From NCBI GenBank assembly GCA_023512255.1, contig JAILZY010000042.1:1-30288 (forward strand): a stretch of DNA of 30,288 bases, given 5' to 3'. Below, one piece after another: positions 1 to 30,288 of the stretch. The notes under the pieces are model-generated. The model made no database searches. It saw only the letters and a program-made list of their open reading frames with translations, and was not told the origin of the DNA. A program made the translations under genes and the position numbers. The stretch is from a bacterium (GTDB taxonomy: Bacteria; SZUA-182; DTGQ01). Position 1 is the stretch's first letter; every line of letters begins with the position of its first letter.

Positions 1-101
1 GCTTTCTTTCTTATTTTTTCGAGGCATAAAAGAATAAAATTCACCTCATATCGCAAAATCTATTCCGATCTCTATTGGAGGTCGGCCTAAAATTCGCCCA
101 C

Positions 102-866
102 ATGAAAATCTACCATCTAAAACTCAATCACAAGATGCTTGAAGGGGCAAAATGCGCCTTCCTGCCCGGTGATCCTGCTAGAGTGCAAAAGATCGCTCTC
201 TCGTATGATCAGCAAGCTAGACCCCTTGCCAGTAGCCGGGAGTTCACCTCTTTTTTAGGATACCTGGAGGCAACTCCCGTGCTGACTATATCCACCGGCA
301 TAGGTGGCCCTTCGACCGCCATTGTGATTGAGGAGTTAGCCATGCTCGGCGTGGATACCTTCATCCGCATCGGCACAACCGGGGCCATTCAGAAGCATAT
401 TCAGGTCCAGGATGTGATTATCACTACCGCTTCGGTTCGGTTGGATGGGACATCTACCCATTATGCCCCGATCGAATACCCTGCTGTGGCTCATTTTGAG
501 ATTGTTCAGGCCCTGATTGCTGCGGCTCAAGCCTTAGCTGTGCCCCATCACATTGGCCTTACGGCTTCTTCCGATAGCTTTTATCCGGGACAGGAGCGAT
601 ATGATTCCTTTTCCGGTTGGGTTATCAGAAGGTTTCAGGGAAGTCTTAAGGAGTGGCAGAGGCTGGGAGTCCTGAACTATGAGATGGAATCAGCAACTCT
701 CTTTACCGTTTGCAGCGCGCTCGGTCTTCGGGCTGGATGCGTGAGTGGCGTGATTGTCAATCGGGTGCTTGAAAACCAGATTCAGGAGAAGGCTACTCCA
801 CTGGCTGAGGCCAAAACCATCCAAGTAGCCGTAGAGGCCCTGCGTCGGCTGCTGAAGACATCTTGA
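102..866 (+). CDS. udp: Uridine phosphorylase
   Basis: Cytosolic nucleoside phosphorylase of pyrimidine salvage: uridine + phosphate to uracil + ribose-1-phosphate. The product is about 254 aa, the usual size for the family, and aligns along its length with E. coli Udp as I recall it. Phosphate-site motif GDPAR is near residues 23-27, STGIGGPS near 64-71 and RIGTTGA at 89-95. The uracil/ribose-site signatures YPGQERYD and NYEMESAT lie in the C-terminal half. I start at ATG 102 because the residues after it match the known N-terminus. A TTG at 75 would add nine residues with no family match. The GGAGG at 77-81 sits about 20 nt before the ATG, which is long, so the exact start is not certain. 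The gene stands alone and converges on the repeat-protein gene. Confidence 0.95.
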   Translation: MKIYHLKLNHKMLEGAKCAFLPGDPARVQKIALSYDQQARPLASSREFTSFLGYLEATPVLTISTGIGGPSTAIVIEELAMLGVDTFIRIGTTGAIQKHIQVQDVIITTASVRLDGTSTHYAPIEYPAVAHFEIVQALIAAAQALAVPHHIGLTASSDSFYPGQERYDSFSGWVIRRFQGSLKEWQRLGVLNYEMESATLFTVCSALGLRAGCVSGVIVNRVLENQIQEKATPLAEAKTIQVAVEALRRLLKTS

Positions 867-867
867 A

Positions 868-938
868 GATATTTTAAATAAAGGCCAAAGATAGCTTGAA
901 GCTGAAAACATGATATTTTAAATAAAGGCCAAAGATAG
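868..938 (+). repeat. 27-bp direct duplication at the udp 3' end
   Basis: A 27-nt string starting GATATTTTAAATAAAGG is present at 868-894 and again, identical, at 912-938 (offset 44). The preceding bases (GCTGAAGACAT before copy 1, GCTGAAAACAT before copy 2) are also similar, so the end of udp and its trailer were tandemly duplicated. No function is evident. Confidence 0.85.
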
Positions 939-941
939 AAG

Positions 942-979
942 GGGGGCAGAACATCAGGCCATCTAATGTCTCTGCCCCC
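942..979. terminator. Hairpin between convergent genes
   Basis: GGGGGCAGA (942-950) pairs perfectly with TCTGCCCCC (971-979). An inner ACAT/ATGT pair (951-954, 966-969) extends the stem. It lies between the 3' ends of udp (+) and the repeat-protein gene (-), the place for a shared terminator. There is no clear T-run on either side, so factor-independent termination is only inferred. Confidence 0.5.
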
Positions 980-1013
980 ACTGGTTGAACAGCTTTCCCC
1001 TGCTCTTAGAGCC

Positions 1014-1940
1014 CTAGATAATCGGCAATGTAGTCAGACTGGTTGTTGGCAGCAGACTGGTTGTTGGTAGCAAGGTAGTTGTCGGAATCAGCGTAGGTGC
1101 TCCCAGCGTGAGGTCGAAGGTACCATAATCGAGCTTGGTGTAAAGCTGATCAACGATCATATAGTCACCGTTCATGGTCGTGTCGCTAGTCATTACGCAA
1201 TTCAATTGAATGGCGTAGGTTATCAGGTTGATGACGTCAACATATGTTCCGGTGAGGGTAAAGGTACCGGTTCCGGGGTTTGGTCCAGATACAGTGACAG
1301 GTGGTATCTTGAATTGATTTAGAGCCAAAAACGCGGTTCCTGAAAGAGCTAGAGTTACAGGGTCTTCAACTAGATCAAGGGTCATCAGACCGCCTTTGAG
1401 CTTATAGAGGCTGAACCAGTAACCACTCCAGTATCCAGCCTGTTCAGCCGCGACCGCAGTGGCAGGAGCTGTGGCTGGAGTGCTGACTGCCGGAGATGAC
1501 AAGCCGCCGAGCAGCCCACCACCTAAGGCGCTCAGGCCAAAGAGACTGCCGAGGCCGCCCATACCGTATAGGCCGCCAAGGCCGTAGAGGCCCATACCAT
1601 ATAAGCCACCAAGACCGTAGAGACCGCCAAGGCCGTAGAGGCCCATACCGTAGAGGCTGCCAAGGCCGTAGAGGCCCATACCGTATAGGCCGCCAAGGCC
1701 ATAGAGGCCGCCCATACCGTAGAGACCGCCGAGGCCGTAGAGGCCCATACCATATAGACCGCCAAGGCCATATAAGCCCATACCATATAAGCCACCATAA
1801 AATCCTCCCAGTCCATACAGTCCGTACATCCCACCATAGTAGGCACTACCCTTTTCAGCTTTACCCAAAATGAATGTGAAGCATGCTAAAGACAAAACCA
1901 ATAGAAGACAGAAACGGCTTTTGAGTTTCAATATCTGCAT
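1014..1940 (-). CDS. Secreted Gly-Leu-Tyr repeat protein with C-terminal beta domain
   Basis: 308 aa. Residues 1-28 form a signal peptide (basic start, then a hydrophobic LLLVLSLACFTFILG). Residues about 36-135 are almost entirely G, L, Y and M in repeats such as GLYGMGLYGLGG. An Ala/Thr/Pro linker (about 150-166) follows, then about 115 residues rich in alternating hydrophobic residues, and a TTSLLP-type tail. AGGAGG lies about 7 nt before the ATG. The final domain resembles the C-terminus of the secreted protein at 28802-30172: both end in a Gly-x-Tyr stretch leading to LDxGTFxL or LxxGTFxL. It is probably exported, perhaps a structural or surface protein. The function is unknown, and the low-complexity part makes homology searches unreliable. 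Confidence 0.8.
   Translation of the reverse strand: MQILKLKSRFCLLLVLSLACFTFILGKAEKGSAYYGGMYGLYGLGGFYGGLYGMGLYGLGGLYGMGLYGLGGLYGMGGLYGLGGLYGMGLYGLGSLYGMGLYGLGGLYGLGGLYGMGLYGLGGLYGMGGLGSLFGLSALGGGLLGGLSSPAVSTPATAPATAVAAEQAGYWSGYWFSLYKLKGGLMTLDLVEDPVTLALSGTAFLALNQFKIPPVTVSGPNPGTGTFTLTGTYVDVINLITYAIQLNCVMTSDTTMNGDYMIVDQLYTKLDYGTFDLTLGAPTLIPTTTLLPTTSLLPTTSLTTLPII
1540..1850 (-). repeat. Tandem coding repeats (GLYGMG/GLYGLGG)
   Basis: On the + strand the units GGCCGTAGAGGCCCATACC and AAGGCCGTAGAGACCGCC alternate with small variations. The array encodes the Gly-Leu-Tyr region. Units differ mostly at third positions, which indicates an older array kept as protein. This sort of array is prone to length change by slippage or recombination. 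Confidence 0.85.
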
Positions 1941-3027
1941 TTTATTCCTCCTACCTCTCCCTCATTGCACCTAACCCAAGGTATTCCTAAGATGCCTAAC
2001 CTAGAATGATCCATAAGATTTCAAGATTTCATAAGATAATGAATTAAGAATGATCTCCATGATCTCCAAGGAACTATGATAATTCATGCTTGTCTACTCG
2101 ATTTCCTTATTGGCAAACTCACCTCCTTGAACATTAAAAGATAGCAACTCCTTCCGCAGTAACTACTTAGGCCGCGAGCTGCTGCTTCACACTGCTAGTC
2201 CATTCTGGAAACCCGCTCACCCTTCACACCATTTTTCGAAACCGGAAAATACCACCAGAACACCATGAGGAAACCGCATGATTAAACCGCACCGAGGATG
2301 AAATTGCACCCGCGAAGAGGAGTCTGCCGCCGAACGAGTATTGACACAAAAGAAGAGTCGCAATCCGCTATTTTTGAGAAAACCACAGGAGTACGATAAC
2401 AGCCACAAGACCGCGCAGGAGAAGCTTTAATTTCTGATTATCACTATCAGCCTAATTATCACTCTCAACCTTGTCAAAATAACATTTTCTGTTTGGATTA
2501 AACAGCTTGATTATTGAGCAAATCAGGTGCCAGGTATAAGTTGTTGAATAAAAGTTATTGATATTATTAGCTTATTGTTTATGATGATACATACTGGGTG
2601 ATCGTTTTATCCTCTTTTGTCCATAAAATTAGGATCTTGAGCGGATATTTTTGAGAGAGCATAAACTTAAGGCAGCCCCTGTGTAATATTTTGATCACCA
2701 GAAAAAAAGAGCCTTCTTGGTTGGTTAGACAAGGAAGGGGATAAATATTATACATGGCTCCATAGAAGGTATGGATGATCGTTCATATTTGGTTATTTCC
2801 AGTCAATAATCTTGGCAGGAGACATCTTGTTTTTTATGGACCCTCGGTCAGAAATTCGGACTAGAGATGAGATTGGAGGATAAATATAACTATTGTAAGA
2901 TTGTAGGGAGTTTTAGCGCATTTTCTCGATACGGTAGTATACAAAAAAGAATACCATAGCAAATCGATAAATGAGGAGAGGTTCTCAGGATTCGAGATAT
3001 ATCCGACAACTAGGAGGAGAAAGCACA
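1941..3027. other. Long intergenic region, no gene seen
   Basis: About 1.1 kb between the divergent repeat-protein and protease genes. The short open frames here have no Shine-Dalgarno sequence or recognisable protein features. I see an 18-nt direct repeat near 2435-2470 (ATTATCACTATCAGCC then ATTATCACTCTCAACC). Near 2210-2400 there is a stretch with several ACCGC and CCGC words. I find no RNA gene or riboswitch that I can defend. Confidence 0.5.
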
Positions 3028-4935
3028 ATGAAGCGAAAACCATTGTTTTTAAATGTTCTTTTTGAGATTCTCTTTTTCTCCATCATAGCCTTGCTGCTGT
3101 CAATGAGTTTATCGCTGGCCCAGGCTAGTCCTGCTTTATATTCCATCAGAAATGACTATATTGTTGTTTTGAAGGATGATATCGAAGATCCTGAGACAGT
3201 AGTGGCTGAGATGAAAAAAATGTTCAAAATTAAATGCAGTTTGATGTACAGCCATTGTCTTAAGGGTTTTTCAGCCATTATCCCCGCGCCTGCTCTGGCT
3301 AAGATCAAAAGTGACCCAAGAATCAAATATATCGAGCCTGATGCCATCGCCTATGCATTTGTCCAGACGCTGCCTGTCGGAGTTAATCGAATTAAGGCTA
3401 CCCGCAACAGCGCAGCCATGATTGACGGGAGCGATGAGCGGGTTGATGTTGATGTAGCTATTATCGATACCGGTATTGACCTGAGTCATCCCGATCTCAA
3501 TGTGGTTCAAAATGTAAGCTTTGTTCCACGAGCCAGCAGCGGCAATGATGATAATGGACATGGCTCTCATGTGGCTGGAATTGTGGGAGCCATTGACGAT
3601 GGGGTGGGAGTGGTTGGCATCGCCCCAGGGGCTAGGCTGCATGCGGTCAAGGTCCTGGACCGTCGGGGAAGTGGAAAGATCTCCTGGATCATTGCTGGAA
3701 TCGACTGGGTTACCAAACATGCTGATGAAATTGAGGTAGCCAATATGAGTCTTGGCAGTATCGGATATCTGCAATCCCTGAGAGATGCCATTATTAACAG
3801 CGTCAATAAGGGAGTTGTTTATGTGGCTGCTGCGGGCAATGAGGAGGATGATGTGTATGGAAAGGATGGGATATTTGGCACTGAGGACGACCATGTTCCG
3901 GCAGCTTACCCTGAGGTGGCTGCTATCTCAGCCATGACTGACTTTGATGGCCTGCCTGGCGGCATAGGGGGGACGATTGGCAATGAATCTGATGATACTC
4001 TGGCCAGTTTCAGTAATTTCAGCAGGTCAGTAGTTAGCGACAATCCAGTAACCTCCCCTGGGGCAGCCATAGATTTTGCCGCGCCTGGGGTCGATATCTA
4101 TTCTAGCTACAAAGGTGGCGGATACAAAACCTTGAGTGGAACCAGCATGGCCTCACCTCATGGCGCTGGCTGTGTAGCCCTATATATTAGCCAACATGGC
4201 AGGGCGCATAATGCTGCTCAGGTGGCCGCTATTCGTCAGGCCCTGATTGATCGGGCTGAGCCGCAGACCTCGTGGGGGCCACAGGATACCAAAGATCCTG
4301 ACCCTAATCATGAGGGGCTAGTGGATGCCGAAGCTATAGATCAGCCGCCACTTGGCCCTGCTTCTCTAAGGCTGATTATGGTCAAGCCAGAAGTTGCCCT
4401 TATCGGTAAAGGAAAGACGCAAGCCTTTGTGGCCACCGGCCTTTATACTGATGGAAGCACTAGAGAGATTACTGCCTCGGTGGTTTGGAGCAGCTCTGAT
4501 CCGGCAGTAGCCACTATCGACTCTAGGGGAGTGGCTAGCGGCCTGAGTGAGGGAGTAGTCCAGATTCGCGCCACGCTAGGTGAGATCAGCAGCCCGCCTG
4601 CTTTTTTAACCGTGTCGGCATCGCTTCCTTGGCAGTCGATCTTGATTACTCCGGCCACTTACTCGATCCGAATTGGAGATAGCTGTCAGTATAAAGCCAT
4701 TGCCACCTATCCTGATGCGACCAGTGAGGATGTTACTAACTTGGTGATCTGGAGTAGCTCTGATCCAGCAGTAGCCACCATAGATTCTCACGGCCGGGCT
4801 CTTGGCACAGGATTTGGCACGGCCATCATCACGGCCCGATCGGGCGAGATCGTTAGCCAGGAGGCTGAATTGAGAGTTGTCAGAAGCAGAGTGGGGATTA
4901 TACTTTCGGACCTCTTCAACCTGGTGAGGAAATAG
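3028..4935 (+). CDS. Secreted subtilisin-like serine protease (S8) with two Ig-like domains
   Basis: Extracytoplasmic endopeptidase, 635 aa. Signal peptide at about 1-33; inhibitor-I9 propeptide at about 42-110 (from NDYIVVLK to DPRIKYIEPD). The S8 catalytic domain runs about 115-430, with Asp147 in IIDTGID, His178 in NGHGSHVAG, oxyanion Asn271 in AAAGNE and Ser373 in SGTSMASPHG. All catalytic residues are intact. Two bacterial Ig-like group 2 domains follow (about 445-535 and 540-628), each with the motif WSSSDPAVATIDS. The start is ATG 3028, behind AGGAGGAGA at 3012-3020; an upstream in-frame start at 2971 lacks a signal peptide. treZ begins 8 nt after the stop, so the two are probably co-transcribed, although a secreted protease and a cytosolic trehalose enzyme make an odd pair. 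Confidence 0.93.
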   Translation: MKRKPLFLNVLFEILFFSIIALLLSMSLSLAQASPALYSIRNDYIVVLKDDIEDPETVVAEMKKMFKIKCSLMYSHCLKGFSAIIPAPALAKIKSDPRIKYIEPDAIAYAFVQTLPVGVNRIKATRNSAAMIDGSDERVDVDVAIIDTGIDLSHPDLNVVQNVSFVPRASSGNDDNGHGSHVAGIVGAIDDGVGVVGIAPGARLHAVKVLDRRGSGKISWIIAGIDWVTKHADEIEVANMSLGSIGYLQSLRDAIINSVNKGVVYVAAAGNEEDDVYGKDGIFGTEDDHVPAAYPEVAAISAMTDFDGLPGGIGGTIGNESDDTLASFSNFSRSVVSDNPVTSPGAAIDFAAPGVDIYSSYKGGGYKTLSGTSMASPHGAGCVALYISQHGRAHNAAQVAAIRQALIDRAEPQTSWGPQDTKDPDPNHEGLVDAEAIDQPPLGPASLRLIMVKPEVALIGKGKTQAFVATGLYTDGSTREITASVVWSSSDPAVATIDSRGVASGLSEGVVQIRATLGEISSPPAFLTVSASLPWQSILITPATYSIRIGDSCQYKAIATYPDATSEDVTNLVIWSSSDPAVATIDSHGRALGTGFGTAIITARSGEIVSQEAELRVVRSRVGIILSDLFNLVRK

Positions 4936-4943
4936 CCTCAATC

Positions 4944-6782
4944 ATGCGAGTCGGGGCACATTATCTTGGCCGGGGAAGAGTAGAATTTGTGGTCTGGGCC
5001 CCTTTTCGCCGCAGCGTGGCCGTGAACATCGTTTCGCCAAAAGCAAGAATCATCCCAATGAGCAGGGATCATCGGGGATATTGGAAGTGTCTAGTTGAAG
5101 AGCTCTCCCCTGGTGCCCGCTACCTTTACCGGCTTGATGAGCAGATTGACCGACCAGATCCTGCCTCTCACTTTCAGCCCGAAGGGGTTCATGGATCATC
5201 CGAGCTCGTTGATCATCACTCCTTCACCTGGGAAGATGAGTGCTGGAGAGGAATAGAGCTATCCAGGATGATTATCTACGAGCTCCATGTCGGAACATTC
5301 ACTCAGGAAGGGACTTTTGAGGCTATTATCCCGCGGCTTGATGAACTTCGGGACCTTGGTATTAATGCCATTGAAATTATGCCAGTTGCTCAATTTCCCG
5401 GTGAAAGAAATTGGGGATATGACGGCGTCTATCCCTATGCTGTCCAAAATTCGTACGGAGGACCGCAAGGGCTGAAAAAACTGGTTAATGAGAGCCACAA
5501 GAGGGAAGTAGCCGTTATCCTCGATGTGGTCTACAATCACTTTGGCCCCGAAGGTAGCTATGTGAGGGATTACGGACCATATTTTTCTGACCGATACCGC
5601 ACCCCTTGGGGTGAGGCTATCAATTTTGACGATGCCTACAATAACGAAGTCAGAAATTTCTTCATTGAGAATGCCCGGCACTGGTTTCAAAACTATCATC
5701 TCGATGCTCTTCGCCTTGATGCCGCTCATGCCATCTTCGATATGAGCTCAAGGCCCTTTCTCCTTGAGCTAGCCGAGGAGATCGAAAGATTATCAAAGCA
5801 GATGGGGAGAAAACTTTTCCTGATGGTGGAAGATGACCTCAATAATACCCGACTGATTAGGCCGAGAGAGCTTGGAGGCTACGGTCTTGATGCTCACTGG
5901 TGCGATGACTTCCACCATGCTCTTCATGCTTTGCTGACGGGAGAAAAGAGCGGCTACTACCTTGACTTTGGTCGGATGGAGCATCTTGTTACCTCCCTTC
6001 GGGAAGGATTTGTCTATGGGGGGCGCTACTCCCGCTATCGGCGCAAATGCCACGGAGATTCATCTGCGGACCGGGGGGCTGAGCAGATGGTGGTCTTTAG
6101 CCAGAATCACGATCAGGTTGGAAACAGGATGTTGGGAGAGCGGTTTAGTGCTCTGGTCGATTTTGAGTCACTGAAGCTGGCCGCAGGTATGGTTTTGCTT
6201 TCTCCATACGTGCCTCTTCTGTTCATGGGAGAGGAATATGGCGAGAGAGCACCCTTTCTTTACTTTATCAGCCATTCTGATCAAGCGCTGGTTGAGTCGG
6301 TCAGAAAGGGAAGAGGGGAGGAATTTAGGGAATTTGGCTGGTCAAAGGAGCCTCCTGATCCCCAAGCCCTTGAGACATTTTTGCGTTCAAAGATCCGGTG
6401 GGAGGGTCGGAAAAATGGAAAACAGGCGATTTTGCTGAATTTTTACCAGGATCTGATTACCCTTCGTCGGGAGATTGCCGCCCTCTGTGATCTGGATAAA
6501 AGGAGACTTGAGGTCTTTGGCCTTGAAGGAGAGCTTATCCTATTTATGAGGAGATGGAATGGGGAGAGCCATATTTTGGGTATTTTCAATTTCAATCTAT
6601 CGGATAAGAAATTGCCGCTCTTTCCCTGCCGAGGAGAATGGAGAAAGATTCTTGACTCAAGTGATAAGGTTTGGGATGGTCCAGGTGCGCTACTTCCGGA
6701 AAAGATTACGGCTGGTCAGGAGGGCATTATCAGGGGGCGCAGTCTGGCTCTCTATGCTCGGCAGGAAGTTAGGGAACGGTGA
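4944..6782 (+). CDS. treZ: Malto-oligosyltrehalose trehalohydrolase
   Basis: Cytosolic GH13 enzyme that releases trehalose from maltooligosyl-trehalose, the second step of the TreY-TreZ pathway. 612 aa, typical length. An N-terminal beta-sandwich (about 8-95, FVVWAP) precedes the (beta/alpha)8 barrel. Conserved stretches are FPGERNWGYDGV, VILDVVYNHFGPEG (about 191-204), LRLDAAH with nucleophile Asp259, LMVEDDLN with acid/base Glu296, and SQNHDQVGNR with Asp390. The family's usual AHWCDDFHHALH is at about 317-329. GGTGAGGA lies about 13 nt before the ATG. It directly follows the protease gene and precedes treY by about 120 nt on the same strand. Confidence 0.95.
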   Translation: MRVGAHYLGRGRVEFVVWAPFRRSVAVNIVSPKARIIPMSRDHRGYWKCLVEELSPGARYLYRLDEQIDRPDPASHFQPEGVHGSSELVDHHSFTWEDECWRGIELSRMIIYELHVGTFTQEGTFEAIIPRLDELRDLGINAIEIMPVAQFPGERNWGYDGVYPYAVQNSYGGPQGLKKLVNESHKREVAVILDVVYNHFGPEGSYVRDYGPYFSDRYRTPWGEAINFDDAYNNEVRNFFIENARHWFQNYHLDALRLDAAHAIFDMSSRPFLLELAEEIERLSKQMGRKLFLMVEDDLNNTRLIRPRELGGYGLDAHWCDDFHHALHALLTGEKSGYYLDFGRMEHLVTSLREGFVYGGRYSRYRRKCHGDSSADRGAEQMVVFSQNHDQVGNRMLGERFSALVDFESLKLAAGMVLLSPYVPLLFMGEEYGERAPFLYFISHSDQALVESVRKGRGEEFREFGWSKEPPDPQALETFLRSKIRWEGRKNGKQAILLNFYQDLITLRREIAALCDLDKRRLEVFGLEGELILFMRRWNGESHILGIFNFNLSDKKLPLFPCRGEWRKILDSSDKVWDGPGALLPEKITAGQEGIIRGRSLALYARQEVRER

Positions 6783-6905
6783 TGGTTTTGTGGGGTGTGG
6801 GGCTGGGATGATTTGGAGGGCTGGTATACGTTGGGGTGGCTGGTCTTGTGATGGTTTTGGGGAGGGTTTAGAGGCTAGTCTGGTGATGGTTTTCGGAGGC
6901 TGGTG
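6783..6905 (+). repeat. G-rich degenerate repeat spacer between treZ and treY
   Basis: About 120 nt, very G-rich on the + strand, built from drifting copies of words such as GATGGTTTT (6781, 6850 and 6885) and GGGCTGG/GAGGCTGG. The last copy includes the treY Shine-Dalgarno (GGAGG, 6895-6899). I see no gene in it. It looks like an expanded tandem repeat around a ribosome-binding site. Confidence 0.65.
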
Positions 6906-9860
6906 ATGAGAATTCCACTTTCTACCTATCGATTGCAATTTACCCCTTCTTTTGGCTTCAGGGAAGCCGGGGGAGAGGGTGGGATTGTAGAGTATCTTTC
7001 GCAGCTTGGGATATCCGATATTTACGCTTCCCCTATCTTTAAAGCCAGAGCAGGCTCTCAGCACGGCTATGATGTGGTTGATCCGAATCAGCTCAATCCT
7101 GAGCTTGGCAGTATGAAAGATTTCGAGGAGCTTATCCAGGAGGTCAAAGACCGCGGTATGGGATGGATTCAGGATTTTGTGCCTAACCACATGGCTTTTG
7201 ACAGTGAGAATCAAATGCTTATGCATGTTCTGGAGAATGGCCCGTCTTCGGAATACTTTGACTTTTTCGATATCGAATGGGTTCATCCTTTTGAGCCGAG
7301 CATCAGTGGCCGCGTGCTGGCTCCTTTTTTGAGAAGCCTCTATGGAGACTCCTTAGAGAAGGGAAAAATAAAACTAAGATACGATGCCGGTGGATTTTCG
7401 ATCAATTACTATAGCCTGAAATTTCCGCTTAGGATAGAGTCATACGCCACTGTGCTGACCCATGATCATGGGTTGAGAAAGTTGAAGAAGAAGCTTGGTA
7501 GATCTCATCCCGATTTCATCAAACTGCTCGGTGTGCTCTATGTTCTCAAAACCCTCTCTTCAGAAGAGGATGCCAGTGAGCGGGCCGATCAGGTAGCCTT
7601 TGTGAAGAGAATGCTGTGGGATATCTATACTGAAAATGAGGAAGTGAGGAAGGTTATTAATGAGAATATTAAGGCCTTGAATGGGAAGAGGGGAGAGGCT
7701 GAAAGTTTTAATTCCCTAGATAATATTCTCTCGGAGCAGCTATTTAGGTTATCTTTTTGGAAAGTGGCTAATGAGGAGATAAATTATCGGAGGTTTTTTA
7801 ACATCAATGAACTTATCTCTTTGAAAATGGAGGAAAAGCAAGTTTTCCACCGCTTTCATTCGCTCATCCTGGCCCTGCTTAAGGCCGAGCGGATCAGCGG
7901 GTTGAGGGTGGATCACCTCGATGGACTATATAACCCGGCAGAGTACCTGGAGCGGCTGAGGGCGGAAATCGGGCCGGACACCTATCTGGTGGTTGAAAAG
8001 ATTTTGGGCATGAACGAAGAGCTCCTCTCCTCATGGCCGATTCAAGGGACAACCGGATACGATTTTCTTAATCATCTAAATGAGCTTTTTTGCGATAGGA
8101 GATGCGGACAGAGATTCCAGGAAATATACTCTGATTTTACCGGCTTGAATATCCCGTATGAAACCATACTTTATGAAAAAAAGCGACTGATTATTGAGAA
8201 AAACATGGCCGGAGATGTAGATGCTCTGGCTAGGCTTTTGAAGAGAATTTCCATTAAAGACCGATATGGAAGTGATATTACCCTAAACAGCCTTAAAAAA
8301 GCTATCGTTGAGCTTCTGGCCCTTTTTCCGATTTATCGGACCTATATCAGCTATCATGTTTTCAATGTATCTGATCGTCTTTATATAAGCCAGACGATTA
8401 GAAAAGCGCGAAAGAAAGAGCCTGACTTGGTGTATGAGTTTAACTTTATCGAACAGTTTCTCCTCTTGGCCTTTAGGGACTCTCAAACTGAGGAGGAGAA
8501 GAAGGAGTGGATCAACTTTACTATGAGGTTTCAACAACTCACGGGTCCTCTGATGGCTAAGGGGCTTGAGGATACCACTTTTTATGTCTACAATCGTCTA
8601 CTGTCACTCAATGAGGTTGGGGGAGATCCGAGTCAGTTTGGAATTACAGTAGAGGAATTCCATGAGTTTAATTCCAAAAGAGCTCGGCTTTGGCCTTATT
8701 CGATGAATGCCACGGCAACTCATGATACCAAGCGGGGTGAAGATGCTAGAGCCAGGATCAATGTCCTGTCAGAGCTGCCCGAGGAGTGGGAAGAAAAGCT
8801 AAAATCATGGAGCATGATCAATAAATCCAGGAAGTTATGGTCGAGTAACGGCCATATTCCCATTCCTGACCGCAATGATGAATATTTTCTCTATCAGACC
8901 CTTATCGGTGCCTTTCCCTTTGATGAAAATGAGTATCCAAATCTAATCGAGCGGATAAAAAACTACATCATCAAGGCCATTAGGGAGGCTAAGGTTCACA
9001 CTGCCTGGATAGAGCCAGATACCGAATACGAGCAGGGGTTTAGTTCCTTTATTGACCAGATTCTGAACTCATCAGAGCAGAATCAATTTTTAGCGGATTT
9101 TTTGCCATTTCAAAAGAAGATAGCTTTCTATGGCGTCTTGAATTCCTTGTCTCAAACCCTGATTAAAATCACCTCCCCTGGCTTGCCTGACTTTTACCAG
9201 GGGACGGAGCTTTGGGATTTTAGCCTGGTTGATCCTGATAATCGCCGACCTGTTGACTTCCGAAAGAGAAAGAAGCTTTTGCAGAGAATCAGAGGGGTTG
9301 GGGAGGATGAAATTTTAGGCTTCATTGAGGAGCTTCTGGCAAACAAAGAGGACGGGAGTATCAAGTTCTTTCTGATCTTTCGAGCGCTTAGGGTGCGGGG
9401 GGAGAAAAGAGATATCTTCCAGCAGGGAGAATATCTTCCCCTGGGGGTAGGGGGAAGATGGAGGGAGCATATCGTTGCTTTTGCCAGGAGGATGCCACCG
9501 TCTAATGAGTCTGAGGAGATGGCCAATAGACAGATGTCTGATAGCCGCCGTCCAGGACCCGATAGCTGCCGTCCAGGATCAGGTAAAAAAGAAGAGGATG
9601 ACTGGGTTATTACTATTGCCCCAAGGCTTTTGACTTCTCTGGTTAGGGAGGGCGAATACCCCTTGGGCCGTAAGGTGTGGGATGATACCTATCTTATACT
9701 CTCAGAAGGAAGCCCTTGCCGGTGGAAGGAGGCTATAGCTGGCCAGGAGGTTACCAGCGGGCCGGAAGGTCTTCTGATCGCCGATGCTCTGAAATATTTT
9801 CCGGTAGCTTTGCTCATCAGCCAGGGAGAGGGAGCAAGCAAAAGTTTAAGGGAAGAATGA
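6906..9860 (+). CDS. treY: Malto-oligosyltrehalose synthase
   Basis: Cytosolic GH13 isomerase that converts the reducing-end alpha-1,4 linkage of maltodextrin to alpha,alpha-1,1. Its product is the substrate of TreZ. 984 aa, at the long end for the family. The N-terminus (IPLSTYRLQF, DIYASPIFKARAGSQHGYDVVD) is the TreY signature. Catalytic residues are visible: Asp336 in GLRVDHLDGL, Glu364 in YLVVEKILG, and Asp about 607 in TATHDTKRGED. PGLPDFYQGTELWDFSLVDPDNRRPVD near the C-terminus is also typical. Start ATG 6906 has GGAGG 6 nt upstream; GTG 6903 would be only 3 nt away. Near residues 865-892 there is a low-complexity insert containing a 21-nt in-frame tandem duplication (9540-9581, encoding DSRRPGP then DSCRPGS). 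It probably forms a harmless surface loop. Confidence 0.95.
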   Translation: MRIPLSTYRLQFTPSFGFREAGGEGGIVEYLSQLGISDIYASPIFKARAGSQHGYDVVDPNQLNPELGSMKDFEELIQEVKDRGMGWIQDFVPNHMAFDSENQMLMHVLENGPSSEYFDFFDIEWVHPFEPSISGRVLAPFLRSLYGDSLEKGKIKLRYDAGGFSINYYSLKFPLRIESYATVLTHDHGLRKLKKKLGRSHPDFIKLLGVLYVLKTLSSEEDASERADQVAFVKRMLWDIYTENEEVRKVINENIKALNGKRGEAESFNSLDNILSEQLFRLSFWKVANEEINYRRFFNINELISLKMEEKQVFHRFHSLILALLKAERISGLRVDHLDGLYNPAEYLERLRAEIGPDTYLVVEKILGMNEELLSSWPIQGTTGYDFLNHLNELFCDRRCGQRFQEIYSDFTGLNIPYETILYEKKRLIIEKNMAGDVDALARLLKRISIKDRYGSDITLNSLKKAIVELLALFPIYRTYISYHVFNVSDRLYISQTIRKARKKEPDLVYEFNFIEQFLLLAFRDSQTEEEKKEWINFTMRFQQLTGPLMAKGLEDTTFYVYNRLLSLNEVGGDPSQFGITVEEFHEFNSKRARLWPYSMNATATHDTKRGEDARARINVLSELPEEWEEKLKSWSMINKSRKLWSSNGHIPIPDRNDEYFLYQTLIGAFPFDENEYPNLIERIKNYIIKAIREAKVHTAWIEPDTEYEQGFSSFIDQILNSSEQNQFLADFLPFQKKIAFYGVLNSLSQTLIKITSPGLPDFYQGTELWDFSLVDPDNRRPVDFRKRKKLLQRIRGVGEDEILGFIEELLANKEDGSIKFFLIFRALRVRGEKRDIFQQGEYLPLGVGGRWREHIVAFARRMPPSNESEEMANRQMSDSRRPGPDSCRPGSGKKEEDDWVITIAPRLLTSLVREGEYPLGRKVWDDTYLILSEGSPCRWKEAIAGQEVTSGPEGLLIADALKYFPVALLISQGEGASKSLREE

Positions 9861-9939
9861 AGCCTATTATCTTTTTATATTGTCGGCCTTTAAATTCATT
9901 ATCTTCACCTTTTTATTATATGCCATCCTTACAGAATAA

Positions 9940-10044
9940 CTACACTTTTGCAGAAATTTCTTATCGCCTTGAAATCCTTGAAAGTTACCTCTAATAGCAA
10001 ATCCAATAAAATCAAGGCCTTGGAGAAAAAGTGCAAAAGCATAG
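9940..10044 (-). repeat. Dispersed inverted-repeat element, family 3, copy A
   Basis: About 105 bp with imperfect terminal inverted repeats: CTACACTTTTGCAG at the left, and CTATGCTTTTGCAC on the opposite strand at the right. On the minus strand it aligns along most of its length with 22358-22467. Shared blocks include CTTTTTCTCC, TGGATTTG, AACTTTCAA and ATTTCTGCAAAAGTG. The size, terminal repeats and dispersal suggest a MITE-like or hairpin repeat without coding capacity. Confidence 0.8.
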
Positions 10045-10258
10045 AGAATAATAAGAGAAATACCCCCTCATTAGGTCAGAAAATCTAGCTGTCTTTTTCC
10101 TGAGCTCGCCTTATTCTATCATTTACTATATAAAAACAATATTTTTATACTATCATTAAATTTTAAATATACAAAAATTTTATAGTAATTCTAAATATAT
10201 AAAATTAAAATCATTTAATCTCTTTTGGAGATTATATTTAGATAATTTAATTTTTAGC

Positions 10259-10287
10259 TTGAAATTAGATCCAGTTTGGATTATCAT
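10259..10287 (+). promoter_or_regulatory. Possible sigma-70 promoter for the cas operon
   Basis: TTGAAA (10259-10264), a 17-nt gap, then TATCAT (10282-10287), pointing toward cas6 about 215 nt downstream. The surroundings are AT-rich, so chance matches are likely. The inverted-repeat element lies between this promoter and cas6. Confidence 0.3.
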
Positions 10288-10360
10288 TTTTATTAAATGT
10301 TGGATAATACTCCAAGGGGTCTTTTCCTGAGCTAAATTTCTTAAAAAATATTATAACATA

Positions 10361-10478
10361 CTCGCTCTTATATATCAGACACCATAAACCCTATATCAGA
10401 ACAACTATAAACCCTCGAAGAGGCTTAGCTCTTATTAGGGTTATGTCTCTTAAATGGTAACTAATAAATAAGAGCGAA
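10361..10478 (+). repeat. Dispersed inverted-repeat element, family 1, copy A
   Basis: About 118 bp. The ends TCGCTCTTAT (10362-10371) and ATAAGAGCGA (10468-10477) are a perfect 10-bp inverted repeat. A second inner pair, CATAAACCCT and AGGGTTATG, allows a long hairpin. The first 72 nt recur at 30211-30288 with few differences, so this is a mobile or dispersed unit, not a local hairpin. It ends 23 nt before the cas6 ATG and may affect its transcription. Confidence 0.85.
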
Positions 10479-10501
10479 CATAATTAAAGAGAGTATCCAT
10501 T

Positions 10502-11284
10502 ATGAGAATAACTGTCTCTCTATCGGCCGAAAAAAACGTAGTTCTCCCCTTTGAGCACAATCAACTTATCCAGGGAATGATTTACCATAATCTTCCCCCG
10601 GAAAGTGCAACTAGGCTTCATCAGGAAGGATTTCTGCATCAGAAAAGAAGATTTAAGCTTTTTACCTTTTCTCGGATTCTCAGCAGCCCTCTAGTAGATA
10701 ATTACGCCAAACAATTTATCTTTTCGAAAACTATCAAGTTTGTCATAGCCTCTCCTATTGGCTGGTTTATGCAGGATCTGGCCGAGCATCTGATCAGGCA
10801 GGAGTTTGTGATCCTTGGGCAGAATAAACTTCGGCCAGAGTCTATCAATATTCATCACCTGCCTAGAAGTTTTCCTGAAAAGATAAAGATTACCATGTTA
10901 TCCCCCATAACGGTCTACAGTACCATGCAAAGAGGAGATGGTCGGAAAAAAACCTATTATTTCTCTCCCTTCGAGCCGGAGTTTTCAGAGCAGATCGAGG
11001 CTAACATCAAGAAAAAGTTCGAAATTTTGCATCTTGAAAAATGTGATTATTCCCTATCGATAACTCCTCTTTTTTCTGGAAATAAAAATGAGCGGATCCT
11101 GATATATAAAGACTTTCTTATTAAAGCCTGGGATGGAATGTATGAGCTTAAGGGCTCGCCTGAGCTAATAGCCATAGCTTACAATACTGGTCTTGGGGCT
11201 AAGAATTCACAAGGGTTTGGCTGCTTTGAATTGGCTCCTGATCAGGAGAGTAATCAAAAGAAGAATGAGGATCAGTGGAGATGA
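10502..11284 (+). CDS. cas6: CRISPR endoribonuclease Cas6
   Basis: Metal-independent RNase that cuts CRISPR precursor RNA in each repeat and normally stays on the crRNA 3' end. 260 aa, normal size. It begins MRITVSLSAEKN and shows the ferredoxin-like pattern of the family. The C-terminal glycine-rich loop is GLGAKNSQGFGCFE (about 233-246). A candidate catalytic His is not obvious: His24, His40 and His46 are possible, but I cannot assign one. It is the first gene of a tightly coupled operon, and its TGA overlaps the cas8b ATG by 4 nt. Its presence implies that processed crRNAs are, or were, made here. Confidence 0.92.
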   Translation: MRITVSLSAEKNVVLPFEHNQLIQGMIYHNLPPESATRLHQEGFLHQKRRFKLFTFSRILSSPLVDNYAKQFIFSKTIKFVIASPIGWFMQDLAEHLIRQEFVILGQNKLRPESINIHHLPRSFPEKIKITMLSPITVYSTMQRGDGRKKTYYFSPFEPEFSEQIEANIKKKFEILHLEKCDYSLSITPLFSGNKNERILIYKDFLIKAWDGMYELKGSPELIAIAYNTGLGAKNSQGFGCFELAPDQESNQKKNEDQWR

Positions 11285-13308
11285 TCGGGGCTTTAAAGAA
11301 AATTGGAGATGCGGTCTTACAGGAGGCGAGGGAAGCCAGCTTTCTGGATAATCTAATAGCACCGCTGAATATCAAGGGCAAAAACAACAAGCCATTGTAT
11401 ATTGGAATCGTAGAATTCAACCTTGATGATGATCTGCTCACCATTTCCTTTGAGCCCATGAATGAGGAAACACCTAGAAAGTTTCTCTGGATCGGTAATG
11501 TGGAAACTGCCAATAGCCCGCAGGACCGACTGACCACTAACAATGTGGACTATCTATTTTCTCAGACTATTCCTAATCTGGGAAGATTTTTGCCGGATGG
11601 TAGTCTGAAAGATGATCTCCTGAAGATTAGGGATAGATTTTTCTATGACCTAGGTAAACAAAAGGGGGCTGACAAACGGTACCGATTTATTCTTAATCTC
11701 AGTAAGCTTACTGGCTATAAGCTTGCTAGCTATTGGAAAGATTACCCAGGATCGGACTGGGAGGATGGGGCCAGGGAATATCCGTTGAATGGCAGGCTGA
11801 TGCTCAAGACGATTTCCCAGCATTTTTGGGGATGGGTTAGGGAGAGTCAAGGGCTGTCCCGCAAAGAGGTCTCTCTATTTACCGTCAAGATTAATGGAGC
11901 AAATGTCCGGGAATTTGAAGACTATATAACCTATCTTCTGTGGAAAAAACAGGAAGGGGCCTTCAGACGAACTCGGCTGTCTGTCTGTCATATCTGTGGA
12001 CAGCAAGAGCAGGTATCATCAGATACTACCAAACTCGAGTTCAGCTATTATATAACCGATAAGATCGGATTCTCTTCAGAATTGGGCGGAGAGCGCAATT
12101 TTTATAAGAATCTTTCATTCTGCCGTCGATGCTATCATTCTCTGATTGTTAGTGAGAGTTTTGTAAAGAATTTTCTCTCTACCCGCCTGGCTAATCAAAA
12201 TGTCTATCTGATTCCCGAGTTTCTCTTGCCGTTTCGTGGATCTCTTCTGAAATGGGCTCAGTGGCTGCGAGCCTCTTTTGAGGCGACCATCAGACCGAAT
12301 GGTCATAAAAACTTTCTCAATCAGTCTGCTGCTTTTTGGGAACTGGCTGCTAGCCCGGAATATCCAGGTGATCCTTTGATCAACATGCTGTTTTGGCAAA
12401 AATCACAGGCCGAATTCAAGGTTTTGAAGCTTATCGAAGATGTATCTTTCCGGCGGCTTTTGACCATGCAAAAGATATCGGAGGATATTTCCACTGTGGG
12501 CAGGAGGTTTTTTGGAGGGAAGAATACCCGGTGGGAGCTTTGGCTGAATAATATCTACTACCTCTTTCCTGTAAGGGCTGATAAGAAAAGAAACCCTTAT
12601 GAATTCAAAAAAATTTTAGACTTTTACGACGCTTTTTTCACTGGCAGAAAAATAGAATACACCTTTTTAATTCAGCAGTTTATACAACTGGCCAGGGTTT
12701 GTCGCCAGGATCAGGGAGAGCAGTTTAATCTAGGAAGAGATGGAAACGGCGATCAGACACTGGTCATTTCGATGCTGAAGGCTAACCTTTTATTACTCTA
12801 TCTGAGGAGAATAGGGATGTTGAAAGGGGGGTGGATGGAAATGGAAGGGCTTAAATTTCTAGAAGAGTTTCCCGAGGAGGTCCGTGAGTTTGCTAGGGAG
12901 ATGAAATACAGTGTTGAGCAGGTGGCGCTTTTCGGACTAGGAATTTTGATGGGGGAGGTAGGCAGCGCTCAATTTAATGCCAGGATCAAAAATAAACCAA
13001 TTTTGGAAAAATTAAACTTTCAGGGTATGAGAGCCGAAAGGCTGATCGGATTCAGCAACGAGATCTTTGCCAGATTGAGGCAATATCAGAGATTGTCCTT
13101 TGAAAATGAGAGAATGTTTGCCGGGGTAAAAAAATTGCTCGATGAGCGGATTAATGCCTGGCCCTTAAACTCTCAGCAGAATGTTTTCTACATTTTATCT
13201 GGTTATGCTTATCGAACCAATAAAATCATATCTTCAGCCAAAAATTTTGAGATTAAAAATTTTGAGATTAATGGAGAGTCGGTTAAGGAAGAGGTTTTTC
13301 AGCCATGA
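11281..13308 (+). CDS. cas8b: Type I-B Cascade large subunit Cas8b (Csh1/TM1802-like)
   Basis: Large subunit of the DNA-targeting Cascade complex, expected to recognise the PAM. 675 aa. Visible features are the N-terminal IGALKKIGDAVLQ and a zinc-finger-like set of cysteines: C236/C239 in VCHICGQ and C281/C284 in SFCRRCYHS. A helix-rich C-terminal third follows. I chose ATG 11281 because it forms a 4-nt ATGA overlap with the cas6 stop. GTG 11275 is an alternative that adds two residues. The 3' end overlaps the cas7 start in the same way. The Csh1 assignment rests on the neighbours and the cysteine layout more than on a strong motif. A strong in-frame internal start lies at 12817. Confidence 0.88.
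   Translation: MIGALKKIGDAVLQEAREASFLDNLIAPLNIKGKNNKPLYIGIVEFNLDDDLLTISFEPMNEETPRKFLWIGNVETANSPQDRLTTNNVDYLFSQTIPNLGRFLPDGSLKDDLLKIRDRFFYDLGKQKGADKRYRFILNLSKLTGYKLASYWKDYPGSDWEDGAREYPLNGRLMLKTISQHFWGWVRESQGLSRKEVSLFTVKINGANVREFEDYITYLLWKKQEGAFRRTRLSVCHICGQQEQVSSDTTKLEFSYYITDKIGFSSELGGERNFYKNLSFCRRCYHSLIVSESFVKNFLSTRLANQNVYLIPEFLLPFRGSLLKWAQWLRASFEATIRPNGHKNFLNQSAAFWELAASPEYPGDPLINMLFWQKSQAEFKVLKLIEDVSFRRLLTMQKISEDISTVGRRFFGGKNTRWELWLNNIYYLFPVRADKKRNPYEFKKILDFYDAFFTGRKIEYTFLIQQFIQLARVCRQDQGEQFNLGRDGNGDQTLVISMLKANLLLLYLRRIGMLKGGWMEMEGLKFLEEFPEEVREFAREMKYSVEQVALFGLGILMGEVGSAQFNARIKNKPILEKLNFQGMRAERLIGFSNEIFARLRQYQRLSFENERMFAGVKKLLDERINAWPLNSQQNVFYILSGYAYRTNKIISSAKNFEIKNFEINGESVKEEVFQP
12817..13308 (+). 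CDS. cas11b: Probable Cas11b small subunit, internal start within cas8b
   Basis: ATG 12817 is in frame with cas8b (codon 513) and is preceded by GAGGAG (12804-12809) with an ideal 7-nt gap. The resulting 163-aa product (MLKGGWMEMEGLKF to KEEVFQP) is predicted by eye to be mostly alpha-helical and has the usual size of a Cas11 small subunit. Independent translation of Cas11 from the 3' part of the large-subunit gene is established for types I-B, I-C and I-D. That this start is used here is inference from the Shine-Dalgarno and frame alone. Confidence 0.55.
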   Translation: MLKGGWMEMEGLKFLEEFPEEVREFAREMKYSVEQVALFGLGILMGEVGSAQFNARIKNKPILEKLNFQGMRAERLIGFSNEIFARLRQYQRLSFENERMFAGVKKLLDERINAWPLNSQQNVFYILSGYAYRTNKIISSAKNFEIKNFEINGESVKEEVFQP

Positions 13309-14267
13309 CCACGGGCAGTATAACTAAATCGATAACGCACAACAGTGATATTTTATTTATCTATGATGCCAGAGAAACAAATCCCAATGGGGATCCTGAC
13401 GATGAAAACAGACCGCGAATGGACTATGAAACTTCTCGAAATTTGGTAAGCGATGTCAGACTGAAGAGATATATCAGGGATTATTTGCAGGACTATAAGG
13501 GGCAGGATATCTTTGTGGCCAAGGTTGATAATCGAGCGCTCAATGTTACCGAAAGGCTAGAGTCACTCTTTTCTGCTTATCGAGAGGATTACACTCAAGA
13601 GCTCAATTTGACTAAGCTTGAGAAAAAGCATATTGACTGGCTTCTTTCACGGCTGATCGATGTCCGCTTTTTCGGGGCCACGATGCCCATCAAGGGCAAG
13701 GAGGGAGCAGGAGCCTCGGCTACCCTGACCGGGCCGATTCAGTTCAACTGGGGATATTCCTTGAATAAGGTGGAACTTTTGGAGTCAAGCTCTATCACCT
13801 CACATTTTAGTTCAGATACCGAGAAGATTCAAGGCGCCATTGGCAAGGACTGGCGGCTCTATTACTCACTGGTTGCCTTTCATGGGATTATCAGTGCCAA
13901 AAGGGCCGAGAGAACATTTTTGAACGACGATGATCTGGCGCTTTTCGATGAATCGATGATTAAGGCCATTCCCTTGGAGGCAACTACCCGAAGCAAGATC
14001 GGCCAAACCCCAAGGCTGTATATCCGCATAGAGTATAATGATAGTTATACCTTTCTCGGAGATTTGAGAGAGTGGGTCAGTCTGGACAAAACAGAAGGAT
14101 TAAGAGATATCAGTGACTTTACCCTTGATCTTGGCCAGCTAAGAGCTTTGGTGAACAAAGAGATCGACAGGATTGCCCAAATTATATTTTGGCAGCACCC
14201 TGATCTTAAAATTCTCGGATGGAGAGAGGATGATCACTTTCAGGGCAAATTGATAGTTTTAGACTAA
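13305..14267 (+). CDS. cas7: Type I-B Cascade backbone Cas7 (Csh2)
   Basis: Backbone subunit that polymerises along the crRNA spacer in Cascade. 320 aa, usual size. The N-terminal family signature reads ARETNPNGDPDDENRPRMD (about 22-40), followed by LVSDVRLKRYIRDYL. RFFGATMPIKG and LTGPIQFNWGYS in the middle are also typical of Csh2/Csd2 proteins, as is the glycine-containing centre. The ATG overlaps the cas8b stop (ATGA, 13305-13308), so the two are translationally coupled. The next gene, cas5, is separated by an unusual 250-nt repeat-rich gap. Confidence 0.93.
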   Translation: MTTGSITKSITHNSDILFIYDARETNPNGDPDDENRPRMDYETSRNLVSDVRLKRYIRDYLQDYKGQDIFVAKVDNRALNVTERLESLFSAYREDYTQELNLTKLEKKHIDWLLSRLIDVRFFGATMPIKGKEGAGASATLTGPIQFNWGYSLNKVELLESSSITSHFSSDTEKIQGAIGKDWRLYYSLVAFHGIISAKRAERTFLNDDDLALFDESMIKAIPLEATTRSKIGQTPRLYIRIEYNDSYTFLGDLREWVSLDKTEGLRDISDFTLDLGQLRALVNKEIDRIAQIIFWQHPDLKILGWREDDHFQGKLIVLD

Positions 14268-14519
14268 GCCAAAATAAATGGGCCGCGCCGGATGGACAAG
14301 CTGAGGCAAATAGGGTGCAAATATGTGTTGGGTTTGAGGCAAAGATTAGGGGGTAGGGTGAGAAAAGAGGGGTTAGGCAAGATTAAGGGCAGGTTGGCAA
14401 GGGGAGCAGATTAGCAAGTGGGCAGGTTGGCCAAGAGATGGGCTAGGTTTAAGTAAATAGAGGGCGCCAGAATTGGGCAGATGAGACAGGCAGATTGAGG
14501 CAGGCAGATTGAGGCAATG
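14268..14519 (+). repeat. Purine-rich degenerate repeat spacer between cas7 and cas5
   Basis: 252 nt with no gene, strongly G/A-rich on the + strand. It is made of drifting words such as GGCAGATTGAG, GGGCAGGTTGGC and GCAAGATTA. The clearest tandem units (CAGGCAGATTGAGG repeated) abut the cas5 start at 14490-14516. In most cas operons cas7 and cas5 abut or overlap, so an expanded repeat here is unusual and resembles the treZ-treY spacer in composition. Confidence 0.65.
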
Positions 14520-15296
14520 ATGGCAGGCAGTTTACTGGTCTTTGATCTTATCGGCAAATTAGCCCATTTTCGAAAATTTTATACTAACTCATCCTCTCTG
14601 ACCTATGACTTTCCTCCGCCAACCGCACTATGCGGTATGATCGCAGCTATCTTGGGAATTGAGCGAGATGTCTATTATGATCTCCTTTCGCCTGAGCGGA
14701 TACGGATGTCGGTCTCTATTCGTCAGCCTAGTCGTAAGGTTATGCAGACCATCAACTATATTCGGACAAATAAGAATGATTTTTCAAACCCTTACCATAT
14801 TCTGTCGAAATTCCTCAGCGGAGAGAGAGTGCCGTACCAGGTGCCATTGGAAGTTTTGCTTCCCCTGGAAGAGGGAGGCAGTCTCAGATATCGGGTCTAT
14901 TTCCAGCACACTGACGAGGCGATTATGAGGAATTTGAAGAACCGGATGAGCGCGGGGGCCAGTGTCTATCCTCTATACTTTGGAATATCAGAGTTTATCG
15001 CTGATTTTCGCTATCAGGGAGAGCGGGAGTATGAGCTGAGACAGGGCGTGGCTGAGCGGATTTCATCAGCAGTTAATGAAGAAAAGCTCAGTGAGCGGGG
15101 AATCAATATTTTAGCCTCTCAGGGCTGTCAATTCGTGAAAGAGCTTATGCCGGCTGCTTTCAGAGAGGGGCGAGAGCTTCGAAAAGTGTCGAGTTTTATC
15201 TATGAGCGATACGGTCGGCTGTTTGTGGCCGATCTCAGGGAATATGCGGTCGTATCATCAACTGAGGGCCCGGATGAGCAGGTTGTGTTTTTGTAG
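14520..15296 (+). CDS. cas5: Type I-B Cascade subunit Cas5
   Basis: Cascade subunit that caps the crRNA 5' handle. About 258 aa. The N-terminal family pattern is VFDLIGKLAHFRKFYTNSSS, then YDFPPPTALCGMIAAILG (about 28-45), the usual Cas5 PPrTaltGmiaa-like motif. RQPSRKVMQTINY follows. Two adjacent ATGs exist (14517 and 14520); the second leaves a better gap to GAGG (14511-14514), and either may be used. It is the last recognisable cas gene. In a complete I-B locus cas3 would follow, but here an inverted-repeat element begins 7 nt after the stop. Confidence 0.9.
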   Translation: MAGSLLVFDLIGKLAHFRKFYTNSSSLTYDFPPPTALCGMIAAILGIERDVYYDLLSPERIRMSVSIRQPSRKVMQTINYIRTNKNDFSNPYHILSKFLSGERVPYQVPLEVLLPLEEGGSLRYRVYFQHTDEAIMRNLKNRMSAGASVYPLYFGISEFIADFRYQGEREYELRQGVAERISSAVNEEKLSERGINILASQGCQFVKELMPAAFREGRELRKVSSFIYERYGRLFVADLREYAVVSSTEGPDEQVVFL

Positions 15297-15302
15297 CCGC
15301 CT

Positions 15303-15428
15303 TTTAGTGGTCTTTTCGCTGATAAAGTGCGCAAGCTGCGGCGGCGCAAGGTCCGCGAGCTACAATTGATGGCGTAATTGATCCGCTGCGCACTTTTGTT
15401 ACGCGCTTAGCGAAAGAATCTTTTAGGT
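15303..15428 (+). repeat. Dispersed inverted-repeat element, family 2, copy A
   Basis: About 126 bp. The left end TCTTTTCGCTGATAAAGTGC matches, inverted, the right end (GCGCACTTTTG, then AGCGAAAGA). The segment from TCTTTTCGCT through CAAGGTCCGC (15311-15356) recurs at 18403-18449 with only a few changes. The centre (CTACAATTGAT..GTAATTGATC) is also shared. It starts 7 nt after the cas5 stop. Confidence 0.85.
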
Positions 15429-15702
15429 TATTTGAGACTGCAATATCTGGCAGCTCCAAAATATCGGGATGGCTTCAGTAGTTTCTCTTTGTTTGAACCT
15501 AGGAGGAATTGAAATTAAGGTTGGAAGAGTGAAGAGTGCTTGTAAGGCTCTTAGAAGAGTGCTTACACAAGGCTCTTACATGATTTATGTAGCATACCTA
15601 GAGAGGTTTAGGTAGCATACCTAGAGAGAAATAAGATTCTTATTGCATACCTTGAGGTAGGAATTGAAATGATGAGGATAAGATGAGAATATATCAGCTT
15701 GT

Positions 15703-15935
15703 AGATTATCCAGCGGCAAGATGTACAGATATCATTACAGTGCCCCATATATTCAAAGATTATCCAAATGCTAGTGGCAAGAGTCTGCTCAGGTGCGAGC
15801 GGCAAGAGGCTGTCCAGCGATCCAGTGATCCGGTGCCCCGGTAGATTACCAAAGCGTGAGCGGCAAGAAGGGATAAGCATATTTTGATTCTTTCCAACCG
15901 GCTCACAGATCATCCGAGCGAGAGCGACAAGAGGG
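15703..15935 (+). repeat. Degenerate AGATTATCC..GCGGCAAGAG repeats
   Basis: About four units begin AGATTATCC or similar (15703, 15757, 15843 and 15907) and end in a GAGCGGCAAGAG-like word. An extra GAGCGGCAAGAG is at 15797-15808. Unit spacing is 54, 86 and 64 nt. GTGCCCC precedes two of the units. The period resembles repeat-spacer spacing, but the units are poorly conserved and their ends differ from the GAATTGAAAT strings on either side. Confidence 0.5.
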
Positions 15936-16007
15936 TGTTGAGCTGCCAGAGTATACCTGCTCGAGGAATTGAAATGAGATTCAGGGGGTGATTCCCGTAA
16001 GAAATTT

Positions 16008-16079
16008 TTCATTCCATAATTTACAAGTATATAAGTACAAGTATATAACTAATTGTTATATAAGTAATTATGGAATGAA
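16008..16079. repeat. 72-bp AT-rich hairpin element
   Basis: TTCATTCCATAATT (16008-16021) and AATTATGGAATGAA (16066-16079) are a perfect 14-bp inverted repeat. Inside, TATATAAC (16042-16049) pairs with GTTATATA (16055-16062). It could be a miniature mobile element, a cruciform or a terminator. I see no second copy in the window. Confidence 0.75.
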
Positions 16080-16403
16080 GTCTACCTATAAGGAATGAAG
16101 ATGTGCTCGATGAATTCTATATCGAAAGTCAACCCGCTTACGGTGTTGCCCCAGGGCGATTGCATGAGAAGGTGATTGCATGGGAAATCGGCGCATTCCC
16201 AGGCATGTTCCCGGGTGATTGCATGAGAAAGAAATTGGTTAGCCGATAACATCAAGATGCAATAATATCAAGATGTTAGATAGTTATCTAAAATTAATGA
16301 TTAATCCAAATAAGCATTTGATATATTTGGATATTGATAGATTTTCACGCGATTGCCCTGAGTGTCGCCCTATATGCGTGCAATTGGCCTAAAATCAATC
16401 TGT

Positions 16404-18290
16404 CTACGGTGTCGTCTGGATTAGTCTTGATAGGGTTTCGCTCAATTCATCAAAGTCATAGGGCTTGACTACTACCCCACTGAAGCCATAGTGCATATAG
16501 TCTGCCATTACAGGATCGTTGGAGTAGCCGCTCGAGACAATTGCCTTAACCTTGGGGTCTATTTCCCGCAGTTTTTGAATGACCTCCTTACCTCCCTTGC
16601 CTCCTGGGATGGTCAGATCCAGGATAACAGCGTCAAAGGGCTTATTCGATTCATAGGCTTTTTTGAATAGTTCGATAGCCTCATCTCCCTCGCTGGCCAT
16701 CTCGACTTCATATTTTAAGTGGGTCAGCATTCTTCTCACCCTATCTCTAATAATTTTCTGATCATCCATGAACAGGATCCTTCGCCGCTCACAGGGGGGC
16801 TTTTCTTCAACTACCTTACGAACGGTGAATATCTCTCTGGCTGAGGCAGGAAGATAGATGTAGAAGGTTGTCCCTTGGCCGACCTCAGATTCAACACCGA
16901 TATAGCCGCCATGCTTGGTGATAATTGCATAGGCAACAGATAATCCAAGGCCGCTTCTATTTTCCTTGGTGGTAAAATAAGGATCGAATATCTTTGATAG
17001 GTGCTCAGTCTTAATGCCGGTTCCCTGATCCTTGACACACAGTTTCACATACCTGCCAGGCTTGAGAGACAGGCCGTTGTCCTGGCTAATAAGGACATTT
17101 TCGGCACTGATGCTTACGATTCCTCCCTCTGGCATGGCCTCATCAGCATTGATCACCAGGTTGCTGATAGCCTGTCTGACCTGACCTCTATCAATGTCAG
17201 CCCACCAGAGGTCATTCGGCAGGGATAACTCATATCGTACTCTGGAGCCACACAGGGCAAGGCTGACCGTATCCTTGACCAGTTCTGAAACAGAGGCAAG
17301 CGCCTTGATCGGATCTCCTCCTTTGGAAAAGGTAAGTAGCTGCTGAGTTAGGTTTTTGGCCTGCTGGCAGGCTGCTTCGGCATCGGTCAGGGATTCGAAG
17401 GCATCGCGTTGCGCTTTGACATACATTTTGCTGAAAGAGATATTGCCAGCAATGGCAGTTAGGAGGTTGTTGAAGTCATGGGCAATACCGCCAGCGAGGA
17501 TACCAATAGATTCAAGTTTTTGAATTCTTTGCAATTCCTCTTCCATCCGCTTGCGCTCGGTAATATCGCGGGCAATAGCCATAAGGGCAGGGTTTCCAGC
17601 ATATCGGATAACACTGATAGAAAACTCCACCTCCTTGGTTATTCCATTTTTCCCCTTCAATTTAGCCTCGTAGACCGAGGGCACTTTTTCACCCGCCAGG
17701 TAGGATTTATGCCTTTGAATGGCCATCTGTCTGCATTCGGGAGCGAGCAGATCCAGAAACGGCTTGCCCGGTAGCTCCTGAGCCAGATACCCGCTCATCA
17801 TGGCCAGGGCCTGATTGGCAAACTGAAGATTGCCATCCTGCTGAATAATAGCGATTCCATCCTTGGCCTGGTTCACCAGGGTTGAATACTCCGCCTCTGA
17901 TTCTCTCAGCAGATCCTCGGTCTGTTTATACTTGGTAATATCGGTAAAGGCAATGGCAAAACGTCCAGGCCAGGGCGAAAAAACAGCAGCTATTAGGTAT
18001 CTGTCTATCAGAGGGGAGAACATCTCAAATGTGATTGGTTGTCCGCTCTTGACTACCTGCTCGTATATTTCAAGGTAGGGTGGTTTTTCTAAGCCGTAAA
18101 TCTTGGATGCTTTTCTCCCGATAATCCTTTCCCTCTCCAGTCTGACCATGAGTTCATACGCTGGGTTAACCTCTAGGATAACGAAGTCCACAGCTCGGTC
18201 TGTCTGGTCATAGAGTATTTCGTGGAGAGCAACAGGTATGTTCATTGAAAAGTACAGAGAGCGGTATCTCTCTTCACTTGCTCGGGGCAT
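16404..18290 (-). CDS. PAS-domain hybrid sensor histidine kinase/response regulator
   Basis: Two-component signalling protein, 628 aa, soluble (no membrane segment seen). Domains in order: PAS 1 (about 8-118), PAS 2 (about 130-245, ending ARDITERKRMEEEL), HisKA with phospho-acceptor His271 in GGIAHDFNNLL, and HATPase (N-box NLVINADEAMP about 377-387, G1 DQGTGI at 421-426, GLGLS about 447-451). A C-terminal receiver (about 504-625) has acidic Asp509/510, phospho-acceptor Asp558 and Lys609. AGGAGG lies about 8 nt before the ATG. The SGYSNDPVMADY element of the receiver is typical of this hybrid class. No output-domain gene is adjacent, so the partner is unknown. It is transcribed toward the cas region; no functional link to it is evident. 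Confidence 0.93.
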   Translation of the reverse strand: MPRASEERYRSLYFSMNIPVALHEILYDQTDRAVDFVILEVNPAYELMVRLERERIIGRKASKIYGLEKPPYLEIYEQVVKSGQPITFEMFSPLIDRYLIAAVFSPWPGRFAIAFTDITKYKQTEDLLRESEAEYSTLVNQAKDGIAIIQQDGNLQFANQALAMMSGYLAQELPGKPFLDLLAPECRQMAIQRHKSYLAGEKVPSVYEAKLKGKNGITKEVEFSISVIRYAGNPALMAIARDITERKRMEEELQRIQKLESIGILAGGIAHDFNNLLTAIAGNISFSKMYVKAQRDAFESLTDAEAACQQAKNLTQQLLTFSKGGDPIKALASVSELVKDTVSLALCGSRVRYELSLPNDLWWADIDRGQVRQAISNLVINADEAMPEGGIVSISAENVLISQDNGLSLKPGRYVKLCVKDQGTGIKTEHLSKIFDPYFTTKENRSGLGLSVAYAIITKHGGYIGVESEVGQGTTFYIYLPASAREIFTVRKVVEEKPPCERRRILFMDDQKIIRDRVRRMLTHLKYEVEMASEGDEAIELFKKAYESNKPFDAVILDLTIPGGKGGKEVIQKLREIDPKVKAIVSSGYSNDPVMADYMHYGFSGVVVKPYDFDELSETLSRLIQTTP

Positions 18291-18981
18291 ACATCTTATC
18301 CTCCTGCACTGAGCAGCCCTCTAATAATTGCATTTGTCCATACGATGTGTGGCAGTATCGGGTGATGATGCTGTCACAAAGTTAATGTGGGTGGGTTAGG
18401 AGGTCTTTTCGCTAATAAAGTGCGCAAGCTTTGGCGGCACAAGGTCCGCCCCTATAATTGGTTGGGTAATTTAATTACCCTACAATTGATTGGGTAATTG
18501 GATCTGCTTTCGCACTTGGCGATAGAACCACTAAGTACCCTGAGTTATTAGAAATATTATAAGTTAGTTACACTATTATATATCAAATAAATCATTTTGT
18601 CACATTTTTTATTTGTAAGGAAGGAAAAGATTTTAGTTGTAAGGAAGAAAAAGAACAAGGATGGACAAATGGTCCTGATTTTTTATCAGTATTTAATTTA
18701 TTTGACTTTGGGTAATGATTTGGTTATTATATATTTGTATAGTAGTAGTCTATGCTTAAGGTTATACTATGCTTTATTTTAGCCCTTCACATAAGAGTTG
18801 GGAAAGAGAAATAGACTTTTTCAGTATATCAATATATAATATATTATTCAATAATGTTTAGGCTCAGTTACTGTTTGGTTACTGTTAGGTAAGAGTAGTA
18901 AGAGAATAGAATATTTTTAACCCGATATTCCTTTTTCGGTAAGGAAGAGGAATCGGATAAAAGGATGGTTAGTGAGTGGGT
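18291..18981. other. Intergenic region, AT-rich, no gene seen
   Basis: About 690 nt upstream of the kinase. It contains the inverted-repeat element at 18395-18535. A near-duplicate (TTGTAAGGAAGGAAAAG and TTGTAAGGAAGAAAAAG) lies around 18613-18655. A CCGATATTCCT/AGGAATCGG hairpin is at about 18922-18956. A short open frame at 18597-18782 has no ribosome-binding site or protein character. Confidence 0.5.
18395..18535 (+). repeat. Dispersed inverted-repeat element, family 2, copy B
   Basis: It matches 15303-15428: TCTTTTCGCTAATAAAGTGC, GGCGGCACAAGGTCCGC and CTACAATTGAT are shared. The right end reads, inverted, GGTTCTATCGCCAAGTGCG, matching its own left end imperfectly. The centre carries an extra internal duplication (ATTGGTTGGGTAAT and ATTGATTGGGTAAT), explaining its greater length. 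Confidence 0.85.
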
Positions 18982-19233
18982 ATGAGAATTTTGTCGCTGA
19001 CATTAAACAATTATCTTAGGTACTTAGCAATACATGGGTATATTACTGCCTTAGCGTGGCTTTTCGCTCTTGGATCATTTCTTTTGGCCTATATCAGGGT
19101 GATAAGATCCTTCTATCGCACCCCCCTTCAGGACGCCAATGATGCTGTGCGGGGTGCCAGGCATAACTTTGACATCCTGAAGCCGGTAATAATTTTTTTG
19201 GTAAGCATGAGTTGGATTGTAACCCATATATAA
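18982..19233 (+). CDS. Small hypothetical membrane protein
   Basis: 83 aa from ATG 18982 (GTG 18976 is an alternative). Two hydrophobic segments are visible: YITALAWLFALGSFLLAYI (about 20-38) and PVIIFLVSMSWIV (about 68-80). Between them is a basic and polar stretch with RSFYRTPLQDANDAV. There is no clear Shine-Dalgarno at the proper distance. I do not recognise a family. It may be a real small membrane protein or a remnant of a larger one. Confidence 0.35.
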   Translation: MRILSLTLNNYLRYLAIHGYITALAWLFALGSFLLAYIRVIRSFYRTPLQDANDAVRGARHNFDILKPVIIFLVSMSWIVTHI

Positions 19234-19403
19234 GCGACCAACCATAATGGCCAAATGACCATAATGAGTTATAACATCAATGAGTTATAACACCCTGGCT
19301 GGGATAATTATTTCACTTGTCTATTGCTTTGTTACGTCGAGTTATAAATCTTTATTGTCAGGCACGCTAGTATAGCTTTTTGGATTTATAGACTTATGCC
19401 TGG

Positions 19404-19994
19404 TCAGTCTGTTCCTGATCGTTGATTATTGACTAATTCGATTACTGCGATCTTTGGAGGGGCAAGGAAACGCATCGGAGGGCCCCAGGTTCCGGCTCCA
19501 CTGTTGGTATAGAGGAAGCTTTGCCGAGAGAGTTTATGGAGTCCAGGTCTTGATGGATATAGGATAGGGATGATCTCGGTGAAAGGAAATATCTGTCCGC
19601 CATGAGTATGGCCGCTTAACTGAAGATCAAAAAGGTGGCGGCACGATTGAGTAACCGTCGGGCGATGCTTTAAAAAAATGGTGAATAGATTCTGCGGCAG
19701 GGAGGACAGAATCGCCTCTTCATCAGAAGGATAATGCACGGCCGGTTTTGAGAGTGGAGATTTTACCTGATTACCAATTTCATCATCAACACCGGCAACA
19801 TTGATGATTCCATCCACCGTTAATCCCTCATTACGCAGGATGTGGAATCCAGCCCTATGGGCAGCCAATAGGGCCTGGTCAAGGCCAGCGTAAAAGTCAT
19901 GGTTTCCCAGGATAGCGAATTTACCATATCTTGGCTCATGTCTAGCGGGGGTGTAAAATCGATAATAGTATTGTGGGGCTGATGCTTTTACTCT
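19404..19994 (-). pseudogene. 5'-truncated calcineurin-like metallophosphoesterase
   Basis: The open frame, with no proper start codon, runs from a stop at 19995-19997 to 19404 (196 codons). It holds the later motifs of a YkuE/YaeI-type metallophosphoesterase: GNHDFYAG, FLKHRPT, LSGHTHGGQIFPF and NSGAGTWGPP. The N-terminal DxH and GDxxD metal-binding motifs, plus the usual membrane anchor, are absent. Neither adjacent frame supplies them. It is probably inactive. The break lies about 100 nt from an AT-rich membrane-protein gene on the other strand, suggesting that insertion or deletion there removed the 5' half. Confidence 0.75.
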
Positions 19995-20100
19995 TTATTT
20001 TCTACTCATTGATAACCGTTTTTCTGGCAACACACGAAATCTGGACATGAGCGTATAAGAAACTTTATGGACGATAATAGCGTATTAAAAAGAGGGATAG

Positions 20101-21240
20101 ATGGGAAACGATCATTTTAACGATAATTTTCTTGTTAAAGAGTTTGAAACTCTAACGGGTAATCTAAATTATATTAGTAATGATCTGTTAAAGGCAAAAT
20201 GGTACTTTCTGGCGACACTTGCGGCGTTAGGATTAGGTTATAAATATATTTTAGAATTAAATAACAATATTTTTTCTTCTGAACAGTTTCCTTTTCTATT
20301 GGTTATAATTTTTATTGCAGGAGATGTTGTCTTATGGCTAATTGGTGAGTATATTTTGTCACATGGGTTTTTGTTTAGGTATATACAATCAAAATTAGCT
20401 GAAATAGAAAAAGCTGAAATAGAACATTATCTTTATTATAAAAATATAATTATAGATAGTAGATTTAAAGAACTCGTAAAAGATCCAAGAAAAAGGGATA
20501 ATTTCCTTTTCAAAGACAAAGACGGTAAAAAAGAATCGAAAGACGGTAAAAAAGAATCGAAAGACGGTGAAAAAGAATCGAAAGACGTTAACCAAGAAAG
20601 ATTGTTTTTTGATTTTTTTATTCCTGATCAGTTTATACCATTGTATTGGGCATCTATTTGGGGAATATTAATAAATGGCTTAAGTGCATATATTGTGTAC
20701 AAAATATTATATAAATATGACAATTATAAAATTATTTTACCACTAATTATTTTTATAAGTTTATTGTTTATATCAAAGCTATGGGATTACCACCTTTATA
20801 AACTCAATAAGTTTGTTGAAGAGTTTTGCGACTTTAAAATCTTTTTTGATGAAAATAAAAATGAAAGTATTTTTCGTTTCCCTCATATTATTCTCGGCAA
20901 GAAAGTTCGTTTGGTATTATTTGTATTGGCAGTATTATTAGTATTTGCTATGCTTTTGTGCTTTTTCTCCGAATCCTTGATTTTTTTAATGGATTGGCTA
21001 TTAGAGATAATTAATTTACCTTTTATTGCTGTAGCACTTATACTTATATTATTGTTTTGGCGAGTTGTTCTTGGACTTTCGATTCATTTTGTTCGCGACT
21101 TTGTTCCAATAATAAAGTGGGATGAATTGAAAGATTGGGCTCCTTATATAGACAATAATAATGAATTAGTGCTAAATTGTGGTCGGCCTTGGCTAAAAAA
21201 AATTTGTTGGTCTTTATGGCTGTTGTTCTTTTTACCATAA
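20101..21240 (+). CDS. AT-rich multi-pass membrane protein of unknown function
   Basis: 379 aa with about seven hydrophobic segments (roughly 34-50, 63-83, 178-200, 210-227, 270-298, 303-328 and 366-379). A soluble, charged loop (about 95-170) contains three 7-residue KDGKKES repeats encoded by a 21-bp tandem repeat. AGAGGGATAG precedes the ATG. Base composition is far more AT-rich than the neighbouring trehalose, kinase or GH13 genes, suggesting foreign origin. Residues about 283-303 are encoded by a segment matching the family 3 repeat elements found elsewhere in the window. I recognise no family. It sits next to a truncated gene and an orphan regulator, consistent with an accessory island. 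Confidence 0.7.
   Translation: MGNDHFNDNFLVKEFETLTGNLNYISNDLLKAKWYFLATLAALGLGYKYILELNNNIFSSEQFPFLLVIIFIAGDVVLWLIGEYILSHGFLFRYIQSKLAEIEKAEIEHYLYYKNIIIDSRFKELVKDPRKRDNFLFKDKDGKKESKDGKKESKDGEKESKDVNQERLFFDFFIPDQFIPLYWASIWGILINGLSAYIVYKILYKYDNYKIILPLIIFISLLFISKLWDYHLYKLNKFVEEFCDFKIFFDENKNESIFRFPHIILGKKVRLVLFVLAVLLVFAMLLCFFSESLIFLMDWLLEIINLPFIAVALILILLFWRVVLGLSIHFVRDFVPIIKWDELKDWAPYIDNNNELVLNCGRPWLKKICWSLWLLFFLP
20518..20587 (+). repeat. 21-bp coding tandem repeat (KDGKKES x3)
   Basis: The unit AAAGACGGTAAAAAAGAATC plus G is at 20518-20538, 20539-20559 and 20560-20580 (one G variant in the third), with a partial fourth to 20587. Near-identity shows recent expansion. The unit length keeps the reading frame. 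Confidence 0.95.
20948..21010 (+). repeat. Partial family 3 repeat element inside a coding sequence (copy C)
   Basis: From CTATGCTTTTGTGCTTTTTC through GGCTATTAGAGATAA the segment aligns with the first about 60 nt of the family 3 elements at 9940-10044 (minus strand) and 22358-22467. It shares CTATGCTTTTG, CTTTTTCTCC, CCTTGATTTT and CTATTAGAG, with one 3-nt insertion. The second half of the element is missing. It encodes part of a hydrophobic segment of the surrounding protein. Confidence 0.7.
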
Positions 21241-21356
21241 AGGAGATTTTTTTACTCTCTACAGATTAGGGGTCTAAACCCAATATTCATGACACCAACC
21301 GTAAGCCCCTCTTCACATATCCTGGTAGCAAGTATCCGAAAGATCAGTTAAAATAT

Positions 21357-21379
21357 ATACCTGTACTTAGTACAGGTAT
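21357..21379. promoter_or_regulatory. Perfect 10-bp inverted repeat, operator-like
   Basis: ATACCTGTAC (21357-21366) and GTACAGGTAT (21370-21379) are separated by TTA. An outer TATCCG/CGGATA pair (about 21333-21338 and 21388-21393) flanks it. The CTGT..ACAG core recalls LexA boxes, but the gap is 7 nt, not the 8 of the E. coli type. There is no T-run, so an operator is more likely than a terminator. Confidence 0.45.
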
Positions 21380-21647
21380 GTGGTAACGGATATTTCACAG
21401 TCTTGAAGTAGCTAACCCTATAAGTAGCTTAACCCCTAAATAGCACATGGAGAGCACAGGCTTAATGTCGGTTCAACAGCTTATTTCCCATGCTTATCGA
21501 ACTCATTCTCAATGACTTTTCAGGCTCTGACCTCATCCGCCAAATCCGGCTTATCGACTTTATGTCCATAATATTAGCTAAGGTCAAAAGAAGTGCCAAG
21601 ACTAAGGTTGCTAACCAACAACTGGCCAATAAAGGATATTGCGCCTT

Positions 21648-21685
21648 TTTGAAGATTTTAGATTTACAAATAATAAATCTTCAAA
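21648..21685. terminator. Strong AT-rich hairpin
   Basis: TTTGAAGATTT (21648-21658) and AAATCTTCAAA (21675-21685) form a perfect 11-bp stem with a 16-nt loop. There is no gene directly upstream on either strand, so its role is unclear. It may be a terminator remnant or an insertion scar. Confidence 0.4.
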
Positions 21686-21787
21686 CTTATGATTTGAACA
21701 TTTAGAGAGATTTTTATTTAAAAACTAATGGATAATAATTTTACAAAATGCCGATATATTACTACCCGCTTAATTTTAGGCCTGAAT

Positions 21788-21888
21788 ATGATGTCTGCTG
21801 GTCATCGGATCAATTTTGGGATGGCCACTCAGATCACAGGTGGATAATCATGATGTCCGCCGGCCATAAGATCCATTTTAGGAGGACC
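21788..21888 (+). repeat. Direct repeat over the XRE gene leader
   Basis: The 39-nt segments at 21788-21826 and 21850-21888 are alike: both begin ATGATGTC, share CATxxGATCxATTTT and end in GGATGGCC or GGAGGACC. The second copy contains the Shine-Dalgarno of the XRE-type gene. It may be a duplicated leader or a pair of binding sites for the regulator. Confidence 0.6.
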
Positions 21889-21893
21889 TGCCG

Positions 21894-22247
21894 ATGTTTG
21901 GAAAATTCATTCAAGAGCTTCGGAGGAAAAAGGGGCTGGGGCTGTGCGAGTTTTGCAAAAAGACCGGTCATGACCCCAGTAACTGGAGTAAGCTTGAGCG
22001 GGGTATCCTGCCTCCCCCAAAAGATGAGAGAAAGCTGCGCCTTTGGGCCTCACAGCTCGGACTGGAGCCTGGCAGCGGTGATTGGTACACTTTTTTTGAT
22101 CTAGCTTCTGTTGAAGGCGACCATCTCCTATCAAGCACTGATAGGAATATGGTCAAGGAGCTGCCTCAGCTTTTTAGGATCATTCGAGGGCAAAAACCGA
22201 CCGAGGACGAGATGCGGAATTTGGCTGCGCTTGCCAGAAGAAGTTAA
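21894..22247 (+). CDS. XRE-family helix-turn-helix regulator, orphan antitoxin-like
   Basis: 117 aa DNA-binding protein. The N-terminal HTH (about 4-60) reads FIQELRRKKGLGLCEFCKK, then SNWSKLERGILPPP, the usual recognition-helix region. The C-terminal half ends LPQLFRIIRGQKPTEDEMRNL, a pattern I associate with antitoxins or regulators paired with RelE/HigB-type toxins. AGGAGG (21881-21886) is 7 nt before the ATG. No toxin gene is visible directly before or after it, so it appears to be an orphan. It may autoregulate through the direct repeats in its leader. Confidence 0.85.
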   Translation: MFGKFIQELRRKKGLGLCEFCKKTGHDPSNWSKLERGILPPPKDERKLRLWASQLGLEPGSGDWYTFFDLASVEGDHLLSSTDRNMVKELPQLFRIIRGQKPTEDEMRNLAALARRS

Positions 22248-22547
22248 TCTTCGGCTATGAGCTGCTCTGGCCGCAGGGTCTGAAATGGCATTTAGAGGGA
22301 TGAGAATTTAGAGTGATGAGATATTATTCAGCAGATTCACTCAAGGTCAATATTTGACTATACTTTTGCGCTTTTTCTCCGAACCTTCAATTTTACTGGA
22401 TTTGTTATTAAAAGATAACTTTCAACAAGTTCCGTGCATGGAGAGATTTCTGCAAAAGTGCAGTATCTGAATGAAGGTAGTTAATATCTGAATGAAGAGG
22501 CCTCCTTGTGGGATCAACATATTTTTCAAGCGTATAGTTTTGAGCGA
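22248..22547. other. Intergenic region upstream of tRNA-Gln
   Basis: 300 nt, mostly the family 3 repeat element (22358-22467). A TATAGT (22533-22538) ends 9 nt before the tRNA and could be its -10 box; I see no matching -35. Confidence 0.4.
22358..22467 (+). repeat. Dispersed inverted-repeat element, family 3, copy B
   Basis: About 110 bp. The left end CTATACTTTTGCGC and right end GCAAAAGTGCAG are inverted copies. It aligns with the minus strand of 9940-10044 over nearly its full length, including CTTTTTCTCC, TTTTACTGGATTTG, AACTTTCAA and ATTTCTGCAAAAGTG. Confidence 0.85.
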
Positions 22548-22617
22548 TGTGGGGTCGGCTAATGGTAGGCCAGCAGACTTTGGCTCTGCCTATCCTGGTT
22601 CGAATCCAGGCCCCACA
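22548..22617 (+). tRNA. tRNA-Gln (anticodon TTG)
   Basis: It folds as a full cloverleaf. The acceptor TGTGGGG pairs with CCCCACA. The D-arm is GGCT/GGCC with loop AATGGTA. The anticodon stem GCAGA/TCTGC encloses loop CTTTGGC, with anticodon TTG at 22580-22582. The T-arm is CCTGG/CCAGG with loop TTCGAAT. The U1-A72 pair is typical of bacterial tRNA-Gln. CCA is not encoded (GGT follows). Confidence 0.97.
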
Positions 22618-22717
22618 GGTAGCGTGATAAGCCTGCCTATCCTGTCTATTGATTCTATTGATATTGATGAGATATGCTCTTTTTTATGAGCTTTTATAAA
22701 ACACGAGGATTGAGTCG

Positions 22718-23119
22718 ATGCGCTATCAAGAGTTTATTGAGCAGGTCAAAAAACTTGGTGGTTTTGAATCCCTGGACGAAGCTGCAAAAGTTACCGAGGC
22801 AACCCTTGAAACCTTGAGTGAGCGGCTTTCCAGGAAGGAACGGGAGGACCTTGCGGCCCAGCTTCCTAAGGAATTAAAGGAGTATTTCCTAAAAGGGAGG
22901 GATACGGAGCGGTTTCTGCTGGAGGATTTCTACAGTCGGGTCAGTGCACGGGCTGCTGTCCGCTATCATCGGGCGGTTGAACAAGCCCAGGCAGTGATGC
23001 AGGTGCTCCGAGAGGCAGTCTCGCCGGGTGAGCTTGAGGATATCTTGTCTGAGCTTCCCGATGAGTATGGCGAGCTGTTTGGGAGAAAGCCGAAAGGGCC
23101 GATGTCTCCTTCGATCTGA
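22718..23119 (+). CDS. DUF2267 family protein
   Basis: 133 aa, acidic and helical. The opening MRYQEFIEQVKKLGGF, the middle TLETLSERLSRKEREDLAAQLP and the ending DILSELPDEYGELFG match DUF2267, whose members carry two copies of a helical unit ending in LP..y..lF. Both copies are visible here (about 25-60 and 95-125). The biochemical role is unknown. GAGGAT is 7 nt before the ATG. It is a single gene just after the tRNA. Confidence 0.88.
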   Translation: MRYQEFIEQVKKLGGFESLDEAAKVTEATLETLSERLSRKEREDLAAQLPKELKEYFLKGRDTERFLLEDFYSRVSARAAVRYHRAVEQAQAVMQVLREAVSPGELEDILSELPDEYGELFGRKPKGPMSPSI

Positions 23120-23145
23120 GGTGATTTTTCGCTCAGCTTTTTTTT
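23116..23145 (+). terminator. Probable intrinsic terminator after the DUF2267 gene
   Basis: CTGAG (23116-23120, overlapping the stop codon) pairs with CTCAG (23132-23136), followed by C and eight Ts. The stem is short but the T-run is good. Confidence 0.45.
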
Positions 23146-23540
23146 CGCGCCCACCGGCGGCAAATCAGCTCTCCCGGGCCACGGCTAACTTGCTCGGGCT
23201 ACGCCACATTAGCTCAAACTCAACTAGGCCATATCAGCTCAAACTCAAAGAAAGTATGATGCTCCCTCAAAGTCGCAGCAACAGGAGCTCGACGATAAGA
23301 TAGAAGCCCCTTTTGGCCGCAAACTAGCAGTTAGGAGAGAAAAGATATCCGGGTACATGCTAGGGGGAACTTGAGCAAGGGAGAGCCTGATATTTCCAAG
23401 CCTTCCACTAGACGCCAGGCCGTTTTGTGGAGGATAGATGTGTGGAGGATAGAATAGTGGTCATGATCCGTAGAAGAGAGGCAGTGCCCTTGTATGTCTT
23501 TCAGGGCACTGCCTCAACCTGGATGCTCTGTATTATAGGG
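23146..23540. other. Intergenic region with short tandem repeats
   Basis: About 400 nt, no gene seen. A 24-nt unit is repeated at 23203-23226 and 23227-23250, sharing the block AGCTCAAACTCAA. A strong hairpin lies at 23478-23515. Confidence 0.5.
23478..23515 (-). terminator. 13-bp hairpin downstream of the C39-like gene
   Basis: GAGGCAGTGCCCT (23478-23490) and AGGGCACTGCCTC (23503-23515) pair perfectly around a 12-nt loop. It lies 26 nt past the stop of the minus-strand gene. No T-run follows, but position and strength suggest termination or mRNA protection. Confidence 0.65.
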
Positions 23541-24509
23541 TTAGCTTTTTAAGCCCTTACGCCCAAGGCCTACAAGGCCCAAAAGTCCAGAGGCAAATAG
23601 AAATATTGCCGGCGGCAGAGGGACAGGGGGATTTTGCTGGCTTCCTCCGGTTGGAGTAAAGCAGACTACACCTATCATTGGTAGTCCATAATAACTTCCT
23701 CCCCAAATCATCGAATCCTGTCCTTCCCACCAGGTATCATGAAGATATACGGTTTGAGTTGCATCATCATACCCGTAGCCAAACATGGAATGACCCTCAA
23801 CATTGATCATGACCACGCGGCCAGAATCTATTTCATTCTTATAATCCTGAAAACTAAAACCATACGGTAAGCCAAGATTATCAGTATATTGAATATAGAG
23901 GCTCCCCGGTACATAGTTATAGCCACAGTATTGCAGGTATTCACCGATTCCATATAAACCTGAAAACTGAGCTATTCCAAGGTCAAACTCCTTTTCAGCC
24001 GTAAGCTTTCTGCCATCATTATATAAGAAAAATATCGTAGAGCCATCGGTATTGCCAACATCATCCTGGCTGGTACCCATAAAATCAGCCAGGCAGTTAA
24101 AGTCATCGGGTCTGGTTCTGCCGCTGGCTAGAGGATCACCAGATTGTCCGTAACCTTTCCAAAAATCAGCGATATGCTCTGGGCTGGCAATGGCCTGATT
24201 GGCCAGGGCTCCTGGATGGCCAAAACTGCTCAATTCTGCCTGCCCGCCTGGAATCAGATTGTCATAGCTTAATCCCTGATAGCCATTGAGATCATAGTAG
24301 CCCATCATCATTCCGGCTGCGGTTGGACTGCATCCATACCACCACTCGTAATCAGGAGCATTGCCCAAAATATTTATCCCCCCAAAAACCTTAGCAACTA
24401 TGCCAAGCTCACTCAGATCAGGGAGGATAGTAACTGCCAGACATTGACTGTTGGTGAAAAAACAGAACAGGATCAGGACGACTGAGAGCAAGAATTTCGC
24501 ATACCGCAT
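23541..24509 (-). CDS. Secreted C39-like papain-fold protein with VPLPPA sorting tail
   Basis: 322 aa. Signal peptide at about 1-25. The centre resembles C39-like cysteine peptidases: Cys60 in WWYGCSPTAAGMMMGYYD, His240 in NVEGHSMFGYGYDD and Asp258 in LHDTWW would be the catalytic set. The last 27 residues begin VPLPPA, then a hydrophobic span IFLFASGLLGLVGL, and end in RKGLKS. This is the VPLPA/PEP-CTERM type of tail recognised by exosortases. AAGGAGA is about 8 nt before the ATG. It is probably exported and surface-anchored, acting in or on extracellular matrix. The substrate is unknown, and it could be a non-enzymatic relative. Confidence 0.82.
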   Translation of the reverse strand: MRYAKFLLSVVLILFCFFTNSQCLAVTILPDLSELGIVAKVFGGINILGNAPDYEWWYGCSPTAAGMMMGYYDLNGYQGLSYDNLIPGGQAELSSFGHPGALANQAIASPEHIADFWKGYGQSGDPLASGRTRPDDFNCLADFMGTSQDDVGNTDGSTIFFLYNDGRKLTAEKEFDLGIAQFSGLYGIGEYLQYCGYNYVPGSLYIQYTDNLGLPYGFSFQDYKNEIDSGRVVMINVEGHSMFGYGYDDATQTVYLHDTWWEGQDSMIWGGSYYGLPMIGVVCFTPTGGSQQNPPVPLPPAIFLFASGLLGLVGLGRKGLKS

Positions 24510-25122
24510 AAGACAATCTCCTTAGGAAAACAATTTGTGGATGTGGATAATGTTTATCTGTAGGCAGATAATAATATTGCCTATTACATGAAGAAAAAGG
24601 TAGCATTTTTTATTCCACTTCTGATCGCCAGATGAATTCGTATTCATGCTCCTCAAAAAGACAGGCACAGTAAAGAGATTAGGCCACAGAGATCAGGCCA
24701 CAGAGATCAGGCCACGGGCTGCAGCATTGATTAACCTGGTACGTACCCACTCTCTTTGGAGAGAGGTAATTTTTATACTACTCCTTTCATTTTTTTATGA
24801 TATTTACCAAGCTCATTTTTATCCGATAGAAATATAAGAGTAAACTATGAGAGTGGTGAGGAATCGCCATCGACATTTCCCCATCTAGTCTTTTCGGAGA
24901 GCCTGAGAGAGGGCGAAGCTCTCTTGGTATAGAGGCCATAGAAAATCCAAACCGTTCATTTCACCTTTCCGTGACGATACAAAATTATATAACCACGAAC
25001 TAGGCATTCTGTGATACAATGCACCTTCGATCCAATGCACTTTTCAAAAATAGTCAAAAACACGATCCACGAGATTAAAAACAGAAACTTTTGAACTCTT
25101 GGCTAAAAAGGAGCACCGTGGC
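24510..25122. other. Intergenic region, no gene seen
   Basis: About 610 nt between divergent genes. AGATCAGGCCACAG-like units repeat three times at about 24678-24717. A weak GAGAGC/GCTCTC hairpin is at about 24897-24923. A 63-codon frame at 24646-24837 contains the repeats and lacks gene character. Confidence 0.5.
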
Positions 25123-26430
25123 ATGAGCCGAAGACCAGAAAAGATGATTATTTATAACCTGTTTCCCCTCCTGGCTGGAAAATTCACTGACTGGGAAAAA
25201 CACCTTAGCCGCGCTGCTAAAATGGGCTTTAACTGGATTTTTGTCAACCCCATTCAGCGACCTGGAAAATCAGGTAGTATCTACGGCATAGCGGATTACT
25301 ACGATTATCATCCCCTGCTGATTGATGAGAAAAGCGGCCAAAAACCTGAGGAGCAGGTTAAGGATGTCCTCAAGACAGCGGAAAAACTTGGCCTTCGGGT
25401 TATGGTTGATCTGGTTATCAATCACTGCAGCGTAGATTCTGATCTCCTGAAGCTTCATCCCGAATGGTTTCTCTGGGAGGCCAAGGGGCAGGTTGCTCAC
25501 CCCTTTGCTGATGAAAATGGGAAAAAGGTGGTCTGGACAGACCTGGCTCAGTTTGACCACAAGAGTAGCCGGGATAAGGAAGGCATGTTTCAGTATTTCT
25601 TTGGGGTAGTAAAGTTTCTTATAGAGCTTGGCTTTAGCGGGTTCCGCTGTGATGCGGCCTATCAGGTTCCTAAAAACCTGTGGGAGCGGCTCATCCATGA
25701 GACCAAAAGACGGTATCCAGAGGTACTCTTTTTTGCTGAAACTCTCGGCTGTCCGTCTGATTTGACCAGAAGTACAGCTAGTGCTGGTTTTGATTATATC
25801 TTTAATAGTTCTAAATGGTGGGATTTCAACAGTCAGTGGCTGATGCAGCAGTATGCCCTCACCCGGGAGATCGCCCCTTCGATTGGGTTTCCTGAAAGCC
25901 ACGATACGGTAAGACTTTGTGAGGAACTCAAAGGCAACATCGACGGTCTGAAGCAGCGGTATCTATTTGCCGCTCTCTTTTCTGGCGGAGTGATGATGCC
26001 GATCGGCTTTGAATTCGGCTTTCGTAAAAAGCTACATGTGGCCAAAACCAGACCAGAAGACTGGGAAGAAACAGACATTGACCTGACTTCCTTCATAACC
26101 GAGGTCAACCGAATCAAGGCAGAACATGTGATTTTTCAAGAAGATGCTCCGACTGAGATTCAGTCTCACGATGATAATCATCAGGTTATGCTCATGTGGA
26201 AAGCATCCACCAGTGACCATGAAGAATCACTGGTTATCCTCAACAAAGATATCCATAACAAACAGCGTTTTTATACGGAAAAAATGCAAAAATTCATTCA
26301 ATCTGGGGCTCCTTTGAAGGACATCTCCCCAGAATTTACCCTGGATTATATCCCCTCGCCGTTTACCTATGATCTTCGGCCAGGACAGGGAATTGTGCTG
26401 ATCACCTCACGGGACCTTGTTGCCGTATAA
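25123..26430 (+). CDS. GH13 (alpha-amylase family) enzyme, subfamily unassigned
   Basis: 435 aa, cytosolic (no signal peptide). All four GH13 regions are present: VMVDLVINHC (about 93-102), GFRCDAAY with nucleophile Asp177, FFAETLGC with acid/base Glu206, and FPESHDTVR with Asp261. The opening IIYNLFPLLAGKFTDWEKHL, then FNWIFVNPIQRPGKSGSIYGIADYY, is distinctive and is not the TreY, TreZ or classical GlgE pattern. It probably acts on alpha-glucans or malto-oligosaccharides, possibly with the trehalose pathway 15 kb upstream; that link is inference. ATG 25123 follows AAGGAG (25108-25113) by 9 nt. A TTG at 25099 would add eight residues. Confidence 0.85.
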   Translation: MSRRPEKMIIYNLFPLLAGKFTDWEKHLSRAAKMGFNWIFVNPIQRPGKSGSIYGIADYYDYHPLLIDEKSGQKPEEQVKDVLKTAEKLGLRVMVDLVINHCSVDSDLLKLHPEWFLWEAKGQVAHPFADENGKKVVWTDLAQFDHKSSRDKEGMFQYFFGVVKFLIELGFSGFRCDAAYQVPKNLWERLIHETKRRYPEVLFFAETLGCPSDLTRSTASAGFDYIFNSSKWWDFNSQWLMQQYALTREIAPSIGFPESHDTVRLCEELKGNIDGLKQRYLFAALFSGGVMMPIGFEFGFRKKLHVAKTRPEDWEETDIDLTSFITEVNRIKAEHVIFQEDAPTEIQSHDDNHQVMLMWKASTSDHEESLVILNKDIHNKQRFYTEKMQKFIQSGAPLKDISPEFTLDYIPSPFTYDLRPGQGIVLITSRDLVAV

Positions 26431-26457
26431 AAACAAGATGACTATAAAAACAAGATG
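26426..26457 (+). repeat. 15-nt duplication across the GH13 stop codon
   Basis: TATAAAAACAAGATG is present at 26426-26440 (including the TAA stop) and at 26443-26457. It is a short tandem duplication. Confidence 0.9.
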
Positions 26458-26595
26458 ATGAAGATTGCCCCCTGGCTTCCACTTTCCTGCTGTATGGCTT
26501 GATAGACCTTTCTTGTGAAGTAACCTTTGGGCCTTCAACGGATGAGGCACAGGCTGAGAGAGAAAGAGCGATTAAGGTTTCTGCTCAAGCCTCTG

Positions 26596-26634
26596 CCCCT
26601 CTCCTCACCACTTTTAAAAAGGGGAGGAGAGGGG
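26596..26634. terminator. Hairpin between convergent GH13 and PrcB-like genes
   Basis: CCCCTCTCCTC (26596-26606) and GAGGAGAGGGG (26624-26634) form a perfect 11-bp stem, with CTTTTAAAAAG in the loop. There is no T-run after it. It is placed between convergent genes, so it could serve both. Confidence 0.55.
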
Positions 26635-26726
26635 ATCAGAATAAAGGCTTTAAGTTGTTGCAGGGTGTGATCCAGTAATATTAGCTGCCAATAAAATAGC
26701 CAGTTAGCACCTTAGGTCTGTTAGCA

Positions 26727-27284
26727 TCATTCGGCTGACGGTGGAAGAATATTTCCGTCAATTCCTGAGGGAGGAGTTATTTCTGGTGGAGTTATCTGCG
26801 GTGGCCTCTGGTGCTCAAAAACAATTGAATGAGTATCAATCTTTTTTAATCTTATGATATGAAAGGGATTAGTAATAACGCACAGGGGACCGGGAGTCTC
26901 ATTATCTTCAATGAGGATACGGAGACAGCAGGGTTTTTTATCATCGAGATTGACCCCAAGGACCTTAGTACTTGGCCCCCCGCCGGAGGTCTGGTATCCT
27001 AAGAGGGTAACAACCACCATCTCTTTGCCAAAATTGATCTTAGGCAATGGAGGCGCAGGGGTTATTCCGGCTGTGTGTTGTGCCCAGAATTTAGCCCAAG
27101 TCTTTTGGTCCTTAATGAGCATATCCAGACCACAGAAACCAGGATCGTCATAGCGGTAATAACTGATGGCTCCCTGATCCACGGTTATAAACGGAATGGA
27201 TAGGCTGCTCCCTAGAGAGAATGATGCTGAAACTAAAAGCATAAAGAAAATCAAGCCAAAAGTAAACCATTTCTTTGCCTTCAT
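26727..27284 (-). CDS. Secreted PrcB-like protein
   Basis: 185 aa. Signal peptide at about 1-27 (KKWFTFGLIFFMLLVSASFSLG). Residues about 33-150 match the PrcB C-terminal domain family, named after a protease-complex subunit: VDQGAISYYR, LIKDQKTWAKFWAQHT, PPLPKINFGKEMVVVTLLG and GPLCVITNPFHIIRLK follow in the family order. The tail is proline-rich (PPQITPPEITPPSG). AGGAGG lies about 7 nt before the ATG. No PrcA-like protease is adjacent. The role is likely extracytoplasmic; its function is not known. Confidence 0.8.
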   Translation of the reverse strand: MKAKKWFTFGLIFFMLLVSASFSLGSSLSIPFITVDQGAISYYRYDDPGFCGLDMLIKDQKTWAKFWAQHTAGITPAPPLPKINFGKEMVVVTLLGYQTSGGGPSTKVLGVNLDDKKPCCLRILIEDNETPGPLCVITNPFHIIRLKKIDTHSIVFEHQRPPQITPPEITPPSGIDGNILPPSAE

Positions 27285-27443
27285 AACATCTCCTCCTTAA
27301 GGTTTTTGGGTTACTTAAGCCTTTAAGATAAATTATTAATTATTTTGTATTTTACAATACATAAAAGCATAATGTGTGCCAAAAGATCTGTCTGTCAATT
27401 AGTAAGCTATAGCGACGATTGAGTCGGAAAATTGAAAATCTGA

Positions 27444-27462
27444 ATGTAAATTTTGTTTACAT
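27444..27462. promoter_or_regulatory. Operator-like palindrome
   Basis: ATGTAAA (27444-27450) and TTTACAT (27456-27462) are perfect inverted copies around TTTTG, in the middle of a divergent promoter region. The binding protein is unknown. Confidence 0.5.
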
Positions 27463-27471
27463 AAAGATATG

Positions 27472-27513
27472 GATAGTAGCAAAAACTCTGGTTAACCTGA
27501 GATTCGCTACTGT
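27472..27513. other. Nested hairpin in the divergent region
   Basis: GATAGTAGC and GCTACTGTC form the outer stem; inside, CTCTGGTTAACCTGAG is near-palindromic. It is well upstream of both genes, so it is more likely a binding site or leader structure than a terminator. Confidence 0.5.
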
Positions 27514-27596
27514 CAATGATGTTAACAGAAAAACATGGGCTCCCACTTTTACCTATTGATTTTTACTTGGGGAACATCTGGAGCAGCTACCTAGCC

Positions 27597-27625
27597 TTGA
27601 CAGAAAGGAGATATGAAGGTATAAC
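27597..27625 (+). promoter_or_regulatory. Sigma-70 promoter for the zinc-ribbon gene
   Basis: TTGACA (27597-27602), exactly 17 nt, then TATAAC (27620-27625), about 50 nt before the ATG at 27676. The -35 box is a perfect consensus. Confidence 0.65.
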
Positions 27626-27675
27626 CATACCAAATAAGGAGTTGATCCTACTTAACAAAAAGGAGGAAATAGATC

Positions 27676-27861
27676 ATGTCTCTCTATTCGTTTAACTGCC
27701 AGGCGTGTGGTACGGACTTTGAATCGTCGCTTAAGGAAGGCGAGCCCGCCCTGCGATGTCCAAAGTGTGGATCTACCAAGGTAGAAAAGAAACCCTCTGG
27801 TCTTGCTGGTTTTTTCCAGAAGGGAAAAAATAGTTTTGATCAGTGTTTTTCCTGGAGTTGA
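27676..27861 (+). CDS. Small FmdB-type zinc-ribbon protein
   Basis: 61 aa. Two CxxC knuckles: CQAC at about 9-12 and CPKC at about 28-31, with the pattern MxxYxFxCxxCG..F found in FmdB-like putative regulatory proteins. It lacks the longer Ser-rich tail of some members. AAGGAGG is about 9 nt before the ATG, a strong promoter is upstream and a terminator is directly downstream, so this is a single-gene unit. The function is not known. Confidence 0.85.
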   Translation: MSLYSFNCQACGTDFESSLKEGEPALRCPKCGSTKVEKKPSGLAGFFQKGKNSFDQCFSWS

Positions 27862-27862
27862 A

Positions 27863-27903
27863 AACCAAAAAAGTAAGGCGGCAGGTAGCCGCTTTGGTTA
27901 TTT
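27863..27903 (+). terminator. Intrinsic terminator after the zinc-ribbon gene
   Basis: AACCAAA (27863-27869) pairs with TTTGGTT (27893-27899), and GCGGC (27878-27882) pairs with GCCGC (27888-27892) inside. ATTTT follows. It begins just after the stop. Confidence 0.7.
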
Positions 27904-28040
27904 TCCTATGCGGATTCGACTATTAACTCCACTAACCTTTTTTCTGCCAATCAATATCAACTCTGCTGGGTTGATGTTTGACCTTCCCTACTCATCCTAT
28001 TGAGAGCAAGTAAGATCAGACAGCAAGGGGCTGGGAGTGA

Positions 28041-28805
28041 TTAGCAAGACGCCCCTTGCTGCTCTATCAGCTCCATAAACCGCAGGGCATTTTCTTTCAT
28101 CCACTGGTTATTAAACAATACATAGGTTGGCTTTTCCCTAACCCAGGCCATCAAGGTTTGCAGATCTTGGTCAGTATAGCGGTAGGTGTAGCCGCTGATT
28201 CCGTGGAGACGAAAATAGTGAAAATTCCCATACTGCGGCTTATCTTTGAAAGGATCGACACAGTGGATCAAATCAAGGTTACGGCAAAGCTCAAAGATCA
28301 GCTCACTGGACCAGGCCGCACCGCGTGGCTCCCAGGCTAGGCAAAACCCTTGACGGTCAATAGTGGTGAAAAATTTTTGCATATTGGCGATATTTTCCCT
28401 ATTTGGCTCGAAACTTGCCGGACACTGAAAAAGTATTATCCGTGCTCCCAGGCTGCGGGCAAACTGTGCGGTCCGCCTCCAGGCTTCAATCACTTCATCC
28501 GTCGAGCGAAAGCTGCCATAGCAAGCCACCCGCGATGGCTCGATCTTCTCCCTTAGGCGGCGGTAGGTTGGGCTGATTGGCTCATGGGTAATCAACTGCC
28601 AGGCCTTCATGGTGAATTCAAAACCTTGCGGTGCAGACTGCTGCCATCGCTCAGCGGTCTTTAGCTGTGGGAGCTGATAAAAGGTCTGTTGAATCTCTAT
28701 CAGCTGAAATAGTCGGAAATACTCTGCCTGTGAAACAGCAAATCCACAGCAGCCGATTTTTGCTTTAGCACCTGTTTTTTGAATATCAGTCGCTTTCTGG
28801 ATCAT
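28041..28805 (-). CDS. DUF72 (YecE-like) protein
   Basis: 254 aa, cytosolic. It matches the DUF72 TIM-barrel-like family: IGCCGFAVSQAEYF (about 17-30), EIQQTFYQLP, TAERWQQSAPQGFEFTMKAWQLITH, ARIILFQCPASF, AWEPRG, YFRLHG and YVLFNNQW, in the family order. The biochemical activity of the family is not settled. Its ATG overlaps the stop of the upstream cohesin-like/dockerin gene (ATGA at 28802-28805), so the two are translationally coupled, which is surprising for a cytosolic and a secreted protein. Confidence 0.92.
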   Translation of the reverse strand: MIQKATDIQKTGAKAKIGCCGFAVSQAEYFRLFQLIEIQQTFYQLPQLKTAERWQQSAPQGFEFTMKAWQLITHEPISPTYRRLREKIEPSRVACYGSFRSTDEVIEAWRRTAQFARSLGARIILFQCPASFEPNRENIANMQKFFTTIDRQGFCLAWEPRGAAWSSELIFELCRNLDLIHCVDPFKDKPQYGNFHYFRLHGISGYTYRYTDQDLQTLMAWVREKPTYVLFNNQWMKENALRFMELIEQQGASC

Positions 28806-30172
28806 GGAAAGGTAGGATATTTGAGAGTGAATGTCCCCTTATCCAGAAGCTGGCCTAGGTTATCCTTGAGACTGTAGCTTCCCTCGACCACAAATTGCCC
28901 TGCCCAGATACACCAAACTCCTGGCGGGCAGAGACTGTTGGCGGCTGTGCCGCTAAAGTGGCCTAAGATGCTTCCATCAGCAAAATTAGCCTGGAAGGAG
29001 ATAGGAGCTGAGCCTCCAGTCGGAATATACAGAAAGTTTACCAGGCTCCCTTGCTCTTTAACCCAAGGTGAGTCAAACATGTCCACAGTCTGCTCTTCCC
29101 GGTCGATGATCAGCTTTCCCATTGTGTCAGTATGATTTTGGCTTTTCCACTCTCCCTCCATCCTGATAGGCGCCGCTGCGGCCCCTCCTCCTCGCTGATT
29201 CAGACAGGAGGGAAGCCCAAGGTAAGTTTTAAATATGCAGAGTGCATCCCCAGGCGTAACTCGGCCATTATTGTCTACATCGGCACACTCAGAACATGGG
29301 CCCGATTTAAGATAGCAGCGAAAGGCAATTAGGGCATCCTCAGGGGTCAGATATCCGTCATTGTTAAGATCTGCCCCCGGGCAGCGAGAGAGGCAAAGAC
29401 ATCCCTGGCTTGAGGAAAAGCTAGCGAAATCATCCTTAAGATTCTCTAGGCGCAAGGGGTAACACTCGCTTTTTTGTCCCGCCGGCTGGCACTCTCCCCG
29501 GAAGTAGGCCCACTCATCACATTCGCTCCCATCGCTGAAAATACAAACTCCATACTGGTTACCTTTTTCATCTTCCCGGATTTCCAGCCTCCCCCCATTT
29601 TTCAGACAGTAAACCGAAGCAGGGTTAGGTAGGCCGACTAACCCCTTCTGCTCAGGGTTTTTTGAGCCAATTTCCTGGCTTTCAGCCTGCTGTTGTTTCT
29701 CTTTAGCCTGAAAACTCAGCCGGAGCAGACAGCCACTTGCTCCTTTCGGAAGACCACCACTGGTGGAAATTCCCGCTCCCCTAAGCCTACCCGGGGCAAT
29801 TTTGATTACCTCTAGCGGATCGAATGCACCAGCTAGCTCCCCTGCTTCAAAACCCAGAAATTCAAGGCCCTGCTCAGGGTAAGTAACCTCAAAGCCAAAG
29901 GCAGAAACAGAGCAAGGCGCATGCTGAATTCTGACCGGAACCAGTATCCGCTCATCCACCCTCGCCTTAATTCCCTCAATATCTAATTCTCCCGAATCAT
30001 CTTCAAGACAAGTCTCATTAATCCTATCTACCCCTGCTTCTTCCCCAGCTAGAAGAGATTTTGCCCATAGATTCGGAACAAAAACTGCTGACCCTACCGA
30101 CAACAAGGCCACCATTCCAAAAATCAAACCAAGAGCCAATATTCTTAATACTAAGATTTTTTCAATTTTCAT
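28802..30172 (-). CDS. Secreted protein with cohesin-like, DUF333 and dockerin domains
   Basis: 456 aa. Signal/anchor segment at about 3-35. A cohesin-like region runs about 60-157 (VPVRIQHAPCSVSAFGFEVTY, then GCLLRLSFQA). DUF333 is at about 182-230, unmistakable from NPASVYCLKNGGRLEIRED to EWAYFRGEC. A type I dockerin lies at about 265-323, with two calcium loops, DLNNDGYLTPED and DVDNNGRVTPGD, each followed by an A-rich helix. A C-terminal beta domain (about 338-456) ends LLDKGTFTLKY and resembles the end of the Gly-Leu-Tyr protein. There are many cysteines. ATG 30172 follows GAGGTG by about 6 nt; GTG 30179-30181 is less likely. Cohesin-like plus dockerin in one chain could allow self-association or binding to other surface proteins. 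DUF333 has no known function. Confidence 0.88.
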   Translation of the reverse strand: MKIEKILVLRILALGLIFGMVALLSVGSAVFVPNLWAKSLLAGEEAGVDRINETCLEDDSGELDIEGIKARVDERILVPVRIQHAPCSVSAFGFEVTYPEQGLEFLGFEAGELAGAFDPLEVIKIAPGRLRGAGISTSGGLPKGASGCLLRLSFQAKEKQQQAESQEIGSKNPEQKGLVGLPNPASVYCLKNGGRLEIREDEKGNQYGVCIFSDGSECDEWAYFRGECQPAGQKSECYPLRLENLKDDFASFSSSQGCLCLSRCPGADLNNDGYLTPEDALIAFRCYLKSGPCSECADVDNNGRVTPGDALCIFKTYLGLPSCLNQRGGGAAAAPIRMEGEWKSQNHTDTMGKLIIDREEQTVDMFDSPWVKEQGSLVNFLYIPTGGSAPISFQANFADGSILGHFSGTAANSLCPPGVWCIWAGQFVVEGSYSLKDNLGQLLDKGTFTLKYPTFP

Positions 30173-30210
30173 AACTATCACCTCATTATAATATTATGTT
30201 ATTAAAATGA

Positions 30211-30288
30211 TTCGCTCTTATATATTAGACACCATAAACCCTCAAAGTATATCAGAACAACTATAAACCCTCGAAGGGGCTTAGCTCT
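30211..30288 (+). repeat. Dispersed inverted-repeat element, family 1, copy B (cut by window end)
   Basis: TTCGCTCTTATATATTAGAC through GGCTTAGCTCT matches 10361-10432 with a few substitutions and a 6-nt insertion that duplicates the inner CATAAACCCTCAAAG-type word. The right half lies outside the window. Here it is upstream of the cohesin-like/dockerin gene but in the opposite orientation to that gene. Confidence 0.85.

Follow-up and report, generated by a model that had tools for sequence, protein, structure and literature searches.

The stretch of DNA analysed here (the window, 30,288 bases) is one entire contig from an assembly of 172 contigs, and carries on its + strand a four-gene type I-B Cascade operon in the order cas6b, cas8b, cas7b, cas5b. 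cas6b (10502..11284) and cas5b (14517..15296) were assigned by family models, and cas7b (Csh2; 13305..14267) by TIGR02590. The cas8b gene that these I-B neighbours adjoin (11281..13308; 675 aa, Csh1/TM1802 family) is itself of type I-B, scoring 373 bits against PF09484 (cut-off 25) and 210 bits against TIGR02591 (cut-off 104); its first start is the ATG at 11281, a GTG at 11275 being possible too, and its stop codon lies at 13306-13308. An earlier note on this DNA held that the operon has no separate small-subunit gene, and this is upheld: there is no candidate reading frame within 10502-15296, and in the gap between cas7b and cas5b, which contains no small-subunit-like frame, the longest + strand open frame is of 48 codons. 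The absence of cas3 and adaptation genes from the locus was also borne out, neither cas3 nor cas1/2 being seen on the 30,288-base contig.

The same note proposed that a Cas11 small subunit is translated separately from within cas8b, beginning at codon 513. The elements of this site can be read directly from the DNA: GAGGAG at 12804-12809, a 7-nt spacer and an ATG at 12817-12819, in the cas8b frame (12804..12819 in all, + strand), from which the product would be 163 aa long and end at the cas8b stop. A pattern of this kind is unremarkable as a product of chance. When the window is shuffled with its dinucleotides preserved, 25 of 100 shuffles contain one or more copies of GAGGAG-N7-ATG; and the pairing of the codon 513 site with the anti-Shine-Dalgarno (anti-SD) sequence, -9.2 kcal/mol, ranks fifth among the 118 ATGs lying internally and in frame in 17 of the window's genes, close to that of sites in a subtilase gene and a glycosidase gene. 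The two strongest of the 118 are cas8b codons 521 (-14.9) and 519 (-11.2). The anti-SD of the window's genome, whose assembly is without a 16S gene, was taken from the other species of the genus, where the 3' end of 16S rRNA, GGATCACCTCCTTT, has the usual sequence.

For comparison we assembled about 80 Cas8b homologues from whole-genome searches together with a scan of genome contigs guided by an alignment, 69 remaining after dereplication; the contig scan produced 53 loci with an alignment as query and none with a single protein. Mis-extracted loci (L007, L035) and fragments (L084, L086) were left out. Identity ranges from 71%, in the one congeneric species that the search covered (the sister species), down to 20-30%, in records labelled Spirochaetes, Nitrospira, Clostridia, Caldiserica, Poribacteria, archaea and others. 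Anti-SD pairing was profiled at 631 cas8b columns in 47 close homologues, and in the wider set of 69. Start codons were examined in 60 dereplicated homologues aligned at column 521, with expectations drawn from each gene's own codon use, and SD strength was set against 2000 synonymous shuffles in which the protein was held fixed and no best candidate start was picked. The homologue counts share ancestry and are not to be read as independent events.

Conservation did not favour codon 513. ATG occupies this column in just 4 of 79 homologues, the remainder having mostly ATT, CTT, TTA and the like; mean anti-SD pairing in the 47 close homologues is -2.9 kcal/mol, the background of the gene, with start codons in 17% (ATG in 6%); and with the protein fixed the observed pairing of -1.96 (synonymous null, -1.79) is reached in 482 of 2000 shuffles. 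The sister species retains the ATG, but CTGGAGAGG replaces CTGAGGAG. The note had named a lack of conservation in close homologues as grounds for refutation, and for codon 513 that is what the comparison shows. The argument that the textbook quality of this site reflects selection is thus unsupported, its SD being no stronger than synonymous expectation, and the site would be at most a secondary, non-conserved start.

Eight codons (24 nt) downstream, at codon 521 (ATG, 12841..12843), the result is the opposite. This is the strongest SD column of the 631 in the 47 close homologues (mean dG -11.2 vs -2.5, z -5.9), approached in strength only by its immediate neighbours, and 94% of these homologues have ATG, GTG or TTG there; in the wider set of 69 its SD is matched only by that of cas8b's own start. 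In the window the SD region, AAAGGGGGGTGG (12823..12834, + strand), has a dG of -14.9, the best of the 118 internal ATGs. Its codons 515-521 (12823-12843) read AAA GGG GGG TGG ATG GAA ATG, and those of the sister species AAG GGG GAA TGG AGG AAA ATG; corresponding stretches elsewhere are AAG GGA GGT GAA AAA ATG (L021), GAA GGA GGT GAA TTT ATG (L028) and AAA GGA GGT AAA GGA AAC ATG (L020). The window's SD has a run of G (GGGGGG) where GGAGG is expected, part of the pairing being G-U, and a few homologues (e.g. L013, L088-L090) are without an SD at this column. The ATG at codon 519 (12835..12837) is an alternative start, with an SD spacing of about 2-3 nt and AGG in its place in the sister.

Among the 60 dereplicated homologues column 521 is ATG in 38, TTG in 13 and GTG in 4 (92% together), and 56 of the 60 have Met, Leu or Val at this position. 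Leucine here is encoded by TTG in 13 of 13 cases, although those genes use TTG for 9-25% of their leucines, and valine by GTG in 4 of 5: 17 of 18 in all, against 3.7 expected (P 3e-12). The choice of Leu codon is a matter of indifference to the Cas8b protein and not to an initiating ribosome. The SD, too, exceeds what the protein dictates: with the peptide fixed, observed pairing is -10.0 against a null of -7.5 (sd 0.27), reached by none of 2000 shuffles, whereas control columns along cas8b give z values of mean -0.2 and sd 1.2, the lowest being -2.9. It is moreover built from differing peptides (KGG, MEV, EEE, KKE) at the same place in different clades, which together with the interchange of ATG, GTG and TTG argues for repeated independent maintenance despite the shared ancestry. 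A conserved in-frame SD and start codon in excess of synonymous expectation are thus found at codon 521 and not at codon 513.

The loci in which TTG is the conserved putative Cas11b start are L018, L053, L056, L057, L059, L060, L062-L066, L076 and L082; their lineages include Desulfofundulus, Ammonifex, Caldatribacterium, Caldanaerobacter and others. For annotation and heterologous expression they serve as a practical caution.

Accessibility of the mRNA was tried as a marker of the internal start and does not distinguish the site: the region at codon 521 is predicted not to be open (mean unpaired 0.29, vs 0.41 at random cas8b sites), and predicted accessibility there in the homologues showed no trend either way. 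Synonymous divergence from the sister (dS) dips at codons 480-509 (12718-12807), just 5' of the internal start, to 0.4-0.7 against about 1.5 gene-wide; the dip does not coincide with the start site, and it is weak evidence given that synonymous sites are nearly saturated.

The fold of the predicted product agrees with its assignment as a small subunit. AlphaFold2, given 41 homologues, models residues 521-675 as a helical bundle (mean pLDDT 89.8) whose core is all-helical and whose C-terminal tail is of low confidence, as the earlier note would have expected of Cas11. The seven best VIA-align matches to this 155-aa model are all type I-C Cas8c C-termini or separate Cas11c proteins (Z 6.3-7.6, 97-102 residues, 3.1-3.9 A; unrelated matches begin at Z 4.8); the best, 8dex_J, aligns over 101 residues at 3.2 A with Z 7.6, a value that is middling for helical bundles. 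Foldseek alone found no significant match to the 155-aa model (best E 2.6). A model of full-length Cas8b (pLDDT 83.9) has a helix at 490-510, an interdomain linker at 511-525 and then the bundle; it matched nine Cas8c chains at E < 1e-3 and ten I-C Cas8c entries at Z 8.1-12.8, with weaker matches to Cas8 of I-B CAST and I-B Cascade. Thus the full-length model, and VIA with the C-terminal one, point to Cas8c/Cas11c. Searching the solved structures by sequence profile, with either the C-terminal region or the whole protein as query, returned only spurious leucine-rich-repeat and other weak matches. Both candidate starts fall in the linker, so the fold by itself cannot choose between them; conservation does.

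Taken together, conservation and modelled fold make it very probable that cas8b yields a 155-aa Cas11b (12841..13308, + strand), common to the Cas8b C-terminus, by internal in-frame initiation at codon 521. Of the original proposal, then, separate translation of Cas11 from cas8b stands, on conservation, codon-level selection and fold, while its position moves from codon 513 to codon 521. In the mechanism we envisage, an internal ribosome-binding site at 12823-12834 of the cas8b mRNA would recruit ribosomes to the ATG at 12841, independent in-frame initiation there producing Cas11b alongside full-length Cas8b with the C-terminal sequence common to both. Cas8b would be initiated at 11281 by way of a moderate SD (-7.1) and Cas11b by way of the strong one (-14.9), a difference consistent with Cas11 being required in greater amounts than Cas8. 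By analogy with solved I-B Cascade, the additional Cas11b copies would lie along its belly, next to the C-terminal domain of Cas8b, and keep the non-target strand in place. We infer each of these steps: initiation, stoichiometry and incorporation into Cascade, as well as the present role of a Cascade without Cas3.

That Cas11 is translated independently from the large-subunit gene in type I-B, as the note stated, is already known (PMC11899642, PMC11096372). In Haloferax volcanii production of Cas11b by internal translation of cas8b has been proven by mutation (PMC11899642); a solved I-B Cascade, that of Synechocystis, contains one Cas8b and three Cas11b (PMC11096372); and internal Cas11 translation in bacterial I-B, I-C and I-D systems is attributed to McBride et al. 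2020 in PMC11899642. The window resembles the Haloferax and Synechocystis systems in having no separate small-subunit gene, a 3' in-frame start and a shared helical C-terminal domain. It differs from them in that the case there is experimental and here is made from comparative sequence and predicted fold, and in that its operon is without cas3 and its array degenerate. The type I-B1 system of Thermotoga maritima also has a PF09484 (Cas_TM1802) gene, as a control search showed, with Cas11 inside cas8b1 (PMC13199841), and its C-terminal product, at 15.1 kDa, is similar in size to the window's (predicted ~18 kDa); it stands apart in that its internal start is silent in E. coli, where Cas11 therefore had to be provided as a gene of its own (PMC13199841), so a conserved position is no guarantee of strength. 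The type I-C Cas8c/Cas11c proteins (PDB 8dex, 7kha, 8dfs) provide the best fold match to both the C-terminal domain and full-length Cas8b, although sequence identity is about 10% and the subtype is I-C rather than I-B. Very probably the window is a further instance of the known I-B arrangement, with its start placed at codon 521.

Other readings were weighed against this one. That Cas11b is instead made as the 163-aa product of ATG 12817, or from both starts, is improbable: the perfect 6-nt GAGGAG at good spacing, an mRNA predicted to be locally more open, the ATG retained in the sister with a GGAG nearby, and a linker that holds both starts and a fold that permits either all speak for it, but the site is not conserved beyond the sister, its SD is that of the background, and a stronger, conserved site lies 24 nt downstream. 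We consider it less probable still, if by little, that there is no separate Cas11 and the codon 521 site is a leftover, in a Cascade that is decaying or uses the Cas8b C-terminus alone. The array is indeed degenerate, cas3 is not beside the operon and no Cas3 exceeds the cut-off genome-wide, and in the sister SD1 has weakened to AAGGGGGAA; yet a GGAGG lies closer to the sister's ATG, both species retain the start codon, and the window's SD is strong. Decay is also at odds with the state of the genes: neither species has an interrupted frame in any of the four cas genes, which are 71-82% identical, and cas8b dN/dS against the sister is 0.12 overall and about 0.04 towards the C-terminus, at nearly saturated synonymous sites.

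Least credible, and very nearly negligible, is a protein-level explanation in which Cas8b needs a KGG-xx-Met linker and the SD is a by-product. The peptide L-K/R-G-G is itself conserved within the clade, but a requirement for the peptide would not account for Met, Leu and Val alternating as ATG, TTG and GTG, nor for an SD above synonymous expectation, nor for its encoding at the same place by M-E-V, E-E-E and K-K-E in other clades. Codon 521 is accordingly the start position to be tested. The pairing of start-codon synonym bias with SD strength at one aligned column separates real internal Cas11 starts from chance, and should be of use in reconstituting I-B Cascades, since the complex is spoiled when the Cas11 start is overlooked or put in the wrong place.

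The setting of this Cascade is unusual among its relatives. A cas3-like gene lies downstream of the Cascade genes in 47 of 53 related loci, several of the others being short contigs, whereas the operons of the window and its sister are both without an adjoining cas3. In the window's genome (a 96.6% complete assembly) no Cas3 exceeded the cut-off, and a complete, interference-competent I-B system, with cas3 and an intact array, was not found, though the unassembled part could contain a cas3 and arrays with other repeats may exist; its Cas1 genes are on contigs other than this one, and one of them sits next to an apparent type I-E cluster, as judged by gene order. The sister does possess Cas3 genes, which are located away from the operon's contig. 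With intact cas genes and a dN/dS of about 0.12, and with neither cas3 nor a good array, Cascade appears on this evidence to be kept under purifying selection at a locus that by itself can neither cut nor learn, which raises the question of what purpose a Cascade serves without cutting.

A candidate answer comes from the array. Downstream of cas5b are four degenerate I-B CRISPR repeats (15497-15515, 15645-15670, 15951-15975 and 16080-16100, + strand); no better copy of the repeat was found elsewhere in the window's genome, the single other match having three mismatches. The sister's array is better kept, with four repeats, one of them perfect over 19 nt, and two spacers are identical between window and sister over their first 10-11 nt. 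The best match of the shared spacer TAAGGTTGGAA in each locus is immediately upstream of the promoter of a neighbouring sensor-kinase gene. In the sister this match is perfect over 13 nt, beside the kinase promoter, with a TTA PAM. Positions 6 and 12 are unpaired in type I complexes. The window's match, TAAGGAAGGAAAAG, has a TTG PAM and mismatches at 6, 7 and 12, one paired mismatch being allowed; it falls within 18612-18653, on the upstream side of the kinase promoter (18575-18603), and a similar copy recurs at 18640.

This arrangement recalls CreA, in which guides with degenerate repeats steer Cascade to repress promoters, cas3 not being needed, and pairing is required only at positions 1-5 and 7-11 (PMC8501985). 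Degenerate repeats are common to both, and the putative guide, like CreA, would have no use for cas3; predicted pairing at the CreA seed positions is complete in the sister and nearly so in the window (one seed mismatch, at position 7); and, unlike CreA, the candidate target here is a sensor-kinase promoter. The matches may be due to chance: 3 of 100 shuffled spacers find an equally good match within the sister locus, and the window's looser pattern has five other exact matches genome-wide; the sister and window matches are not independent, spacer and promoter both being homologous. A CreA-like regulatory role for Cascade is possible. The fuller proposal, that the genus has kept a Cas3-less I-B Cascade with its internal Cas11 as a regulator of transcription rather than for immunity, the degenerate mini-array seed conserved in both species pairing with the PAS/histidine-kinase promoter, is speculative and on balance unlikely. 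Autoregulation through the cas6 promoter was considered and set aside, the relic spacers having no match there at the 9-nt seed level.

Some other features of the contig may be recorded. Near-identical repeats (97-98%) lie at 10362-10432, upstream of cas6b, and at 30212-30288, the contig end, and an inverted arm is present at 10454-10478; they may represent a small mobile element at which the assembly was interrupted. Three related stretches of about 50-110 nt, 75-89% alike, are found at 9939-10054, 20938-21010 and 22358-22464, the first inverted relative to the others, and 1014-1940 encodes a secreted-looking protein with many repeats of the GLYGMGG/GLYGLGG type.
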